Below the pieces are notes generated by a model. It was given only the letters and a program-made list of their open reading frames with translations, did no database searches and had not been told where the DNA came from. Both the position numbers and the translations under genes were made by a program. From NCBI RefSeq assembly GCF_900110275.1, contig NZ_FODC01000004.1:186001-250000 (forward strand): a stretch of DNA of 64,000 nt, read 5' to 3'. This document shows positions 1-64,000 of the stretch, one piece after another (within the stretch, counting starts at the first letter, position 1; every line of letters begins with the position of its first letter). This DNA is from Duganella sp. CF517 (GTDB lineage: Bacteria > Pseudomonadota > Gammaproteobacteria > Burkholderiales > Burkholderiaceae_D).

Positions 1-399
1 GAGGAACTGGCCCAGCAAATCGAGCAGCGCCGCCTCCAGCGCGGTGATGGCGTGGATCGCCACGCGCAGGTCGAACGTCTGCAGGCCGCGACCGCCGGCG
101 TCGCGGTCGGCGAAGGCCCGGCGCGCGTGGTTCAGTACGGCGTTGTAGTCGCCCAGCGCGCGGCCGACGACCAGCTCGCGCGCGTCCTCCAGCGTTTGGC
201 GGATCGCCTCGCCGCCCGGCACCTCGCCGACGCCGGTGCGGCCGGCGCTGTCGGTCAGGATGACCAGGTTGCGGGTGAAGTAGGGGCCGTGGGCGCCGCT
301 CAGGTTGAGCAGCATGCTGTCGCGGCCGGCGACCGGAATGACGCGCATGGCGACCACGCGCGGCGTGTCGTGGGCGGAGGGTGACGGTTGTTGGGGCAT
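1..399 (-). CDS. gudD: Glucarate dehydratase, N-terminal part (cut by window edge)
   Basis: The visible 133 residues match the start of D-glucarate dehydratase (enolase superfamily), which dehydrates glucarate to 5-keto-4-deoxyglucarate. Recognisable segments are [20 protein letters not shown] near residue 21, then [18 protein letters not shown], then [17 protein letters not shown], all hallmarks of GudD. The catalytic Lys/His residues lie beyond the edge. The ATG follows an AGGAA Shine-Dalgarno at 7 nt. It is divergent from a LacI-family gene, and the promoter between them carries a palindromic operator, so sugar-acid-inducible repression by that neighbour is likely (inference). Confidence 0.9.
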
Positions 400-423
400 T
401 GTGATTCCTGGTTTGTGCGGACT

Positions 424-441
424 AATGATTGCGCTATCATT
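424..441. promoter_or_regulatory. LacI-family operator between gudD and its regulator
   Basis: AATGATTGCGCTATCATT is an 18-bp palindrome broken at a single symmetric pair, with the central CG typical of LacI/GalR/GntR-type operators. It sits directly after the gudD -10 box. A weaker half-similar site (AATGATGCGCTG, about 523-534) overlaps the promoter of the regulator gene itself and could mediate autoregulation. Confidence 0.65.
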
Positions 442-443
442 CG

Positions 444-472
444 ATCATACCGGCCGCCCTTGGAAAATTCAA
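444..472 (-). promoter_or_regulatory. Sigma-70-type promoter of gudD
   Basis: On the minus strand TTGAAT and TATGAT are separated by exactly 17 nt and point at gudD. The predicted start of transcription falls inside the palindrome immediately downstream, which explains how a repressor bound there would block initiation. Confidence 0.65.
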
Positions 473-537
473 CACAAATTTACACGCCGGATCGGCATTT
501 AACGGCGCTATCAATGATTGAAAATGATGCGCTGCTG

Positions 538-543
538 TATAAT
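538..543 (+). promoter_or_regulatory. -10 box of the LacI-type gene, likely leaderless transcript
   Basis: A perfect TATAAT ends 8 nt before the ATG at 552, and no Shine-Dalgarno lies between. Transcription would begin at or next to the start codon, giving a leaderless mRNA. No convincing -35 box sits at 17 nt; a TTGAAA at 518-523 is spaced only 14 nt. Confidence 0.5.
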
Positions 544-551
544 CCGTTGTT

Positions 552-1727
552 ATGGATAACAAAAAACCCGTCAAGCCTGTTGTGAAGAAGGCAAAGCCCG
601 CCACTAAAGGCGCCGCTAAAGCCGCCGGCAAAAACGCCGCCAAAGGCGCGGCGGCCAAGCTCGCCGAAAAAAACGCCGACAAAAACGATCTGCGGGTGTT
701 GCACACGCCCACCGCCGACCTGAGCGTCAGCGGCGCGACCTTGATCGACGTCGCCAAGGTGGCGGGCGTGTCGCCGATCACTGTGTCGCGCGCGCTGAAC
801 CAGCCGCATCTGGTGCGCCCGAACACGGTGGCCAAGGTGCAGGAGGCGGTGCAGCAGACCGGTTATGTCAAGAATATGATGGCCGGCGCGTTGGCGTCGA
901 ACCGCAGCAAGCTCATTTCGCTGGTGCTGCCGACCATCGCCACGCCGATTTTCGCCGACATGGTGGAAGCGGCCAGCGACCGGCTGACGCAGGCCGGCTA
1001 CCAGGTGCTGCTGGGGTTGTCGCGCTATGAGGCGTGGCGGGAAGAGGTGCTGGTCGAGACCATCCTGAGCCGGCGTCCGGACGGTGTCATGCTGACCGGG
1101 ACTTTGCACACCGATATCACCCGCCGCCGTTTGCAACTGGCGCGCATACCGGTGGTGGAGGCGTGGGACATGTCGCCGTCGCCGATCGACATGGTGGTCG
1201 GTTTCTCGCACGAGGGTGTCGGCCACGCGCTGGCGCGGCATCTGGTCGAGCGCGGCTACCGGCGCATCGCCGTGCTGTCGGCCGACGACCCGCGCGCCGA
1301 GCGGCGCAACCAGGGTTTGCAGGCCGAGCTGGCCAGGATGGGGATCGCCGTGGCGGCGGTGCAGACCATGCCGCCGCCGACCACGATGCAGGCCGGGCGC
1401 GAGGGTTTGACGCGGTTGCTGGCGCTGGCGCCGGACATCGACGCCGTCTACTGCAGTTCGGACACCCTGGCGCACGGCTTGATGATCGAGGCGGTGAGCC
1501 GTGGTCTGAAGGTGCCGGAGCAGTTGGCGGTGATCGGTTTCGGCGATCTGAATTTCGCCGCGCACACCCATCCGCCGTTGTCGACGGTGCGGGTGGACGG
1601 GCGCAATATCGGCCTGGTGGCGGCGCAGGCGATACTGGACCGCATCGATGGCGTCACCCGGGACCAGGACACGGCGTCGCGCGTGTTCGATACGGGATTC
1701 GAGCTCATACAGCGCGGCAGTACGTAA
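552..1727 (+). CDS. LacI-family transcriptional regulator with basic N-terminal tail
   Basis: A 391-residue protein with an N-terminal LacI helix-turn-helix (TLIDVAKVAGVSPITVSRAL, about residues 73-92) and a periplasmic-binding-protein-like sugar domain (about 125-388). It resembles GntR-type regulators of gluconate or sugar-acid genes, and its divergent position beside gudD suggests it represses glucarate catabolism (inference). Unusually, about 60 Lys/Ala-rich residues precede the HTH, a histone-H1-like extension absent from ordinary LacI proteins, which begin at the HTH. No internal ATG would remove it, and the TATAAT just upstream of this ATG supports the long start. Confidence 0.88.
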   Translation: MDNKKPVKPVVKKAKPATKGAAKAAGKNAAKGAAAKLAEKNADKNDLRVLHTPTADLSVSGATLIDVAKVAGVSPITVSRALNQPHLVRPNTVAKVQEAVQQTGYVKNMMAGALASNRSKLISLVLPTIATPIFADMVEAASDRLTQAGYQVLLGLSRYEAWREEVLVETILSRRPDGVMLTGTLHTDITRRRLQLARIPVVEAWDMSPSPIDMVVGFSHEGVGHALARHLVERGYRRIAVLSADDPRAERRNQGLQAELARMGIAVAAVQTMPPPTTMQAGREGLTRLLALAPDIDAVYCSSDTLAHGLMIEAVSRGLKVPEQLAVIGFGDLNFAAHTHPPLSTVRVDGRNIGLVAAQAILDRIDGVTRDQDTASRVFDTGFELIQRGST

Positions 1728-1800
1728 AGCCGCCCGCGACGGACACGGACCCCGGATCCGCGGCGGTTGATTGATATCCGTAGGGGCCGGTGGGCGTGGG

Positions 1801-2655
1801 TTATTCCCCCCGGCGGGCGTTCCATCTCAGGCTGAACACCGTCCAATGCGCCAGCAAGCGATTCAACACCGGCAGCGCCAGCCCATGGTTGCGCGCCACC
1901 TTTTGCTGCATCGCCAGCGCCGGCGACGGCGCGGCGCCCTTGACCGCGAACAAAATCCGGTTATTCCCGGCGATCCCGCGAAACCAGCAAATCCGCCCCT
2001 GGAACGCATGCCGCAGCCGCCGCAGCATCGGGCCGTACTGCGGATCGTAACTGAAGATATTCGCCACCATCACGCCGCCGGGCCGCAGCGCGCGCCGGCA
2101 ATCGGCGTAAAACGCCGCGCTGCCCAGCGCGGGCGGCAGGCCGGTGGCGTCGAAACCGTCGACCAGCAGCACGTCGACCGCGCCGCGCAATTGACGCATA
2201 TACAACGCCGCGTCCGCCTCCACCACGCGAAACCGCGCATTGTCGCGCGGGATGGCGAATTGCTCGCGCAGGGCGATGACGTCGGCGCGCAACTCGAGCA
2301 CGGTGATGCGGCTGTGCGGCAGATAGCGGTAGCAGAACTTGGCCAGCGAGCCGCCGCCCAGCCCGACCATGACGATGTGCTCGGGCCGTGGATGAAACCG
2401 CACAAAACACATCATCGCGCGCGCGTAGCTAAGGATCAGCTCGTCCGGGCGCGACAGCCGCATCTCGCTTTGGATCATGCCCGGCTCGAATTCAAGCGAG
2501 CGCTTGTCGCCGCGCGTGTGGACCAGGGGACGAAGGGTGGGTGGCGTCAAGATTTGTTGTCTTGTGGATTTACATGGGCGATTTATAGTAGCATGCCGGT
2601 CCGGCCCATGGGCCGAAAGCGCGGCGATTGTGTCACGGGTGGTCGCGGCCGCCAT
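1801..2655 (-). CDS. Spermidine-synthase-like (polyamine aminopropyltransferase fold) protein
   Basis: A Rossmann-fold protein with MVGLGGGSLAKF (motif I nucleotide loop), an acidic strand VLELRADV and DVLLVDGFDATGLP, as in stand-alone spermidine-synthase-like proteins of proteobacteria. The upstream EPGMIQSEMRLSRPDELILSY segment is the usual small N-terminal beta domain. Whether it transfers aminopropyl groups cannot be told; many homologues have no known substrate. The start is uncertain: the -10-like TACTATAAAT at 2581-2590 lies inside the annotated N-terminus, so translation may begin downstream, for example at a TTG near 2550. It is divergent from the small gene at 2738. Confidence 0.75.
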   Translation of the reverse strand: MAAATTRDTIAALSAHGPDRHATINRPCKSTRQQILTPPTLRPLVHTRGDKRSLEFEPGMIQSEMRLSRPDELILSYARAMMCFVRFHPRPEHIVMVGLGGGSLAKFCYRYLPHSRITVLELRADVIALREQFAIPRDNARFRVVEADAALYMRQLRGAVDVLLVDGFDATGLPPALGSAAFYADCRRALRPGGVMVANIFSYDPQYGPMLRRLRHAFQGRICWFRGIAGNNRILFAVKGAAPSPALAMQQKVARNHGLALPVLNRLLAHWTVFSLRWNARRGE

Positions 2656-2737
2656 GCTTGCATTTACAGACGGAAAAATAATAGGTACATTGACGTTAGC
2701 CCCGGCGGCCCTTGGCTGCCATCTTGGAGAAGATACG

Positions 2738-3013
2738 ATGTTTTTAGATCACCCTACGCTTACCGCCACCAACAGCTTGACCGAACCGGACCGCATCGAG
2801 CGGCTGACCCGCGTCTACGGTTATGTCGCCGCCCTGGCCGACGTCGCCGGCAAGCTGACTTTCATCGAGAAGGTCAGCCAGCTGCACGACCACAAGGGCA
2901 CCTTGATCGTGTTCTGGCACGACGCCCCGACCGAGGACGAAAAAGTGTACTTCACCCAGGCCTGGGCCAGCAAAATGGGCGACGGCAGCACCAACGTCGA
3001 GCACGAGGTCTGA
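2738..3013 (+). CDS. Conserved hypothetical protein, 91 aa
   Basis: A small soluble protein beginning MFLDHPTLTATN and ending in STNVEHEV. No domain I can name. The start is set by GGAGA 7 nt upstream of the ATG; the longer open frame from 2477 reads through the opposite-strand gene and has no ribosome site. It lies 13 nt upstream of the GGDEF gene, so the two are probably co-transcribed. Confidence 0.65.
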   Translation: MFLDHPTLTATNSLTEPDRIERLTRVYGYVAALADVAGKLTFIEKVSQLHDHKGTLIVFWHDAPTEDEKVYFTQAWASKMGDGSTNVEHEV

Positions 3014-3026
3014 CCAGCCCCCGGTC

Positions 3027-4208
3027 ATGGATATAAAAACCCTGGTACTGGCGCTGGCGCTGGGCAATCTGAGCCTGTGCGCGGCGCTGTTCTTTTTTGA
3101 GCAGCAGCAGGGCGCCGCCGGCGGCGCGGGCCCGGTGCGCACCGCCACCTGGTCCCGGGCCAAGCTGTTCCAGGCCGTCGCCTGGACCCTGCTGTACCTG
3201 CGCGGCACCCTGCCCGATTTCCTGACGATCCCGTTCGCCAACGCCTTGCTGTTCACCGGCTTCGCGCTGGACGCCTCCGCATTGTGGGAGCAGGCCGGCC
3301 GGCGCGTGTGGCGCCGCTATCTGGTGCCGGTGCTGGGGGCGGCGATCGCGGTCTTCGTCAGCGCCTGGCTGGTCGACAAGCCGGCGCCCGAGCGCATCGC
3401 CATCACCTCGGTCGTCGTCGGCTTCTTCTTCGTCGCCGGCGCGGCCGCGCTGGGACGCGGCTGGTCGGCCGGCACCATGCTGCGCCGCTATCTGGTGGTG
3501 GCCATGCTGGTGCTGGCGCTGGCGGTGGTGGCGCGCGGCTTGCTGTCGCTGGCGCTGCCCGGCGGCTGGAGCTGGGTCAGCCCCGCGCTGATCCAGGGCG
3601 TCGGCATCGCCGCGCTGTACTTGATGATGCTGAGCAACGCTTTCGGCTACCTGCTGCTGGGGCACGAGTGCCTCGACGGCGAGCTGGCGCGGCTCGAGGT
3701 GCTCGACGCGCTGACCGACGTGCCGAACCGGCGCGGCTTCTACCAGGCGCTGACGCCGTGGATGGCGCTCGCGCGCCGTCCGGGCCTGCCGACGGCGCTG
3801 ATCATCCTCAATCTGGACCATTTCAAGCGCATCAACGACGATTACGGCCACGCCGTGGGCGACATGGTGCTGGTGGCGATGGTCGACGTCTGCAAAAAAC
3901 AGCTGCGCGACAGCGATTTGATGGGCCGCCTGGGCGGCGGCGAGTTCGCGATCCAGCTGCCGCGCACCACCCAGGACGACGCCATGATGGTGGCCGAGCG
4001 TATCCGCAACGCCATCGCGCTGCTGCCGGTCAAGGCCGAAAAGGCCGTCATCAACATGACGGCCAGCCTGGGGGTGACCACCATCCGCGCCGACGACAGC
4101 GCCGTCAGCCTGTTCAAGCGCGCCGACGAGGCGCTGCGCGAGGCCAAGGCCTCCGGCCGCAACCGGGTGGCCGAGGCGCAGTCGCCCGCCAGCGCGCTGG
4201 AGGCGTAG
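3027..4208 (+). CDS. Membrane protein with catalytically degenerate GGDEF domain
   Basis: 393 residues: about six hydrophobic segments (roughly 1-25, 45-80, 98-117, 123-143, 150-178, 185-212), then a GGDEF domain (about 222-385). The signature reads GGGEF (303-307) instead of GG(D/E)EF, removing the acidic third residue needed for catalysis. The metal-binding Asp of the DxDHFKxIND motif is Asn262 (NLDHFKRIND). The allosteric inhibitory RxxD motif is intact (R294-D297) at the right distance from the signature. From family knowledge this protein should not make c-di-GMP but could bind it through the I-site. Membrane location suggests a receptor or scaffold role (inference). Confidence 0.85.
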   Translation: MDIKTLVLALALGNLSLCAALFFFEQQQGAAGGAGPVRTATWSRAKLFQAVAWTLLYLRGTLPDFLTIPFANALLFTGFALDASALWEQAGRRVWRRYLVPVLGAAIAVFVSAWLVDKPAPERIAITSVVVGFFFVAGAAALGRGWSAGTMLRRYLVVAMLVLALAVVARGLLSLALPGGWSWVSPALIQGVGIAALYLMMLSNAFGYLLLGHECLDGELARLEVLDALTDVPNRRGFYQALTPWMALARRPGLPTALIILNLDHFKRINDDYGHAVGDMVLVAMVDVCKKQLRDSDLMGRLGGGEFAIQLPRTTQDDAMMVAERIRNAIALLPVKAEKAVINMTASLGVTTIRADDSAVSLFKRADEALREAKASGRNRVAEAQSPASALEA

Positions 4209-4255
4209 GCCCGGCGAGACATCTTTCGCGTGTTTGACGGCGTGCGCGGGCACGG

Positions 4256-4284
4256 GCGTCATCACGCTGTCATAATGGGCGCAT
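4256..4284 (+). promoter_or_regulatory. Candidate PHO box upstream of ppx
   Basis: Three 7-mers at an exact 11-bp period: GCGTCAT, CTGTCAT (perfect half-site) and GGCGCAT (weak). The PhoB consensus is CTGTCAT repeats with 4-bp spacers. It lies about 95 bp before the ppx ATG. The third repeat is poor, so this is a moderate call. Confidence 0.4.
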
Positions 4285-4377
4285 ATCGTGGTGATTTTCG
4301 TAACCGTGTAAATCGTTTAGTTTGATTCCGGTCCAGCGCAAGCCTTCGTAGCCGTTTGCACAGAGAGGCTTTCATTT

Positions 4378-5832
4378 ATGTACGCAGCAGTAGATTTGGG
4401 TTCCAACAGTTTCCGCCTGCACGTCGGCAAGCACGATGGCGATGCGATCCGCGTGCTGAAAAGCGTGCGCGAACCGATACGCCTGGCCGCGGGGCTGGAC
4501 GACAAGGGCAACCTGACGCCGGTGGCGATGCAGACGGCGCTGGCCTGCCTGAAGAATTTCCGCGCCGTGCTGGATGGCTACAAGCTCGATGGCGTGCGCG
4601 TGGTCGCCACGTCGGCGATGCGGGTGGCGCGCAACGCCGCCGCCTTCCTGCCGCAGGCCGAACTGGCCATCGGCCATCCGATCGAGATCATCTCCGGCGA
4701 GGAGGAGGGGCGCCTGATCTACATGGGCGTGGCCAATGCGCTGGCCACCCCCGGCGAGCGGCGGCTGGTGATCGACATCGGCGGCGGCTCCACCGAATTG
4801 ATACTGGGGCGCGGCCAGGAGATCGAGAAGGTCGAGTCGTTCAGCGTCGGCACGGTCAAGCAAAGCCTGTCGTTCTTCGTCGGCGGCCGGGTCGACGCGC
4901 CGTCGTTCGAGGCGGCCATCCTGTCGGCGCGCAGCCATTTCGAGGACGCCGCGCCGCCGTACCGGCCGCAGTTCTGGAAGCAGTGCTACGGCTCGTCGGG
5001 CACCGCCCGCACCATCGCCGACATCATCGTCAAGAACGGCATCGGACGCGAAGTCAACGCCACCACGCTGGGTGCGTTGAAACAGCGTTTCATCGACTTC
5101 GGCCACGTCAGCAAGATCGAGATGGCCGGCCTGCGCCCGGACCGCGCCGGCACCATCATCGGCGGCCTGGCGATCCTCATCGGCCTGGTGCGCGAGCTCG
5201 ATATCCCGGTGGTGCAGCCGATCGAGGCCGGCCTGCGCATGGGGGTGATGTGGGATCTGCACCTGCGCTCGACCAAGCGCGATCGGCGCGAGCAGTCGGT
5301 GCAGGCCTGCGTGCAGAAGTTCCACGTCGACGAGCGCCGCGCCAACCGCGTGGCCGACGACGCGCTGGCGCTGTACCTGCAAACCAAGCCGGCCACCGAG
5401 GAGTACACGCGCCATCTGTACTGGAGCGCGCTGCTGCACGAGGTGGGCCTGGTGGTGTCGCAGACCGGCTACCACAAGCACGCCGCCTACATGGTCGAAA
5501 ACGCCGACCTGCCGGGCTTCACCACCCGCGAGCAAAAGGTCATGAGCCGCCTGATCCTCGCCCACAAGGGCAATCTGCGCAAGGTGGCCGAGGTGCTGGC
5601 CGAGCCGGATTTCGCCAAGGCGGTGGTGGCGCTGCGGCTGGCGGTGCTGTTCATGCACTCGCGTATCGACATCGATTTCAGCCTGCTCAAGCTGCGCGTG
5701 AAAAACCGCATCGAGCTGGAGATCCGCCGCGAGTGGGTGGCCGAGCATCCAACGCTGTCATACTGGCTGGAGAAGGAACAGGAGAACTGGGACGAAGTGG
5801 GCGTGGATTTCACCATCCGGACCAGCGGCTAA
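4378..5832 (+). CDS. ppx: Exopolyphosphatase (Ppx/GppA family)
   Basis: 484 residues of the ASKHA fold: phosphate loop AVDLGSNSFRLHV (residues 4-16), SGEEEGRL with the conserved catalytic-type glutamate, a second phosphate loop VIDIGGGSTEL near 130, and a C-terminal HD-like domain. Ppx removes terminal phosphates from inorganic polyphosphate in the cytoplasm; GppA activity on pppGpp cannot be excluded. An AGAGAGG ribosome site precedes the ATG. Its partner ppk is not in the window. A possible PHO box upstream fits induction under phosphate limitation. Confidence 0.9.
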   Translation: MYAAVDLGSNSFRLHVGKHDGDAIRVLKSVREPIRLAAGLDDKGNLTPVAMQTALACLKNFRAVLDGYKLDGVRVVATSAMRVARNAAAFLPQAELAIGHPIEIISGEEEGRLIYMGVANALATPGERRLVIDIGGGSTELILGRGQEIEKVESFSVGTVKQSLSFFVGGRVDAPSFEAAILSARSHFEDAAPPYRPQFWKQCYGSSGTARTIADIIVKNGIGREVNATTLGALKQRFIDFGHVSKIEMAGLRPDRAGTIIGGLAILIGLVRELDIPVVQPIEAGLRMGVMWDLHLRSTKRDRREQSVQACVQKFHVDERRANRVADDALALYLQTKPATEEYTRHLYWSALLHEVGLVVSQTGYHKHAAYMVENADLPGFTTREQKVMSRLILAHKGNLRKVAEVLAEPDFAKAVVALRLAVLFMHSRIDIDFSLLKLRVKNRIELEIRREWVAEHPTLSYWLEKEQENWDEVGVDFTIRTSG

Positions 5833-5856
5833 TGTAGACCGGGAAGGGAAACGACG

Positions 5857-6657
5857 ATGACACAGCACCGCCATCGTGGAAGCTTCGGGCGTATCTTCGC
5901 CGCCGCCATGTTGGCACTGGCGTTGCCGTTGGCGTCGCACGCGGCAGACAAGCCGAAGGAAGTCGTCTCCCTGTGCTTCGAGGACCAGGACGTGCTGCCG
6001 TGGCGCACCGAGAAGGGCGACGGTCTCAATTTCGCGCTGCTCAAGATGGTCGAGCAGCGGCTCGACATCCAGTTCAACTACGCGAGCATCCCGTGGAAGC
6101 GCTGCCTCGCGCAGTTGAAGGCCAACGCCGTCGACGGCGCCTTCGCCGTCAGCTACAAGCCGGACCGGCGCGAGCTGGGCGAGTATCCCGGCGGCGAGAA
6201 AATCGACGCCGGCAAGCGTATGCACGTGGACCGCTATGTGGTGCTGCGCAAAAAGGGCAGCAGGGTCGAATGGGACGGCAAGAGCTTCAGTCACCTGGAT
6301 GGGCCGGTCGGCTTCCAGCTGGGGTATTCGGTCGGCGACGTGCTGCGCGCGCAGAATCTGGAAGTGGACGAGGGCAGCCAGCGCGCGGTCGAACTCGCCC
6401 GCAAGCTGATCGCGGGCCGCGTGGCGGCGGCCGCCGTCGGCGGCAGCGACGCCGCCGGCCTGATGCGCGGGCCGCTCGCGCCGGAGCTGGAACAGCTGCC
6501 GATTCCGATCATCGAAAAACCGTACTTCCTGATCCTGTCGCACGCGATGCTGGCTTCGCGGCCGGAGTTGGCCGAGCGGATCTGGCGCGCCGTCGAACAG
6601 GCGCGCAACAGCGCGGCGTACAAAAAGCTGGAACGGGCCGAAAGTGCCAGTCACTAA
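5857..6657 (+). CDS. Periplasmic solute-binding protein (family 3 type), likely sensor partner
   Basis: 266 residues with a signal peptide (hydrophobic stretch about 15-27, cleavage after SHA) and a two-lobed family-3-type binding domain (FEDQDVLPWRTEKGDGLNFALLKMVEQRL, VDGAFAVSYKPDRR). No permease or ATPase gene is nearby. Instead its last 14 nt overlap the start of a hybrid histidine kinase, so it more plausibly feeds a ligand signal to that kinase than serving transport (inference). The ligand is unknown; the fold resembles amino-acid-binding proteins, but the binding residues are not obvious. Confidence 0.75.
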   Translation: MTQHRHRGSFGRIFAAAMLALALPLASHAADKPKEVVSLCFEDQDVLPWRTEKGDGLNFALLKMVEQRLDIQFNYASIPWKRCLAQLKANAVDGAFAVSYKPDRRELGEYPGGEKIDAGKRMHVDRYVVLRKKGSRVEWDGKSFSHLDGPVGFQLGYSVGDVLRAQNLEVDEGSQRAVELARKLIAGRVAAAAVGGSDAAGLMRGPLAPELEQLPIPIIEKPYFLILSHAMLASRPELAERIWRAVEQARNSAAYKKLERAESASH

Positions 6658-9337
6658 CGCCAGCCGGCCAGCCGCCGCCAGCGACGCCGCCGCCGACGCG
6701 GTGCTGATGCGCGGTCGCGGCCCGCTTGCGCGGCTGCGCGCCGCGTGGCGCCGCAATATCTTCCTGCGGCTCGGGTGCGGCATTTTCTTCGCGCTGGCCG
6801 TCTCCACCGCCATCTACACCACCTATGTGATGCAAACGCTGCGCGCCGAGGCCGAGCAAAACCTGCGCGAGAGGGCGGAGCGCTGGACGGCGGTGCTGTC
6901 GCGGGCGCTGGCGCGGCCGCTGTTCGATATCAACAGCGCGGCCGTTTCCAGCGTCGTCGACGCCTCCGGCGCCACCCCGGAAGTGCTGGTGCTGCGCGTG
7001 CTGGCGCCCAACGGCGCGGAAATCGCCAGCTATGTCTCGCCGCTGCGCGAGCCGGTGGCGGCGATCCACCTGCGGCGCGACATCGGTTTCAGCGACGCCC
7101 GCCGCAGCTATGCGCTGGGGCATATCGAGCTGGCCTTCTCGCGCCAGCAAATGGACCAGGACCTGCGCCGCCGAATCGTCGACACGGTGGCCGCCAACCT
7201 GCTGCTGGCGATGGGCATCGGCCTGTCGATCTTCCTGGTCGCGCGGCGGGCGGCGCGGCCGTTCTCCGACATCCAGGCAAGCCTGGAGAAGCTGACGCAC
7301 GGGGAAACCGACATCAAGCTGTCCGGCATCGGCCGGGAGGACCAGGTGGGGCGCATGTCCGCAGCGGTGCTGCGCTTCCGCGACACGCTCACGCGCCTGC
7401 GCGACGCCGAGCACGAGCTGCGCGACCTGAACGCCGATCTCGAGATGCGCATCAGCGACCGTACCCGCGAGCTGACCGAGTCGATGCTGATCGCCGAAGA
7501 GAGCGAGGCCAAACTGCAAACCATTGTCGACACGGCGCTCGACGCCGTGGTGCGCACCAATCCCGAGGGCCACATCGTCGGCTGGAACACCCAGGCCGAG
7601 CGAATCTTCGGCTGGAGCCGCGAGCAGGCGCTGGGGCGTGAGCTGGACCAGACGATCATCCCGCCGCGCTTCCGCTACGACCACCATCGCGGCATGCGGC
7701 GGCATGTGTCGGGCGGCGGTGGCGGTGCGCTCGATACCCGCATCGAGGTGTTCGCGCTGCGCCGCAGCGGCGAGGAATTCCCGATCGAACTGTCGATCAC
7801 CAAGGTTAGTACGGATACACAGGGCGGCTACGAGTTCTGCGCCTTCATCCGCGACATCAGCATCCGCCGCGCGCGCGAGCAAAAACTGGTCGCCGCCAAC
7901 GTCATGGCGGAAGCGGCCAACGTCGCCAAGTCCGAATTCCTGGCCAATATGAGCCACGAGATCCGCACGCCGATGAGCGCCGTGCTCGGGATGGCGTATC
8001 TGGCGCTGCGCACCGAGATGACGCCCAAGCAGCACGACTACATCAGCAAGATCCACATGGCGGCGCTGTCGCTGCTGGGCATCATCAACGACATCCTCGA
8101 TTTTTCCAAGATCGAGGCCGGGCGCCTGGAGCTGGAGTCGATTCCCTTTTTGCTGGACGACGTGCTGGCCCACGTCTCCAGCGTGACGGCGCAGCGCGCC
8201 GCCGACAAGCAGCTGGACTACGTGATCGACGTCGCCCCCGACGTGCCGCGCTATCTGGTGGGCGATCCGCTGCGGCTCGGCCAAGTGCTGATTAACCTGG
8301 TCAACAACGCGGTCAAGTTCACGCCGTCCGGGGCGCTGGCACTGCGCTGCGCGCTGGCCGGCGCCGGTGCTTCGGACGGCAAGGCCAGGTTGGCTTTCTC
8401 GGTGCGCGACACCGGCATCGGCATGACGCCGCAGCAGCAGGGAAAACTGTTCCGCGCCTTTATCCAGGCCGACGGATCGACCACGCGCCAGTACGGCGGC
8501 ACCGGTTTGGGCTTGTCGATTTCGCAGCAACTGGTGCGGCTCATGGGCGGCAATATCGACGTCGAGAGCCAGGTCGATCACGGCTCCACCTTCCGTTTCG
8601 AAGTGGAACTCGCGGTGTCCGACGCGGCGGCGTTCGCGGTGCGGTCGGCCGTCTACGAGGGCCCGGTGGCGGAGCTGAAGCTCGAGGCGTCGCCGCGCCG
8701 CACCGCGCGCGTGCTGCTGGCCGAGGACAGCGCCGACAACCAGGACGTCACCCGTGAGCTGCTGGCGTTGCAGGGACTGGACGTCGAAGTCGTCGGCGAC
8801 GGCCAGCTGGCGGTGGAGCGGCTGCTGGCGGCCGGGCCGCATGCCTACGACCTGGTGCTGATGGATCTGGGCATGCCGCTGCTGGACGGCTACCAGGCCA
8901 CCCAGCGGCTGCGCCAGGACGGCCGCTTCGACGAGCTGCCGGTGATCGCCGTGACGTCGCACGCGCTGGCCGACGTGCGTGCGCGTTGCCTGGCCAACGG
9001 CATGCAGGATTACATCACCAAGCCTATCGATCCGCAGCGGCTGTACCGGGTGCTCTCGCGCTGGCTGGGCATGTCGATGAAGGTGGTGCCGCCGCTGCCG
9101 CCGCGCGCGGAAGTTCGGGCCGTCAGCGAAAAGGATGCGCGCCGGGCGATCGCCGAATTGCGCGTGCTGCTGGCGGAATTCAGCGGCGAGAGCCTGGATT
9201 ATTTCGAGGGTGTGCGCGCCAGCCTGGCGGCGATGTTGTCGCCGCAGACCATGGCGCGCCTCAAGCATCACATGGAGCAGTACGAGTTTGAAGCGGCCGG
9301 CAAGTTGCTGGCGGCCGTGGCCGATGAAGAAGAATGA
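6644..9337 (+). CDS. Hybrid sensor histidine kinase (TM-HAMP-PAS-HisKA-HATPase-REC)
   Basis: 897 residues. TM1 about 40-62, an extracytoplasmic stretch to about 180, TM2 about 182-200, HAMP to about 255, a coiled linker, PAS about 285-405, HisKA with MSHEIRTP (phospho-His438), HATPase with NLVNNAVKFT, DTGIGMT and GGTGLGLSIS, then a receiver domain from about 687 with VLLAEDSADN and the phospho-Asp motif VLMDLGMP. The C-terminal about 75 residues resemble the His-less helical tail seen after receivers in other hybrid kinases, not a functional Hpt. It overlaps the binding-protein gene upstream and is followed 9 nt later by a lone receiver, forming a three-gene signalling operon. Confidence 0.92.
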   Translation: MPVTNASRPAAASDAAADAVLMRGRGPLARLRAAWRRNIFLRLGCGIFFALAVSTAIYTTYVMQTLRAEAEQNLRERAERWTAVLSRALARPLFDINSAAVSSVVDASGATPEVLVLRVLAPNGAEIASYVSPLREPVAAIHLRRDIGFSDARRSYALGHIELAFSRQQMDQDLRRRIVDTVAANLLLAMGIGLSIFLVARRAARPFSDIQASLEKLTHGETDIKLSGIGREDQVGRMSAAVLRFRDTLTRLRDAEHELRDLNADLEMRISDRTRELTESMLIAEESEAKLQTIVDTALDAVVRTNPEGHIVGWNTQAERIFGWSREQALGRELDQTIIPPRFRYDHHRGMRRHVSGGGGGALDTRIEVFALRRSGEEFPIELSITKVSTDTQGGYEFCAFIRDISIRRAREQKLVAANVMAEAANVAKSEFLANMSHEIRTPMSAVLGMAYLALRTEMTPKQHDYISKIHMAALSLLGIINDILDFSKIEAGRLELESIPFLLDDVLAHVSSVTAQRAADKQLDYVIDVAPDVPRYLVGDPLRLGQVLINLVNNAVKFTPSGALALRCALAGAGASDGKARLAFSVRDTGIGMTPQQQGKLFRAFIQADGSTTRQYGGTGLGLSISQQLVRLMGGNIDVESQVDHGSTFRFEVELAVSDAAAFAVRSAVYEGPVAELKLEASPRRTARVLLAEDSADNQDVTRELLALQGLDVEVVGDGQLAVERLLAAGPHAYDLVLMDLGMPLLDGYQATQRLRQDGRFDELPVIAVTSHALADVRARCLANGMQDYITKPIDPQRLYRVLSRWLGMSMKVVPPLPPRAEVRAVSEKDARRAIAELRVLLAEFSGESLDYFEGVRASLAAMLSPQTMARLKHHMEQYEFEAAGKLLAAVADEEE

Positions 9338-9346
9338 GGAGGTGCC

Positions 9347-9727
9347 ATGAACACGAAAGTCGATGACCGCGCAACGGTGTTGATCGTTGACGATACGCCG
9401 GACAATCTGACCTTGATTGCCGGCCTGTTAAAAGACCGCTACAACACCAAGGTCGCGACCAGCGGCGCGACCGCGCTGCAAATCGTCGCGTCCGCGAAGG
9501 TGGATTTGATTCTGCTCGATATCATGATGCCGGACATGGACGGCTTCGAGACCTGCCGCCGCCTGAAGGCCGATCCCGCCAGCAGCGCCATTCCGGTGTT
9601 GTTCCTGACGGCGAAAGGGCAGGCCGAGGACGAGGTGATGGGCCACAAAGCGGGCGGCGTGGATTTCCTGCGCAAGCCGGTCAGTCCGCAATTGCTGTTC
9701 GCCAGGGTCGCTGCACATTTGCGATAA
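9347..9727 (+). CDS. Single-domain response regulator (REC only)
   Basis: 126 residues, entirely a CheY-like receiver: acidic pocket D15/D16, phospho-acceptor D58 in LLDIMMPDMDG, conserved FLTAK and RKP. No output domain follows before the stop. It starts 9 nt after the hybrid kinase with a GAGGTG ribosome site, so it should be the phosphotransfer partner of that kinase. The sequence resembles receivers normally fused to HD-GYP or GGDEF outputs, so it may act by protein-protein interaction. Confidence 0.88.
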   Translation: MNTKVDDRATVLIVDDTPDNLTLIAGLLKDRYNTKVATSGATALQIVASAKVDLILLDIMMPDMDGFETCRRLKADPASSAIPVLFLTAKGQAEDEVMGHKAGGVDFLRKPVSPQLLFARVAAHLR

Positions 9728-9789
9728 CGCAAGCAAAGTTTATGTAAATGATATATATTGTTTATATTGTTGATTAAATTGGAGTAAGT

Positions 9790-10464
9790 ATGAACAAGCC
9801 CGTTAACGGTCTGGCCAACGGAAAAGCGCCAACGACCAAAGCCGCCGCCAAGCCAGCCGCCGCCAAAATCGCCGTCGCGCCGGCCGCCAAGCCAGCCGCG
9901 AAAGCTGCTGCAAAGCCTGCCGCCAAACCTGCCGCCGCCAAGCCGGCCGCCGTGAAACCGGCCCCGAAAGCGGCGGCCAAGCCAGCGCCGAAGGCCGCCG
10001 CGAAACCAGCGGCCGCCAAGCCGGCGCCTAAAGCCGCCGCCAAGCCGGCACTGAAAACCGCCGCCCCCAAGGCCGCACCGAAAGCCGCCGCACCTAAAGC
10101 CGCCGCACCTAAAGCCGCACCTAAAGCCGCTCCAAAAACTGCTCCAAGAACTGCTCCGAAAGCGGCCGCGAAATCGCCTGTGGAAACTTCCAAAACGGCA
10201 GCCGCCAAGCCGGCCGCCACGGATGCCGCCAAGCACAAGCTGCCAAAGGAAAAGCTGGTGCGCGACAGCTTCACGATGCCTGAACAGGAATACGCGGTGC
10301 TAAGCCAGGTCAAGAAAGCCTGCCTGAAAGCCGGTTTCGAGATCAAAAAGAGCGAACTGTTGCGTATCGGCGTTGCACTGATCAGCCAGATCGACATGGC
10401 GACATTGCAAAAAGTGCTGGGCAGCTTGCCGCAGCTCAAAACCGGTCGCCCGAAGAAAAACTGA
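9790..10464 (+). CDS. Histone-H1-like Ala/Lys/Pro-repeat protein with C-terminal conserved domain
   Basis: 224 residues. Residues about 10-145 are a low-complexity AAKPA/APKAA repeat, as in AlgP-type and bacterial H1-like proteins that bind DNA nonspecifically. Residues about 150-224 are a charged, ordered segment (KEKLVRDSFTMPEQEYAVL, then KKSELLRIGVALI) recurring in Betaproteobacteria proteins with such tails; function unknown. The upstream 60 bp are strikingly AT-rich, and GGAG precedes the ATG at 5 nt. The repeat number probably varies between strains by slippage of GCCGCCAAG-type units (inference). Confidence 0.7.
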   Translation: MNKPVNGLANGKAPTTKAAAKPAAAKIAVAPAAKPAAKAAAKPAAKPAAAKPAAVKPAPKAAAKPAPKAAAKPAAAKPAPKAAAKPALKTAAPKAAPKAAAPKAAAPKAAPKAAPKTAPRTAPKAAAKSPVETSKTAAAKPAATDAAKHKLPKEKLVRDSFTMPEQEYAVLSQVKKACLKAGFEIKKSELLRIGVALISQIDMATLQKVLGSLPQLKTGRPKKN

Positions 10465-10486
10465 TTTAAAAACAACACTTGTGCGC

Positions 10487-10515
10487 ATGTCACGGAACTG
10501 ACATTAAGTTGTCAT
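10487..10515 (+). promoter_or_regulatory. Tandem PHO box upstream of olsB
   Basis: Three 7-mers, ATGTCAC, CTGACAT and TTGTCAT, repeat at exactly 11-bp intervals, each 5-6 of 7 to the PhoB half-site CTGTCAT. A -10-like AGTATT begins about 10 nt after the last repeat, the usual distance in PhoB-activated promoters. This agrees with ornithine lipids replacing phospholipids when phosphate is scarce. Confidence 0.65.
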
Positions 10516-10571
10516 TTCCTTGAAGTATTCGGTCGGTACGCTTGCTTCGTCTTCCACAGAAAGGATGAAGC

Positions 10572-11345
10572 ATGCAAACCTCGATCATACAAGCGGACGT
10601 CCGAGCGACCTCCGGCAAGCTGGTGCTCAGTATGGCAAGCACGCCCGAAGAACTGCGTGAAGTGCAGCGCCTGCGCTACAAGGTGTTCATCGAAACGATG
10701 GGGCTGAATTCGCTGGTGCGCGAGGATGGCCTCGACAGCGACGAATTCGACGAGCATTGCGATCATCTGATCGTGCGCGACACGAACACGCTCAAGGTGG
10801 TGGGCACCTACCGCCTGCTGAGCGCAGCGCGCGCCCGCAAAATCGGCCGTGTCTATTCCGAAGGCGAGTTCGATCTGGGCCGCCTCAACAACCTGCGCAA
10901 CCGCATGGTCGAAGCGGGCCGCGCCTGCATCCATCCCGACTATCGTGGCGGCAGCGTCATCATGCTGCTGTGGTCCGGCCTGGCCGAATATATGCGCCGC
11001 GAGAATTGCGACTATCTGGCCGGCTGCGCCAGTATCAGTCTGGCCGATGGCGGCCACAACGCCGTCGCCGTGTTCCAGTCGCTGATTGGCCAGCACATGG
11101 CGCCTTCCGAATACCGCGTCACCCCGCACCTGCCGTTCCCGTTCACCAAGCTGGAAGCGGCGCAAAAACCGCAGATACCACCGCTGCTCAAGGGCTACCT
11201 GCGTTCGGGCGCCTGGATTTGCGGCGAACCGGCATGGGATCCAGACTTCGAAAGCGCCGACTTGTTCCTGCTGCTGCCATTGGCGAATCTGGATGGCCGC
11301 TACGCGCGTCATTACGGCATGGCGAACGAGCCGTTGGCGGCGTAA
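10572..11345 (+). CDS. olsB: L-ornithine N-alpha-acyltransferase (ornithine lipid synthesis)
   Basis: 257 residues of the OlsB/acyl-homoserine-lactone-synthase-like GNAT family: LREVQRLRYKVFIETMG near residue 28, DEFDEHCDHLIVRD, VEAGRACIHPDYRGGSVI and YLAGCASIS are its usual signatures. OlsB transfers a 3-hydroxyacyl chain from acyl carrier protein to the alpha-amino group of ornithine, giving lyso-ornithine lipid. The OlsA partner that adds the second acyl chain is not in this window. AAAGGATG lies just before the ATG. The preceding PHO-box array suggests PhoB control. Confidence 0.87.
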   Translation: MQTSIIQADVRATSGKLVLSMASTPEELREVQRLRYKVFIETMGLNSLVREDGLDSDEFDEHCDHLIVRDTNTLKVVGTYRLLSAARARKIGRVYSEGEFDLGRLNNLRNRMVEAGRACIHPDYRGGSVIMLLWSGLAEYMRRENCDYLAGCASISLADGGHNAVAVFQSLIGQHMAPSEYRVTPHLPFPFTKLEAAQKPQIPPLLKGYLRSGAWICGEPAWDPDFESADLFLLLPLANLDGRYARHYGMANEPLAA

Positions 11346-11418
11346 CGTGGCATAACGCCCGCCCGCCTGCGGTATCGTCCCGCCCCGTGTAAAATGGTTC
11401 ATTTGCGGGGCGGCGGCG

Positions 11419-12237
11419 ATGATATTGGACGATGAAGTAGAACGGGCGGGCTTTCAGCTGCGCCCAGCGGTGCGCCATCGGGGCACCGCGCCGCGGGACG
11501 CCTCCAGCGCCACCGACCGCGTCGCCGAGGAACTGCCGGTGGCACTGGTCGTCAACGGCATATCGCACGCCGTCATGATGGTCACGCCGCGCGAGTTGCA
11601 GTCTTTCGCCGTCGGTTTCGCGCTCACCGAGGGCCTGGTGGCCCAAGCCTCCCATGTCTACGACATCGAACTGCGCGAACATGCGCGCAGCTTCGAAGTG
11701 GAAATCACCATCGCCCAGGAAGATTTCGTGCAGCTTAAACAGCAGCGCCGCTCGATGGCCGGCCGCAGTGGCTGCGGCGTGTGCGGCATCGAGAGCCTGG
11801 AGCTGCTGGACCTGAAGCCCGGCCGCATCACGGCGCCGGCGCTGCACGACGAAGTGTCGCTGCCGCCGGCGATCGCGCGCGCGGCGGCGGAATTGGGCGC
11901 GCATCAGCAGTTGATGAAGGTCACCGGCGGCGTGCATGCCGCCGCCTGGTGCGATGCGGATGGCGCGGTGGTGAAAGTGTGCGAGGACGTGGGCCGCCAC
12001 AACGCGCTGGATAAACTGATCGGCCACCTGGCGCTGGACGGCGTGGACATGCGGGTCGGGTTTGTTTTCATGTCGAGCCGCGCCAGCTATGAGCTGGTGC
12101 GCAAGGCGGCGCGCATGAATATCCCGATGCTGGCGACCATTTCGGCCCCGAGCACGCTGGCGATCGATATCGCCAGCGAGGCCGGGATCAAGCTGGTGAG
12201 TTTTTGCCGTCAGGACGGGTGCGTGGAGTACACCTGA
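11419..12237 (+). CDS. fdhD: Formate dehydrogenase accessory sulfurtransferase FdhD
   Basis: 272 residues with the FdhD signature: the CxxC pair C119/C122 in GRSGCGVCG, ITGG-like MKVTGGVHAA and VCEDVGRHNALDKLIG. FdhD passes sulfur from a cysteine desulfurase to the molybdenum cofactor of formate dehydrogenases. It converges with the YdeP-type oxidoreductase gene (5 nt between stops), presumably its client. An upstream TAAAAT near 11388 may be its -10 box. Confidence 0.92.
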   Translation: MILDDEVERAGFQLRPAVRHRGTAPRDASSATDRVAEELPVALVVNGISHAVMMVTPRELQSFAVGFALTEGLVAQASHVYDIELREHARSFEVEITIAQEDFVQLKQQRRSMAGRSGCGVCGIESLELLDLKPGRITAPALHDEVSLPPAIARAAAELGAHQQLMKVTGGVHAAAWCDADGAVVKVCEDVGRHNALDKLIGHLALDGVDMRVGFVFMSSRASYELVRKAARMNIPMLATISAPSTLAIDIASEAGIKLVSFCRQDGCVEYT

Positions 12238-12242
12238 CGGCC

Positions 12243-14564
12243 TTACTCCGCAGGCGTTTGGTCCGCTGACAACGACAACAATACCGGTATCGACTTCGAC
12301 GTCGGCGTGCCGGCGCCGTCGGCGGTGCTGTGCAGCGGGATCAAGCCATTGGTCTCCGGGAAGTAGGCGCCCAGGCAGCCGCGCGGGATATCATATTCCA
12401 CCAGCACGAAACGTTCGGCGCGGCGTTCGACGGCGTCGTCCCATACGCTGAGCATGTCCACATACTGGCCGTTCCTCATGCCCAGCATCGCCAGATCGTC
12501 TTTGTTGACGAACACCACGCGGCGCAGGCCGAACACGCCGCGATAGCGGTCGTCCATGCCGTAGATCGTGGTGTTGTACTGGTCGTGCGAGCGCGCCGTC
12601 ATCAACACCATCAAGCGCTCGCCGTGCAGGGCGCGGGCGCGGTGGATCGGCGTGTCGGTATCGACCGCGTGCACCACGAACTGCGCCTTGCCGCTGGCGG
12701 TGCGCCATTCGCGCTCGCGCGAGGCCACCTTCAGATGGAAGCCGCCCGGCTTGGCCACGCGCGCGTTGAAGTCGTAAAAATCGTCGAACACCCTGGCGAC
12801 GGCGTCGCGGATGCTGGCGTAGTCGCCGGCATAGGCGTGCCAGTCGACCTTGTCGCTGCCCAAGGTGGCGTGCGCCATGCGCGCCACGATCGCCGTCTCC
12901 GACAGCAGGTTGTCCGACGCCGGCTGGTTCATGCCGTACGACAGGTGGACCATGCTCATCGAATCCTCCACCGTCACGCCTTGCGGCACGCCGTTTTGCA
13001 TGTCGATCTCGGTGCGGCCCAGCGTCGGCAGGATCAGCGCCTCCTTGCCGAGGATCAGATGGCTGCGATTGAGCTTGGTGGCCACGTGCACCGTCAGGTC
13101 GCAGGCGCGCAGCGCGTCGAAGGTGAGGGGCGTGTCCGGTGTCGCCATGGCGAAATTGCCGCCCATGCCGAAGAACACTTTCACCTTACCGTCCAACATC
13201 GCCTGGATGCTTTCGACCACGTCGTAGCCATGCGCGCGCGGCGGCTCGAAATCGAACACCTTTTGCAGGCGGTCGAGGAAGGCCTTGGTCGGCTTTTCCT
13301 CGATGCCCATGGTGCGGTCGCCCTGCACGTTGGAGTGGCCGCGCACCGGGCACAGGCCCGCGCCCTTGCGGCCGATATTCCCGCGCATCATCATCAAATT
13401 GGACAGCATCTGGATCGTCGCCACCGCGCCCTTGTGCTGGGTCAGGCCCATGCCCCAGGTGCAGATGACGTTCTTACCGTTGATATAAACGTCGCTCAGC
13501 TCCTCGATGCGCGCGCGCGGCACGCCCGATTCGGCCACCAGTTCGGCCCAGTCCTGGGCGCGCAGGTCTTGCGCGAACGCGTCGAAGCCGGTCGTGTGTT
13601 CGGCGATGAAGGCGCGGTCCAGCAGGCCGTCCTGGCCGGCGGCCATGGCCTCGTCGTCGCGTTCGACCAGGCGCTTGGCCAGCGCCTTGATCAGCGCGAA
13701 GTCGCCGCCCAACGTCGGCTGGATGAACATGGTGCTGATGGCGGTGCTCGAATTGGTCAGCATCTCCAGCGCGTGGGCCGGGCTGGTGAAGCGTTCCAGG
13801 CCGCGCTCGCGCAGCGGATTGATGGAGACGATGCGCGCGCCGCGCTTGGCGCAGTCGCGCAGTTCACCGAGCATGCGCGGGTGGTTGGTGGCCGGATTCT
13901 GGCCGAAGATCAGCAAGGTGTCGGCGTGCTCGAAATCCTCCAGCGTGACCGTGCCCTTGCCGATGCCGACGGTGCCCGGCAGGCCACGGCTGGTCGGCTC
14001 GTGGCACATGTTGGAGCAGTCCGGGAAGTTGTTGGTGCCGTACATGCGCACGAACAGCTGGAACAGGAAGGCCGCCTCGTTGCCGGTGCGGCCGGACGTG
14101 TAGAACGCGGCCTGGTTCGGATCGGGCAGGGCCTTCAGGTGGCGGGCGATCAGCGCGAAGGCGTCGTCCCAGGCGATCGGCAGGTATTTGTCGCTGGCGC
14201 TGTCGTAGACCATCGGGTCGGTCAGGCGGCCGTGCTGTTCGAGTTCGTAGTCGGACTGGCGCAGCAGGTCGGCGACGGTGTGCGCGGCGAAAAACGCCGG
14301 CTTGACGCGCTTGCTGGTCGCTTCGGCGGCGACGGCCTTGACGCCGTTCTCGCAAAACTCGAAGGTCGACGCGTGTTCGCGGTCGGGCCAGGCGCAGCCC
14401 GGGCAGTCGAACCCGTCAGGCTGGTTTTGCTTGAGCAGCGTCCTGAAATTGCCGCCGCTGACCTTCTCGCGCACCAGGTTGATGGCGACCTGTTTCAGCG
14501 CGCCCCAGCCGCCCGCGGCGTGGTGGTACGGTTCGATGTGGCCTTCGGGTTTATCTTTTTGCAT
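12243..14564 (-). CDS. FdhF/YdeP-family molybdopterin oxidoreductase
   Basis: 773 residues of the molybdopterin bis-MGD family (formate dehydrogenase H-like, YdeP branch). An N-terminal cysteine cluster CPGCAWPD plus FCENG is consistent with a 4Fe-4S site. The presumed Mo-ligand region reads DCSNMCHEPTS, with cysteine and not selenocysteine. FGQNPATNHPRM, NIGRKGAGLCPVRGHSNVQGDRTMG and the C-terminal MGO-type dinucleotide domain follow. The substrate is uncertain: formate is the default guess, and E. coli YdeP affects acid resistance. No electron-transfer subunit is adjacent. It is convergent with fdhD and divergent from a small HTH gene. Confidence 0.85.
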   Translation of the reverse strand: MQKDKPEGHIEPYHHAAGGWGALKQVAINLVREKVSGGNFRTLLKQNQPDGFDCPGCAWPDREHASTFEFCENGVKAVAAEATSKRVKPAFFAAHTVADLLRQSDYELEQHGRLTDPMVYDSASDKYLPIAWDDAFALIARHLKALPDPNQAAFYTSGRTGNEAAFLFQLFVRMYGTNNFPDCSNMCHEPTSRGLPGTVGIGKGTVTLEDFEHADTLLIFGQNPATNHPRMLGELRDCAKRGARIVSINPLRERGLERFTSPAHALEMLTNSSTAISTMFIQPTLGGDFALIKALAKRLVERDDEAMAAGQDGLLDRAFIAEHTTGFDAFAQDLRAQDWAELVAESGVPRARIEELSDVYINGKNVICTWGMGLTQHKGAVATIQMLSNLMMMRGNIGRKGAGLCPVRGHSNVQGDRTMGIEEKPTKAFLDRLQKVFDFEPPRAHGYDVVESIQAMLDGKVKVFFGMGGNFAMATPDTPLTFDALRACDLTVHVATKLNRSHLILGKEALILPTLGRTEIDMQNGVPQGVTVEDSMSMVHLSYGMNQPASDNLLSETAIVARMAHATLGSDKVDWHAYAGDYASIRDAVARVFDDFYDFNARVAKPGGFHLKVASREREWRTASGKAQFVVHAVDTDTPIHRARALHGERLMVLMTARSHDQYNTTIYGMDDRYRGVFGLRRVVFVNKDDLAMLGMRNGQYVDMLSVWDDAVERRAERFVLVEYDIPRGCLGAYFPETNGLIPLHSTADGAGTPTSKSIPVLLSLSADQTPAE

Positions 14565-14647
14565 GTTGCCTTCCGGTAATATAACTTATTTCCGAGAGTA
14601 TAGTGCAGAATGACTTTTGCGACAGAAAACGGATCAAGGATGCGGTG

Positions 14648-14905
14648 ATGGATGATGAAGTGATGGCGGTGCTGATCGGCTTGCTCGAAGCGCTGTGGCG
14701 CATCGAGGCCGCGCAGCCCGGCAAGCCGTGCTCGCTGGCAAAGCTGAGCAAGCAGTCGCAGCGCCCGATGAGCGTGCTGCGGCGCCAATTATTGATGCTG
14801 GTGGAAGCCGGCTGGGTCGAGCTGAGCCTGGACGAGGGCGGCATCACCGGCAGCGTGCGCCTGAGTGCGGCCGGACTCCGACTTACAGGGGAGCTGTTTA
14901 CCTGA
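14648..14905 (+). CDS. Small winged-helix-like regulator next to the formate dehydrogenase
   Basis: 85 residues: LIGLLEALWRIEAAQPGKPCSLAKLSKQSQRPMSVLRRQLLMLVEAGWVELS followed by a short wing. The helical pattern fits a MarR/ArsR-like winged helix; I do not recognise a named family. AAGGA at 14636-14640 and 7-nt spacing select this ATG over the upstream one at 14603. Divergence from the FdhF-type gene across a short gap suggests it controls that gene and itself (inference). Confidence 0.7.
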   Translation: MDDEVMAVLIGLLEALWRIEAAQPGKPCSLAKLSKQSQRPMSVLRRQLLMLVEAGWVELSLDEGGITGSVRLSAAGLRLTGELFT

Positions 14906-14915
14906 TGAAAGGCCC

Positions 14916-14944
14916 TTGCATCGAACCCGGCAACGGCTTAAACT
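14916..14944 (+). promoter_or_regulatory. Promoter of the DUF1348-tetR pair
   Basis: TTGCAT and TAAACT separated by 17 nt, reading into the DUF1348 gene. The palindromic operator begins 4 nt after the -10 box. Confidence 0.5.
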
Positions 14945-14947
14945 TGC

Positions 14948-14963
14948 TGTACCGTTTGGTACA
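14948..14963. promoter_or_regulatory. TetR-type operator
   Basis: TGTACC-GTTT-GGTACA: perfect 6-bp inverted arms around 4 nt. It overlaps the expected transcription start of the DUF1348-tetR pair, matching an autorepression layout. The arms resemble sites of YxaF/LmrA-type TetR regulators, the subgroup to which the downstream regulator appears to belong. Confidence 0.6.
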
Positions 14964-14980
14964 ACTCTAGAAAGCACAAC

Positions 14981-15448
14981 ATGACACGTCCTCCGCTGCC
15001 TCCCTTTACCCGCGACACCGCGATCCAGAAAGTCCGCATGGCCGAAGACGGCTGGAACACCCGCAATCCGGAAAAAGTTTCGCTGGCCTACACAGAAGAT
15101 TGCAAATGGCGCAACCGCGCCGAATTCGTCACCGGCCGCGCCGACATCGTCGCCCTGCTGACACGCAAATGGACGCGCGAGCTGGACTACCGCCTGATCA
15201 AGGAATTGTGGGCGTTCGAAGGCAACCGCATCGCGGTGCGCTTCGCCTATGAATACCACGACGATTCCGGGCAGTGGTACCGCGCCTACGGCAACGAAAA
15301 CTGGGAATTCGCCGCCGACGGCCTGATGCAATGGCGCCTGGCCAGCATCAACGAGGCGCCGATCGCGGCGGCCGACCGCAAGTTCCACTGGGATGCCAGC
15401 GGTCCGCGTCCGGCCGATCACGCCAGCCTGAGCGAGCTTGGCTTCTAG
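14981..15448 (+). CDS. DUF1348 / NTF2-like family protein
   Basis: 155 residues forming a single SnoaL/NTF2-like cone domain: [33 protein letters not shown], then [26 protein letters not shown]1348 proteins are small and of unknown function; some are proposed to act on small organic molecules. It is the first gene after a TetR-type operator and ends 2 nt before the regulator, so it is the main repressor target in this locus. Confidence 0.8.
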
Positions 15449-15450
15449 CC

Positions 15451-16005
15451 GTGGCAAGGGTGATGGGCGAGCGCGGCGACGTGGTGCCGCTGCTGGCCGA
15501 GGTGTTCCGCAGCTATGGCTACGAGGGCGCCAGCCTGGCGCGCATCAGCGACGGCACCGGCCTGGGCAAGGGCAGCATTTATAACTTCTTCCCTGGCGGC
15601 AAAGAGGAAATGGCCGCGGCCGTGCTGGCCCATATCGACGGCTGGTTCCGCGACCAGGTGTTCCAGCCGCTGCGCGAGGGCGCCGACGCGGCGCGGGGCG
15701 TGGACGACATGTTCACGGCGGTCGGCCGCTATTTCCTGTCGGGCCGCAAGGTGTGCCTGGTCGGCGTGTTCGCGCTCGGCCATGAGCGCGACCGCTTCGC
15801 CGTCAAGGTGCAGGCGTACTTCGCCGAATGGATCGCCGCGCTGGCGTCGGCGCTCGAGCGCGGCGGGCGCGCGCCGCAGGCGGCCCGCGAACTGGCCGAG
15901 GACGCCGTCGGCGCCATCCAGGGCGCGCTGGTGCTGGCGCGCGCGGCCGACGAGCCGGAGTTGTTCATGCGGTCGCTGGAGCGGATGCGGGCGCGCTTGG
16001 CATAG
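15451..16005 (+). CDS. TetR-family repressor (YxaF/LmrA-like)
   Basis: About 184 residues. N-terminal HTH: RGDVVPLLAEVFRSYGYEGASLARISDGTGLGKGSIYNFFPGGKEEM in short overlapping segments, with GSIYNFF as the recognition helix end; a helical ligand domain follows. Start choice: GTG at 15451, two bases after the previous stop, or ATG at 15463; no strong ribosome site separates them and translational coupling is likely. It probably represses its own operon through the inverted repeat upstream. Confidence 0.82.
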   Translation: MARVMGERGDVVPLLAEVFRSYGYEGASLARISDGTGLGKGSIYNFFPGGKEEMAAAVLAHIDGWFRDQVFQPLREGADAARGVDDMFTAVGRYFLSGRKVCLVGVFALGHERDRFAVKVQAYFAEWIAALASALERGGRAPQAARELAEDAVGAIQGALVLARAADEPELFMRSLERMRARLA

Positions 16006-16099
16006 CGTCGATGAACAGGCCCGGCGGCGGGGCCGACCAAGGCGGCGCAACGGCGCGGCGAACCGAATCGGTGGCGGCCGGTCAAACTTGTTTTGACGG

Positions 16100-17845
16100 G
16101 TGCCCGCCATGAATCCTCCGCTGACCGCCGTCCTGGCGCCCGAGCTCGCTCCCGACATCCTGCTGCGGCAGATCTACCTGAACGTGCGCGACTTCGCGAT
16201 CTTCACCGTCGATCCGCGCGGGCTGGTCACCAGCTGGAACATCGGCGCGCAACTGGTGTTCGGTTTCACGCCCGACGAGATCATCGGCAAGAGCATCGAC
16301 GCCATCTACACCGTCGAGGATATCGCGCAGGGCCACCCGGAGTTCGAGCGGCGCACGGCCGCCGAGTGCGGCCGCGCCACCGACTACCGCTGGCACGTGC
16401 GCAAGGACCGCTCGCAGTTCTGGGCCGACGGCATCCTGACGCCGATTCCCGGCCCGGCCGACCCGGCCCAGCCCCTCGGCTTCCTCAAGATCCTGCGCGA
16501 CGTCACCGACCGCAAGCTGGCGCAGGACGAGATCCACCGGCTGGCGTCGATCGACGTGCTGACCGGCCTGGCCAACCGCGCCGCCTTCGACGCCCACCGC
16601 GCCGAGATGGTGGCGCTGGCGGGACGCACCGGCCAGCTGTTGCTGCTGCTGATGATCGATCTCGACCAGTTCAAGGAGGTCAACGACCTGATGGGCCACC
16701 ACGCCGGCGACCACTTGTTGCAACAGGTGGCGCAGCGCATCCGCGCGGTCAGCCGCGAGAGCGATTTCATCGCGCGCATCGGCGGCGACGAATTCGCCAT
16801 GCTGCAGCTGTACGCGCCGTCGCCGGCCGCCGGCGGGGCGTTGGCGGAAAAGCTGCTCGAGTCGCTGCAGCAGCCGTTCCTGATCGACGGGCGCGACATC
16901 CGCATCAGCGCCAGCATCGGCATCGCCGTCTGTCCGGTCGACGCCACCACGCCGGACCATCTGCTCAAAAAGGCCGACCTGGCGATGTACCACGCCAAGA
17001 ACGACGGCCGCAACTGCTTCCACTACTACACGCAGGAACTCGACGCGATCGCGCACCGAAAAAACGCCGACCACAGCGAGTTGAAGCGCGTCATCAACGG
17101 CAAGCAGTGCTGGCTGGCCTACCAGCCCATCGTCGACGCCGTCAGCGGCCGCACGGTGGCGATGGAGGCGCTGTTGCGCCTGCCGGGCCGGTTGTCGCGG
17201 CACTCGGTCGATTACGTGATCGGACTGGCGCAGGAAATCGGCCTGCTGCCCGACCTGGGCGCGTGGGTGCTGCGGCGGGCCTGCGCGCAGCTGCGGCAAT
17301 GGCGCGACGCCGGATTGCCGCAGCTGCGCGTGTGCGTCAACACCTGCGCCGAGGAGCTGCGCAACGCCGATTACCAACGCCGTCTGGACCTGGTGCTGGC
17401 CGAATTCTCGCTGGCGCCGCCGGATGTCGAACTCGAATTGACCGAGCGCGATGCCATCGAACTGGAACGCAGCGGCAGCGATATCATTTTCCGTCTGCGC
17501 GAGCGCGGTTTTCCGCTGTCGCTCGACGATTTCGGCACCGGTTATTCGTCGCTCAGTTATCTGCGGATACTACCGGTGACGACCATCAAGCTCGATAAGA
17601 GTTTTTTGCATGGTGTACCGGAAAACGCCGACGCCAACGCGGTCGCCGGTACCGTCATCCAGCTGGCGCGGAGCCTGCGCTTGCGGGTCATCGCCGAAGG
17701 CGTGGAGAGGCCGGAGCAGGTCGGCTTCCTGCGTCAGCTGGGCTGCGGCGCGTTCCAGGGACATCTGTATTCGCCGGCGCTGTCGGTGGACGAGGCGACC
17801 GCGTGGCTGCGCGCGCAGGCCGCGGACGGCTCAGATCAAGCCTAG
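16100..17845 (+). CDS. PAS-GGDEF-EAL cyclic-di-GMP protein
   Basis: 581 residues, cytoplasmic. PAS domain about 20-140; GGDEF about 150-310 with intact RIGGDEF and the metal-site motif IDLDQFKEVND; EAL about 330-575 with MEALLR, ELTERD, DDFGTGYSSL, IKLDKSF, AEGVE and QGHLYSP all conserved. Both synthesis and hydrolysis of c-di-GMP look possible. No RxxD I-site is obvious before GGDEF (SRESDFIARI), although RESD at the right distance may serve. Its end overlaps the convergent DUF1501 gene by 15 nt. Confidence 0.92.
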   Translation: MPAMNPPLTAVLAPELAPDILLRQIYLNVRDFAIFTVDPRGLVTSWNIGAQLVFGFTPDEIIGKSIDAIYTVEDIAQGHPEFERRTAAECGRATDYRWHVRKDRSQFWADGILTPIPGPADPAQPLGFLKILRDVTDRKLAQDEIHRLASIDVLTGLANRAAFDAHRAEMVALAGRTGQLLLLLMIDLDQFKEVNDLMGHHAGDHLLQQVAQRIRAVSRESDFIARIGGDEFAMLQLYAPSPAAGGALAEKLLESLQQPFLIDGRDIRISASIGIAVCPVDATTPDHLLKKADLAMYHAKNDGRNCFHYYTQELDAIAHRKNADHSELKRVINGKQCWLAYQPIVDAVSGRTVAMEALLRLPGRLSRHSVDYVIGLAQEIGLLPDLGAWVLRRACAQLRQWRDAGLPQLRVCVNTCAEELRNADYQRRLDLVLAEFSLAPPDVELELTERDAIELERSGSDIIFRLRERGFPLSLDDFGTGYSSLSYLRILPVTTIKLDKSFLHGVPENADANAVAGTVIQLARSLRLRVIAEGVERPEQVGFLRQLGCGAFQGHLYSPALSVDEATAWLRAQAADGSDQA

Positions 17846-19030
17846 ATCCTGTCCCTTGGTGCCGAAGATGCGCTCCACCCCACCGGCATCGAGTCCGTAC
17901 ATGCGCGCGAACAGGCCGCCGAACATGGCGCGGTATTCGTTGAGCACCGGGTAGTCGCGGTTCTGGAACAATGTGTTCTGCTCCAGCCGTATCTGCTCGC
18001 CGCGCACCCGGCCGCCGGCGATGCCGCCGCCCAGCACCCAGTACACGCTGCCGTGTCCATGGTCGGTGCCGCGGTTGCCGTTCTCGCGGAAGGTGCGCCC
18101 GAATTCGCTGACCACCACCACCACCGTGTCCTTCCAGTCCGGCCCCATTTCCTTCGCATAGGCGGCCAGGCCGCGCCCCAGTTCCTCGAAGCGGCCGGCC
18201 AGATAGCCGGTGGCGCCGCCCTGGCCGACGTGGGTGTCCCAGCCGCCGACATCGACGAAGCCGATGTTGTATTTATCCTTCATCAATCTGGCGATGCGGC
18301 GCGCCTCCAGCTCGAAGCCCTTGGCGGTGATGGCGTTGCGGTTGGCCGCGTCCATCTCGCCGATCATCTCCTTCATCACATCCTCGCGCACCACGAAGCC
18401 GTCGCGCACCTGCCGCGCCAGCGCCGTGTCGCCATACATCGAGGCGATCAGCTTCGCCTGGCGGGCGTCGACGCCGGGTTTGCCGATCGAACGCAGCGCC
18501 ATGTTGGGCACTTGCGCGCCGCCCTGCATGATCAGCGGCAGCTGGTCCGTGAACGAGATGGCGCCGGCGCCGATGTTGGAACGATCGGAGTTCAAGGTCG
18601 TCGCCAACCGGTTCAGGAAGCCGGAGCGGTAGTCGCGCGTGCCATCGAGTGCCTGGCCCAGTTCTATGCTGTCCTGCGTTTCGAAGTGGCTGCGCGAGAT
18701 GTCCTCGGTGCCGGCGAACGGCACGAACGCCACCTGGCCGATGGTGAACAGCGGGTAGATACTCTCGCGCAGCGCCGGGTGCAGGCCCCAGTCGGCGTTG
18801 ACCGGCAGCGCCGCGTTGAGGTCGTCGCCGGGTTTCGGCACCGCGATGTTGGGCCGCGCCTTGTAATAGAACTGGCTGGAGATCGGCACCAGCAAATTGG
18901 CGGCGTCGTAGCCGCCGCGCATGAAGACGAACAGCAGCCGCGTCTTGCTGGCCGGTGCGGCCCACAGTTTGCCGGCCATCGTGGCGACGGGGAGCGCGGC
19001 CAGGGAGTGGAGCAGGGTGCGGCGTTTCAT
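17831..19030 (-). CDS. DUF1501 family exported protein
   Basis: 399 residues beginning MKRRTLLHSLAALPVATMAG, an export signal with a basic N-region. Then DUF1501 motifs of the alkaline-phosphatase-like superfamily: FVFMRGGYDAANLLVP, DVGGWDTHVGQGG and VSEFGRTFRENGNRGTDHGHG with His/Asp residues suited to metal binding. Function is unestablished. It follows the DUF1800 gene by 13 nt; the two families are habitually paired, implying a shared extracytoplasmic role. Confidence 0.85.
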   Translation of the reverse strand: MKRRTLLHSLAALPVATMAGKLWAAPASKTRLLFVFMRGGYDAANLLVPISSQFYYKARPNIAVPKPGDDLNAALPVNADWGLHPALRESIYPLFTIGQVAFVPFAGTEDISRSHFETQDSIELGQALDGTRDYRSGFLNRLATTLNSDRSNIGAGAISFTDQLPLIMQGGAQVPNMALRSIGKPGVDARQAKLIASMYGDTALARQVRDGFVVREDVMKEMIGEMDAANRNAITAKGFELEARRIARLMKDKYNIGFVDVGGWDTHVGQGGATGYLAGRFEELGRGLAAYAKEMGPDWKDTVVVVVSEFGRTFRENGNRGTDHGHGSVYWVLGGGIAGGRVRGEQIRLEQNTLFQNRDYPVLNEYRAMFGGLFARMYGLDAGGVERIFGTKGQDLGLI

Positions 19031-19043
19031 CGGCGTCTCCTCT

Positions 19044-20600
19044 TCAGCGGTGCATCAACTCCGGCGACGACAGCAGGAAGGTGTTCCATTCCTGCGGCGA
19101 CGTGGCTTGTTCGAGCGCCTGGCGCGTGGGCTGGCCCAGCGTTTGCTGCAGCGTTTGATAGTACAGCGCGTTGGCCAGTTGCGGGAAGGCGGGGCGCTCG
19201 GTCGGCTGCGGGCCGTCGGTCTTGAACAGGCCCGCGTTGCCGGAGCCGATCGCCTTGGCGATTTCAAAGCGCGTCGTCATCTGGCCCGGACTGGCCCAGC
19301 CGGATTCGGTGAGCGGATAGCCGTCCGGCGTCTGGCGTCCGTACAGCGGCTCGGCCATGCGGTTGAGCCACGACAGCATCGGGCCGGTGTTGAGGATCAC
19401 CTTGTCGTCGTAGGTCAGGCGCACGGCGGAGACCACGTAGTGCACCGGATCCTTGAACTTGCGGCCCAGCGACTGCGCGAATTCGTCGGAGGTGAACATC
19501 GTGCGCAGCACCGCCGCGATGTCGCCGTCGCTGGCGGCGAAGGTCGCGGCCATGCGCCCGACCAGCGCCGGCGGCGGTTCGTCGGCGACGAAGTAGACCG
19601 CCAGCTTGCGGCTGATGAAGCGCGCCGTGGCAGGGTGGCGGGTCAGGCGCTCGATCGCCTCGTCGACCTCCGCCAGTCCCCGGCCCTTGACGGTCTGTCC
19701 GAGGAATTCCTTGTTGCCGTAGTCGTGGCGGTTGGGATTGAACTCGAACAGGCCTTGCCGCAGGTACTGCGCCTGCAGTTCCTTCTTCACCTTCGGTTCG
19801 GCGTTGCCCAGGTTGACGCCGACGCCGGTGAGGATGCGCGCCAGTTCCTGCACGTCGCGCTGGCTGTAGCCGCCGTCCACGCCCAGCGTGTGCAGTTCCA
19901 TCAACTCGCGCGCGTAGTTCTCGTTGATGCGGTTGGCGGCGTTTTGTTCGTTGTCCAGGTAGCGGATCATGGCCGGATGGCGCAGGGTGGCGGCCAGCAG
20001 GTCGCGGAACTTGCCCAGCGCGTGCGGGCGCACCGCCTTGTCCTCGTAGTCGCCGACCAGCACGCGCAGGTTGCTCTTGCCCTGGTGGACGCTGAAGTGG
20101 TTCATCCAGAACCACGTCATCTGTTCCTGCAGCTGGTTGGGCGAGTACAGGTCGCGCAGCAGCGAGCGCGCCGCCGCTTCCTTCGCCACCCGGTTCAACT
20201 CCTGCTGGTAGGCCTGCTGCGCCGACTTCTTGTCGTCGTCGACGGTGATTTTTTCGATGTCCTTGCGTTGCTGGTCCAGCTCCTCGATCAATTGCCGCAG
20301 CGGCTTTCGGGTGATCGTCATGGCGTCGATCTGCGCCTGCGCGGCAGGCGGCAGCGGCGCCGGCGAGGGATGCAGCTGGCGATCGAGCCAGCTGTCGTAG
20401 CCGAGTTTTTCGGCCTGCTGCCAGGTGCTCTGGTTGACGCCCCAGCTGACGCGGTTCAAGGCGCCGGCCAGCTGCCGTGGCTGGACCGCCGAGGTGGCGG
20501 GGGCCTGGAAGGGCGTGGCGCAGCCGCCGAGGAGGAGCAGCGCGGCGCAGGCGGCCAGGTATCTGATTCGCATGGGCGTGATGGGCATGGTGATCGTCAT
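19044..20600 (-). CDS. DUF1800 family lipoprotein
   Basis: 518 residues. A lipobox LLLLGGC near residue 27 predicts a lipoprotein. The body has DUF1800 hallmarks: LNRVSWGVNQSTW, MTWFWMNHFSVHQGKSNLR, NENYARELMELHTLGVDGGYSQRDVQE and FISRKLAVYFVADEPP. The start could also be the ATGs at 20588 or 20573, which give a more standard signal length; no clear ribosome site distinguishes them. It is first in a two-gene operon with the DUF1501 gene. Confidence 0.83.
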   Translation of the reverse strand: MTITMPITPMRIRYLAACAALLLLGGCATPFQAPATSAVQPRQLAGALNRVSWGVNQSTWQQAEKLGYDSWLDRQLHPSPAPLPPAAQAQIDAMTITRKPLRQLIEELDQQRKDIEKITVDDDKKSAQQAYQQELNRVAKEAAARSLLRDLYSPNQLQEQMTWFWMNHFSVHQGKSNLRVLVGDYEDKAVRPHALGKFRDLLAATLRHPAMIRYLDNEQNAANRINENYARELMELHTLGVDGGYSQRDVQELARILTGVGVNLGNAEPKVKKELQAQYLRQGLFEFNPNRHDYGNKEFLGQTVKGRGLAEVDEAIERLTRHPATARFISRKLAVYFVADEPPPALVGRMAATFAASDGDIAAVLRTMFTSDEFAQSLGRKFKDPVHYVVSAVRLTYDDKVILNTGPMLSWLNRMAEPLYGRQTPDGYPLTESGWASPGQMTTRFEIAKAIGSGNAGLFKTDGPQPTERPAFPQLANALYYQTLQQTLGQPTRQALEQATSPQEWNTFLLSSPELMHR

Positions 20601-20713
20601 AAGGCTGTAGAGTACGCCAATCCGGACGAACTGCTATATTTGCGATGTATCGTGTGCTACAACATGTTACCGTGGCCCGCAGCGCGTCCCACGATTTCCT
20701 CATCGAGAACCCC

Positions 20714-22069
20714 ATGGCCAGATATCCGCTTCGCCTTCTTTCGCTATGCGCCGCGCTGTCGGCCGGCCACTGCGCCTTCGCCGCCGTCACCTTGCAGGTC
20801 ACGGCGTCGGCGCACACCGAAGCCGCCAAAGGGGTGACCAACCCGCCGGCCGATTCGCGCCAGGTGATGGACGTGACGCTGTCCGATGACTATACCGCTG
20901 TCAAGATGCCGAAGGTTGAATTGATCTACGACTTCAAGTCGCGGCGCTACCGCGTGCTCGATACGGTCAACAAGGTCTATGTCGACTACTCGCTGTACAG
21001 CTTCGCCGGCTTCCGCGCGATGGAGTTGAAGAACCGCGAGAACGTCAACGCCATGCTGGCCAAGGCGAAGATCGATACGCCGCTGAGCCGCCAGGTGGAC
21101 CGCGAGCATGAGCTGTCGGTGGCGGACGGCGAGGCGGTGAAGATCGACGAAAGCGCCGGCGACGGCATGCTGGAGTTTTCCAGCGAGGGCCGCAAGCTGG
21201 CCTCGTGGAGCAAGGCCGGCGCCAAGGTCGGCGCGGCCGACGCGGCGCGCTTCGCGCAGTTCCTGCGCTATACGCAGGCGGGGCATCCGCAGCTGCTGGC
21301 CAGGCTGGCCGGCGATGGCGTCATTCCCGGGCGGTTGACGTTCATCGTCAACACCGGCGTGGGCGTGCGCACCGTCAGCATCAGCGTCGCCGACGTGAAA
21401 AGCGCGCGGCCGCCGGCTTACGATCTGAAAGGCTACACGCCGCGCGCTGCGCGGCCGGGCGATGCCGTGGGCGGACTGGCGGGGGAACTGGATATCATGC
21501 TCGACCGGATGGCGGCGCTGACGCCGGAGCGGATCGCCGCGCTGCGCGCCGCCCATCCCTGCGACACCGCCGCCGACTACCGCGACGACCAGCTGCTCGA
21601 CACGATGCTGGGCCGGACCGAGTGCGTGCTGGCCACCGGCGAGCCGATGCTGCCGTTCACGCCGGCGCAGCTGGAGAAGATGCGCGAAGACCCGGCGGTC
21701 GCTCTGATGCTGGCAGCCGTGAGCCCGAAGAACAAGGAGGAGTACGAAGGCGCGGTCAAGACGCTGGCGGAGCTGCGCAAACAGGCCCCGCGCAAGGCCT
21801 ACGTGCTCAAGCTGCTGGAGGCGAACAACCGCCTGCGGCTCGGCCAGCGCAAGGAAAGCCTGCGGCTGTTTGGCGAGGTGCTGGAGGCCAATCCGGTATT
21901 GGGCGGCGCCTACAAGGATCTGGGGGATTTGCTGCTGTTGACCGGCGATAGCCCGCGCGCCTGGCGCAGCTGGGACATCGGACGCGCCATCGCGCCGAAG
22001 GTGCCGAATTTCACGGTGGTCAATGACTTCGAGGCGCAACTGCTAAAGCGCTATCCTGAATTCTTTTGA
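20714..22069 (+). CDS. Exported TPR-containing hypothetical protein
   Basis: 451 residues with a signal peptide (PLRLLSLCAALSAGHCAFA, cleavage near residue 23). The N-terminal two thirds are beta-rich and unrecognised; the C-terminal 120 residues (about 325-445) form TPR-like helical pairs (EYEGAVKTLAELRKQAPRKAYVLKLLEANNRLRLGQ, shown here only in part by pattern). Start chosen to place the signal peptide at the N-terminus; the open frame extends to 20645. Divergent from the DUF1800 gene. No function can be assigned. Confidence 0.65.
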   Translation: MARYPLRLLSLCAALSAGHCAFAAVTLQVTASAHTEAAKGVTNPPADSRQVMDVTLSDDYTAVKMPKVELIYDFKSRRYRVLDTVNKVYVDYSLYSFAGFRAMELKNRENVNAMLAKAKIDTPLSRQVDREHELSVADGEAVKIDESAGDGMLEFSSEGRKLASWSKAGAKVGAADAARFAQFLRYTQAGHPQLLARLAGDGVIPGRLTFIVNTGVGVRTVSISVADVKSARPPAYDLKGYTPRAARPGDAVGGLAGELDIMLDRMAALTPERIAALRAAHPCDTAADYRDDQLLDTMLGRTECVLATGEPMLPFTPAQLEKMREDPAVALMLAAVSPKNKEEYEGAVKTLAELRKQAPRKAYVLKLLEANNRLRLGQRKESLRLFGEVLEANPVLGGAYKDLGDLLLLTGDSPRAWRSWDIGRAIAPKVPNFTVVNDFEAQLLKRYPEFF

Positions 22070-22213
22070 TTGGTTTGGTGTCGGGTGGGACAAGGTGAGG
22101 CTCGAGGGAGGCTTAATGCGGCGTTCAGCGGGGTTTGGGCTGACGCTTTGGTGCATTAAGGGGGCGCCGCTACCGCATACCGGCGCCTGGCATGGCAAGA
22201 TCAGCTGTGCTGC

Positions 22214-22501
22214 TCAATGCATTGAAGCGGTCGACAGATCTTTTAATTCCCGTATGCTGATCTCTGACTTTTCATGCATACGCAGCAAAATCGTCGCTCC
22301 AACTGCCAACTTGCGGTGTCGGATTTTGCTGATGATGGGAGGCTGCACTTCCAAAACTCGGCACAATTCGGCGTCGTTTTTTAAGTTCATTTTTTCGATC
22401 AAGGTATCAAGCAACTTATTCGGGACGAAGCTGGATGGTTCCAGCGCCCGAGCACGATTCATGGCCTCGATCAGTTCCAGCTTTTTTTGCCGTACGTTCA
22501 T
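22214..22501 (-). CDS. Small HTH-like protein, 95 aa
   Basis: A short helical protein: PNKLLDTLIEKMNLKND, AELCRVLEVQPPIISKIRHRKL, then HEKSEISIRELKDL. The middle looks like a Cro/CI-type helix-turn-helix (residues about 45-65), a pattern I associate with unnamed small proteins of Burkholderiales. A perfect AAAGGAGGAG ribosome site sits 6 nt before the ATG, so it is well translated. Its upstream region contains two inverted repeats, so autoregulation is possible. Base composition is lower in GC than the flanking genes, hinting at transfer. Confidence 0.7.
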   Translation of the reverse strand: MNVRQKKLELIEAMNRARALEPSSFVPNKLLDTLIEKMNLKNDAELCRVLEVQPPIISKIRHRKLAVGATILLRMHEKSEISIRELKDLSTASMH

Positions 22502-22521
22502 GATTTGCTCCTCCTTTGCTC

Positions 22522-22588
22522 AAACGTGTCAAAAAAGACGTTTCCCAGCAAGGCTAGCGCCCACACTTTTGATCTGAATGTGGTGCGC
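22522..22588 (-). promoter_or_regulatory. Inverted repeats in the leader of the small HTH gene
   Basis: Two structures precede the gene. One is AAACGT...ACGTTT (22522-22543), arms 6 bp with a 10-nt spacer. The other is a 12-bp imperfect stem (22557-22588, GCGC at both ends, loop CAGATCAA on the minus strand) with one mismatch. Either may be an operator for the HTH product or an RNA hairpin in its 5' leader. Confidence 0.35.
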
Positions 22589-22678
22589 GACTCAACATTC
22601 TTGATAACCATGCAAGTTAATTTAAATAATACTACTTCGCGCGGAAAATTGCTGGGTTTAACAAATGAATTATCTTGT

Positions 22679-23374
22679 TTATTGCTTAAACGGGTTGACG
22701 TTTGTTGTTTCTTGTATGCAGCTTTTCGATAGTTGTAGGACTTTGTCTGTCATCTCGGCCGCCGTGTGCGAGTGGGTCACCATGATGGCGCACGCGCCGG
22801 TCGATTTTATTTCGCGGCGCAACAAGGTGAGGATGCTGTGGGCGGTGTCGGGATCGAGGTTGCCGGTCGGCTCGTCGGCCAGCACCAGCGCCGGACGGTG
22901 CACCAGCGCGCGGGCGATCGCCACGCGCTGCATCTCGCCGCCGGACAACTGGTGCGGGAAATCGCCGCCGCGCCCGCCCAGGCCGACGGCGTCGAGCATC
23001 TCCGCCGCGCGCGCCGTGGGCAGGCCGTTGAGCAGCAGCGGCAGCGCGACGTTCTGCAGCAGCGTCAGATGCGGCAGCACGTGGAAGGCCTGGAAGATGA
23101 ACCCCATGCGCGCGCGCCGCAGTTTGGTGGCGGCGTCGTCGTCGAGGCCCGCCATCGGCACGCCGTCGACGATGATCGGCGACTCGCCCGGCGCGGCGTT
23201 GGCGGCGATATCGGGGGTATCGAGGCCGGCGATAAGGTTGAGCAGCGTCGATTTGCCGACGCCGGAGTCGCCCATGATGGAGACGAATTCGCCCGCCTTG
23301 AAGGTCCACGAGAGGTTGGACAGCACCGGACGGCCGCTGGCATAGGATTTGGACAGGTTGCGCAGTTCGAGCAT
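22679..23374 (-). CDS. ABC transporter ATP-binding protein (second ATPase of the operon)
   Basis: 231 residues: Walker A GDSGVGKSTL (about 35-44), signature LSGGEMQRVAIARAL, Walker B LVLADEPTGNLD, H-loop VTHSH. The sequence is closest in feel to the LolD/MacB class and not to PhnC. It is last in a five-gene minus-strand operon that already contains a PhnC-like ATPase, an unusual redundancy. The start is 27 nt downstream of the preceding permease stop. Either the two permeases form a heterodimer driven by two different ATPases, or this ATPase serves a separate export step (inference). Confidence 0.82.
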   Translation of the reverse strand: MLELRNLSKSYASGRPVLSNLSWTFKAGEFVSIMGDSGVGKSTLLNLIAGLDTPDIAANAAPGESPIIVDGVPMAGLDDDAATKLRRARMGFIFQAFHVLPHLTLLQNVALPLLLNGLPTARAAEMLDAVGLGGRGGDFPHQLSGGEMQRVAIARALVHRPALVLADEPTGNLDPDTAHSILTLLRREIKSTGACAIMVTHSHTAAEMTDKVLQLSKSCIQETTNVNPFKQ

Positions 23375-23401
23375 GGGGACGGGGTCCTGGAGGGAAGCGG
23401 A

Positions 23402-24208
23402 TTAGCGGGTGAGCGCGCGGCGCATCGCGAAGCTGATGGCGTCGACCAGCGCCACCAGCAGCAGCATGGCGATGATGACGGTGGCCGCCTTCTGCATCTG
23501 GAACAGCGACAGGTGGTATTTGAGCATCTGCCCCAGACCGCCGGCGCCCACCACGCCGAGGATGGCGGCGGCGCGGATGTTGTTCTCCCAGCGGTACAAG
23601 GTATAGGACAGCATCTGCGGCAGCGTTTGCGGCAAGGTCGCGTAAAAGAAGGCGCTGATGGCGGAGGCGCCATTGGTGCGCAGGCTTTGCTCCGGCAGCG
23701 GGGCGGCGTTTTCCAGCGCATCGGCAAACAGCCGCCCCAGCACGCCGGCCGTGTGCGCGGCCAGCGCCAGCGTGCCGGCGAACGGACCCAGGCCGGCGGC
23801 GATCAGCAGGATCGAGGCCCACACCAGCTCCGGGATCGAGCGCAGCACGTTGAGCGCGGCGCGCACCGCCGCGCGCGGCGCGCGGCCGAAGCGGCCCGAC
23901 GCCGGCAGCGACAACGCCAGCCCGGCGACCACCGCCAGCAAGGTGCCCAGCGCCGACATCGACATCGTTTCGATCGTGGCCCACGCGGTCTTGGTCAGGA
24001 AACCGGCCGACAGGTTGGGCGGCGCGAAGCCGGCCAGCAGTTCGACCACGCTGTCGACCGCGTCGGCGGTGAAGAACTCGCGCCACTTGAGCGGCAGGGC
24101 GGCGAAGCTGGCCGCCACCAGCACCAGCACCAGCGCCATCAGCGCCAGCACGGTCCAGTCGCGGGGCGGTGGTTCGGGCATCTCGGTTCGCGGTTTGACG
24201 TCGATCAT
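23402..24208 (-). CDS. PhnE-like ABC transporter permease 2
   Basis: 268 residues with about six transmembrane helices and the cytoplasmic EAA-type loop near GASAISAFFYATLPQTLPQM, typical of the PhnE (phosphonate/oxyanion importer) family. It overlaps the upstream permease by 4 nt (ATGA), so the two should be translated together and probably dimerise. The substrate follows from the PhnD-like binding protein; a selenium or phosphorus oxyanion is plausible. Confidence 0.83.
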   Translation of the reverse strand: MIDVKPRTEMPEPPPRDWTVLALMALVLVLVAASFAALPLKWREFFTADAVDSVVELLAGFAPPNLSAGFLTKTAWATIETMSMSALGTLLAVVAGLALSLPASGRFGRAPRAAVRAALNVLRSIPELVWASILLIAAGLGPFAGTLALAAHTAGVLGRLFADALENAAPLPEQSLRTNGASAISAFFYATLPQTLPQMLSYTLYRWENNIRAAAILGVVGAGGLGQMLKYHLSLFQMQKAATVIIAMLLLVALVDAISFAMRRALTR

Positions 24209-25059
24209 CCGAGCCGCCCGCGCAGGATTTTGGAGAACAGGTCCGCCAGCGCGACCAGCGCCACGAACACCAGCAGCATCGACGACACCTCGGCGCCGGC
24301 CAGCATTTTCATCGATTCATCCATGCGCTGACCGAGTCCGCCGGCGCCGACAAAGCCCATCACCACCGAGCCGCGTATCGCGCACTCCCAGCGGTAGACC
24401 GTGTACGACATCAGTTCCGACGCCGATTCCGGCAGCGCGCCATACAGCAGCGCGCCCAGCCTGCCGCTGCCGTTGGCCATCAAGGTGTCGGTGGCGTGCG
24501 AGTCGGACGATTCCAGGATCTCGGCGTAGACCTTGCCCAGCATGCCGCAGTAGGTGAGGGCGATGGCCAGCACGCCGGCGGTGGGGCCGAGGCCGATGAT
24601 GCGCACGAACAGCAGCGCCCACACCAGCTCCGGCACGCTGCGCAGCAGCACCAGCAGCCAGCGCACGCCCTGGCGCAGCAGCCGGGCCGCCGGGCGCATG
24701 CGTCCCGTGCCCAGCGCGGAGATCGACAGTTTTTCGTTGATGATCAGCGTGGCCGGGATGGCGCCCAGCAGCGCCAGGGTCAGGCCGGCGGTGGCGATGG
24801 CGACGGTCTGCCAGGTTTCGCGCAACAGCATGCGCAGGAACTCGGCGCCGTGCGCGGGCACCAGGAAGTCGGCCAGGAAGCGTCCCGTGGCCGACAGGCT
24901 TTGCCAGTCCCACAGTATCCACGGCTTGAATTCGCTGACGACCAGCATCGGCCACAGGACGACCAGGGCCGCCGCGCAGGCCAACAGCCGGCCGCGCCAT
25001 GCGGGATCGGCGCGCAGATGGGGCGGGAAATCGGGTGGAGAAACAGCCATTACAGACAA
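24205..25059 (-). CDS. PhnE-like ABC transporter permease 1
   Basis: 284 residues, about six transmembrane helices, EAA-type loop near SGRLGALLYGALPESASELM. Its start overlaps the PhnC-like ATPase gene by 10 nt and its stop overlaps permease 2 by 4 nt. Two non-identical PhnE-type subunits side by side indicate a heterodimeric channel, as in several PhnCDE-like importers. Confidence 0.84.
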   Translation of the reverse strand: MSVMAVSPPDFPPHLRADPAWRGRLLACAAALVVLWPMLVVSEFKPWILWDWQSLSATGRFLADFLVPAHGAEFLRMLLRETWQTVAIATAGLTLALLGAIPATLIINEKLSISALGTGRMRPAARLLRQGVRWLLVLLRSVPELVWALLFVRIIGLGPTAGVLAIALTYCGMLGKVYAEILESSDSHATDTLMANGSGRLGALLYGALPESASELMSYTVYRWECAIRGSVVMGFVGAGGLGQRMDESMKMLAGAEVSSMLLVFVALVALADLFSKILRGRLG

Positions 25060-25880
25060 GCGCCGATGCCCAGTTTGACGGCCAGCGCCTCATGGTCGGG
25101 GGCCGGCGCGCTGGCGGTTTGCTCGCCCTGGTACAGCGCGTCGATCATCTGTTGCGTGACCTGTTCGCGCGGCAGGTCGAATTCGATGCGGCCGTTGCGC
25201 AGCGCGACGATGCGCGGGAAGTGGCGCAGCGCCAGCTCGACCTGGTGCAGGCTGCAAATCAGCGTGGCGCCGCGCGCCGCGGCTTCGTCGCGCAACGTGG
25301 CCAGGGTCAGTTCGGACAGCGCCGGATCGAGCGCGGACAAGGGCTCGTCGACCAGCAGCGCCTTGGCCGGCGACAGCAGCAGGCGCGCCAGGCCGCAGCG
25401 CTGGCGCTCGCCGCCGGACAGGCGGTCGACGCGCGAATACAGTTTGTCGCCCAGATTGAAGCGCGACAGCGCCTGCCACGCCGCTTGCGGGTCGGCGGGT
25501 TTGAAGAGTGACACGAGGGCGCGCCACACGCTCCATTGCGGCAGGCGCGCGGCCAGCACCGCCGTCACCACGCGCTGGCGCGGCGGCAGCGGCGGGGTTT
25601 GCGGCGCCAGGAACAGATGCGCGCGCAGGCGGTGGCGCGCCGATTCGCGCAGCGCCCATGGATCGATGCCGAAGGCTCTAAAACCGCCTTCGGCCGGCCG
25701 CTGGGCGCACGCCAAGGTGGCCAGCAAAGTCGTCTTGCCGGCGCCGGAGGGGCCGATCAGCGCCAGTTGCTCGCCCTGTTGAACGGTCAGCGAGATCGCT
25801 TGCAGGGCGGGAGCGGCGGAAGCCGAAGCCGGCGCGCCGAGGTGGCGCACCGTCAGGTTCCGCAATTGGTAGGTCGGCAT
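25050..25880 (-). CDS. PhnC-like ABC transporter ATPase
   Basis: 276 residues: Walker A GPSGAGKTTL (about 39-48), Q-loop FLAPQTP, signature LSGGERQRCGLARL, Walker B LLVDEPLSALDP, switch His in CSLHQVE. Organisation and sequence fit the PhnC family of oxyanion importers. It starts 16 nt after the binding protein and overlaps permease 1. Confidence 0.86.
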   Translation of the reverse strand: MPTYQLRNLTVRHLGAPASASAAPALQAISLTVQQGEQLALIGPSGAGKTTLLATLACAQRPAEGGFRAFGIDPWALRESARHRLRAHLFLAPQTPPLPPRQRVVTAVLAARLPQWSVWRALVSLFKPADPQAAWQALSRFNLGDKLYSRVDRLSGGERQRCGLARLLLSPAKALLVDEPLSALDPALSELTLATLRDEAAARGATLICSLHQVELALRHFPRIVALRNGRIEFDLPREQVTQQMIDALYQGEQTASAPAPDHEALAVKLGIGACL

Positions 25881-25896
25881 GACGTACTTTTAAACC

Positions 25897-26772
25897 TTAC
25901 TTCTTCAGCAGGCCGGCGTTTTGGGCGGCGGCTTCGATGGCGGTGTAGTTCTCGGCCTTGGTCGGGATGAACTTCGAGGCGCGCTGCAGATCCATGATGA
26001 TCTTGTCCTGCGGGTTCTTCGGATCGAGTGCCAGGAAGGCGTCGGTGATCTTCTTCTTCAGGTCCGCGCTCATGTCGGTGCGCACGCTCCAGTTGTAGTC
26101 GAAGTAGCCAGGGGTGGTGTAGAACACGCGCACCACGGCCGGATCGACCTTCTTCTCGGCGACCAGTTTTTCCCATACCGAGATGTTCAGCGCGCCGGCA
26201 TCGACCTTGCCGCCGGCGACAGCGGCGACGGTGGCGTCATGCGCGCCGGAGAAGGCGATGCGTTTCAGATCGCTGTCCGGATCGATCTTCGCCGCCAGCA
26301 GGTAGGAGCGCGGCATCAGGTGGCCGGAGGTCGACGACTCCGAACCGAAGCTCAAGGTGCGGCCTTTCAGGTCTTCCAGCTTGTTGATGTCCTTGTTGGT
26401 GGTGATGAACACCGAGCGGAATTTTTCGTCTTCGGCGCGCTGCACCAGCGGCGTGATCTGGTTTTTGCTGCGGTCCTTGGCCTGCACGAAGGTGAAGCCG
26501 CCGAACCAGACCATGTCCACTTTCTTGTTGATCAGCGCTTCGACCGACGCCGCGTAATCGGTGACCGGGGTGAATTCGACCTTCAGGCCGGTCTTTTTCT
26601 CCAGGTATTCGCCCAGCGGCTTGAACTTGCGTTGCAGCTCCGTCGGCGCCTCGTCCGGGATGGCGGACACGCGCAGCACGCGGTCGGCCGATTGCGCCTG
26701 GGAATGGGCGGCGGCCAGCAGCAAGCCGGCGGCCAGCAGGGATTTGAGCGTGTTCATCGGGGAAAATTTCAT
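25897..26772 (-). CDS. PhnD-like periplasmic oxyanion-binding protein (candidate selenium-oxyanion importer)
   Basis: 291 residues: signal peptide (MNTLKSLLAAGLLLAAAHSQ, cleavage after QAQ), then a PhnD-family type II binding fold with VSAIPDEAPTELQRKFKPLG, DMVWFGGFTFVQA and SGHLMPRSYLL. The DEAPTEL and STSGHL segments recall the PhnD subfamily annotated as putative selenate transporter components in SelD-containing genomes (from memory). Phosphonate or phosphite remain alternatives, but no phosphonate catabolic genes are near. The ATG at 26772 is chosen for the signal peptide. It is divergent from egtD. Confidence 0.8.
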   Translation of the reverse strand: MKFSPMNTLKSLLAAGLLLAAAHSQAQSADRVLRVSAIPDEAPTELQRKFKPLGEYLEKKTGLKVEFTPVTDYAASVEALINKKVDMVWFGGFTFVQAKDRSKNQITPLVQRAEDEKFRSVFITTNKDINKLEDLKGRTLSFGSESSTSGHLMPRSYLLAAKIDPDSDLKRIAFSGAHDATVAAVAGGKVDAGALNISVWEKLVAEKKVDPAVVRVFYTTPGYFDYNWSVRTDMSADLKKKITDAFLALDPKNPQDKIIMDLQRASKFIPTKAENYTAIEAAAQNAGLLKK

Positions 26773-26963
26773 CGTCGGTGCCCTATGTGAAGGATTTATG
26801 CTTCTATTTATATGAATGTAACTCGGCCGAAAGTGAAAAACCGCACGGTCATCGGCCACGCGGCACTTCAAAATGGATATTCAGCTATCATAACAAAAAG
26901 TTTGTCTACGGCAGGGGGAGACCGCTGGCGGGACACGCACCTTCAGTCAAAGGCAGAGTCACC

Positions 26964-27911
26964 ATGCAAATGTCCCGCCCTCACGGCAGCGCTGCGGTCG
27001 TTGCCGAAATCAGCGCCGGTCTGCTGGCTCCCAACGCGCACACGTCGCCCAAATACCTGTACGACGGCCTCGGTTCCAAGCTGTTCGAGGCCATTTGCGA
27101 ACTGCCGGAATACTATCCCACCCGCACCGAGGCCGGCATTTTCGCCGCGCACGGCGCGGACATGGCGCGCGACATCGGCACCGGCACCTCGCTGATCGAT
27201 CTGGGCGCGGGCAATTGCGCCAAGGCCGCCGCCCTGTTCCCGCTGCTGCAACCGGCGCAGTATGTGCCGGTCGATATCTCGCGCGACTTCCTGCTCGATG
27301 CCGTCTCGCGCCTGCAACAGCGCTTCCCCCACATCGACATGACGCCGCTGGGACTCGACTTTTCCAGCGGCTTTTCGTTGCCCGACAGCGTGCGCCATCG
27401 GCGCCGCCTGTTTTTCTACCCCGGCTCGTCGATCGGTAATTTTTCGCCGGAACAGGCCAAGGTGTTCCTGCGCGGCCTGCACGCCAACGCCGGCGAGGAC
27501 GGCGGCCTGCTGATCGGCGTGGACCTGATCAAGGACGGCGCGGTGCTGGACGCGGCGTACGACGACGCGATCGGCGTGACGGCGGCCTTCAACCTGAACA
27601 TGCTGCGGCACGTGAACCATTTGCTTGGCGCCGACTTCGACGTGCGCCAGTGGCGGCACCTGGCTTTCTTTAACCAGGAGGAAAGCCGCATCGAGATGCA
27701 CCTGGAGGCGCGCAGCGCGTTGACAGTGCGCTGGCAGGGCGGCGAGCGCCGCTTCGCGCAGGGCGAGCGCATACACACCGAAGACAGTTATAAATACACG
27801 CGGCAGTCGTTCGTCGGCCTGCTGGAGCAATCCGGGTTCGCCACCAACCGGGTCTGGACCGATCCGGCGGGCTGGTTCGCCGTCATCCACGCCCGCGTCA
27901 TCCGCAACTGA
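26964..27911 (+). CDS. egtD: L-histidine N-alpha-trimethyltransferase (hercynine synthase)
   Basis: 315 residues of the EgtD family (SAM-dependent, DUF2260-like). Signatures: SPKYLYDGLGSKLFEAICELPEYYPTRTE in pieces, LIDLGAGNCAKA as SAM loop, YVPVDISRDFL, LFFYPGSSIGNF and MLRHVNHLLGADFD. EgtD methylates histidine three times to hercynine, the shared precursor of ergothioneine and selenoneine. Start: an ATG with AAAGGCAGAG upstream; the frame extends further but lacks signals. The egtB gene follows 16 nt later. In this window EgtD is the only visible hercynine source for SenA. Confidence 0.93.
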   Translation: MQMSRPHGSAAVVAEISAGLLAPNAHTSPKYLYDGLGSKLFEAICELPEYYPTRTEAGIFAAHGADMARDIGTGTSLIDLGAGNCAKAAALFPLLQPAQYVPVDISRDFLLDAVSRLQQRFPHIDMTPLGLDFSSGFSLPDSVRHRRRLFFYPGSSIGNFSPEQAKVFLRGLHANAGEDGGLLIGVDLIKDGAVLDAAYDDAIGVTAAFNLNMLRHVNHLLGADFDVRQWRHLAFFNQEESRIEMHLEARSALTVRWQGGERRFAQGERIHTEDSYKYTRQSFVGLLEQSGFATNRVWTDPAGWFAVIHARVIRN

Positions 27912-27927
27912 CAGGAAGCGACACGAT

Positions 27928-29211
27928 ATGGACATGCGTTTGCCACAGCAGCCACCTTTCGCCCAACTCGGCGCCCGCTATTACACCGTGCGTCAGCGTT
28001 CGCTGCTGCTGGCCGAACCGTTGACCGACGAGGATTGCGGCGCGCAGTCGATGCCGGACGCCAGTCCGATCAAGTGGCATCTGGCGCACACCACGTGGTT
28101 CTTCGAGACCTTTATCCTCGAACGCATGGAGCCGGGCTTCCAGCCTTTCCATCCGGCGTTCAGGGTGCTGTTCAACTCCTACTACAACGGCGTCGGCGAA
28201 AAGCATCCGCGCGCCCAGCGCGGCCTGTTGACGCGGCCGGCGATGGCGCAGGTGCGCGCCTACCGCTCCAATGTCGACGCGCGCGTGGCGCGCTTGTTGG
28301 GTGGCGAGGCCTGCGAACTCGATGAATCGCAGCGCGGACAGCTCGAGATGCTGATCACGCTGGGGCTCGAGCACGAGCAGCAGCACCAGGAACTGATGCT
28401 GACCGACGTCAAACACCTGTTGGCGCAAAGCGCCTTGCTGCCCGCGTATATGGAGGCGGCCATGCCGCCGGCGCCGGTGGCGCCGCCAGTGTCATGGGTG
28501 GACGTCGACGGCGGCCTGACCGAGATCGGCTACGACGGCGCCGGCTTTTGCTTCGATAACGAGCTGCCGCGCCACAAGCAGTATGTGGCGCCGTTCCAGC
28601 TGGCGTCCCGCCTCGTGACCAATGGCGAGTACCAGGCGTTCATCGCCGCCGGCGGCTACTTCAACGCGGCGCTGTGGCTGGCCGAGGGCTGGGATTGGGT
28701 GCGCAGCCAGAATCTGAAGTGCCCGATCTACTGGCAGCAGGACGACAACGGCAACTGGCGCGAATTCACGCTGCGCGGCGCGCAGCCGCTGGACCCGAAC
28801 CTGCCGGTGACGCATCTTTCGCTGTTCGAGGCGGACGCCTATGCCCATTGGGCCGGCGCGCGCCTGCCCACCGAGGCGGAGTGGGAAGTCGCCGCCGCCG
28901 GTGCGGCCGTCGAAACCGGCGAGCTGCATCCCGCCGGCGCCGGCGTCGCCATGCTTGGCGCTGCGGGGCTGCTGCAAATGTTCGGCCATTGCTGGCAGTG
29001 GACCAGCAGCAGCTACTCGCCGTACCCGGGCTACCAGACCGCGCCGGGCGCGCTGGGCGAATACAACGGTAAGTTCATGCTGAACCAGTATGTGCTGCGC
29101 GGCTCGTCGTGCGCCACGCCCGCCGGGCACGCGCGCGCCAGCTACCGCAACTTCTTCCCGGCCGGCGCCCGCTGGCAGTTCACCGGCATCCGGCTGGCGC
29201 GGCAAGCCTGA
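27928..29211 (+). CDS. egtB: Hercynine oxygenase / sulfoxide synthase EgtB
   Basis: 427 residues. N-terminal DinB-like domain with the iron ligands H54 (HLAHTTWFFE) and H149/H153 (HEQQHQE), and a C-terminal formylglycine-generating-enzyme-like domain with VTHLSLFEADAYAHWAGARLPTEAEWE in segments, CWQWTSSSYSPYPGY and LRGSSCATP. EgtB joins hercynine to a thiol substrate with O2, forming the C-S bond of ergothioneine. Which thiol (gamma-glutamylcysteine or cysteine) cannot be read. No egtC or egtE lies nearby. An AGGAAG ribosome site precedes the ATG. It is a paralogue of SenA at 41835. Confidence 0.92.
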   Translation: MDMRLPQQPPFAQLGARYYTVRQRSLLLAEPLTDEDCGAQSMPDASPIKWHLAHTTWFFETFILERMEPGFQPFHPAFRVLFNSYYNGVGEKHPRAQRGLLTRPAMAQVRAYRSNVDARVARLLGGEACELDESQRGQLEMLITLGLEHEQQHQELMLTDVKHLLAQSALLPAYMEAAMPPAPVAPPVSWVDVDGGLTEIGYDGAGFCFDNELPRHKQYVAPFQLASRLVTNGEYQAFIAAGGYFNAALWLAEGWDWVRSQNLKCPIYWQQDDNGNWREFTLRGAQPLDPNLPVTHLSLFEADAYAHWAGARLPTEAEWEVAAAGAAVETGELHPAGAGVAMLGAAGLLQMFGHCWQWTSSSYSPYPGYQTAPGALGEYNGKFMLNQYVLRGSSCATPAGHARASYRNFFPAGARWQFTGIRLARQA

Positions 29212-29397
29212 ATCCGCCGCCGCCGCCTTGGTAGCGCCGGGCGTTATATCGCCCCGGTCCCGCCACAATCCGCACGCACAAGCGGCACAAGGCCTGTCAT
29301 AAATGTCATACGAACGATCTTAATTAGCATATGCGGGTTAAGTTTCATCCGCGCGCCCCTATTCGCTTGCTATTGGTAGTGAGGTAAATGATAATTT

Positions 29398-29943
29398 ATG
29401 CATCGTTCGATTCCACTTTTTTATCTTTCTCTTATTATGCCTATCCTCATACGCCGATTAACTCCCGCAGACGCCGCAGCTTTCCAGTCATTGCGCCTTT
29501 CCGGCCTTCGTGAAACCCCAACCGCTTTCACATCCAGCTATGAAGAGGAGTGCAATACACCGATCCCCGTGACCGAGGCATACTTCGAATCCGAGGCTGG
29601 CCGCAACCGTTTCGGCGCTTTCGACGGCGACCGCCTGGTCGGCATGGTCGGCGTCGGCCGCGAATCGCAGATCAAGCTGCGTCACAAGGCCTACATTCGC
29701 GGCATGCAGGTCGATGTCGCCTATCGCGGCACCGGCGTCGGCCGCCAGTTGATGGAACACGCGATGGAATTCATCTCGACCATGGAGGGCGTGACCAAGG
29801 TCACCTTGGCCGTCACCGTCGGTAATGCCGCCGCCATCACGTTGTACGAGTCGATCGGCTTCAAGGTCTATGGACGTGAACATTGCGCGTTGATCGTCGA
29901 CGGCGTGCCATACGACGATGTGCTGATGGATATCCAGCTGTAA
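29398..29943 (+). CDS. GNAT-family N-acetyltransferase
   Basis: 181 residues, or 168 if started at the ATG at 29437. Homologues usually begin near MPILIRRLTPADAAAF, so the shorter form may be right; neither has a clear ribosome site. Acetyl-CoA motif A is GMQVDVAYRGTGVGRQLM (about 107-124) and motif B is NAAAITLYESIGF. It acetylates an unknown amine. A 186-bp gap with no gene or obvious signal precedes it. Confidence 0.82.
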   Translation: MHRSIPLFYLSLIMPILIRRLTPADAAAFQSLRLSGLRETPTAFTSSYEEECNTPIPVTEAYFESEAGRNRFGAFDGDRLVGMVGVGRESQIKLRHKAYIRGMQVDVAYRGTGVGRQLMEHAMEFISTMEGVTKVTLAVTVGNAAAITLYESIGFKVYGREHCALIVDGVPYDDVLMDIQL

Positions 29944-29986
29944 GCGAAGGTCTCAACCCCAAATCGTCAACGCAAGCGATGTATTC

Positions 29987-30016
29987 TTGCGCGCAGGATG
30001 AAAGTTAGGCTATTAT
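29987..30016 (+). promoter_or_regulatory. Promoter of the fecI operon
   Basis: TTGCGC (29987-29992) and TATTAT (30011-30016) are 18 nt apart. The Fur-box-like palindrome follows the -10 box directly, so Fur-Fe would cover the transcription start. Confidence 0.45.
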
Positions 30017-30031
30017 TGAGAATAATTCTCA
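30017..30031. promoter_or_regulatory. Fur box upstream of fecI
   Basis: TGAGAATAATTCTCA is a 15-bp palindrome with one central asymmetry, matching the inverted-repeat core of Fur operators rich in GAATAATTC-type hexamers. It lies 13 nt before the fecI start codon. Confidence 0.7.
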
Positions 30032-30044
30032 TTCATAATGTCTA

Positions 30045-30539
30045 ATGTTGGCCGCATCCCTCCATTCCGAACAGGTCAAATCGATCTACGACGCCCACCA
30101 CGGCTGGCTTGAGTGCTGGCTGCGCAAAAGGCTGGGCAATGCGTCGGATGCGGCCGACATCGCCCAGGATACCTTCGTGCGCGTGCTGGCCCGGGAGATG
30201 GCGATCCGCGAGCCGCGCGCGATGCTCACCACGATCGCGCAGGGCATGGTGGCCAATTTCTACCGGCGCCGCGACATCGAACTGGCTTACGAGCAGGCGC
30301 TGGCCGCCTGGCCGGAGCAGCATGCGATGTCGCCGGAGACGCGCGCGATCATGCTCGAGACGCTGGTCGAAATCGACGCTTTGCTGAGCAACCTGGCGCC
30401 GCTGGTGCGCGAGGCGTTCCTGCTGTCGCAGCTCGATGGCATGGCGCAGGCCGACATCGCCGCGCGGCTGGGCATCTCGCTGGCCACCGTCAAGCGCCAC
30501 ATCGCCAAGGCCATGCTGCACTGCTGTTTCGGCGACTGA
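30045..30539 (+). CDS. FecI-type ECF sigma factor
   Basis: 164 residues: region 2 (IYDAHHGWLECWLRKRLGNASDAADIAQDTFVRVLAR in segments) and region 4 (MAQADIAARLGISLATVKRHIAKAML). Typical of iron-starvation sigma factors that activate a TonB-dependent receptor after a surface signal. A FecR-type gene starts 1 nt after its stop and a receptor gene follows, the standard cell-surface signalling order. Repression by Fur is indicated by the box upstream. Confidence 0.9.
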   Translation: MLAASLHSEQVKSIYDAHHGWLECWLRKRLGNASDAADIAQDTFVRVLAREMAIREPRAMLTTIAQGMVANFYRRRDIELAYEQALAAWPEQHAMSPETRAIMLETLVEIDALLSNLAPLVREAFLLSQLDGMAQADIAARLGISLATVKRHIAKAMLHCCFGD

Positions 30540-30540
30540 C

Positions 30541-31509
30541 ATGACGACACCCCCGATTCCCTCCGACGTGCGGGCGCAAGCCGTGGACTGGCTGGTGGAA
30601 CTGCAGTCGGAGCTGGCCGACGACGACCTGCGTCGGCGCTGGCGCCTGTGGCACGATGCCGATCCCGCGCATGCGCAGGCATGGGCGCGCGTGGAGGCGT
30701 TTGGCGACAAGCTGCAAAGCCTGCAACCGGACATCGCCCACGCCACCCTGGACGGGGCGCGGTCGGAGCAGCGCCGTACAGCGCTCAAAACGCTGGCGAT
30801 GCTGATGGGCGTCGGTGGCGCCGCCTGGCTGGCCGGGGAGGAGGCGCCATGGCGCGAATGGTCGGCCGACCACCGCACCCGGGTTGGCGAACGCGCGGTG
30901 CTGATGCTGGACGACGGCACGCGGGTGCGCATGAACGCCGACACGGCGCTCAATATTCGTTATACCGCCAGCGCGCGCATGCTGCAGCTGCTGCGCGGGG
31001 AAATCCTGGTCACCACCGCGCACGAACCCGCGTTCGAAGGTGTTGCGGCGCGCCCTTTTTCGGTCGACACGGCCGAAGGCTCCGCGCGCGCGCTCGGCAC
31101 CCACTTCCAGGTGCGCCGGCTGGACGGGCGCAGCGTGGTGTCGGTGTTGGCCGGCGCGGTGGAGATCCGCCCGGCGGGCGGCGGCGCCGCCGTCAGGCTG
31201 GGCGCGGGCCGGCAGGCCGGCTTCACCAGTGCCGGCGTCGGTCCTGTCGCGGCGGTGGACGACGCCATCGCGGCCTGGATCGATGGCATGCTGGTGGCGC
31301 AGGACATGCCGCTGCCGGAATTCCTGGCCGCGTTGAACCGCTATCGTCCCGGTCATTTACGCTGCGCGCCTTCGGCGGCGCGGCTGACCGTCAGCGGAAC
31401 CTATCCGCTCGCGGACTCCGACAAGGTGCTCGACACCCTGCAAACCACGCTGCCGGTCAAGGTCGACCGCTACACCCGCTACTGGGTCAGCGTCGGCCTG
31501 AAAAAATAA
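30541..31509 (+). CDS. FecR-type anti-sigma / signal transducer
   Basis: 322 residues: N-terminal DUF4880-type sigma-binding segment (AVDWLVELQSELADDDLRRRW with WHDADPAHAQAWARVE), one transmembrane helix about 80-98 (LAMLMGVGGAAWLAG), a periplasmic FecR domain (RTRVGERAVLMLDDGTRVRMNADT, then SARALGTHFQVR) and a C-terminal STN-like piece. It holds FecI in check and relays receptor occupancy from the periplasm. Start taken at the ATG abutting the fecI stop. Confidence 0.9.
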   Translation: MTTPPIPSDVRAQAVDWLVELQSELADDDLRRRWRLWHDADPAHAQAWARVEAFGDKLQSLQPDIAHATLDGARSEQRRTALKTLAMLMGVGGAAWLAGEEAPWREWSADHRTRVGERAVLMLDDGTRVRMNADTALNIRYTASARMLQLLRGEILVTTAHEPAFEGVAARPFSVDTAEGSARALGTHFQVRRLDGRSVVSVLAGAVEIRPAGGGAAVRLGAGRQAGFTSAGVGPVAAVDDAIAAWIDGMLVAQDMPLPEFLAALNRYRPGHLRCAPSAARLTVSGTYPLADSDKVLDTLQTTLPVKVDRYTRYWVSVGLKK

Positions 31510-31550
31510 TTCAAAAATAGTTGAGCTGTTTCGGTTTCTCGCGGGGCAAT

Positions 31551-31575
31551 GGGGATAAGAAGCTTTTTTATCCCC
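31551..31575. other. Inverted repeat before the TonB receptor gene
   Basis: GGGGATAA and TTATCCCC form a perfect 8-bp stem with a 9-nt loop, ending 20 nt before the receptor ATG and followed by an AGGA ribosome site. It may be a small attenuating hairpin in the leader or part of the FecI-dependent promoter region; neither can be settled here. Confidence 0.35.
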
Positions 31576-31594
31576 GCCATCCAGGAATCCAGAC

Positions 31595-34081
31595 ATGCAC
31601 CAGAATTCACTCCCTTTGCTTGAGCGGACCCGCCGCCGCGCCATCGCCTGCGCCATCAGCCACGCGCTGCATGGGTTGGCGGTCGGCTTGATCGCCGCCG
31701 CCCCGTTGGCCATGGTGACCAGTCACGCCAACGCCGAGGAGGCCGACAGCCTGCGCAACTTCAGCATCCCCGCCGGCCCGCTGGCCGCCACCCTGAACCG
31801 CTTCGGCCGCGAGGCCGGCATCATGCTGTCGTTTTCGACGCAGGCGACCCGGGACATGCAAAGCCCGGGCGTGCGCGGCGTTCATACGTCTGCGTCAGGG
31901 CTGGCGGCGCTGTTGAAAGGGACCGGACTGGCCGCCACGCGTCAGGCCAACGGCGGTTACGTGATCGCCGTGTCGGGACCGTCGGCGGCGCAGGTCGACA
32001 GCGCCGCCGCGCTGCCGATGGTGCATGTGGTGGCGCAGACGCAGGGCGCGACGACCGAAAACTCCGGCTCCTACACCGGCCGCGCGACCACCATCGGCAA
32101 GATGGAGCAGTCGATCCGCGACACGCCGCAATCGGTCAGCGTGATTACGCGCCAGTTCATGGACGACAAAAACCTGGTGACCCTCGACGAGGTGATGGCG
32201 CAAGCGACGGGCGCCACCCGTTCGCAGCGCAATTTCGGTTCGCACACCTTCACCATCCGGGGCTTCGCGATGGACACCTACCTGGTCGACGGCGTGGCCG
32301 GCACGGTGTTCGACCCCACCGGCTGGATGCCGACCGATATGGCGATCTACGACCGCGTGGAAGTGCTGCGCGGCGCCGCCGGCCTGATTGTCGGCGCCGG
32401 CGATCCGAGCGGCGCGGTGAATCTGGTGCGCAAGCGTCCGCGCAAGGAGGCGCATGTCGACGTCAACCTCAGCGCGGGTTCGTGGGACAACTACCGCACC
32501 GAAGTCGACGCCGGCGCGCCGCTCAACGCCGCCGGCAGCTTGCGCGGCAGGGTGGTGGTGGCCTACCAGGACAAGCATGCCTTCCAGGATGTGACGCGCT
32601 CGCGCGAGCCGCTGCTTTACGGCGTGATCGAGGCCGATCTGGGCCGCGACACCACCTTGACCATGGGCGCGCGCCGCCAGGAGAACACCGTCGACGGCTA
32701 CACCGTTTTCGGCCTGTCGCGCTACAGCGACGGCGGTGCGCTCGATGTGCGGCGCTCGACGTCGATGGCGCAGGATTGGAACCAGCACGACGCCACCTTC
32801 AACGACGTCTTTGCGGAGCTTGAGCACCGTTTCGGCGCCGGCTGGAAGGCGCGCCTGGCCGCCAACTACAACGATGGCGGTTTCGAGCAGAAGGTCGGCA
32901 TCACGCGCGGCGCGGTGAACCGGGCCACCCTGCGCGGCGCCACGCTGTACGACCTGTATTTCAAGAATCTGGACGTGACCAGCTATGGCGTGGACGCCAG
33001 CGTGACCGGCGGCTTCGACGCGCTGGGTGGCCGGCACCAGGTGGCGGTGGGCGCCAACTGGTCCAAGCAGGAGCAGAACAACAAGACCGCCGATATACGA
33101 ACCAACATCCCGGTCAATATCTTCAACGTCAACCACGCGGCCGTGGCCGAGCCGGTGCGCCCGGCATGGACGGTCGATGCCGATACGCGCGACCAGCGCT
33201 ACGGCGTGTATGCCAGCGCGCGGCTGGAACTGGCCGAACCATTGCACCTGTTGCTCGGCGCGCGCGTGAGCTGGCAGGATTATTTGCAGGTCAACCGGCT
33301 GACCGGCGCCAAGCTGGCCGACTACCGGCAAGACCACGAGTTCACGCCGTATGCGGGCCTGGTGTACGACTTGAATGCGCAATGGTCGCTCTACACCAGC
33401 TATGCCGACACGTTCCAGGTGCAAAGCACTTTCCTGAGCGCGGACGGCACGCCGTTGAAGCCAGCCGTGGGCGCCAACTACGAGGCGGGCGTCAAGGGCG
33501 AGCTGTATGACGGGCGGTTGAATCTGTCGCTGGCGGTGTTCAAGATCCGCAAGGACGATCTGGCGGTGCTCGACGAGGCCAATCTGGGCATGTGTCCCGG
33601 CTCGCTGTCGACCAGCGACTGTTACCGCAACGGCAGCACCCTGCGCAGCAAGGGCGTGGAGCTGGAGGCGAGCGGCGAACTGGCGCCGGGCTGGCAGGTA
33701 TCGGCCGGCTACACCTACGTTACCAGCCGCGACGACGCCGGCGCCAGCATCAGCTCCGAGACGCCGCATCATCTGCTGCGCGCATCCACCAGCTATCGCC
33801 TGCCCGGCCGGTTCAAGGCGCTGACCGTGGGCGGCGCCGTCTCGGCGCAAAGCGGCTATGCCTTCCCGGCGTCGGACAACACGGCCGTGACGATGGGCGA
33901 GGGCGGCCGCGCCGTCTGGGACATGAACGCGGCTTACCGCATCAACGACAAATGGACGGCGCAGCTAAACCTCAACAACCTGTTCGACCGTCGTTATTAT
34001 TCGATGCTGGGCTCTCTGACGCGCGGCAACTACTACGGCGAACCGCGCAGCGTCGGCCTGATGCTGCGCGCTTCCCTGTAA
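31595..34081 (+). CDS. TonB-dependent siderophore receptor with STN signalling domain
   Basis: 828 residues. Signal sequence to about residue 50, then an STN domain (about 54-110, LRNFSIPAGPLAATLNRF) which contacts FecR, a plug domain (TPQSVSVITRQFMDD, YDRVEVLRGAAGLIVGAGDPSGAVNLVRKRP) and a 22-stranded barrel ending in the expected aromatic-rich strand YGEPRSVGLMLRASL. Uptake of a ferric siderophore coupled to transcription signalling is indicated; the siderophore is unknown (FpvA/FoxA-like receptors are the nearest guess). The PepSY gene 19 nt downstream likely reduces or handles the imported iron. Confidence 0.92.
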   Translation: MHQNSLPLLERTRRRAIACAISHALHGLAVGLIAAAPLAMVTSHANAEEADSLRNFSIPAGPLAATLNRFGREAGIMLSFSTQATRDMQSPGVRGVHTSASGLAALLKGTGLAATRQANGGYVIAVSGPSAAQVDSAAALPMVHVVAQTQGATTENSGSYTGRATTIGKMEQSIRDTPQSVSVITRQFMDDKNLVTLDEVMAQATGATRSQRNFGSHTFTIRGFAMDTYLVDGVAGTVFDPTGWMPTDMAIYDRVEVLRGAAGLIVGAGDPSGAVNLVRKRPRKEAHVDVNLSAGSWDNYRTEVDAGAPLNAAGSLRGRVVVAYQDKHAFQDVTRSREPLLYGVIEADLGRDTTLTMGARRQENTVDGYTVFGLSRYSDGGALDVRRSTSMAQDWNQHDATFNDVFAELEHRFGAGWKARLAANYNDGGFEQKVGITRGAVNRATLRGATLYDLYFKNLDVTSYGVDASVTGGFDALGGRHQVAVGANWSKQEQNNKTADIRTNIPVNIFNVNHAAVAEPVRPAWTVDADTRDQRYGVYASARLELAEPLHLLLGARVSWQDYLQVNRLTGAKLADYRQDHEFTPYAGLVYDLNAQWSLYTSYADTFQVQSTFLSADGTPLKPAVGANYEAGVKGELYDGRLNLSLAVFKIRKDDLAVLDEANLGMCPGSLSTSDCYRNGSTLRSKGVELEASGELAPGWQVSAGYTYVTSRDDAGASISSETPHHLLRASTSYRLPGRFKALTVGGAVSAQSGYAFPASDNTAVTMGEGGRAVWDMNAAYRINDKWTAQLNLNNLFDRRYYSMLGSLTRGNYYGEPRSVGLMLRASL

Positions 34082-34100
34082 TCGCGGCGCGGGTGGCGGC

Positions 34101-35669
34101 ATGAGGGATAGCTGGCGTCTTTCGATGGGATGGCTGCACACGTGGGGCGGCCTGATAACGGGTTGGCTGTTGTGCGCGATCTTCCTGACCGGGACGCTGA
34201 GCGTGTTCCGCGAGCCGATCACGCGCTGGATGCAGGCCGTCCCGCCGGTGGGCGCGCCGGCGCAGCCGATGGCCGCAGGTGCTTCGGTCCAGCGCGCGCT
34301 TGACCACCTCGAGCTGCAGGCGCCGAAGGCGCGCTTCTGGCGCGTCGAGCTGCCGGCGCGTCCGGACGAGGCGCTGCGGGTGTTCTGGCGCGATAAAGGC
34401 GGCGAGCGGCAGCATGCGATCGATCCCGCCAGCGGTGCGGTGCTGCCGGCGCCGTGGGGCCGCGAGACCCAGGGCGGCCGTTTCTTCATGACCTTCCACT
34501 ATTCGCTGCAGGCCGGCCTGACCGGCTTCTGGATCGTTGGCGTACTGTCGATGGGGATGCTGGTGGCGCTGGTGTCGGGCGTGATCGTCCACAAGCGCAT
34601 CTTCAGCGACTTCTTTACTTTTCGTCCCGGCAAAGGGCAGCGCTCCTGGCTCGATGCGCACAATCTGTTCGGCGTATTGACGTTGCCGTTCCTGTTCATG
34701 ATCACGCTGACCGGGCTGGCGATTTTCTATTCGAGCTTCATCCCGCTGCCGCTGCGCGCGGCATACGGCGGCGACGAGCAAGCGTACGAGCGGCTGGAGC
34801 ACGATCTGGCGGCGGAGGCGCCGGCGCCACGCCGCAAGATGACGGGCACGCCGGCGCCGTTGCCGCGAATGGAACCGTTGCTGGCGAAGGCGCGCGCGCT
34901 GCTGGGCGGCGAGCTGCGCATGCTGGTGGTCGAGCGCCCCGGCGACGCCAGCATGGCGGTAAGGGTGTTCGGCCGCGCGATGGACGACAGCGACACCGGC
35001 CGCATCCTGAACCAGCCGGGGGTCGCCCTGTTCGACGGCGTCAGCGGCGCGGTGCTCCAGTTGAAGAAGCCCGACCCGGTCGAGGAATCGGTGGGCCAGG
35101 CCACGCACCGCGTGATGGAGCACTTGCATTACGCGCGCTTCGGCGGCTGGACCATGCGCTGGCTGTATTTCATGAGCGGCCTGGCCGGCACGGCGCTGAT
35201 GGCGACGGGGACCATCCTGTATCTGATCAAGCGGCGGCAAAAGAGCGGTGGCGAGTTCGGCGCCGCGACGGCCGGCGTCTACCGCTGCATAGACGCCATC
35301 AACACCGCCTCGATCAGCGGCACCGTGCTGGCGTGCGCCGGCTATTTTTACGCCAACCGGTTGCTGCCGGCCGAGTTGGCCGCGCGCTCCGGCTGGGAGA
35401 TCGGCGCCTTCTTCATGGTGTGGCTGGCGACGCTGGTGCACGCGGCCGTGCGTCCGCGCGCGGCCGCCTGGATCGAACAGCTGGCGCTGGGCGCCTTGCT
35501 GTGTGCCGGCCTGCCTGTGCTCAACGCGCTGACGACCGGGCGGCATGTGGGCAGCTATCTCGCCGCCGCCGATTGGCAAAGCGCCGGCGTCGAGCTGACC
35601 GCCATCGGCTTTGGCGTACTGCTGGCGATGGCGGCGCTCAAGGTCCGCCGCAACGGGCGCAAAACATGA
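34101..35669 (+). CDS. PepSY-domain inner-membrane protein of iron uptake
   Basis: 522 residues with four or more transmembrane helices (about 14-34, 150-172, 196-216, 355-377, then several near the end) and PepSY-type periplasmic segments. Proteins of this type beside siderophore receptors include ferric-siderophore reductases such as FpvG-like members. Histidines in the first and fourth helices (LHTWGGLITGW, HRVMEHLHYARFGGW) could carry haem (inference). The next gene overlaps it by 4 nt. Confidence 0.82.
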   Translation: MRDSWRLSMGWLHTWGGLITGWLLCAIFLTGTLSVFREPITRWMQAVPPVGAPAQPMAAGASVQRALDHLELQAPKARFWRVELPARPDEALRVFWRDKGGERQHAIDPASGAVLPAPWGRETQGGRFFMTFHYSLQAGLTGFWIVGVLSMGMLVALVSGVIVHKRIFSDFFTFRPGKGQRSWLDAHNLFGVLTLPFLFMITLTGLAIFYSSFIPLPLRAAYGGDEQAYERLEHDLAAEAPAPRRKMTGTPAPLPRMEPLLAKARALLGGELRMLVVERPGDASMAVRVFGRAMDDSDTGRILNQPGVALFDGVSGAVLQLKKPDPVEESVGQATHRVMEHLHYARFGGWTMRWLYFMSGLAGTALMATGTILYLIKRRQKSGGEFGAATAGVYRCIDAINTASISGTVLACAGYFYANRLLPAELAARSGWEIGAFFMVWLATLVHAAVRPRAAAWIEQLALGALLCAGLPVLNALTTGRHVGSYLAAADWQSAGVELTAIGFGVLLAMAALKVRRNGRKT

Positions 35670-36001
35670 CCGCTAAACTGAAGGGCCCCGTGAGCGCGCG
35701 CTATCGCTGGACGGTGGTATCGCGCCTGCTGGCGGCGACTGTCGGGAGTTATGTGGTGGCTTCGTTATTCGGCGCGCTGACCGCATTCGTTCTGCCGGAG
35801 CTGTCCGGCCTGACCCTGGCCGACGGCGTGGTGATCGGCACCATGCTTGGCTTTGTGGTGCATGCGGGATTGTTCGTGTTCGCGTTTTCACCCGTGCGCG
35901 CGGGCCGGGTGTGGGGATGGCTGCTGGGGATGGCGCTGCTGATGGGGGTGATGCTGTGGGCGGCCGGCGGGAACGCGCTGTTCCCGCCGGCGCCGCATTG
36001 A
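35666..36001 (+). CDS. Small membrane protein of the iron operon
   Basis: 111 residues with three predicted transmembrane helices (about 20-42, 52-72, 82-100). The ATG overlaps the PepSY stop as ATGA, so it is translationally coupled. It looks like the DUF3649-type iron uptake accessory proteins that accompany PepSY genes in Burkholderiales and Pseudomonas (family call from memory). Its exact role is unknown. It converges with leuA 7 nt away. Confidence 0.7.
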   Translation: MTAKLKGPVSARYRWTVVSRLLAATVGSYVVASLFGALTAFVLPELSGLTLADGVVIGTMLGFVVHAGLFVFAFSPVRAGRVWGWLLGMALLMGVMLWAAGGNALFPPAPH

Positions 36002-36008
36002 AAAGCTA

Positions 36009-37703
36009 TTAAGCCGCGACCGCGCCCTGGGCTTGCGCCGCTTCGATGGTGTTCAGCTGGCGATTGACCGCGCTGAGCACCGCCTTGAACGAGGCGGTCA
36101 GGATGTTGCTGTCGGTGGCCGCGCCGAACAGGGTCGGGCCGTTGGCCAGCCGCAGTTCGACATAGCATGCCGCCTGGGCGTTGGCGCCCGAGCCGATCGA
36201 GTGCTCGTGGTAGTCCATCAGTTTGATGTCCAGGCCGAGCGCGTCGACGAAGGCGTCGATCGGGCCGTTGCCGCCGCCTTGCAGCGCCATCGGCGCCTGG
36301 CGGTGGGTCAGGTTGATGTCGATCTGTACCGGCTCGTCGCTGGTGGTGTCTTCCACCATCTTGTGCGAATTGTAGGCGTACGGCGCGTTCTGTTCGAAGT
36401 ACTCTTTGCTGAAGATGTCGTAGATGCCTTCGGCGGTGATTTCCAGGCCGGTGGCGTCGGCCACCGCCTGCACCGCGCGGCTGAACTCAATCTGCAGGCG
36501 GCGCGGCAGCACCAGGCCGTAATCCTGCTCCAGCAAGTAGGCCATGCCGCCTTTGCCGGACTGGCTGTTGACGCGGATGACGGCGTCGTAGCTGCGACCC
36601 AGATCGGCCGGATCGATGGGTAAATACGGAATCTCCCAGATCGAGCCTTCCTTCTGCTGCGCGAAGCCCTTCTTGATCGCGTCCTGGTGCGAGCCGGAGA
36701 AGGCGGTGAACACCAAATCGCCCACGTATGGATGGCGCGGATGCACCGGCAACTGGTTGCACTCCTCGACGCACTTGCGCACTTCGTCGATGTCGGAGAA
36801 GTCCAGGCCCGGGTGCACGCCCTGGGTGTAGAGGTTCAAGGCCAGGGTGACCAGGTCGACGTTGCCGGTGCGTTCACCGTTGCCGAACAGGCAGCCCTCG
36901 ACGCGGTCGGCGCCGGCCATCACGGCCAACTCGGCCGAGGCGACGGCGGTGCCGCGGTCGTTGTGCGGGTGGACGCTGATGATCAGCGAATCGCGGCGCG
37001 CCAGTTTGCGCGACATCCATTCGATCTGGTCGGCGTAGACGTTCGGCGTGCTGCATTCGACCGTCGACGGCAGATTGATGATCATCTTCTTGTGCGGCGT
37101 CGGTTCCCAGATCGCGGTGACGGCGTCGCAGATATGCTTGGAAAAATCGAGTTCGGTGGTGGAGAACGACTCCGGCGTGTATTCGAAGCCCCAGTCGGTC
37201 TGCGGGTGCTGCTTGATCAACTCCTTGACCAGGGTGGTGCCGGTGGTGGCGATGTTGGTGATCTCTTCGCGCGACATGCCGAAGACGACCTTGCGGAACA
37301 CCGGCGCGACCGAGTTATACAGGTGGACGATGGCGCGCTTGGCGCCGGCCGCCGCTTCCACGGTGCGGCGGATCAGTTCATCGCGCGACTGGGTCAGCAC
37401 GATGATGGTGACGTCGTCGGGAATGCGGTTTTCCTCGACCAGCTTGCGCACGAAGTCGAAGTCGGTCTGCGACGCCGAAGGGAAGCCCACTTCGATTTCC
37501 TTGAGGCCGATCTTGACCAGCAGTTCGAAGAAGCGCAGTTTCTTCTCGGGGCTCATCGGCTCGATCAGCGCCTGGTTGCCGTCGCGCAGATCGGTGCTCA
37601 TCCAGATCGGCGGCTTGGAGATGATATTGTTCGGCCATTGGCGGTCGGACAATTGAACTGGTGGGAAGGCGCGGTACTTCGCTGCTGGGTTCTGCAACAT
37701 CAT
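36009..37703 (-). CDS. leuA: 2-isopropylmalate synthase
   Basis: 564 residues, the long LeuA form. DRE-TIM barrel with [15 protein letters not shown] (catalytic Arg/Asp), the metal-binding histidines in [22 protein letters not shown], and a C-terminal leucine-binding regulatory domain (about 430-555). It condenses acetyl-CoA with 2-ketoisovalerate in the first committed step of leucine synthesis. AGGAG lies 6 nt before the ATG. A long leader with a leucine-codon peptide precedes it, pointing to ribosome-mediated attenuation. Confidence 0.95.
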
Positions 37704-38018
37704 GGGGTGCTCCTGGGTCTTTTAAATTGGGAAGTGCTGGAAAGAGTGCTGCGATGCGCTGCTTGCGCCGGCGCTGCGTGTGGCGAAAGGCTGCCGGGCG
37801 GCCACGGAACGCTAGGCCAGGCAACCGATCGGTAGTTTTAGCAGTAGCGGCGCGGGGCCGAACGCACACGCGTCAGCCCGCGGCGCGATCGAATCGCCGG
37901 TGCGGGATGGAGCATGGGTGGCCGTGGTGAGCATCGGTGCGGACTTTCCTGGGTTTTTGGAGACTTGTGCGGCTTATGGCCGGCACGGGGTGCGTTGAAA
38001 ACGCGGCTGGAACGCGGA
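37704..38018 (-). other. leuA leader region downstream of the leader peptide
   Basis: About 315 nt separate the leader peptide stop from leuA and hold no other supported gene. On the minus strand ACGCG-CTTAATC-CGCGT spans the leader stop and is mutually exclusive with CGCG-TTCCAGC-CGCG followed by TTTT, a weak candidate for antiterminator versus terminator. Further on, GTGC-GGC/GCC-GCAC forms a bulged hairpin. I see no strong intrinsic terminator, so the mechanism downstream of ribosome stalling remains open. Confidence 0.4.
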
Positions 38019-38102
38019 TTAAGCGCGTGCTAGTAGGCGCGCTGCTAGCGATAGGCCAGCAGACGGCAGCAGGAAAGCGGATAGGTGCAGATGCGAAGTC
38101 AT
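38019..38102 (-). CDS. leuL: leu leader peptide, 27 aa, Leu-rich
   Basis: A 27-residue reading frame beginning MTSHLHLSAFLLPSAG with 8 leucines. Five of them are the codon CTA, very rare in this GC-rich genome, at positions 7, 17, 19, 23 and 24; the last two are consecutive. This mirrors enterobacterial leuL, where ribosomes stall on rare CUA codons when charged tRNA-Leu is short. It begins a few nt after a good promoter and reads toward leuA. No strong Shine-Dalgarno precedes it (AAGG 3 nt before the ATG region), as for a short 5' leader. Confidence 0.72.
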   Translation of the reverse strand: MTSHLHLSAFLLPSAGLSLAARLLARA

Positions 38103-38109
38103 AGGCCTT

Positions 38110-38139
38110 AATGTACGAGATCGCCTGCGTTGCTGTCAA
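38110..38139 (-). promoter_or_regulatory. leuL-leuA promoter
   Basis: A perfect TTGACA (38134-38139, read on the minus strand) and TACATT (38110-38115) are separated by 18 nt. Transcription would start just upstream of the leader peptide ATG. Confidence 0.65.
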
Positions 38140-38219
38140 GGGAATTGATGTGCGAGGCGAAAACCAGCAACGTATCGACGAAGGTAGAGCTCGTCGGCAG
38201 TGGTGCCCGTGGTTCTCAT
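38136..38219 (-). CDS. Possible small ORF, 27 aa, upstream of the leu promoter
   Basis: An ATG with AGGAGAG 4 nt upstream opens a 27-residue frame (MRTTGTTADELYLRRYVAG and on) whose TGA lies inside the leuA -35 box. The ribosome site is better than that of many genes here. No homologue comes to mind, and an upstream promoter is not evident. Chance is a real alternative. Confidence 0.25.
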   Translation of the reverse strand: MRTTGTTADELYLRRYVAGFRLAHQFP

Positions 38220-38384
38220 ATTGCTCTCCTGAATCATTGGTGCGGTCGAAGCGCGCACGTATTGGCATCGTCAGGTTTGGGCCCGGCCAGCCTGTTATGC
38301 TGGCGGGGCTTGCGCGTGGACTAGCGCAAGCCATCGGATGTGTTGATCGAGGAAGTCTGGCCGCTCGAATTTAAAGGAATAACG

Positions 38385-38822
38385 ATGGCGACATTGGAAC
38401 GGGCGATCGCGATTGCCGCGGGCGCCCACGCGGGGCAGGTCGACAAAGCGGGACAGGCGTATATCCTGCATCCGCTGCGAGTGATGCTGCGGGTGACGTC
38501 GGCGCACGAGCGCATGGCGGCGGTGCTGCACGACGTGGTCGAAGACACGCCGGTGTCGCTGCGGCAGCTGGTCGAGGAAGGGTTCGCGCCGGAGGTTATC
38601 GGCGCCGTCGACGCACTGACCAAGCGCCCGGGCGAATCGCGCATCGACGCCGCGCGCAGGGCGGCCGCCGACCCCGTCGCGCGGCAAGTGAAGCTGGCCG
38701 ATAACGCCGAGAATATGGACTTGTCGCGGATTGAAAACCCCACCGACCGCGATTTCGCACGGCTGGAGGAATACAAGGCCGTGCGGGCAATCCTGCTGGG
38801 GCGTGAAGGCGCGGTTGATTAA
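38385..38822 (+). CDS. HD-domain protein, SpoT/MESH1-like hydrolase
   Basis: 145 residues with the RelA/SpoT-hydrolase-type HD motif: AGAHAGQVDKAGQAYILHPLRV, AAVLHDVVEDTP (HD pair) and VKLADNAENMDLSRI. The stand-alone size matches small alarmone hydrolases (MESH1 type), which cleave (p)ppGpp or related nucleotides. AAAGGA lies 6 nt before this ATG. No synthetase domain is present. Confidence 0.82.
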   Translation: MATLERAIAIAAGAHAGQVDKAGQAYILHPLRVMLRVTSAHERMAAVLHDVVEDTPVSLRQLVEEGFAPEVIGAVDALTKRPGESRIDAARRAAADPVARQVKLADNAENMDLSRIENPTDRDFARLEEYKAVRAILLGREGAVD

Positions 38823-38861
38823 CCGGCGGGCCGGGCGTGGCGCCCGGCCACCGCAAGTGGA

Positions 38862-39515
38862 TCAGTGGCCTTCGCCGGCGTTGAACATGGTCTTGGCGTA
38901 GATCAGGCCCAGGCCATAGCCGCCGCCGTGCGCGATCGAGGTGGCGACGGTTTCGTTGTAGGTCTCGCCGCGCGCCCAGTCGCGCTGCAGTTCGAGCAGG
39001 TACTGCAGCGACGTCATTGGGCGGGCGCCCAGTTGGACCATGCGTTCGACGGCGCGTTCGTGCGCTTCGTCGGAGACGTCGCCGCTGGCGTCGGTGATGA
39101 CATAGACTTCAAACCCCTGGTCGAGCGCCGACAGGGCGGGGCCGACGATGCACACCGACGTCCACAATCCGGCCAGCACGATCTTGTCCTTGCCGATGGC
39201 GTTGACGCGGTCGGCGATGCGCGGGTCTTCCCAGGTGTTCATGGTGGTGCGGTCGATCGCCACTTCGTCCGGGAAGACCGATTTGATTTCGTCGAAGATC
39301 GGGCCGGAGAACGATTTCTCGGCGACCGTGGTCAGGATGGTCGGGACCTTGAAGCCCTTGGCCGCCTTGGCGACCAGCGCGACGTTGTTGCGCAGCTGGA
39401 CCGGGTCGATCGACTTGGTGGCGAACGACATCTGCGACTGGTGATCGATCATGATCAGCGTGTGGTTGGTCGGGTTCAGCAGGGTGTTGCCTGGTTGGGC
39501 GATGGCGGTTGGCAT
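38862..39515 (-). CDS. Isochorismatase-family (YcaC-like) hydrolase
   Basis: 217 residues: catalytic Asp in LIMIDHQSQM (about 20-29), Lys in the TTVAEKSF region, and the nucleophile Cys in LAGLWTSVCIVGPAL. YcaC-type members form octamers with unknown substrate. AGGAG precedes the start. The 219-bp gap upstream is AT-rich and holds its promoter plus the terminator of the convergent-side selD transcript. Confidence 0.85.
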   Translation of the reverse strand: MPTAIAQPGNTLLNPTNHTLIMIDHQSQMSFATKSIDPVQLRNNVALVAKAAKGFKVPTILTTVAEKSFSGPIFDEIKSVFPDEVAIDRTTMNTWEDPRIADRVNAIGKDKIVLAGLWTSVCIVGPALSALDQGFEVYVITDASGDVSDEAHERAVERMVQLGARPMTSLQYLLELQRDWARGETYNETVATSIAHGGGYGLGLIYAKTMFNAGEGH

Positions 39516-39674
39516 GGTGTTCTCCTAATTGATGTTGAATGATTTCGATTGGTTGGTTTGCGTTTTATTTCGTGTTTCTCGCTGCTGGAATGAAGTATCG
39601 GCGACGCGAACGGAAAATAAAAGCGGAAAAATTACCGATCTATGTTCGAAAAAATCGAAAATCAATTTCGGGGG

Positions 39675-39707
39675 TAAAAAAGCGCGGGGCGGATGGCCGC
39701 GCCGCGC
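39675..39707 (-). terminator. Intrinsic terminator after senB-selD
   Basis: On the minus strand a GC-rich stem (GCGCGG/CCGCGC plus a GCGG/CCGC inner helix, one mismatch, 4-nt loop) is followed by TTTTTT. It lies about 28 nt past the selD stop, closing the senB-selD unit and separating it from the isochorismatase gene. Confidence 0.75.
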
Positions 39708-39734
39708 ATCGGACAGCCGTGCGGCCGACCGGTT

Positions 39735-40781
39735 TTATTCGACGCGCACGCGCGCTTCGCCGTCGGCCATGCGGCCAATGACGGCGGCCTCGCCGAAGCC
39801 TTCGCGGCGGAACAGTGCCAGTACGTCGTCGACGCTGCCCGCGTCGCACGAAACCAGCAGGCCGCCCGAGGTTTGCGGGTCGGTCAGCAGCATGTGCTGC
39901 GCCTGCGAGACGCCGGCGCCGAGCGTCACGTCCTTGCCGTACGCTTCCCAGTTGCGGCCCGAGGCGCCGGTGAAGTAGCCATCGTGCGCCAGCTGCTCGA
40001 CGCCCGGCAGCAGCGGAATCTTCGCCATCTCCAGGTGCGCTTCCAGCTTGGCGCCGCGCGCCAGCTCCAGCAGGTGCCCCAGCAAACCGAAACCGGTGAC
40101 GTCGGTCAGCGCGTGCACGCCGGCCATCTCGGACAGCGCCTTGCCGGGTTTATTCAGCTTGGTGGTGTTGGCGATCATGGCCTTGTAGCCGTCGGCGTCC
40201 AACTTGTCCTTCTTCAGCGCGGCCGACAGCACGCCCACGCCCAGGGGTTTGCCCAGCACCAGCACGTCGCCGGCCTTGGCGTCGGCGTTGCGCTTGACCT
40301 TGGACGGGTGCACGAGGCCCAGCACCACCAGCCCGTAGATCGGTTCGACCGAGTCGATGGTGTGGCCGCCGGCGATCGGGATGCCCGCTTCGGCGCAGAT
40401 CGATTCGCCGCCCTTGATGATCTGGCCGATGGTTTCGATCGGCAGTTTGTTGATCGGCATGCCCACCAGCGCCAGGGCCATGATCGGCGTGCCGCCCATG
40501 GCGTAGACATCGGAGATGGCGTTGGTGGCGGCGATGCGGCCGAAGTCGAACGGGTCGTCGACGATGGGCATGAAGAAGTCGGTGGTGGCGATCAGCGCCT
40601 GTTCGTCATTGAGCTTGTAGACGGCGGCGTCGTCGGCCGTCTCGATGCCGACCATCAGTTCCTTCGGCACCGGGAAGCCGGTCGAATTCTTCAGGATCTC
40701 CGACAGCACGCCGGGCGCGATTTTGCAGCCGCAGCCGCCGCCGTGGGAAAAGGAGGTCAGTTTGATAGCGTCGTTGCTCAT
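39735..40781 (-). CDS. selD: Selenophosphate synthase SelD (SenC of the selenoneine set)
   Basis: 348 residues of the SelD/PurM-like fold. The N-terminal catalytic loop GGGCGCK places Cys17, Cys19 and Lys20 as in E. coli SelD; the Cys is encoded TGC, so this is not a selenoprotein form. ATP/metal motifs include TTDFFMPIVDDPFDFG, GGHTIDS, DVTGFGLLGHLLE and LLTDPQTSGGLL. It makes selenophosphate from selenide and ATP. Its ATG overlaps the senB stop by 4 nt, so it is coupled to the selenosugar synthase. No selA, selB or tRNA-Sec gene is in the window, so a role in selenocysteine cannot be judged. Confidence 0.95.
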   Translation of the reverse strand: MSNDAIKLTSFSHGGGCGCKIAPGVLSEILKNSTGFPVPKELMVGIETADDAAVYKLNDEQALIATTDFFMPIVDDPFDFGRIAATNAISDVYAMGGTPIMALALVGMPINKLPIETIGQIIKGGESICAEAGIPIAGGHTIDSVEPIYGLVVLGLVHPSKVKRNADAKAGDVLVLGKPLGVGVLSAALKKDKLDADGYKAMIANTTKLNKPGKALSEMAGVHALTDVTGFGLLGHLLELARGAKLEAHLEMAKIPLLPGVEQLAHDGYFTGASGRNWEAYGKDVTLGAGVSQAQHMLLTDPQTSGGLLVSCDAGSVDDVLALFRREGFGEAAVIGRMADGEARVRVE

Positions 40782-41800
40782 TTGTTCATTCCTTGGTTGG
40801 GGCTCATTCGGTTATTGAGCAGATTATCCACTAACTCGAGCAACGCCGCCCGTTCGGCGGCCGGCGCGAACAGCGGCGCGCGGGCGTCGCACTGGGCGCG
40901 CAGCAGCGCGTGGAAGGACGGGTCGTCGATGGTGCGGTCGATCAGGCGCGCCAGCGCGGCGGCGTCGCCGGGCGGGAAGTAGCCGGCGTAGTCGTCGCCC
41001 AGCATGCCGCGGTTGCCGTTGATGTCGCTCGCCAGCACCGGCACGCCGGCGCTCACCGCTTCGATGATGACGTTGGCGCCGCCCTCCATGTGCGACGTCA
41101 GCGCCATCGCGTGGCTGCGCTTGAGGCGCTGGCGCGTGGCCCCGTGCGGCATGGCGCCGAGCCACCGGTAGCGCGGCTCGTTGTTTGCCGTGACCTGGGC
41201 GGCGGTGGCCAGCGCCGGTTCGAGCGCGCCGCCGATGTGGATCAGGCGCGCGGTCGGCGACGTCACCAGCGCGGCGGCGCGCATGAAGGTGTGCGGGTCT
41301 TTTTCCGTGCGCAGGTGGCCGATCATGCAGATATCCGCATGGCGCCTGGTCGCCGCGGGCGCCGGCCGCAGCGTGGCGGCGGACTGGTAGATGACGCGGC
41401 TCTTGGCCTGCAACCGCTCCGGCAGCATTCGCAGGCCGGCCGCCTGCAGCAGCACCAGCGCGCCGGCCTGCTCCAGCGAGCGTTGCGCGCTGGCGTCGGT
41501 GTCGATGTCGCGATACAGGTCGGTGCCGGTCAGCAGCAGGATGGACGGCCGCTCCGGCCACGCGTGCGTCCAGGCGTCCAGCGACGCCGCCGAGCGGCGC
41601 GCGTGCAGCGCGATGAGGAGGGCCGGCGCCAGGTCGGCAGGCGCGGCCGGCGAGGGCGTGTCGGCGCCGGGCCATGCGAGGCTGATCGTGACGCGGTAGC
41701 GCGTGCGCAGGAAACGCGCCCAGCGGCTGGCGCTTTGCCAGTTGCCATTGTTGGCGCGGGCCGACGCCGGGCTGACGATCCAGATATGCTGTCGTGTCAC
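40778..41800 (-). CDS. senB: Selenosugar synthase SenB (glycosyltransferase-like)
   Basis: 340 residues with a GT-B (GT4-like) fold: N-terminal IWIVSPASARANNGNWQSAS, then the nucleotide-sugar half with CMIGHLRTEKDPHTFMRAA and SHMEGGANVIIEAVSAGVPV. In the published selenoneine pathway SenB uses selenophosphate and a UDP-sugar to make a 1-seleno-sugar. The NNGNW opening and the fixed partnership with SelD identify the family here. The start codon is GTG, without a clear ribosome site, 34 nt from the divergent senA start. It is translationally coupled to selD. Confidence 0.85.
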   Translation of the reverse strand: MTRQHIWIVSPASARANNGNWQSASRWARFLRTRYRVTISLAWPGADTPSPAAPADLAPALLIALHARRSAASLDAWTHAWPERPSILLLTGTDLYRDIDTDASAQRSLEQAGALVLLQAAGLRMLPERLQAKSRVIYQSAATLRPAPAATRRHADICMIGHLRTEKDPHTFMRAAALVTSPTARLIHIGGALEPALATAAQVTANNEPRYRWLGAMPHGATRQRLKRSHAMALTSHMEGGANVIIEAVSAGVPVLASDINGNRGMLGDDYAGYFPPGDAAALARLIDRTIDDPSFHALLRAQCDARAPLFAPAAERAALLELVDNLLNNRMSPNQGMNK

Positions 41801-41822
41801 TGGTGTTTTGCTTAAAAGTCGT

Positions 41823-41828
41823 TACAAT
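41823..41828 (+). promoter_or_regulatory. -10 box of senA, possibly leaderless
   Basis: TACAAT lies 6 nt upstream of the senA ATG, with no Shine-Dalgarno in between. In the 34-bp intergenic space between divergent senB and senA the promoter elements must overlap the 5' end of senB. No clear -35 box is visible. Confidence 0.45.
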
Positions 41829-41834
41829 CGCCCC

Positions 41835-43034
41835 ATGAATTCCAGCCCACCCTCGTTCCGGAACGCCAGTCCACAGCAATTGGCGCAATCGCTGCGGCAT
41901 GCGCGGGATTATACGCTGCTGCTGTTCGATTGCTTCGCCGCCGCCGGCATGGACGTGCCGTCCCGCGTGCCGCAACTGCGCATCCTCAATCCGCCGCTGT
42001 GGGAGCTGGGCCACATCGCCTGGTTCGCCGAATGGTTCATCCTGCGCGAGGCGGCGTCGAGCCATCCGGCCGACGGCAACGGCAACTGCCTGCTCAGCCG
42101 TGGCGACGACTGGTTCGACTCGGCGCTGGTGCCGCACCGCAGCCGCTGGACGCTGGACCTCCCCGCCACCGGCGCGCTCAAGACCTACTGCCACGAGGTG
42201 CTGGACCGGGTGCTCGACAAACTGTCGCGCGAGCCCAACACCGACGAGGCGCTGTACCCTTACCGGCTGGCGCTGGCGCACGAGGACATGCACGGCGAGG
42301 CGCTGCTCTACACCTTGCAGACGCTCGGGCTGCCGGCGCCGGCGAAGGCCGCCGCGCCGGCGCCGGCGCTGTTCGCGCCGTCGGAGATCGGCTTCCCCGG
42401 CGGGACCATCGAGATGGGCAGCGCCGGCGGCGGCTTCGTGTTCGACAACGAGCGCGCCGCGCACGCCGTGCGGGTGGGGCCGTTCACCATCGACAGCAGC
42501 CTGGTGACCAACACCCAGTATGCCGATTTCGTCGCCGATGGCGGTTATGACGACCGCCAGTTCTGGAGCAACGCCGGCGCCGAATGGCTGATGCGCCAGG
42601 AACGCTCGGCGCCGCGCCACTGGCAGCGCGACGGCGGCGTGTGGCGCACGATGCGCTTCGGCGAGCTGACCACCTTGGGCGGCGCGGAGCCGGTGCGCCA
42701 TCTGACGCTGTACGAGGCGCAGGCCTATTGCGCCTGGGCCGGACGGCGCCTGCCGACCGAGGCGGAGTGGGAGTACGCCGCGTTGTCGGGCCACCCGGCG
42801 TTCCGCTGGGGCCAGTTATGGGAGTGGACGTCGACGCCGTTCGAGCCGTATCCGGATTTCGCGCCGGACCGCTACCGCGAGTATTCGCAGCCGTGGTTCA
42901 CCACCCACCAGGCGCTGCGCGGGGCCTCGTTCGCGACGCAGCCGAGGATGATCTCCCCCAAGTACCGCAATTTCTACATGCCCGAGCGCGACGACATGTT
43001 CGTCGGCCTGCGTACCTGCGCCTGGCAAAAGTAG
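41835..43034 (+). CDS. senA: Selenoneine synthase SenA (EgtB-like non-haem iron enzyme)
   Basis: 399 residues. DinB-like N-terminal domain with presumed iron ligands H60 (ELGHIAWFAEWF) and H149/H153 (AHEDMHGEAL), then an FGE-type domain: TNTQYADFVADGGY, HLTLYEAQAYCAWAG, RLPTEAEWEYA, WEWTSTPFEPYPDF and LRGASFATQPR. It resembles EgtB but differs around the first ligand (ELGH, not HLAH) and in its FGE loops. Divergence from senB-selD identifies it as SenA, which couples hercynine with a selenosugar and O2 to give selenoneine. If context were ignored it would be called EgtB; a true EgtB already sits at 27928 beside egtD. Confidence 0.87.
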   Translation: MNSSPPSFRNASPQQLAQSLRHARDYTLLLFDCFAAAGMDVPSRVPQLRILNPPLWELGHIAWFAEWFILREAASSHPADGNGNCLLSRGDDWFDSALVPHRSRWTLDLPATGALKTYCHEVLDRVLDKLSREPNTDEALYPYRLALAHEDMHGEALLYTLQTLGLPAPAKAAAPAPALFAPSEIGFPGGTIEMGSAGGGFVFDNERAAHAVRVGPFTIDSSLVTNTQYADFVADGGYDDRQFWSNAGAEWLMRQERSAPRHWQRDGGVWRTMRFGELTTLGGAEPVRHLTLYEAQAYCAWAGRRLPTEAEWEYAALSGHPAFRWGQLWEWTSTPFEPYPDFAPDRYREYSQPWFTTHQALRGASFATQPRMISPKYRNFYMPERDDMFVGLRTCAWQK

Positions 43035-43092
43035 CTACGCGTTTGCATGCTTGCTCTGCTATCCTTTTCTCTTTTTGAAAAGGGCGCACGCC

Positions 43093-44394
43093 ATGAAGTT
43101 CAAGCATCTCCTGATCACCGCCAGCGTACTGGGCGCCCTCGGCGCGGCGCTACCGTCTTTCGCCGCCGACGCCAAGGCGCAAGCCAGTGTGGTCGTCATC
43201 CGCGCCGGCAAACTGGTCGACGTGGTGGCCGGAACGGTGCTCAAGGACCAGACCATCGTCATCACCGGCGAGCGTATCACCTCGGTCGGGCCGAGCGCGT
43301 CGGCCAGGGTGCCGGGCGGCGCGCAGGTGATCGACTTGTCGTCGCAGACGGTGCTGCCAGGCTTGATCGACACGCATACCCATTTGACCGCCAACGCCTA
43401 CCTGGGCGGCTACAACGCGCTGGGCGTTTCCGACACGCGCGCGGCGCTGTACGGGGTGCGCTCGGCGCGCAAGACGCTGGAGGCGGGCTTCACCAGCGTG
43501 CGCAACGTGGGCGCCGGCGGCTTTGGCGACGTGGCGCTGCGCGACGCCATCGACGAGGGCGACTTCATCGGACCGCGCATGCGCACCGCCGGTTATGCGA
43601 TCGGCATCCAGGGCGGTCATTGCGACGAAAACCTGCTGCCGCCGGATATGAAGATCACCGGGCGCGGCGTGGCCGACGGGCCTTGGGAGGCGCGCGCCAA
43701 GGTGCGCGAGATGGCCAAGTATGGCGCCGACGTGATCAAGATTTGCGCCTCGGGCGGGGTGCTGTCGAAGGGCGACGAGCCGGGCGCGCAGCAGTACACG
43801 CTGGAGGAGATGCAGGCCATCGTCGGCGAGGCGCACAAGCTGGGACGCAAGGTGGCCGCGCACGCGCACGGCGCCAGCAGCATCCGCGATGCGATTCTGG
43901 CCGGCGTCGATTCGGTCGAGCATGCGAGTTTGATCGACGACGAGGGCATCAGGCTCGCGCGCGAGAAGGGCACGTATCTGGTGATGGATATTTATAACGA
44001 CGACTTCATTTTGCAGGAGGGCGAGAAGGCCGGCATGCTGCCGGAGTCGATCGCCAAGGAGAAGGTGATCGGCCAGCTGCAGCGCGATAACTTCCGCAAG
44101 GCGTTCACCGGCGGCGCGAAGATGGCGTTCGGCAGCGACTCTGGCGTGTATCCGCATGGCGACAACGCCCGGCAGTTCGCGTACATGATCAAATACGGCA
44201 TGACGTCGATGCAGGCGATTCAGGCGGCGACCATCAACGCGGCCGATTTGTTGGGGTGGAAGGACAGGGTGGGGTCGATCAGCGCCGGCAAATTCGCCGA
44301 CATCATCGCGGTCAAGGGCGATCCGGCCGAGAACGCGGCGGAGTTGACCAAGGTGTCGTTCGTGATGAAAGGTGGCGAGGTGATTCGGCGGTGA
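43093..44394 (+). CDS. Exported amidohydrolase (Xaa-Pro dipeptidase-like)
   Basis: 433 residues: signal peptide (LLITASVLGALGAALPSFA), then a metal-dependent amidohydrolase: HxH motif LIDTHTHLTAN, carbamylatable Lys in ADVIKICASGGV, HAHGASS and VEHAS histidines, and metal Asp in AFGSDSGVYPHG. Such enzymes cleave acyl-proline dipeptides or related amides in the periplasm. Start set by the signal peptide. It lies 58 nt after senA on the same strand; a functional link to selenium metabolism is possible but unsupported. Confidence 0.85.
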   Translation: MKFKHLLITASVLGALGAALPSFAADAKAQASVVVIRAGKLVDVVAGTVLKDQTIVITGERITSVGPSASARVPGGAQVIDLSSQTVLPGLIDTHTHLTANAYLGGYNALGVSDTRAALYGVRSARKTLEAGFTSVRNVGAGGFGDVALRDAIDEGDFIGPRMRTAGYAIGIQGGHCDENLLPPDMKITGRGVADGPWEARAKVREMAKYGADVIKICASGGVLSKGDEPGAQQYTLEEMQAIVGEAHKLGRKVAAHAHGASSIRDAILAGVDSVEHASLIDDEGIRLAREKGTYLVMDIYNDDFILQEGEKAGMLPESIAKEKVIGQLQRDNFRKAFTGGAKMAFGSDSGVYPHGDNARQFAYMIKYGMTSMQAIQAATINAADLLGWKDRVGSISAGKFADIIAVKGDPAENAAELTKVSFVMKGGEVIRR

Positions 44395-44473
44395 TCGGAA
44401 AATCCGCAGGGCATTCGGGGGGCGTACCAGACGGGCACGACCCCGTCGTACGGGGTGCGGGTCCGATACGCGT

Positions 44474-45706
<1,233 letters not shown>

Positions 45707-45739
45707 GTTTTCCCTATTTTTGGTGACGCTCTATATGCG

Positions 45740-45774
45740 AAAAACGCCCGCACGGGCCAAGACCGGTGCAGGCG
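45740..45774 (-). terminator. Intrinsic terminator of the glutamate dehydrogenase gene
   Basis: On the minus strand CGCC/GGCG and GCAC/GTGC helices with a short inner GG/CC and a 6-nt loop are followed by TTTTT. It starts about 22 nt after the stop codon. Confidence 0.7.
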
Positions 45775-45796
45775 CAAATTACTGGAATTCGTTACA

Positions 45797-47092
45797 TCAT
45801 GGGTACAGGCCGCGGACCTCGCGGGCTTGCAGCACGCGCGTGCACGCCAGAATGAAGGTGGCGGTGCGCAGCGTAACCTTCTTCTCTTGCGACACGGACC
45901 ATACGGCGTTGAACGCCTCCTGCATGATGCGCGTCAGGCGGGCATTGATCTCGTCCTCGCTCCAGAAGAAGCTGGAGAAATCCTGCACCCATTCAAAGTA
46001 TGACACAGTTACGCCGCCGGCGTTCGCCAGCACGTCCGGCACGATCAGCACGTCCTTGTCGGTCAGGATGTCGTCCGCTTCCGGCGTGGTCGGGCCGTTG
46101 GCGCCCTCCAGGATGATTTTGGTGCGGATGCGCTGCGCGTTGTCGGCGGTGATCTGCTGTTCCAGCGCGGCCGGAATCAGGATCTCGGTTTCGATGTCCC
46201 AGAAGGCGTCGCGGTCGAGGAAGGCTTCGGCGCCGGGGAACCCGGTGACGCTGCCGCATTCGGCCACGTGGTGGTGCAGGCGGGCGATATCGAGGCCGCC
46301 CTGGTGCACCACGGTGCCGGTGTGGTCCTGCACGGCGACGACCTTGGCGCCGGCGTCGGCGAACATGGTGGCGGCGACGCCGCCGACGTTGCCGAAGCCC
46401 TGGATGGCGACGCGGGCGCCTTCGATGGCGACACCGCGCTTGACGGCGGCCTCGCGGCCGACCACGAACACGCCGCGGCCGGTCGCTTCGCGCCGGCCCA
46501 GCGAGCCGCCCAGCGAGATCGGCTTGCCGGTGACGACGCCGGTCGACAGGTTACCTTCGATCATGGCGTAGGAATCCATCATCCACGCCATCACCTGTTC
46601 GTTGGTGTTGACGTCGGGCGCCGGGATGTCCTTGTTCGGTCCGATGATCAGGCTGATTTCGCTGGTGTAGCGGCGCGTCAGGCGCTGCAGTTCGCCGCGC
46701 GACAGGGTTTTCGGGTCGACCCGGATGCCGCCCTTGGCGCCGCCGTACGGCACGTTGACCGCCGCGTTTTTGACCGTCATCCAGGCCGACAGCGCCATCA
46801 CTTCCGACAAGGTCACGTCCTGGTGGAAGCGCACGCCGCCCTTGCCCGGACCACGCGACATGTTGTGCTGCACGCGGTAGCCTTCGTAGTGGGCGATCGA
46901 GCCGTCGTCGCGCTCGATCGGCACGTCGACGGTCAGGATGCGCTTGGGGCGCTTGAGCGTTTCGACCCAGCGCGACAGGCTGCCCAGGTGGGGCGTGACG
47001 CGGTCGATCTGTTGAAGGTAAACGCCCCATGGTCCCAGATCTTCCGGGTTGAGGTAGGACGGCAGTGCGTGCTGCTGGTGTGCGGTGGTCAT
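45797..47092 (-). CDS. gdhA: Glutamate dehydrogenase
   Basis: 431 residues, hexameric GDH family: catalytic-lysine region [46 protein letters not shown] and Rossmann loop [12 protein letters not shown]. It interconverts glutamate and 2-oxoglutarate; the form fits NAD-type enzymes of Burkholderiales. GGAG 8 nt before the ATG fixes the start. A LysR-type inverted repeat lies about 125 bp upstream, beyond the adjacent lysR gene's 3' end. Confidence 0.92.
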
Positions 47093-47214
47093 GCTCGGGC
47101 TCCGTTGGATTTTGTTTTGGCGAGCGCCGCGCGCTGGTGGCATGGCGCGGCGTTCAGTGGAACGAATCATAGGATGGAGCCGCGCGGACGGGCCAATGCT
47201 GTATGCGCATTCGA

Positions 47215-47233
47215 CTATGCGTTTTATGCATAG
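47215..47233. promoter_or_regulatory. LysR-type box upstream of gdhA
   Basis: CTATGC-GTTTTAT-GCATAG: perfect 6-bp arms, fitting the T-N11-A rule of LysR regulators. It sits in a cluster of related ATGCGCAT and ATGCA motifs over about 35 bp. Located between the lysR stop and the gdhA start, 120-140 bp from the gdhA ATG. Confidence 0.45.
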
Positions 47234-47258
47234 TTATGCAAATATTAATTTTTATGCC

Positions 47259-48221
47259 TTAGCGTTCGGAGACCGCCACGCGGCGTTTGCGCCCGCCCTC
47301 GTTTTGCTGCCGTTCGAGGAAATCCCACAGCCTGGCGACGATGGCCTTGCCGGGGCGCTGCGGCGACGGCCGCTCGCGGTACAGGCGGATCTCCATTTCG
47401 ATTTCCCACTCCGCGCTGTCGTTGTCGGCGCGCGCGAGCAGCTTTTGTTTGAGCTCGCGGGTGACGGCCGATTCGGGCAGGAAGGCGACGCCGCTGCCTT
47501 CGAGCGCCATCATTTTCAAGCCTTCGGCCATGTCGGTCTCGTAATGCGGCTCGAGGTGCAGCGGGGTCTTGGCGTCGCCCAGCATCAGCTCCACCATGCG
47601 GCCCAGGTAGGCGTTGTTGGTATACGATAAAAACGGCAGCGGCGCCTTCTTGGTGCCGGGCAGCTTGAAGTCGGGCACCTTGTTCTTGTCGCAGCGGGCG
47701 TAGGGGCGCAGCGATTCGCGCCCCAGCACCAGCATGTCGTAGCGGCCCGGGTCGAGCTGCACCGGCTGGCGCGGATGGTGGTAGCACAGCAGCAGGTCGC
47801 AGCCGCCTTCGACCAGCTGCAGCACGGCGTCGTGCACGTTGAGCGCCATCAGGCGGCTGCTGACGGGCGCGAAGTCGCGCGCCAGCCCGGCCAGCCATTT
47901 GGGCACGAAGGTCAGCGACAAGGTGTGCGGCACGGCCAGGTCGACGCTGGTCTGGGCGGCGGCGCGCTTGGAACGCAGCATGTCGCGCGCGCCGTTGATC
48001 TGCGCCAGCATTTCGAGCGCCTGTTCGTAGAACACGGTGCCGGCCGGCGTCAGCCTGGTGGGGTAGGAGGTGCGGTCGACCAGGTCGGTGCCGAGCCAGT
48101 TCTCGAGCGACTGGATGCGGCGCGAGAAGGCCGGCTGCGTGACGTGGCGCAGCGCCGCCGAGCGGCTGAAATTATTGGTCTCGACCAGGGAGATGAAGTC
48201 TTCCAGCCATTTGGTTTCCAT
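47259..48221 (-). CDS. LysR-family transcriptional regulator
   Basis: 320 residues. N-terminal HTH: WLEDFISLVETNNFSRSAALRHVTQPAFSRRIQSLE in short segments, then the inducer-binding domain (about 95-300). It starts 15 nt after the MFS gene and ends 166 nt before gdhA on the same strand. It is a candidate regulator of gdhA through the palindrome in that gap (inference). Confidence 0.88.
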   Translation of the reverse strand: METKWLEDFISLVETNNFSRSAALRHVTQPAFSRRIQSLENWLGTDLVDRTSYPTRLTPAGTVFYEQALEMLAQINGARDMLRSKRAAAQTSVDLAVPHTLSLTFVPKWLAGLARDFAPVSSRLMALNVHDAVLQLVEGGCDLLLCYHHPRQPVQLDPGRYDMLVLGRESLRPYARCDKNKVPDFKLPGTKKAPLPFLSYTNNAYLGRMVELMLGDAKTPLHLEPHYETDMAEGLKMMALEGSGVAFLPESAVTRELKQKLLARADNDSAEWEIEMEIRLYRERPSPQRPGKAIVARLWDFLERQQNEGGRKRRVAVSER

Positions 48222-48236
48222 GCGGGGTATCCCTTA

Positions 48237-49592
48237 TTACGCGTTCGTGATGCGGCGCATCGGCGTGAACACATACGCCAGCGCCGCGCACAGCACCAGT
48301 ATCATGCCACCGCCGGCGAACAATTGCGACAGCGGCACCATCGTCAGCAGCCAGCCGGTGGCGCCGGCCGACAGCGGGGCCAGGCCCATGAAGATGAACA
48401 TGAAGATGCTCATGGCGCGTCCCATCATGTGCGGCGGCACGCGGCGCTGGATCCACGTGAAGACGTTGATCTGCATGAAGCCGGCCAGCACGCCGATGGC
48501 CAGCATCAGCGAGGCCGCCTGCCACACCGCGTCGACCGCGCCCAGCGGCATGACCAGCAGTCCGACGGCGCCGTCGATCAGCAGCAGCAGCGTGCCGAAG
48601 CTGGCGAAGCGCAGGCGCGCGCCGCCCAGCGCCGCCGCGCCCATGCCGAGCAGGGTGCCGGCGCCGTGCACGCCCATCAGCAGGCCCAGGGTGGCGGCGC
48701 CGTGCAGCGCGGCCGACAGCACCGGCAGGCCGACCTGCATGGCGCCGCCGATCAGCAGCGAGACGGCGCCCCAGTAGATGAAACAGGTGCGCAGCGGGAC
48801 GTCGCGCCACACCATCGCCAGGCCGTCGCCGACGGCGCGCAGCACCGAGGCCGGCGCCGGCGTCGATGGCGGCGCGGCCAGCAGGCGCACTTTCGACAGG
48901 GTCCACGCCGACACCAGGAAGCTGAGGCAATCGAGGCCGAACGCCAGCGCCAGGCCGCGCGCGTCGGCCACCAGCGGGCCGGCGCCGTGGGCCTGGCGTT
49001 GCAGGTGGCCGCCGTCGCCGCCGATCGCCAGCAGGCCCGCCGCGATCAGCGGACCGGCCAGCATCGACAGCTGGCGCAGTCCCATCAACATGCCGTTGGC
49101 CGCCTGCAGCTGTTGCGGCGCGATCGCCAGCGGCATGATCGAGGTGCCCGACGGGATGCCGAACGCCTGCGCCAGGCCGATGCCGAAGGCCAGCGCGTAA
49201 ATGGCCATCAGGGTCAGATGCGGCGTCATGACGACGGTGAGCGAGAGCGCCGCGCCGACGTCCAGCGTGTGCGCCGGCCGCTGGTCGAGCACCAGTAGCG
49301 TGAGCACGGCCAGCAGCGCGGCGTTGGCGTACTTGCTGAGCATGAGCACGCGCCGGGGCGAGTGGCGGTCCACCAGCGCGCCGCCGACGAGGATGAAGAC
49401 CGCGCGCGGAATGCTCATCAGCGCGATGACCAGGCCCAGCGCCACGGTGTCGCCGGTCAGCCTGAACACCAGCCAGGGCAGGGCGATCATCGTCAGCTGG
49501 TCGCCCAGCATGGAGATCACGCCGCCGCGCAGCAGCCATTTGAAGTTGGGCTCGCGCAGCAGCGCGGCGCGGGCAGGGATGGGTTCGGACAT
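48237..49592 (-). CDS. MFS transporter
   Basis: 451 residues with about 12 transmembrane helices and the MFS loop motif GGALVDRHSPRRVLM between helices 2 and 3. The profile resembles MFS_3-type efflux proteins. It follows a MarR regulator by 27 nt, the usual arrangement for an efflux pump induced by its substrate; substrate unknown. Confidence 0.83.
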   Translation of the reverse strand: MSEPIPARAALLREPNFKWLLRGGVISMLGDQLTMIALPWLVFRLTGDTVALGLVIALMSIPRAVFILVGGALVDRHSPRRVLMLSKYANAALLAVLTLLVLDQRPAHTLDVGAALSLTVVMTPHLTLMAIYALAFGIGLAQAFGIPSGTSIMPLAIAPQQLQAANGMLMGLRQLSMLAGPLIAAGLLAIGGDGGHLQRQAHGAGPLVADARGLALAFGLDCLSFLVSAWTLSKVRLLAAPPSTPAPASVLRAVGDGLAMVWRDVPLRTCFIYWGAVSLLIGGAMQVGLPVLSAALHGAATLGLLMGVHGAGTLLGMGAAALGGARLRFASFGTLLLLIDGAVGLLVMPLGAVDAVWQAASLMLAIGVLAGFMQINVFTWIQRRVPPHMMGRAMSIFMFIFMGLAPLSAGATGWLLTMVPLSQLFAGGGMILVLCAALAYVFTPMRRITNA

Positions 49593-49619
49593 GGTGGCTC
49601 TCGGGCGGTCGGGGGAAGG

Positions 49620-50096
49620 TCAGGAGTTCGTCGCGTTCATGCCGGCGATCAGGCCGAGCGCGTCGCTCAGGGCGGCGAATTGTTCGCGCGGGCAGTTGCG
49701 CAGCAAGTCCTTGCTGATCTGCTCGGCGACGACGACGGCGTTGTTGAGCAGTTCGCGCCCGGTGGCGGTGATGGCGGCGTAGGCGACGCGGGCGTCGCGC
49801 GGGTCTTGCTGGCGCTCGACCAGGCCGATCTTTTCCAGCGGCAGCAGGGTGCGGGTGACGCCGGAGGCAGTCAGTCCCTGGCGTTCCGCCAGATCGACGC
49901 GGCGCAGGCGGCCGCCGGGCGCGCGGTTCAGGTAGTGCAGCAGCATGAAGTCGCCGAAGCTGATGCCGTGGTAGCCGCCCAGCACCTGGTCGAGGCGGCG
50001 CACCAGGGTGGCCTGGGCGCGCGCCAGGCGCAGCGCGAACTCCAGGCTGGGGCTGACGGCGGCGGGGGACGGAAAGTCGTTGTCGAGGTTGTCCAT
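49620..50096 (-). CDS. MarR-family regulator
   Basis: 158 residues: winged helix with VLGGYHGISFGDFMLLHYLNRAPGGRLRRVDLAERQGLTASGVTRTL in overlapping segments and the wing LVERQQDPRDARVAYAAIT. AAAGGA precedes the ATG. It probably represses itself and the MFS gene downstream through the palindrome 25-44 bp upstream of its start. Confidence 0.88.
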   Translation of the reverse strand: MDNLDNDFPSPAAVSPSLEFALRLARAQATLVRRLDQVLGGYHGISFGDFMLLHYLNRAPGGRLRRVDLAERQGLTASGVTRTLLPLEKIGLVERQQDPRDARVAYAAITATGRELLNNAVVVAEQISKDLLRNCPREQFAALSDALGLIAGMNATNS

Positions 50097-50120
50097 AAAT
50101 CATCCTTTGGTTGTTGATTA

Positions 50121-50140
50121 ATACTTGATTGCGCAAGTAT
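50121..50140. promoter_or_regulatory. MarR-type operator
   Basis: ATACTTGATTGCGCAAGTAT has perfect 7-bp inverted arms (ATACTTG/CAAGTAT) about a 6-nt centre, the geometry of MarR-family sites, between marR and the divergent antiporter gene. Confidence 0.6.
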
Positions 50141-50378
50141 ATACCCATGCCGCCGGAAAGCAAGCGCGGCGGCGGCGCGTGGCCGGCGCGGGTGTGGTGT
50201 TTACGACACGGCATGGCCGGATTTGATGTGGACTACACGGGCGCAGGCGAGCCGGATGATGAAAAGATTAACCTGGGATCGCTTCCAGCGCCGCTTTCGC
50301 CATACAATATTGCCTAAAGTTATGCCTGCATGCGGCGGCGGGACTTTTACTCAAACTACAAAAAGCAGGGGACATATT

Positions 50379-51584
50379 ATGCATATGGGGACCACCGAGA
50401 TCTTTTTGATCGCGATGTTAATTATCTTTAGCGTGCCGTATTTGATTTGGCGCTTCGGTAACACCGACTACTGGGCGCCGCTGGTGGTGGTGCAGATCAT
50501 CACCGGCGTGCTGCTCGGCCCCGGCGTGCTCGGCCGCGCCTATCCCGAGTACTACAGCTTTGTCTTCAATCCGCAGGTGGTGCAGTCGCTCAACGGCATC
50601 GCCTGGTGGGCGGTGATGATTTTCGTGATGATCGCCGGTATCGAGCTCGACCTCAAAAAGGCGTGGGAGCACCGCCGCGAGAGCACCATCACCGCCGGAC
50701 TGGCGCTGGGCACGCCGCTGCTGTTCGGCTGCGTGGCGGCGATCGGCATGCTCGGCTACGCCGGCTGGATCGGCCCGAAGGCGCAGAACTGGCAGTTCGT
50801 GCTGGGCGTGGGCATGGCGTGCGCGGTCACGGCGCTGCCGATCCTGATCCTGCTGATGGAAAAACTGGAGATCCTGCGCCAGCCGATCGGCCAGCGCATC
50901 CTGCGCTACGCCAGCCTGGACGACATCGCCATCTGGGGCGTGCTGGCCGTCATCATGCTCGACTGGGAGCGCGTCACGCGCCAGCTGGGCTTCCTGGTGC
51001 TGTTCGCCGTCGCCACCAAGCTGTTCCGCATGCTGATGGTGCGCATCCCCGAGACCGACCGCTGGTACGTGTCCCTGATCTGGCTGGCGATCGTCTCGTT
51101 CGCGGCCGACTGGGCCGGCTTGCACTTCATGGTCGGCGCCTTCCTGGCCGGCGCCGTCATGGAGGCCGACTGGTTCGACCAGAAGCGCATGGACTTCATG
51201 CGCCAGAACATGCTGCTGGCGATCATGCCGGTGTACTTCCTCAGCGCCGGGCTGCGTACCAACTGGGGCGTGGGCGGCTCGGCCGTGTTCGTCGCGGCCG
51301 GGGTGCTGCTGGCGGTGTCGCTGTCGGGCAAGCTGATCGGCACGCACATCGCCGGCAAGATCCTCAACTGGGGGCCGGGCGAGGCGTCGATCATCGGCTG
51401 GCTGTTGCAGACCAAGGCGCTGATCATGATCATCTTTTCCAACATCCTGCTCGACAAGGGCGTCATCACCAACGAGACCTTCACGGCGCTGCTGTTGATG
51501 GCCATCGGCAGCACCATGCTGACGGTGCCGGTGGTGTATCCGAAATTGCAGCGCGTGGCGCAGCTGATCTTCAAAACCAGCTGA
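50379..51584 (+). CDS. CPA2-family cation/proton antiporter
   Basis: 401 residues, about 12 transmembrane helices of the Na+/H+ exchanger (KefB-like) fold: LIWRFGNTDYWAPLVVVQIITGVLLGPG in pieces, AGIELDLKKAWEHRRES, SLDDIAIWGVLAVI with the conserved transport Asp pair, and GWLLQTKALIMIIFSN. No RCK/TrkA-N domain follows. Start: AGGGGACA then ATG at 50379; the frame upstream lacks signals. Confidence 0.85.
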   Translation: MHMGTTEIFLIAMLIIFSVPYLIWRFGNTDYWAPLVVVQIITGVLLGPGVLGRAYPEYYSFVFNPQVVQSLNGIAWWAVMIFVMIAGIELDLKKAWEHRRESTITAGLALGTPLLFGCVAAIGMLGYAGWIGPKAQNWQFVLGVGMACAVTALPILILLMEKLEILRQPIGQRILRYASLDDIAIWGVLAVIMLDWERVTRQLGFLVLFAVATKLFRMLMVRIPETDRWYVSLIWLAIVSFAADWAGLHFMVGAFLAGAVMEADWFDQKRMDFMRQNMLLAIMPVYFLSAGLRTNWGVGGSAVFVAAGVLLAVSLSGKLIGTHIAGKILNWGPGEASIIGWLLQTKALIMIIFSNILLDKGVITNETFTALLLMAIGSTMLTVPVVYPKLQRVAQLIFKTS

Positions 51585-51590
51585 TATAAT
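51585..51590 (+). promoter_or_regulatory. -10 box, likely leaderless DUF3297 transcript
   Basis: A perfect TATAAT straddles the end of the antiporter gene and ends 7 nt before the ATG at 51598, with no ribosome site between. The DUF3297 gene may have its own leaderless transcript. Confidence 0.45.
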
Positions 51591-51597
51591 GTCGCCC

Positions 51598-51846
51598 ATG
51601 AACGATACTACTCAACTCCCTCCGCTGCCCGATCGCCTGTCGATCGATCCGCGCAGCCCGCACCATGTCGCCGCCGTGTTCGAACACGACGTCGGCATCC
51701 GTTTCAACGACAAAGAGCGTCTGGACGTCGACGAATATTGCATCAGCGAAGGCTGGATCAAGGTTCCGGCCGGCAAAAGCCTGGACCGCAAGGGCAATCC
51801 GATGCTGATCAAGCTCAAAGGCAAGGTCGAAGCGTTTTACCGTTGA
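51598..51846 (+). CDS. DUF3297 family protein
   Basis: 82 residues (85 if started at 51589): LPDRLSIDPRSPHHVAAVFEHDVGIRFN, EYCISEGWIKVPAGKSLDRKGNPMLIKLKG. A small conserved glutathione-peroxidase-unrelated family of unknown function found widely in proteobacteria. An intrinsic terminator follows 20 nt after the stop. Confidence 0.8.
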   Translation: MNDTTQLPPLPDRLSIDPRSPHHVAAVFEHDVGIRFNDKERLDVDEYCISEGWIKVPAGKSLDRKGNPMLIKLKGKVEAFYR

Positions 51847-51866
51847 TCGACCACTCTGAAAACAGC

Positions 51867-51901
51867 AAGGCCGCCTGGTTGCAACCGGCGGCCTTTTTTT
51901 A
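51867..51901. terminator. Terminator after the DUF3297 gene
   Basis: AAGGCCGCC and GGCGGCCTT arms (9 bp) plus a short inner helix, followed by TTTTTTT on the plus strand. On the minus strand it overlaps the end of the converging small gene and may stop that transcript as well. Confidence 0.85.
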
Positions 51902-52090
51902 TTGCGGGCGGTGTTCGCTACGCAGCTTGTCGAGCATCTGCAACGTCGCCGGCACCAGGTTCATGATGCCGTGGTAGGCGCAGTACTCGCAAAACGCCTC
52001 TTCCGGGCTCATCGCGTTGATGCTGTTGTCGGAGTGTCCGCGGCGGCGCAGCGCCCGCAAACAGGCCGCGTCCATATTTCTGGCGTTCAT
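51899..52090 (-). CDS. Small hypothetical protein, 63 aa
   Basis: A 63-residue basic protein (MNARNMDAACLRALRRRGH, then MSPEEAFCEYCAYHGIMNLVPA) with three cysteines, two of them in CEYC spacing. A strong AAGGGAG ribosome site lies 9 nt before the ATG, which makes it a credible gene. No family recognised. Confidence 0.55.
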   Translation of the reverse strand: MNARNMDAACLRALRRRGHSDNSINAMSPEEAFCEYCAYHGIMNLVPATLQMLDKLRSEHRPQ

Positions 52091-52222
52091 GCAATTGCTC
52101 CCTTCGGGTTGAGGTATTGATTATCACTCCGGCCATTATAGTGGCAAAATAGTTCTGTGTGGCAACTATGTTGAGGTTTCTTAATGGAAAGCGATTGATC
52201 AAATCCAGGGAGTCATGCACAT

Positions 52223-53467
52223 TTACACCGGAACCTGGGCGACGGCCGCCATGCCGCGTTGCAGGCGCCACACCAGCGCCAGCGCCACCAGCGAGGTGGC
52301 CACCACCACGTAGCCGATCACGCTGAAGTGCTGCAGCCTGCCGTCCGGGGCCTGGGTGACGATATGGCCGGCCACCACCGACGCCACTCCGCCCGACAGT
52401 TGCTGGATCGAGGCGCTGATGGCGTTGAACGCGCCGCGCTGCGTGGCCGGCGGCACCGACGCGGCCATCGCCTGGTACGGAATCATGCGCGAGAAGATAC
52501 CGACGAACATCAGGGCGTTGACCGCCACCAGCGCCCCCATCGGGATGGTGCCCAGGTGGGTGTAGACCACCACCATCACCATCGACAGCGCGGTGCCGAA
52601 CACGAACACCGGAAACTTGCCGCGCTTGTCGGCGGCGCGGCCGATCAGCGGGCCGGCGAAGATGGTGCACACGCCGGTGATCAGGTAGACGGTGGGCAGG
52701 TGGTGCATGTCGATGCCGAGGTTGTTGACGATGTAGGCGCTGCTGAACGGCATCAGCATGAAGCCGCCCGTGGTCAGCAGCGCGGTGATGGAAAACGCCA
52801 GCAGGTGGCGCGGCACCGTGACCGTCTGGTACAGGTGCGCCCACGGGCTGTGCCGCTGGGGCTGGCCGAGGTGGGCGTTCACCGGCTGCATTTTCCAGGC
52901 CACCAGCAGGCCCCCGGCCAGGCCGAACGCGGCCATGGCGAGGAAGGGGATGTGCCAGTCCCATTTGTTGGACAAATAAATGCCGATCGGGATGCCGAGC
53001 ACCTGGCTGGCGGCGAACGCGGTCTGGATCACGCCCATGACCCGGCCGCGCATCTGCGGCGGGAACAGGTCGGTCGAGATGGCCAGCACGATCGAGCCGA
53101 TGACGCCGCCGAACAGGCCGGTGACCACGCGCGCGGCCAGCAGGCTCTCGAAGCTTTGTGCCAGGCCGCACCAGACGGTGCCGAGGATGAAACCGGTGTA
53201 GAAGAACAGCAGCAGCTTCTTGCGGTCGTAGCGGTCGGCGAAGCCGGCCGTCAGCAGGCCCGAGGCGCCGGCGCTGAAGGCGTAGGCCGACACCACCAGG
53301 CCGAACTCCATCGGCCCGATGTTCAGGGCCGGCATGATGACCGCGCCCAGCGGCGACATCAGCATGAAGTCGAGGATCACCGCGAACTGCAGGAAGGCCA
53401 GCATGGCGACGACGATTTTTTGATACGGCGTGAAATTCGCCGCCGTGGCGGCGTTGGTTGTTGTCAT
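52223..53467 (-). CDS. MFS transporter in an ECF sigma operon
   Basis: 414 residues, about 12 transmembrane helices, Bcr/AraJ-like: FADRYDRKKLLLFFY loop motif, PPQMRGRVMGVIQTAFAAS and a second-half MPFSSAYIVNNLG. AAGGA 6 nt before the ATG sets the start; the frame continues upstream through the previous gene. The start lies only 2 nt after the stop of the 109-residue membrane protein gene, so the two are one operon with the sigma factor. Confidence 0.85.
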   Translation of the reverse strand: MTTTNAATAANFTPYQKIVVAMLAFLQFAVILDFMLMSPLGAVIMPALNIGPMEFGLVVSAYAFSAGASGLLTAGFADRYDRKKLLLFFYTGFILGTVWCGLAQSFESLLAARVVTGLFGGVIGSIVLAISTDLFPPQMRGRVMGVIQTAFAASQVLGIPIGIYLSNKWDWHIPFLAMAAFGLAGGLLVAWKMQPVNAHLGQPQRHSPWAHLYQTVTVPRHLLAFSITALLTTGGFMLMPFSSAYIVNNLGIDMHHLPTVYLITGVCTIFAGPLIGRAADKRGKFPVFVFGTALSMVMVVVYTHLGTIPMGALVAVNALMFVGIFSRMIPYQAMAASVPPATQRGAFNAISASIQQLSGGVASVVAGHIVTQAPDGRLQHFSVIGYVVVATSLVALALVWRLQRGMAAVAQVPV

Positions 53468-53469
53468 TT

Positions 53470-53799
53470 TTATTCCTTGGCGCTGTCGTTGGTCCAGTCG
53501 CGGCCGTGGCCCCAGAAGCGGCCTTTGTGGGCGGCGCGGAACTGTTCCCTTTCTTCCGGCGTCATCGCTTGCCAGCGCTGCCAGCGTTGCGCGCCGCCGT
53601 CGTGGTGGTGGCGGCCGCCGAAGCCGCCGACCAGGATGCGACACAATACCAGCAGGCCGAGCGCGCGCCAATAGTCCAGCGGCGCGCCGCCGGTGAACAG
53701 GTGGGGCACGATCCAGTTCCATAGCAGCATGACGATCCAGCCCAGCAGCGCCAGGATCACCAGCATCTTGGGGATGAGCAGCAGTTTATATTTAAGCAT
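53470..53799 (-). CDS. Small membrane protein with His-rich and SPEER-like tail
   Basis: 109 residues: two transmembrane helices (about 8-32 and 41-58), then a HHH motif and a soluble tail QAMTPEEREQFRAAHKGRFWG. GGAGAG precedes the ATG. It lies 12 nt after an ECF sigma gene. The M(T/S)PEEREQFR motif recurs in small metal- or stress-sensing periplasmic proteins. An anti-sigma or sensor role is plausible (inference); no known anti-sigma domain is visible. Confidence 0.6.
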   Translation of the reverse strand: MLKYKLLLIPKMLVILALLGWIVMLLWNWIVPHLFTGGAPLDYWRALGLLVLCRILVGGFGGRHHHDGGAQRWQRWQAMTPEEREQFRAAHKGRFWGHGRDWTNDSAKE

Positions 53800-53811
53800 T
53801 TCAACTCTCCT

Positions 53812-54369
53812 TTATTCGTTGTACAGGTCTTGCAGCCGCGCGCGCAGATGCAGCACGGCATAGCGTTTGCGCGCCAGCAGGGTATTGACGGATACGCCGC
53901 TTTGCAGCGCCATTTCCTTGAAACTCAGGCCGTCGAGCTCATGCGCGATGAACACTTCGCGCTGATTCGCCGGCAACTCTTCCAGCGCCGCCTGCAATTG
54001 TTCGAGCAGCATGGCGCGGTGGTAGGCATGTTCCGGGCCCGCGTCGGCGGACGGCACCAGCAGGTCGAGGCGGTAGGCTTCGCCATCCTCGTCGACCATG
54101 TCGTCCAGCGCCACCTCCTTTTTCTTGCGGAAGCGGTCGATGATGCGGTTGCGGGCGACGCGGTACAACCAGGCGCTGACTTGCTCGATCGGCTCGGGCA
54201 GCCGGTGGGCCTGGGTGAATTCGTAAAAGACGTCCTGCAGGATGTCTTCGGCGTCGGTCTGGTCGGCCACCCGGCGGCGGATGAAGCTGCCCAGCTTCGA
54301 ACGCTCGCGCAACACCGTCGCGGTGATGGTTTGGTCGTGGTCGGCGGTGGGGGAAGTTGGCGGCGGCAT
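53812..54369 (-). CDS. ECF RNA polymerase sigma factor
   Basis: 185 residues. Region 2: LGSFIRRRVADQTDAEDILQDVFYEF and WLYRVARNRIIDRFRKKK; region 4: LPANQREVFIAHELDGLSFKEMALQSGVSVNTLLARKRYAVLHLR in segments. First gene of a three-gene operon (sigma, small membrane protein, MFS). No conventional anti-sigma is adjacent. Confidence 0.9.
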   Translation of the reverse strand: MPPPTSPTADHDQTITATVLRERSKLGSFIRRRVADQTDAEDILQDVFYEFTQAHRLPEPIEQVSAWLYRVARNRIIDRFRKKKEVALDDMVDEDGEAYRLDLLVPSADAGPEHAYHRAMLLEQLQAALEELPANQREVFIAHELDGLSFKEMALQSGVSVNTLLARKRYAVLHLRARLQDLYNE

Positions 54370-54434
54370 GTAGGTGTAGACGGCCCGCCGTCGCGGATAT
54401 TGTGTGAACGATACAAATTGTTGCCGGGCGCGGC

Positions 54435-56048
54435 CTATTCGGCCGACGTCACCTTGTTGGGCTCGATATACACCTTGCCGCCCTGGTAGTCGAACAGGAT
54501 GTTCAGCTGGCGCAAAATGCCGTTGCTGATATTGCCGGCAAGCGTGGGGCTGTTCATCGTGCCGCCGCCGCGCGTCGACAGTTCCAGGGTCGGATCGGCG
54601 ATCTGCACGCCGCCCAGTTCAAACAGCTTGCCGCGCGTTTTCAGCACTTGGGTGGTGCCGCCGATGACCTGCGCGGTCTGGATCGTCTCGCCCGCCTGGT
54701 ATTTTTCCACCAGGCGGTAGCGTTCGACGAACGGCTTGCTCATCGTCAGCGAGAAGTCGCTGCCGGTGTCGATGGTGAACTTGCCGGGCAGGCCGTCGAG
54801 CACGGCTTCGATCTGCGGCGTCTTGTCATGGAACGACAGCGGCGTGGCGGCGGCCGGGCCGCGATACACGAAGTGCTGCGGGTCGTGGAAGGTCAGCCGG
54901 CGCGCGGCATAGTCGATCAAGGTCGGCGTCAGCCACAGCCACTCGTAGCCGATGGTGCCGTCGATCGGCAGGTTGTCGAGCGTGGGGCTGGTGAAGAAGG
55001 CTTGCCGGTCCAGGGTCAGCCCGGCCATGCCGATTTGCTGCACCGTGGTCAGCACGCCGCGCTCGGTCTGCTGGCCGAGGCCGGACAGCACCGCCACGCC
55101 CTGCGCCGGCAGCCGCAAGCGCCGGTACAGCTTGTCGCTGATGACGTTGCGCGCGCCGGTGTCGAGGATGAACTTGAACGGTCCTTGCCCGTTCAACGTC
55201 AGCAGCACGCAAATGTGCGCCTCGCACGGCTCGAACGGCACCGTCACCGCCGACCGCTGGGCCGAAAAGCCCTGCATGACGGCCGGCTGCGGCAACGAGA
55301 AGTCCATTTGCGCGGCGGGGCGGTTGAGCACGATCGTGGACACGCGCAGCGTTTCCTCGTCGGCGCCGTCGGTGGCGTCGCGCACGCTTTCCTCGAAGGG
55401 CAGCGTGAGCGCGCCCACGCGGCGGAAATCGCGGTAGTCGATGGTCAGGGTTTTGCCGTCGATCACTTCCTGGCGGCGCTCGATGCGGTGGGTGCCGTCG
55501 TTGATCCAGTAATCGAAGGCGATGCCGGACGCCAGCTCGACGCGCACGACCGCGTAGTCGACGCCGGCGTGGCGGCGCGGCGCCTTCAGCTCCAGCCGGC
55601 GCGCCTTGGCGCCGCGCGCGAACCACCAGGCATACGATTGGCGTCCCAGGTGCAGCTCGGGATCGCGCGCCGCGCCTTCCTGCTTTTCCAGCTTGCCCAT
55701 GCGCTGGCGCCAGAAGCTCTGGCCGTCCGAGCGCGACATCAGGCGCGCCACCGCCGACGACGGGATGCGCTGGGCGTAGCGGCCGCTGGCGAAATCGATG
55801 TCGCTGCTGCCGGCCTCGTCGTGGTCGAGGTAGGTGCGCACGAACTGGACGTGCTGCGTCTTGACCTGCCGCCAGGCGTCGCCGCCGACCGCCGCGCGCG
55901 CCTGGGCGAGCAGCGCCGCCGCGTCGTCGGCGGCGACGCCGCGCAAGCTGGCGATGGCCAGGCAGAGGCCGGCCGCGAGGCGGATCGCGGGGAGGGCGCT
56001 GAACACGCGGCTGGTGCGGCGGATGCTGAAAAACGGGCGAACTAGCAA
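54435..56048 (-). CDS. Exported protein with two retropepsin-like aspartic protease motifs
   Basis: 537 residues: signal peptide (about 20-39), an N-terminal lipoprotein-carrier-like region (about 45-250), then two retropepsin-type segments with FILDTGARN (catalytic Asp296) and FTIDTGSDFS (Asp427). Clan AA proteases need two DTG aspartates; retropepsins get them from dimers, pepsins from two lobes. Here both are in one chain, so it could form an internal two-lobed active site. Substrate unknown. Confidence 0.75.
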   Translation of the reverse strand: MLVRPFFSIRRTSRVFSALPAIRLAAGLCLAIASLRGVAADDAAALLAQARAAVGGDAWRQVKTQHVQFVRTYLDHDEAGSSDIDFASGRYAQRIPSSAVARLMSRSDGQSFWRQRMGKLEKQEGAARDPELHLGRQSYAWWFARGAKARRLELKAPRRHAGVDYAVVRVELASGIAFDYWINDGTHRIERRQEVIDGKTLTIDYRDFRRVGALTLPFEESVRDATDGADEETLRVSTIVLNRPAAQMDFSLPQPAVMQGFSAQRSAVTVPFEPCEAHICVLLTLNGQGPFKFILDTGARNVISDKLYRRLRLPAQGVAVLSGLGQQTERGVLTTVQQIGMAGLTLDRQAFFTSPTLDNLPIDGTIGYEWLWLTPTLIDYAARRLTFHDPQHFVYRGPAAATPLSFHDKTPQIEAVLDGLPGKFTIDTGSDFSLTMSKPFVERYRLVEKYQAGETIQTAQVIGGTTQVLKTRGKLFELGGVQIADPTLELSTRGGGTMNSPTLAGNISNGILRQLNILFDYQGGKVYIEPNKVTSAE

Positions 56049-56149
56049 AAATGAATCCTTGGTTTGGCGTCACCGGCAAGCGCGCCGGTGCAAACAGCCA
56101 TGTTAGCTGAAAAGCCAGCCGCTGCGCCAGCGAGCCGGCGCCCGCACGC

Positions 56150-56184
56150 AAAAGCGGCCACCAGATCGCTCTGGTGGCCGCTTT
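56150..56184 (-). terminator. Intrinsic terminator of the helicase gene
   Basis: A perfect 15-bp stem (AAAGCGGCCACCAGA and its complement) with a 4-nt loop, ending in TTTT on the minus strand, 32 nt after the helicase stop. Confidence 0.85.
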
Positions 56185-56216
56185 GATTGTCGCTTACGCC
56201 GGGCTAACGGTGACGA

Positions 56217-57617
56217 TTAACGGTCGCCGTAGCTGCGGCGGGCGCCGTCGGTGCTGCGCGGGTTGCTGCCCTTGTAGCCGCCGCCGGTGCTGCCTTCCTT
56301 GCGCGGCGCGCTCGGCTTGCTGAACGTGCGCTGGCCCGGCTTGGCGCCGGTGCGGTTGTCGCCCGGCTTCCAGCCGCCTGGACGCGAGGTCGAGCGGGCC
56401 GCCGAGGCGGTCTTCTTCGGCTCGTAGCCTTCGATGACGTTGACCGGGATCAGCTGCTTGGTGAAACGCTCGATGCGCTTGACGTTCATGCCTTCGGCGT
56501 GGTTCACCAGCGAGATCGCCAGACCGTTGCGGCCGGCGCGGCCGGTGCGGCCGATGCGGTGCACGTAGTCTTCAGGGAACTTCGGCAGGTCGTAGTTGAA
56601 CACGTGCGTGATGGTCGGCACGTCGATGCCGCGGGCGGCGACGTCGGTGGCGATCAGGATCTTGACCTGGCCGCGGCGCAGGCTGTCGAGCGTGCGGTTG
56701 CGGGCGCCCTGGTGCATGTCGCCATGCAGCGCGGCGGCCGAGAAACCGGCGATGTTCAGGCGGTCGGCGATGGTGTCGGCGTCGCGCTTGGTGGCGGTGA
56801 ACACCACGGCCTGGTCGAGCGAGTCGTCGCGCAGCAGGTGGTCCAGCAGGCGGTTCTTGTGCGACAGGTCGTCGACGAAGTGCACGCGCTGGGTGATGTT
56901 TTCATGCTTGTTGGCGGCGCTGAGCACCTGGATCACTTGCGGATCCTTGGTGATGCGGCGCGCCATGTTGCCGACCACGCCGTCGAGCGTGGCCGAGAAC
57001 AGCATGGTTTGACGGGTGGCCGGGGTGGCGTCGACGATTTTTTCGATGTCGTCGATGAAACCCATGTCCAGCATGCGGTCGGCTTCGTCCAGCACCAGGA
57101 TTTCCAGTTGCGAGAAGTCGATCTTGCCCGATTCCATGTGGTCGATCAGACGTCCGGGGGTGGCCACCAGGATCTCGGGATTCTTGGCCAGCAATTGCAT
57201 CTGTTTCGGGTAAGGCATACCGCCCAGGATCGACACGGCCTTCAGGCGGCGCAGGTTGACGCTGTATTTGTCGGTATTGGAGGTTACTTGCAGGGCCAGT
57301 TCGCGGGTCGGGGTCAACACCAGCATTTTTGGCTGTGCGGCTTTGAAACGCGGACGCTCGCCACGGGCGCGGGCGGCCTGCATTTCTTGATTGGGAGTCT
57401 TGCCGGCGGCGGCCGGATCGATCTCGGACAAACGGTGCAGCGACGGCAGCATAAATGCGGCGGTCTTGCCGGAACCGGTTTGCGAGGAAACCAACAAGTC
57501 CTTGCCTGCGATGGCGGCAGGGATGGCCTGCTGCTGAACCGGGGTCGGCGCGGTGTAGCCGGCGTCGGTCAGGGCTTTGATGATGGACGTGTTGAGACCT
57601 AGTGCTTCAAATGTCAT
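56217..57617 (-). CDS. rhlE: DEAD-box RNA helicase, RhlE type
   Basis: 466 residues: Q motif (MTFEALGLNTSIIKALTDAG, PTPVQQQAIP), Walker A SSQTGSGKTAA, PTRELALQV, motif II VLDEADRMLD, SAT, and the C-terminal helicase half ending HRIGRTGRAGRNG. A basic Gly/Ser/Arg-rich tail (about 395-466) fits RhlE-type helicases of ribosome assembly and RNA turnover. Start chosen at MTFEALG; the frame extends 74 codons upstream without signals. A long structured 5' leader suggests post-transcriptional control. Confidence 0.9.
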   Translation of the reverse strand: MTFEALGLNTSIIKALTDAGYTAPTPVQQQAIPAAIAGKDLLVSSQTGSGKTAAFMLPSLHRLSEIDPAAAGKTPNQEMQAARARGERPRFKAAQPKMLVLTPTRELALQVTSNTDKYSVNLRRLKAVSILGGMPYPKQMQLLAKNPEILVATPGRLIDHMESGKIDFSQLEILVLDEADRMLDMGFIDDIEKIVDATPATRQTMLFSATLDGVVGNMARRITKDPQVIQVLSAANKHENITQRVHFVDDLSHKNRLLDHLLRDDSLDQAVVFTATKRDADTIADRLNIAGFSAAALHGDMHQGARNRTLDSLRRGQVKILIATDVAARGIDVPTITHVFNYDLPKFPEDYVHRIGRTGRAGRNGLAISLVNHAEGMNVKRIERFTKQLIPVNVIEGYEPKKTASAARSTSRPGGWKPGDNRTGAKPGQRTFSKPSAPRKEGSTGGGYKGSNPRSTDGARRSYGDR

Positions 57618-57917
57618 GCTGTTCTTTCGTAAAAAACCTGCGCCCGTGCAAACGCCGAACGCGAAATAGCAACGCCTACCAAAACGAAATGACTCAATCA
57701 AAATCGAAAGAAATTTCGGCACAAAAGCTTTGCGCCGGGACGGTGTCAGGTGCGACACCAAAGGCGGGAGGGCTTCATAAGCGACATCAGGATGATGCGC
57801 TAAGGCTTGCGTAGCTGCTAGTAATACCTGGCTGATCAATCGGCGCCGCTGGTTATCGCGGCGCGCTCACTGCAGCGCACAGGCGACACTATACAGTAGT
57901 TTCGACCTGCCTGTACA
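57618..57917 (-). promoter_or_regulatory. Promoter and long 5' leader of the helicase gene
   Basis: On the minus strand TGTACA (57912-57917) and TATAGT (57888-57893) are 18 nt apart, giving a start near 57880 and a leader of about 260 nt. It contains hairpins GCGCCGC/GCGGCGC (57843-57864) and GGTGTC/GACACC (57742-57759). No protein gene is supported here. Long leaders are common on cold-shock RNA helicase mRNAs, where the protein can act on its own message. Confidence 0.45.
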
Positions 57918-57955
57918 GTTAATTGGTCGTTGTAGTGTGCGCCGCAGCAAAAGCG

Positions 57956-58087
57956 CCCCCCACCCCCGGGGTCAGTGTCGACATTCGGACACGGGCTGTG
58001 CGGTAACAGCGTCGAAGTTGTCGGGTCGATATGCTGGGAATGACCAGCTTGTGTCCGAATGTCGGCACTGACCCCCGGGGTGGGGGG
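57956..58087. repeat. REPIN-like pair of inverted repeats
   Basis: Two 37-bp arms (57956-57992 and 58051-58087) are reverse complements at 35 of 37 positions, enclosing 58 nt. Each carries GTGTCCGAATGTCG and CACTGACCCC cores bordered by C/G runs. The layout, two REP units in inverted orientation, is that of a REPIN mobilised by a RAYT transposase; none is in the window. Confidence 0.6.
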
Positions 58088-58118
58088 GGTAGTGCGTCGC
58101 GCGGCCGGCCGCGCGGGC

Positions 58119-58910
58119 TTACAGGTAGTCTTCCGCGTTCAGCCCCATCACGTGCGAGAAGCCGCCGTCGACGTAGGTGATCTCGCCGGTGATGCCCGAG
58201 GCCAGGTCCGACAGCATGAAGGCGGCCGTGTTGCCCACTTCCTCGATGGTGACGTTGCGGCGCAGCGGCGCGTGCGACGAAGCGAAGCCGAGCAGCTTGC
58301 CGAAGTCCTTGATGCCGGACGCGGCCAGGGTCTTGATCGGGCCGGCCGAGATGCCGTTGGCGCGGATGCCCAGCTTGCCCAGGTTTTCGGCCAGGTAGCG
58401 CACCGACGCCTCCAGCGACGCCTTGGCCAGGCCCATCGTGTTGTAGTACGGGATCGCGCGCACGGCGCCCAGGTACGACAGGGTCAGCAACGACGAGCCC
58501 TCCTTGAGCAGCGGCAGCGCCGCCTTGGCCATGGCCGGGAAGCTGTAGGCGGAAATGTCGTGGGCGACGCGGAAGTTCTCGCGCGTCAGGCCGTCGAGGA
58601 AGTCGCCGGCGATCGCTTCGCGCGGCGCGAAGCCGATCGCGTGCACCAGGCCGTCGAGCTGCGACCAGCTCTTGCCAAGGTCGGCGAACACGGCGGCGAT
58701 CTGCTCGTCGCTGGCGACGTCGCAATCGAACACCAGCTTGCTGTCGAATTCGGCGGCGAACTCGGTGATGCGGTCCTTAAACCGTTCGCCGACATAGGTG
58801 AACGCCAGCTCGGCGCCCTCGCGGTGGCAAGCCTTGGCGATGCCGTAGGCGATGGAACGGTTCGACAGCAAACCGGTGATGAGGATTTTTTTGCCTTGCA
58901 AGAACGCCAT
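58119..58910 (-). CDS. fabI: Enoyl-[acyl-carrier-protein] reductase FabI
   Basis: 263 residues, short-chain dehydrogenase fold of the FabI type: nucleotide motif [16 protein letters not shown], catalytic Tyr and Lys in [13 protein letters not shown] (Y-x6-K), and the usual C-terminus NAEDYL with [12 protein letters not shown]. Completes each round of fatty acid elongation with NADH. This is the triclosan-target isoform class. Divergent context: the lytic transglycosylase lies upstream on the same strand. Confidence 0.95.
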
Positions 58911-59128
58911 GATGACTCCGATTGCGACTGCGCGCCGGCGCCGGCTCGGACAGCGGGCGGGGCGACGTCAGTGGGGGTTGTTTTTAAGGTGTGAGGCCGT
59001 TCGCCTGCCACGCAAGTGCGAGATTGTAGGACGTGTCAGCGTCGACTGCAACCTTTGATCGCCGCCACCCCCGGCGCCGGGCGGGCCGGCCGGGGGGGGC
59101 GGCCAACCGGACCGGGACCGTCGCCGGC

Positions 59129-60547
59129 TCAGTGGCTGGTTTTACGGGCCGGCTTGCCCTTGGCGGCGTCGCGCGGCACGCGCGCCTTGACCAGCGTCAC
59201 CGGCCCGCCCTTGGCGGCGTTGGCCGCGCCGGCGCGCTTGTAGCCGGACTTGGCGACCTTGCCGGCGGCGCGCTCGGCCTCGAAGGCCATCGTCGCGTTG
59301 TCGGCCACCTCGGGCGCGATGTCCAGGTAGGCCGAGGTCGACACCTTGGGCACCAGGATGGTCGAACCGGCCTTGAGCATCGAGCGCTGCGGGATGTTGT
59401 TGGCCTGGCGGATCACTTCCGGCGTGGTGTGGAAGCGCGACGCCAGCGCGCCGATGCTTTCGCGCGCGCTGGTGATCTTGTGCGTGGTCCAGGTCGACAA
59501 ATCCTTGCCCCATTGCGCCAGGTTCAGCTGGAACTTGGCGGCGTTTTCCTTCGGCAACAGGATCTTGGTCTGCTCGTCGCCGGTGATGACCGGGCGCTTG
59601 AACTGCGGGTTGAGCGCCTTGAACTCGGCCACCGACAGTTCGGCCAGCTGGGCGGCGATGGTCAGATCGATGTCGCTGGTCTTGTCAATGGCGGTGAAGT
59701 AGGGCGTGTTGTCGACCGGCGGCAGGGTCACGCCGAACTGGGTCGGGTTGCCGATGATGTTTTTGACGGCTTGCAGTTTCGGCACGTATTCGCGCGTCTC
59801 GGTCGGCATCAGCTCCGCCAGGCTCTGGAAATCGGTCGGCTTGCCGGCCGCCTGGTTCTTGGCGATGGCGCGCTGCACCGAGCCTTCGCCCCAGTTGTAG
59901 GCGGCCAGCGCCAGTTGCCAGTCGCCGAACATGTCGTACAGGCGCTGCAGATAGGTCAGCGCGGCGTCGGTCGAGGCCAGGATGCCGCGGCGGTCGTCCT
60001 TGAAGGCGTCCTGCTTGAGGTTGAAGTCGCGTCCGGTGCCGGGCACGAACTGCCACATGCCGGCGGCGTTGGCGTGCGACAGCGCCTCCGGGTTGAAGGC
60101 CGATTCGATGAACGGCAGCAGCGCCAGCTCGGTCGGCATGCCGCGCTTTTCCAGCTCGGTGACGACGTGGAACAGGTAGCGCGAGGCGCGCCCGGTGGTG
60201 ATGGCCATGTGGTCGGGACGGGCCGTGTACCACTTGGTGTGCTTGGACACGAGGTCGTTGTTAAGGTCCGGAATGGCGTAGCCGCTGCGGATGCGGCCCC
60301 ACACGTCCTTCTCGCGGAACGCATCGTCGTCGGCCGCTTTGGCCGGCTTGTTGATTTTCAGGGAGGACAGGTCGAGGGCGGGGGACTTCGGCAGGGCGGT
60401 CAGCTGGGCCGGCGCGGCCGGCATCGGCATGGACAGCGCCAGGCCCGCCGCCTCGTCGTAGGCGTGGCTGGCGGTCGGCGACAACAGCACCAACAGAGTC
60501 GCCAGGGGCGCCGCCAGCGCGGCGCGTTTAGGAATTCGAGGATGCAT
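59129..60547 (-). CDS. Membrane-associated lytic transglycosylase, MltD-like, with LysM
   Basis: 472 residues: signal peptide (about 8-29, cleavage after SHA), SLT domain with catalytic glutamate in LPFIESAFNP and the motif ANAAGMWQFVPGTGRDFNL, then NWGEGSVQRAI, and C-terminal LysM-type repeats near 340-410 (STWTTHKITSARESIGALA, NIPQRSMLKAGSTILVP). MltD-type enzymes cleave peptidoglycan with formation of 1,6-anhydromuramic acid. Start set by the signal peptide. The Lys/Ala-rich tail is typical of this clade. Confidence 0.9.
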   Translation of the reverse strand: MHPRIPKRAALAAPLATLLVLLSPTASHAYDEAAGLALSMPMPAAPAQLTALPKSPALDLSSLKINKPAKAADDDAFREKDVWGRIRSGYAIPDLNNDLVSKHTKWYTARPDHMAITTGRASRYLFHVVTELEKRGMPTELALLPFIESAFNPEALSHANAAGMWQFVPGTGRDFNLKQDAFKDDRRGILASTDAALTYLQRLYDMFGDWQLALAAYNWGEGSVQRAIAKNQAAGKPTDFQSLAELMPTETREYVPKLQAVKNIIGNPTQFGVTLPPVDNTPYFTAIDKTSDIDLTIAAQLAELSVAEFKALNPQFKRPVITGDEQTKILLPKENAAKFQLNLAQWGKDLSTWTTHKITSARESIGALASRFHTTPEVIRQANNIPQRSMLKAGSTILVPKVSTSAYLDIAPEVADNATMAFEAERAAGKVAKSGYKRAGAANAAKGGPVTLVKARVPRDAAKGKPARKTSH

Positions 60548-60774
60548 AGTTTTCCATTGTTGTCGACTGTGAAACATCGAACCGACCATGAATAAACGTG
60601 GAGTGTACGAAGGTCGTCCTGATGAGTCAAGGATTATGTCAGGCATGTGACCTTTATTTTATGCAACAGTTCCCGACAGATAAGCCGAAGATCGCCGCAA
60701 AATGCGCGGAGTATGAGATGGCGCAAAGAATGCGTACAATTCCGCCTTTAAGAGAGTCTTCAAGGAACCGCATC

Positions 60775-61335
60775 ATGAGTACTAGCGCCACCGATCACGC
60801 CGCCGTCGTCGCCAACACCGTCGCCTGGCTGGAAAAGGCCGTCATCGGCCTGAACCTGTGTCCGTTCGCCAAGGCGGTCCACGTCAAGGGGCAGATCCGT
60901 TACGTGGTGTCGGACGCCGACACGCCGGAGGCATTGCTGGAAAAGCTGATGGAGGAGCTGCAATACCTGGCCGACGCCGACCCCGAGCAGGTCGACACCA
61001 CCCTGCTGATCCACCCGCGCGTGCTGGCCGACTTCGAGGACTACAACGAGTTTCTCGACGTCGCCGACGCCGCGCTGGAGGACTTGCAGCTCGACGGCGA
61101 ATTGCAGGTGGCCAGCTTCCACCCGGACTACCAGTTCGCCGACACCCACAAGAACGATATCGAGAACTACACCAACCGCTCGCCGTACCCGACGCTGCAC
61201 CTGCTGCGCGAGGACAGCGTCGAGCGCGCCGTCGAGGCGTTCCCGGAGGCGGCGGACATCTTCGAGAAGAACATCGCCACCTTGCGCGCGCTCGGGCACG
61301 ACGCCTGGGACAAGTTGCTCGAGGTGAAGGGATGA
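60775..61335 (+). CDS. DUF1415 family protein
   Basis: 186 residues: TVAWLEKAVIGLNLCPFAKAV, VDTTLLIHPRVLADFEDYNEFLD, VASFHPDYQFADT and NRSPYPTLHLLREDSVERAVE, the standard DUF1415 set. Function unknown; a conserved Cys (NLCPFA) is notable. AAGGA precedes this ATG. The DUF1289 gene overlaps its stop by 4 nt. Confidence 0.88.
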   Translation: MSTSATDHAAVVANTVAWLEKAVIGLNLCPFAKAVHVKGQIRYVVSDADTPEALLEKLMEELQYLADADPEQVDTTLLIHPRVLADFEDYNEFLDVADAALEDLQLDGELQVASFHPDYQFADTHKNDIENYTNRSPYPTLHLLREDSVERAVEAFPEAADIFEKNIATLRALGHDAWDKLLEVKG

Positions 61336-61532
61336 GCGAAGGCAAGGGCGAGCCGCCGGTCCGGCCGGACACGCCGTGCGTGGCCGTGTGCTCGACCACC
61401 TTCGACGAAATTTGCCGCGGCTGCGGGCGCAGCGTGGTGGAGGTGGCGCATTGGGTGTCGATGAGCGCCGAGCAGAAGGAAATCGTCTGGCAGCGCATCC
61501 TGGCGCAGGGCTACCCGCGCCGCAACAAATAA
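61332..61532 (+). CDS. DUF1289 family cysteine-rich small protein
   Basis: 66 residues with four cysteines in the DUF1289 pattern (CVAVCSTTFDEICRGCGR), probably binding zinc or an Fe-S cluster. The ATGA overlap with the DUF1415 stop indicates translational coupling; the two families often co-occur. Confidence 0.83.
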   Translation: MSEGKGEPPVRPDTPCVAVCSTTFDEICRGCGRSVVEVAHWVSMSAEQKEIVWQRILAQGYPRRNK

Positions 61533-61553
61533 GCCCCGCGCGGCCCGCGGGGC
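61533..61553. terminator. GC hairpin between convergent genes
   Basis: A perfect 8-bp stem (GCCCCGCG/CGCGGGGC) with a 5-nt loop directly after the DUF1289 stop. It lacks a T-run on either strand, so termination would be weak or Rho-assisted. Confidence 0.4.
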
Positions 61554-61566
61554 GTGCTTCAACCGA

Positions 61567-62076
61567 TCAATACGTGCCGATGAAATTCTTCTTGCCGATG
61601 TCCAGGCCGTTGTGGCGCAGGATGTCGTAGGCGGTGGTGGCGTGGAAGAAGAAATGCGGCAGCGCGTAGTGGAACAGATACGTCTGGCCGGTGAAGTGCT
61701 TGGTCTTCTCGCCGCTGCCGGTGGTGATGGCGCGCGCCTCGCTGCCGGCGATGGTGTCCTGCGGCACGCTGTCGATGTAGGCCAGGGTCTTGACGATGCG
61801 CGCCTTCAGGTCGGCGAACGTCACTTCGGTGTCCTCGTACGACGGCACGTCCAGGCCGCCCAGGCGCGCGGCCGCGCCCTTGGCGAAGTCGCAGGCGATC
61901 TGGATCTGGCGCGTGAACGGCAGCATGTCGGGGAACAGGCGGAACTGCAGCAGCGCGGCCGGCTCGATCTTTTTCTCGGTGGCGTGGGCCTCGGCCTTGT
62001 CCAGGATGGCCAGCAGGCTGTTCAGAATCTGCTTGAACACGGGAATCGAGGCGGAATACATGGAAAAAGTGGTCAT
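61567..62076 (-). CDS. DUF1993 family protein
   Basis: 169 residues, DinB-like four-helix fold: MYSASIPVFKQILNSLLAILDKAE, FRLFPDMLPFTRQIQIACDFAKGAAARL in segments, and FFFHATTAYDILRHNG with the conserved His. Function unknown; some members are predicted metal-binding. Convergent with DUF1289 and separated from the PAS sensor gene by about 195 bp. Confidence 0.87.
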   Translation of the reverse strand: MTTFSMYSASIPVFKQILNSLLAILDKAEAHATEKKIEPAALLQFRLFPDMLPFTRQIQIACDFAKGAAARLGGLDVPSYEDTEVTFADLKARIVKTLAYIDSVPQDTIAGSEARAITTGSGEKTKHFTGQTYLFHYALPHFFFHATTAYDILRHNGLDIGKKNFIGTY

Positions 62077-62271
62077 GGCGGGGTCCTATTGGAAGATCGA
62101 TTGGAAGATCGATGTGGAAATTGAGCCGCGATAATAGCCCGCCCCGAGGTTTTTTGCTTGGCGCGTAACTTGCAGGGCAGTTTTCCGTGCATAATTCCAC
62201 TAAGTAATTTTGTAACACGACCCCGACGACGATGCGACCTTTCCCCCTGCCGCGACTTTGCTCGCCCCTCG

Positions 62272-64000
62272 ATGACTAGCGTGATCCAGCGTCTGCGAAG
62301 CCGCCTGGGCGCGCTGTACGGGCTGTCGATCTACGGCGCCTTGCTGCTGGTCGTGTTCGGCGGCCTGGTGATCCCGGCCATCATCGGCAGCTATTTGCTC
62401 ATCGGCGTGCACGAACAGCAGTCGGCCCGCGTCGCGCTCGACGAGTCGCTCCAGCGCAACGCCGACATCCTGGCGCTGGGCATGCAGGAATCGCTGTGGA
62501 ACATGAACACCGAATCGGCCCGTTCGCTGGTCGAATCGGTCATGCGCGACCGCTCGGTGTTGCAGGTGCAGGTGGTCGGCCAGGCCGACGCCCAGTTCAT
62601 GCACATGCGCTCGCCGCGCCGCGCGGCCGGCAACGTCTACCGCGCCGAGCGCGAAATCCTGGTGCGCGGCGAGCAGATCGGCCGCATCCTGGTCGAGATG
62701 GACGACGCCCGCAGCCAGCAGGAGCTGCGCGGGAAACAATGGTCCTACGTGTTCGTGCTGGCCGCGCAGCTGACCGTGTCGCTGCTGCTGATCGTGCTGT
62801 TCCTCAATTCGCGCCTGATCAAGCCGCTGCGCAAGCTGATGGGCTTTTCCGACCGCCTCTCGCGCGGCGACTTCGAGACCCGGCTCGACCTCGCCGGCAG
62901 CGACGAGCTCGGCCGCCTGGCCCAGCAGCTCGAGCAGATGCGCGTGGCCATCAAGCGCCTGTTCGAGGACGTCGGCCAGCGCGAGGAGCGCTTCCGCACC
63001 ATCGTCACGCAGGTGCCGGGCGCGGTGTTCCGCTTCCGCCCGGACGGGCCGATCGACTTCGTCTCGGACGCCATCGAGGACATCGCCGGCTACCCGGCGG
63101 CCCAGTTCATGCGCGGCAACACCGACGCCTGGACCAACCTGATTGCCCCGCAGGACCGCAAGCGCCACCGCCACGCGGTCACGCAGGCGCTCGGCGACGG
63201 CCTGCCGTACGAGGTCGAATACCGCATCGTCGACGCCGCCGGCACCGAACGCTGGCTGGCCGAGAACGGCCAGCCGCAGCCGCGCGGCGCCGACGGCAGC
63301 TCGCCCTGGGTCGACGGCATCATCGCCGACATCAGCCAGCGCAAGCACAACGAGATGCGCATCGAGGGCCTGCTGGCCGAGCAAAGCGCCATCCTCGACA
63401 ACGTCATGTTCGGCGTCATGTTCGTGCGCAACCGGCGCATCGTCTCGGTCAACCGCCGCTGCGAGGAATTGTTCGGCTACGAGCCGGGTGCGATGACGGG
63501 CGCCTCGACCGCGATCCTGTTCCCCGACCCGTTCGAGTACGAGGCCGCCGGCGCGCGCCAGTACCCGTCGCTGGCCGAGGGCGACTACTTCAACGAGGAG
63601 CGCAACTACCGGCGCGGCGACGGCAGCACCTTCTGGTGCATGGTCAGCGGCTACGCGCTCGACCGGCACCGCGCCAACGAGGGCAGCATCTGGGTCTACG
63701 CCGACATCACCGCGCGCAAGGAGGCCGAGGAAAAGCTGCGCCTGTCGGCCACCGTCATCGAGCACATCGCCGACGGCGTGGTGGTGCTCGACAAGGAAGG
63801 CACCATCGTCGCCATCAACCCGGCCTTCAGCCAGATCACCGGCTACTCCGAGGCCGAGGCGCTGGGCCGGCACTACTCGTTGACGCGCTCGGGCCGCCAC
63901 GAGCAGCAATTCTACGACGGCATGTGGCAAGAGCAGGTCGACACCGGCTTCTGGCGCGGCGAGTTGTGGAGCCAGCGCAAGAACGGCGAGCAGTATCTGG
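62272..64000 (+). CDS. Membrane PAS-repeat sensor protein (cut by window edge)
   Basis: At least 576 residues, reading open to the edge. TM1 about 20-45, an extracytoplasmic region with ADILALGMQESLWNMNTESARSL, TM2 about 160-183, HAMP about 185-235, then three PAS/PAC units (about 240-360, 375-490, from 495). The C-terminal output (GGDEF, EAL or kinase) lies beyond the window. No Shine-Dalgarno precedes the ATG; a GTG at 62281 is possible. A large antisense frame here is a shadow. Confidence 0.8.
   Translation, partial: MTSVIQRLRSRLGALYGLSIYGALLLVVFGGLVIPAIIGSYLLIGVHEQQSARVALDESLQRNADILALGMQESLWNMNTESARSLVESVMRDRSVLQVQVVGQADAQFMHMRSPRRAAGNVYRAEREILVRGEQIGRILVEMDDARSQQELRGKQWSYVFVLAAQLTVSLLLIVLFLNSRLIKPLRKLMGFSDRLSRGDFETRLDLAGSDELGRLAQQLEQMRVAIKRLFEDVGQREERFRTIVTQVPGAVFRFRPDGPIDFVSDAIEDIAGYPAAQFMRGNTDAWTNLIAPQDRKRHRHAVTQALGDGLPYEVEYRIVDAAGTERWLAENGQPQPRGADGSSPWVDGIIADISQRKHNEMRIEGLLAEQSAILDNVMFGVMFVRNRRIVSVNRRCEELFGYEPGAMTGASTAILFPDPFEYEAAGARQYPSLAEGDYFNEERNYRRGDGSTFWCMVSGYALDRHRANEGSIWVYADITARKEAEEKLRLSATVIEHIADGVVVLDKEGTIVAINPAFSQITGYSEAEALGRHYSLTRSGRHEQQFYDGMWQEQVDTGFWRGELWSQRKNGEQYL

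Follow-up and report, generated by a model that had tools for sequence, protein, structure and literature searches.

Is the short leucine-rich reading frame ahead of leuA in this Duganella genome an attenuator of the enterobacterial kind, or is leuA tied to the leucine supply by a leader of different design? The window, by which we mean the whole stretch of 64,000 nucleotides analyzed here, comes from a genome of the Oxalobacteraceae, near Duganella. It carries leuA at 36009..37703 on the minus strand, as is the case for all features described below unless stated otherwise, and the gene encodes a 2-isopropylmalate synthase of 564 aa and of the TIGR00970/NF002991 type. Divergent from leuA, on the plus strand at 38385-38822, lies a gene for a 145-aa HD-domain protein that resembles the N-terminal hydrolase part of RelA/SpoT and is possibly a small alarmone hydrolase.

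Enterobacterial leuL (Rfam Leu_leader, RF00512) encodes a short peptide with rare CUA leucine codons and operates through a terminator and an antiterminator. The original prediction had placed a leader peptide of 27 codons in front of leuA and had suspected that it departs from leuL. A leucine leader ahead of leuA is borne out by comparison with relatives, but it comprises two frames, of which the 27-codon one comes first. Judging from sequence comparison, a conserved leucine-responsive leader is very likely real, and it is probably a leucine-sensing, ribosome-operated leader of leuA that combines two serial leader peptides with a conserved pseudoknot.

Promoter and first leader frame

The predicted promoter and the 27-codon frame with eight leucine codons, five of them CTA, are present as described. 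A −35 box TTGACA (38134..38139) and a −10 box TACATT (38110..38115), separated by 18 nt, form the sole promoter-like site on the minus strand within 37400-38600, where shuffled sequences yield 0.2 such sites over both strands. Seven nucleotides downstream of the −10 box is the ATG of ORF1 (38019..38102), which encodes the peptide MTSHLHLSAFLLPSAGLSLAARLLARA and has its leucine codons in the order CTG CTA CTG CTG CTA CTA CTA CTA. CTA is indeed a rare codon here: it accounts for 17 of 1905 leucine codons (0.9%) in the 44 predicted genes of the window, in which no stretch of 27 codons holds more than 2. Given the codon usage of the window, five CTA among eight leucine codons would be expected by chance with P ~3e-9.

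Comparison of the regions upstream of leuA in relatives revealed that the ORF1 frame, its CTA codons, and the promoter are kept in ~75 Oxalobacteraceae loci. With few exceptions, these loci follow the arrangement TTGAC(A/G), 17-18 nt, TAYATT or TAnAGT, 6-7 nt, ATG, and the −35 box is TTGACA or TTGACG in nearly all of them. Because the −10 box lies only 6-7 nt upstream of the ATG, the ORF1 transcript is probably leaderless and begins at or beside the start codon.

Second leader frame and pseudoknot

A second leader frame, ORF2 (37812..37934; 40 codons, MLTTATHAPSRTGDSIAPRADACAFGPAPLLLKLPIGCLA), is located between ORF1 and leuA. Three of its six leucine codons are CTA (P 1e-5 with window usage), and its C-terminal end is PLLLKLPIGCLA. 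In the window, ORF2 is preceded by the Shine-Dalgarno sequence CAGGAAAG (37944..37951). The ORF2 of the Oxalobacteraceae has its own Shine-Dalgarno sequence, and this sequence and the ATG are in frame with the downstream stem A motif described below in 52 of 53 unique sequences, at 17 different distances between 39 and 135 nt. An ending of the form LxLP[IT]GC[LRQ]A is common to the ORF2 of Oxalobacteraceae, Alcaligenaceae, Pandoraea, and Cupriavidus. The putative regulatory run of leucine codons at the end of the frame, CTACTGCTAAAACTA (37833..37847), keeps CTAnnnCTA immediately 5′ of the pseudoknot.

The predicted H-type pseudoknot (37780-37826) consists of an 11-bp stem A crossed by a 5-bp stem B. 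The 5′ strand of stem A, GGUUGCCUGGC (37816..37826), is made up of the last ORF2 codons, with which the 3′ strand, GCCCGGCAGCC (37789..37799), pairs. The loop of stem A contains the ORF2 stop codon as well as the strand GUGGC (37801..37805), which pairs with GCCAC (37780..37784) 3′ of stem A to form stem B. In some lineages the stop codon is shifted by 1-3 codons (TAG to TCG...TAA), and in nearly all listed loci it falls at or before this strand of stem B.

Stem B was paired in 41 of 41 sequences, a set that had been chosen by GCC[AG]C, and a wider test was hence conducted on 68 sequences aligned with a model that knew stem A only. Double changes were observed at 8 of the 11 pairs of stem A and at 2 of the 5 pairs of stem B. 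Between 96 and 97% of the stem cells were paired, and all 500 shuffles and every slid version scored lower. Compensated versions of stem B in relatives are GCGGC/GCCGC, GCGAC/GUCGC, and CUGGC/GCCAG; Janthinobacterium has the stem A variant GCUUGCC/GGCAAGC. The loop that connects the stems after stem A is short, and the two stems may therefore form in alternation instead of coexisting. We also considered whether the pseudoknot could promote frameshifting but abandoned the idea, because no conserved slippery sequence was seen in the aligned loci.

Distribution and link to leuA

A covariance model of the whole RNA motif, R1, matches the window at 37777..37847 (89.4 bits, E 1.1e-17), its one credible match in this genome. 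Across the family it found the motif in 62 of 116 genomes, with one match per genome. All of the 59 family matches that were checked lie 28-88 nt upstream of leuA; for the remaining 3 of the 62, the listed coordinates gave no link to leuA. Across the order there were 22 matches in 21 of 300 genomes, every one of which adjoins leuA (22/22), and the motif is found also in three genomes of other families within the class. Apparently two tandem leucine-rich leaders again accompany the motif at loci L174-L176, from two other families of the class. A search of Rfam with the window region and eight related loci returned chance matches only.

ORF2 and the pseudoknot are more widely conserved than ORF1. 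ORF2 was the only leader found at the Achromobacter, Bordetella, and Cupriavidus loci, and the Alcaligenaceae appear to do without ORF1. Three other loci (L045, L046, and L126) retain the promoter and ORF1 but have neither ORF2 nor the 5′ strand of stem A; here, ORF1 directly precedes leuA. The leuA loci of Burkholderia (L095, L098, L100, and L105) possess another, single leader rich in leucine and CTA, for example SLLLARSTGLGLLLRAS, and have no R1 match. A generic detector of a pseudoknot together with a leucine-rich ORF lacked specificity, with 28 of 147 shuffles scoring positive, and its results are not counted as evidence for new loci. At the level of sequence, comparison establishes both frames with their CUA codons, the position of the promoter, stems A and B, and the link to leuA as shared parts of this leader.

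Predicted pairing of ORF1 with the ORF2 Shine-Dalgarno sequence

Within ORF1, the segment CGCUUUCCUGC (38069..38079) is complementary to CCAGGAAAGU at the ribosome-binding site of ORF2. The corresponding pair in Janthinobacterium is UCAAACUUCC/GGAAGGUUUGA, and Massilia has a third version. Matched duplexes of ORF1 with the ORF2 Shine-Dalgarno sequence (SD2) were stronger than swapped ones (p 0.0035 for 12 sequence clusters, several of which made no contribution), and the minimum-energy structure predicted for the window leader includes the ORF1:SD2 helix. For the window sequence by itself, the duplex was not above that obtained with shuffled ORF1 (z −0.35). The statistical and comparative evidence supports the assignment of an anti-Shine-Dalgarno segment in ORF1 that is directed at the next cistron, and this pairing suggests a relay from ORF1 to ORF2 and the pseudoknot, and from there to leuA. 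The majority of the ORF1 CTA codons are located 3′ of the anti-Shine-Dalgarno segment, so that a ribosome stalled on them would leave this segment uncovered.

Proposed mechanism

We tentatively propose, with less than even confidence, a serial relay in which a leaderless ORF1 would act through its anti-Shine-Dalgarno segment on the translation of ORF2, and a ribosome stalled in ORF2 would act on the pseudoknot and through it on leuA; the LEU element of Actinobacteria would then have a proteobacterial branch in the ORF2/pseudoknot core. The two-leader relay itself is supported but not proven. In the mechanism that we consider probable, the promoter would start the RNA at or beside the ORF1 ATG, ribosomes bound at the 5′ end would read ORF1, and CGCUUUCCUGC in ORF1 could pair with the ORF2 Shine-Dalgarno sequence. 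With ample leucine, ribosomes would clear ORF1, pairing of CGCUUUCCUGC with SD2 would follow, and ORF2 would be translated little. When leucyl-tRNA for CUA is scarce, ribosomes would stall in ORF1 and ORF2 would be opened. A second stall at the ORF2 CUA codons, directly against the pseudoknot, would then hold the leader in a leuA-permissive state. For the output step in the Oxalobacteraceae there are two candidates: Rho may terminate transcription within the C-rich leader, or leuA may be controlled at the level of its translation. In Achromobacter, Pandoraea, and Cupriavidus, the output step appears to consist of the Leu-codon region pairing directly with the leuA Shine-Dalgarno sequence. That ribosomes stall, which way the leader responds to leucine, and how it finally acts on leuA are inferences.

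Candidate output steps and alternative explanations

Scanning the window leader for intrinsic terminators identified no terminator-like site, in agreement with the original prediction that a strong one is absent, and no U run directly after stem A or B was seen in the listed loci. In Rho-dependent attenuation, translation gated by ORF1 and stalled in ORF2 would shield a C-rich rut region, and Rho would stop transcription before leuA when leucine is ample. The lack of an intrinsic terminator in the leader is consistent with this, and so is nucleotide composition. The C/(C+G) ratio of the window leader is 0.625, which ranks it among the highest 0.1% of 398-nt windows from both strands, and values of 0.55-0.65 are found downstream of ORF1 in 81 of 81 loci; this concerns composition only, however, and codon choice can itself yield C-richness. 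Occlusion of the leuA Shine-Dalgarno sequence was not found in the Oxalobacteraceae, and the two-leader mgtCBR system suggests a possible link to Rho (PMC3641672). Pairing at the leuA Shine-Dalgarno sequence in Achromobacter, Pandoraea, and Cupriavidus points instead to a translational output in sister groups. That the output step is Rho-dependent termination at a signal in the C-rich leader, and not translational control, is a serious possibility that falls somewhat short of an even chance.

Purely translational attenuation, in which folding of the leader would mask the ribosome-binding site of leuA until stalled ribosomes expose it, draws on those sister groups. The Leu-codon region pairs with the leuA Shine-Dalgarno sequence in Achromobacter/Bordetella, Pandoraea, and Cupriavidus (p 0.0025 for matched against swapped partners), and a comparable base stem has been described for the LEU element (PMC1262725). 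In the Oxalobacteraceae, by contrast, the Leu run paired with the leuA Shine-Dalgarno sequence no better than swapped partners (p 0.70), and across ORF1, the spacer, the Leu run, and the pseudoknot no segment exceeded swapped partners (p 0.35-0.72). We do not claim a UGCUCC/GGAGCA match that recurs in Duganella as a pairing of this kind, given the swapped-partner results (p 0.35-0.72). A purely translational output is a reasonable possibility, though less likely than not.

The pseudoknot could alternatively serve to bind a protein or a small molecule, with the leader peptides in a secondary role. Strong conservation of both stems would fit such a site, and leader-codon mutations in Streptomyces coelicolor are described as unlike classical attenuation in the passages that cite them in PMC1262725. 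However, conservation extends to the ORF2 frame and to its CTA codons, both of which would be dispensable for a mere binding site; we consider this explanation unlikely. A classical leuL-type attenuator with an overlooked intrinsic terminator is very improbable: a Leu-codon leader does precede leuA, but the scan of the window leader for terminators was negative, the listed loci have no U run directly after the stems, the Rfam Leu_leader model does not match the window leader, and the missing U-tract largely refutes this explanation. The absence of an intrinsic terminator thus sets this leader apart from a classical leuL attenuator, as had been suspected from the outset. The idea that ORF1 is a chance reading frame without function is scarcely credible and was rejected, since short ORFs are frequent but the frame, its CTA codons, and the spacing between −10 box and ATG are shared across genera, and its CTA content has a P of 3e-9.

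Comparison with known leaders

By its anatomy and the type of LeuA, the leader proposed here appears to have its closest known relative in the actinobacterial LEU element, not in leuL. The LEU element combines a leader containing a leucine run, a pseudoknot, and a base stem of the Leu codons with the leuA Shine-Dalgarno sequence (Seliverstov et al. 2005, PMC1262725). Its authors preferred a protein for this element and left the mechanism open in 2005 (PMC1262725). In both cases the same type of LeuA is encoded downstream, a Leu-codon leader ORF (here ORF2) lies directly upstream of leuA, and the pseudoknot begins just past the Leu codons with a stop codon in or at its loop. Three fetched actinobacterial loci (L170-L172) have the same order of parts as the Duganella ORF2/pseudoknot, and R1 gave no match to the actinobacterial loci L170-L173. 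Some Burkholderiales (Achromobacter, Pandoraea, and Cupriavidus) likewise have a base stem in which Leu codons pair with the leuA Shine-Dalgarno sequence, whereas this stem is without support in the window and the Oxalobacteraceae (p 0.70). Additional differences are the leucine codons, which are CUU/CUC in Actinobacteria and CUA here, and the extra upstream ORF1 with its putative anti-Shine-Dalgarno segment for ORF2.

The similarity to leuL consists of a short leader ORF with clustered Leu (CUA) codons ahead of a leu gene. Unlike leuL, the leader described here has two ORFs and a pseudoknot, with neither a terminator/antiterminator nor an Rfam match. Leaderless polycysteine leader ORFs of mycobacteria, reportedly described by Canestrari et al. 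in 2020 (cited in PMC13236596), similarly place an amino acid-specific leader ORF at the extreme 5′ end of the transcript and lack an intrinsic terminator, but they are specific for cysteine and actinobacterial. To our knowledge, no pseudoknot or second ORF is associated with them. Salmonella mgtCBR also has two serial leader ORFs, mgtM and mgtP, in one mRNA leader (PMC3641672). These two ORFs respond to different signals in an independent and additive manner (PMC3641672), whereas here both ORFs are rich in leucine and ORF1 seems to act as a gate for ORF2. In a Pseudomonas putida truA (tRNA pseudouridine) mutant, LeuA protein was increased 4.2-fold (PMC7822408), as expected if leuA were also leader-controlled in that organism.

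Conclusions

We did not find a proteobacterial version of the LEU element in the searchable literature; subscription papers, including a 2004 survey of proteobacterial attenuators, were outside the scope of this search, and we therefore do not claim priority. Many Burkholderiales contain a conserved, unannotated pseudoknot leader of leuA that is in neither Rfam nor the searchable literature. Its anatomy is shared with an actinobacterial element for which the authors of 2005 left the mechanism open. Natural variants with or without ORF1, without ORF2, and with or without a base stem at the leuA Shine-Dalgarno sequence make the mechanism directly testable. If the proposed relay is true, two leaders in series for one signal would constitute an unusual design of an attenuation circuit, in which two successive tests for leucine would sharpen the response.
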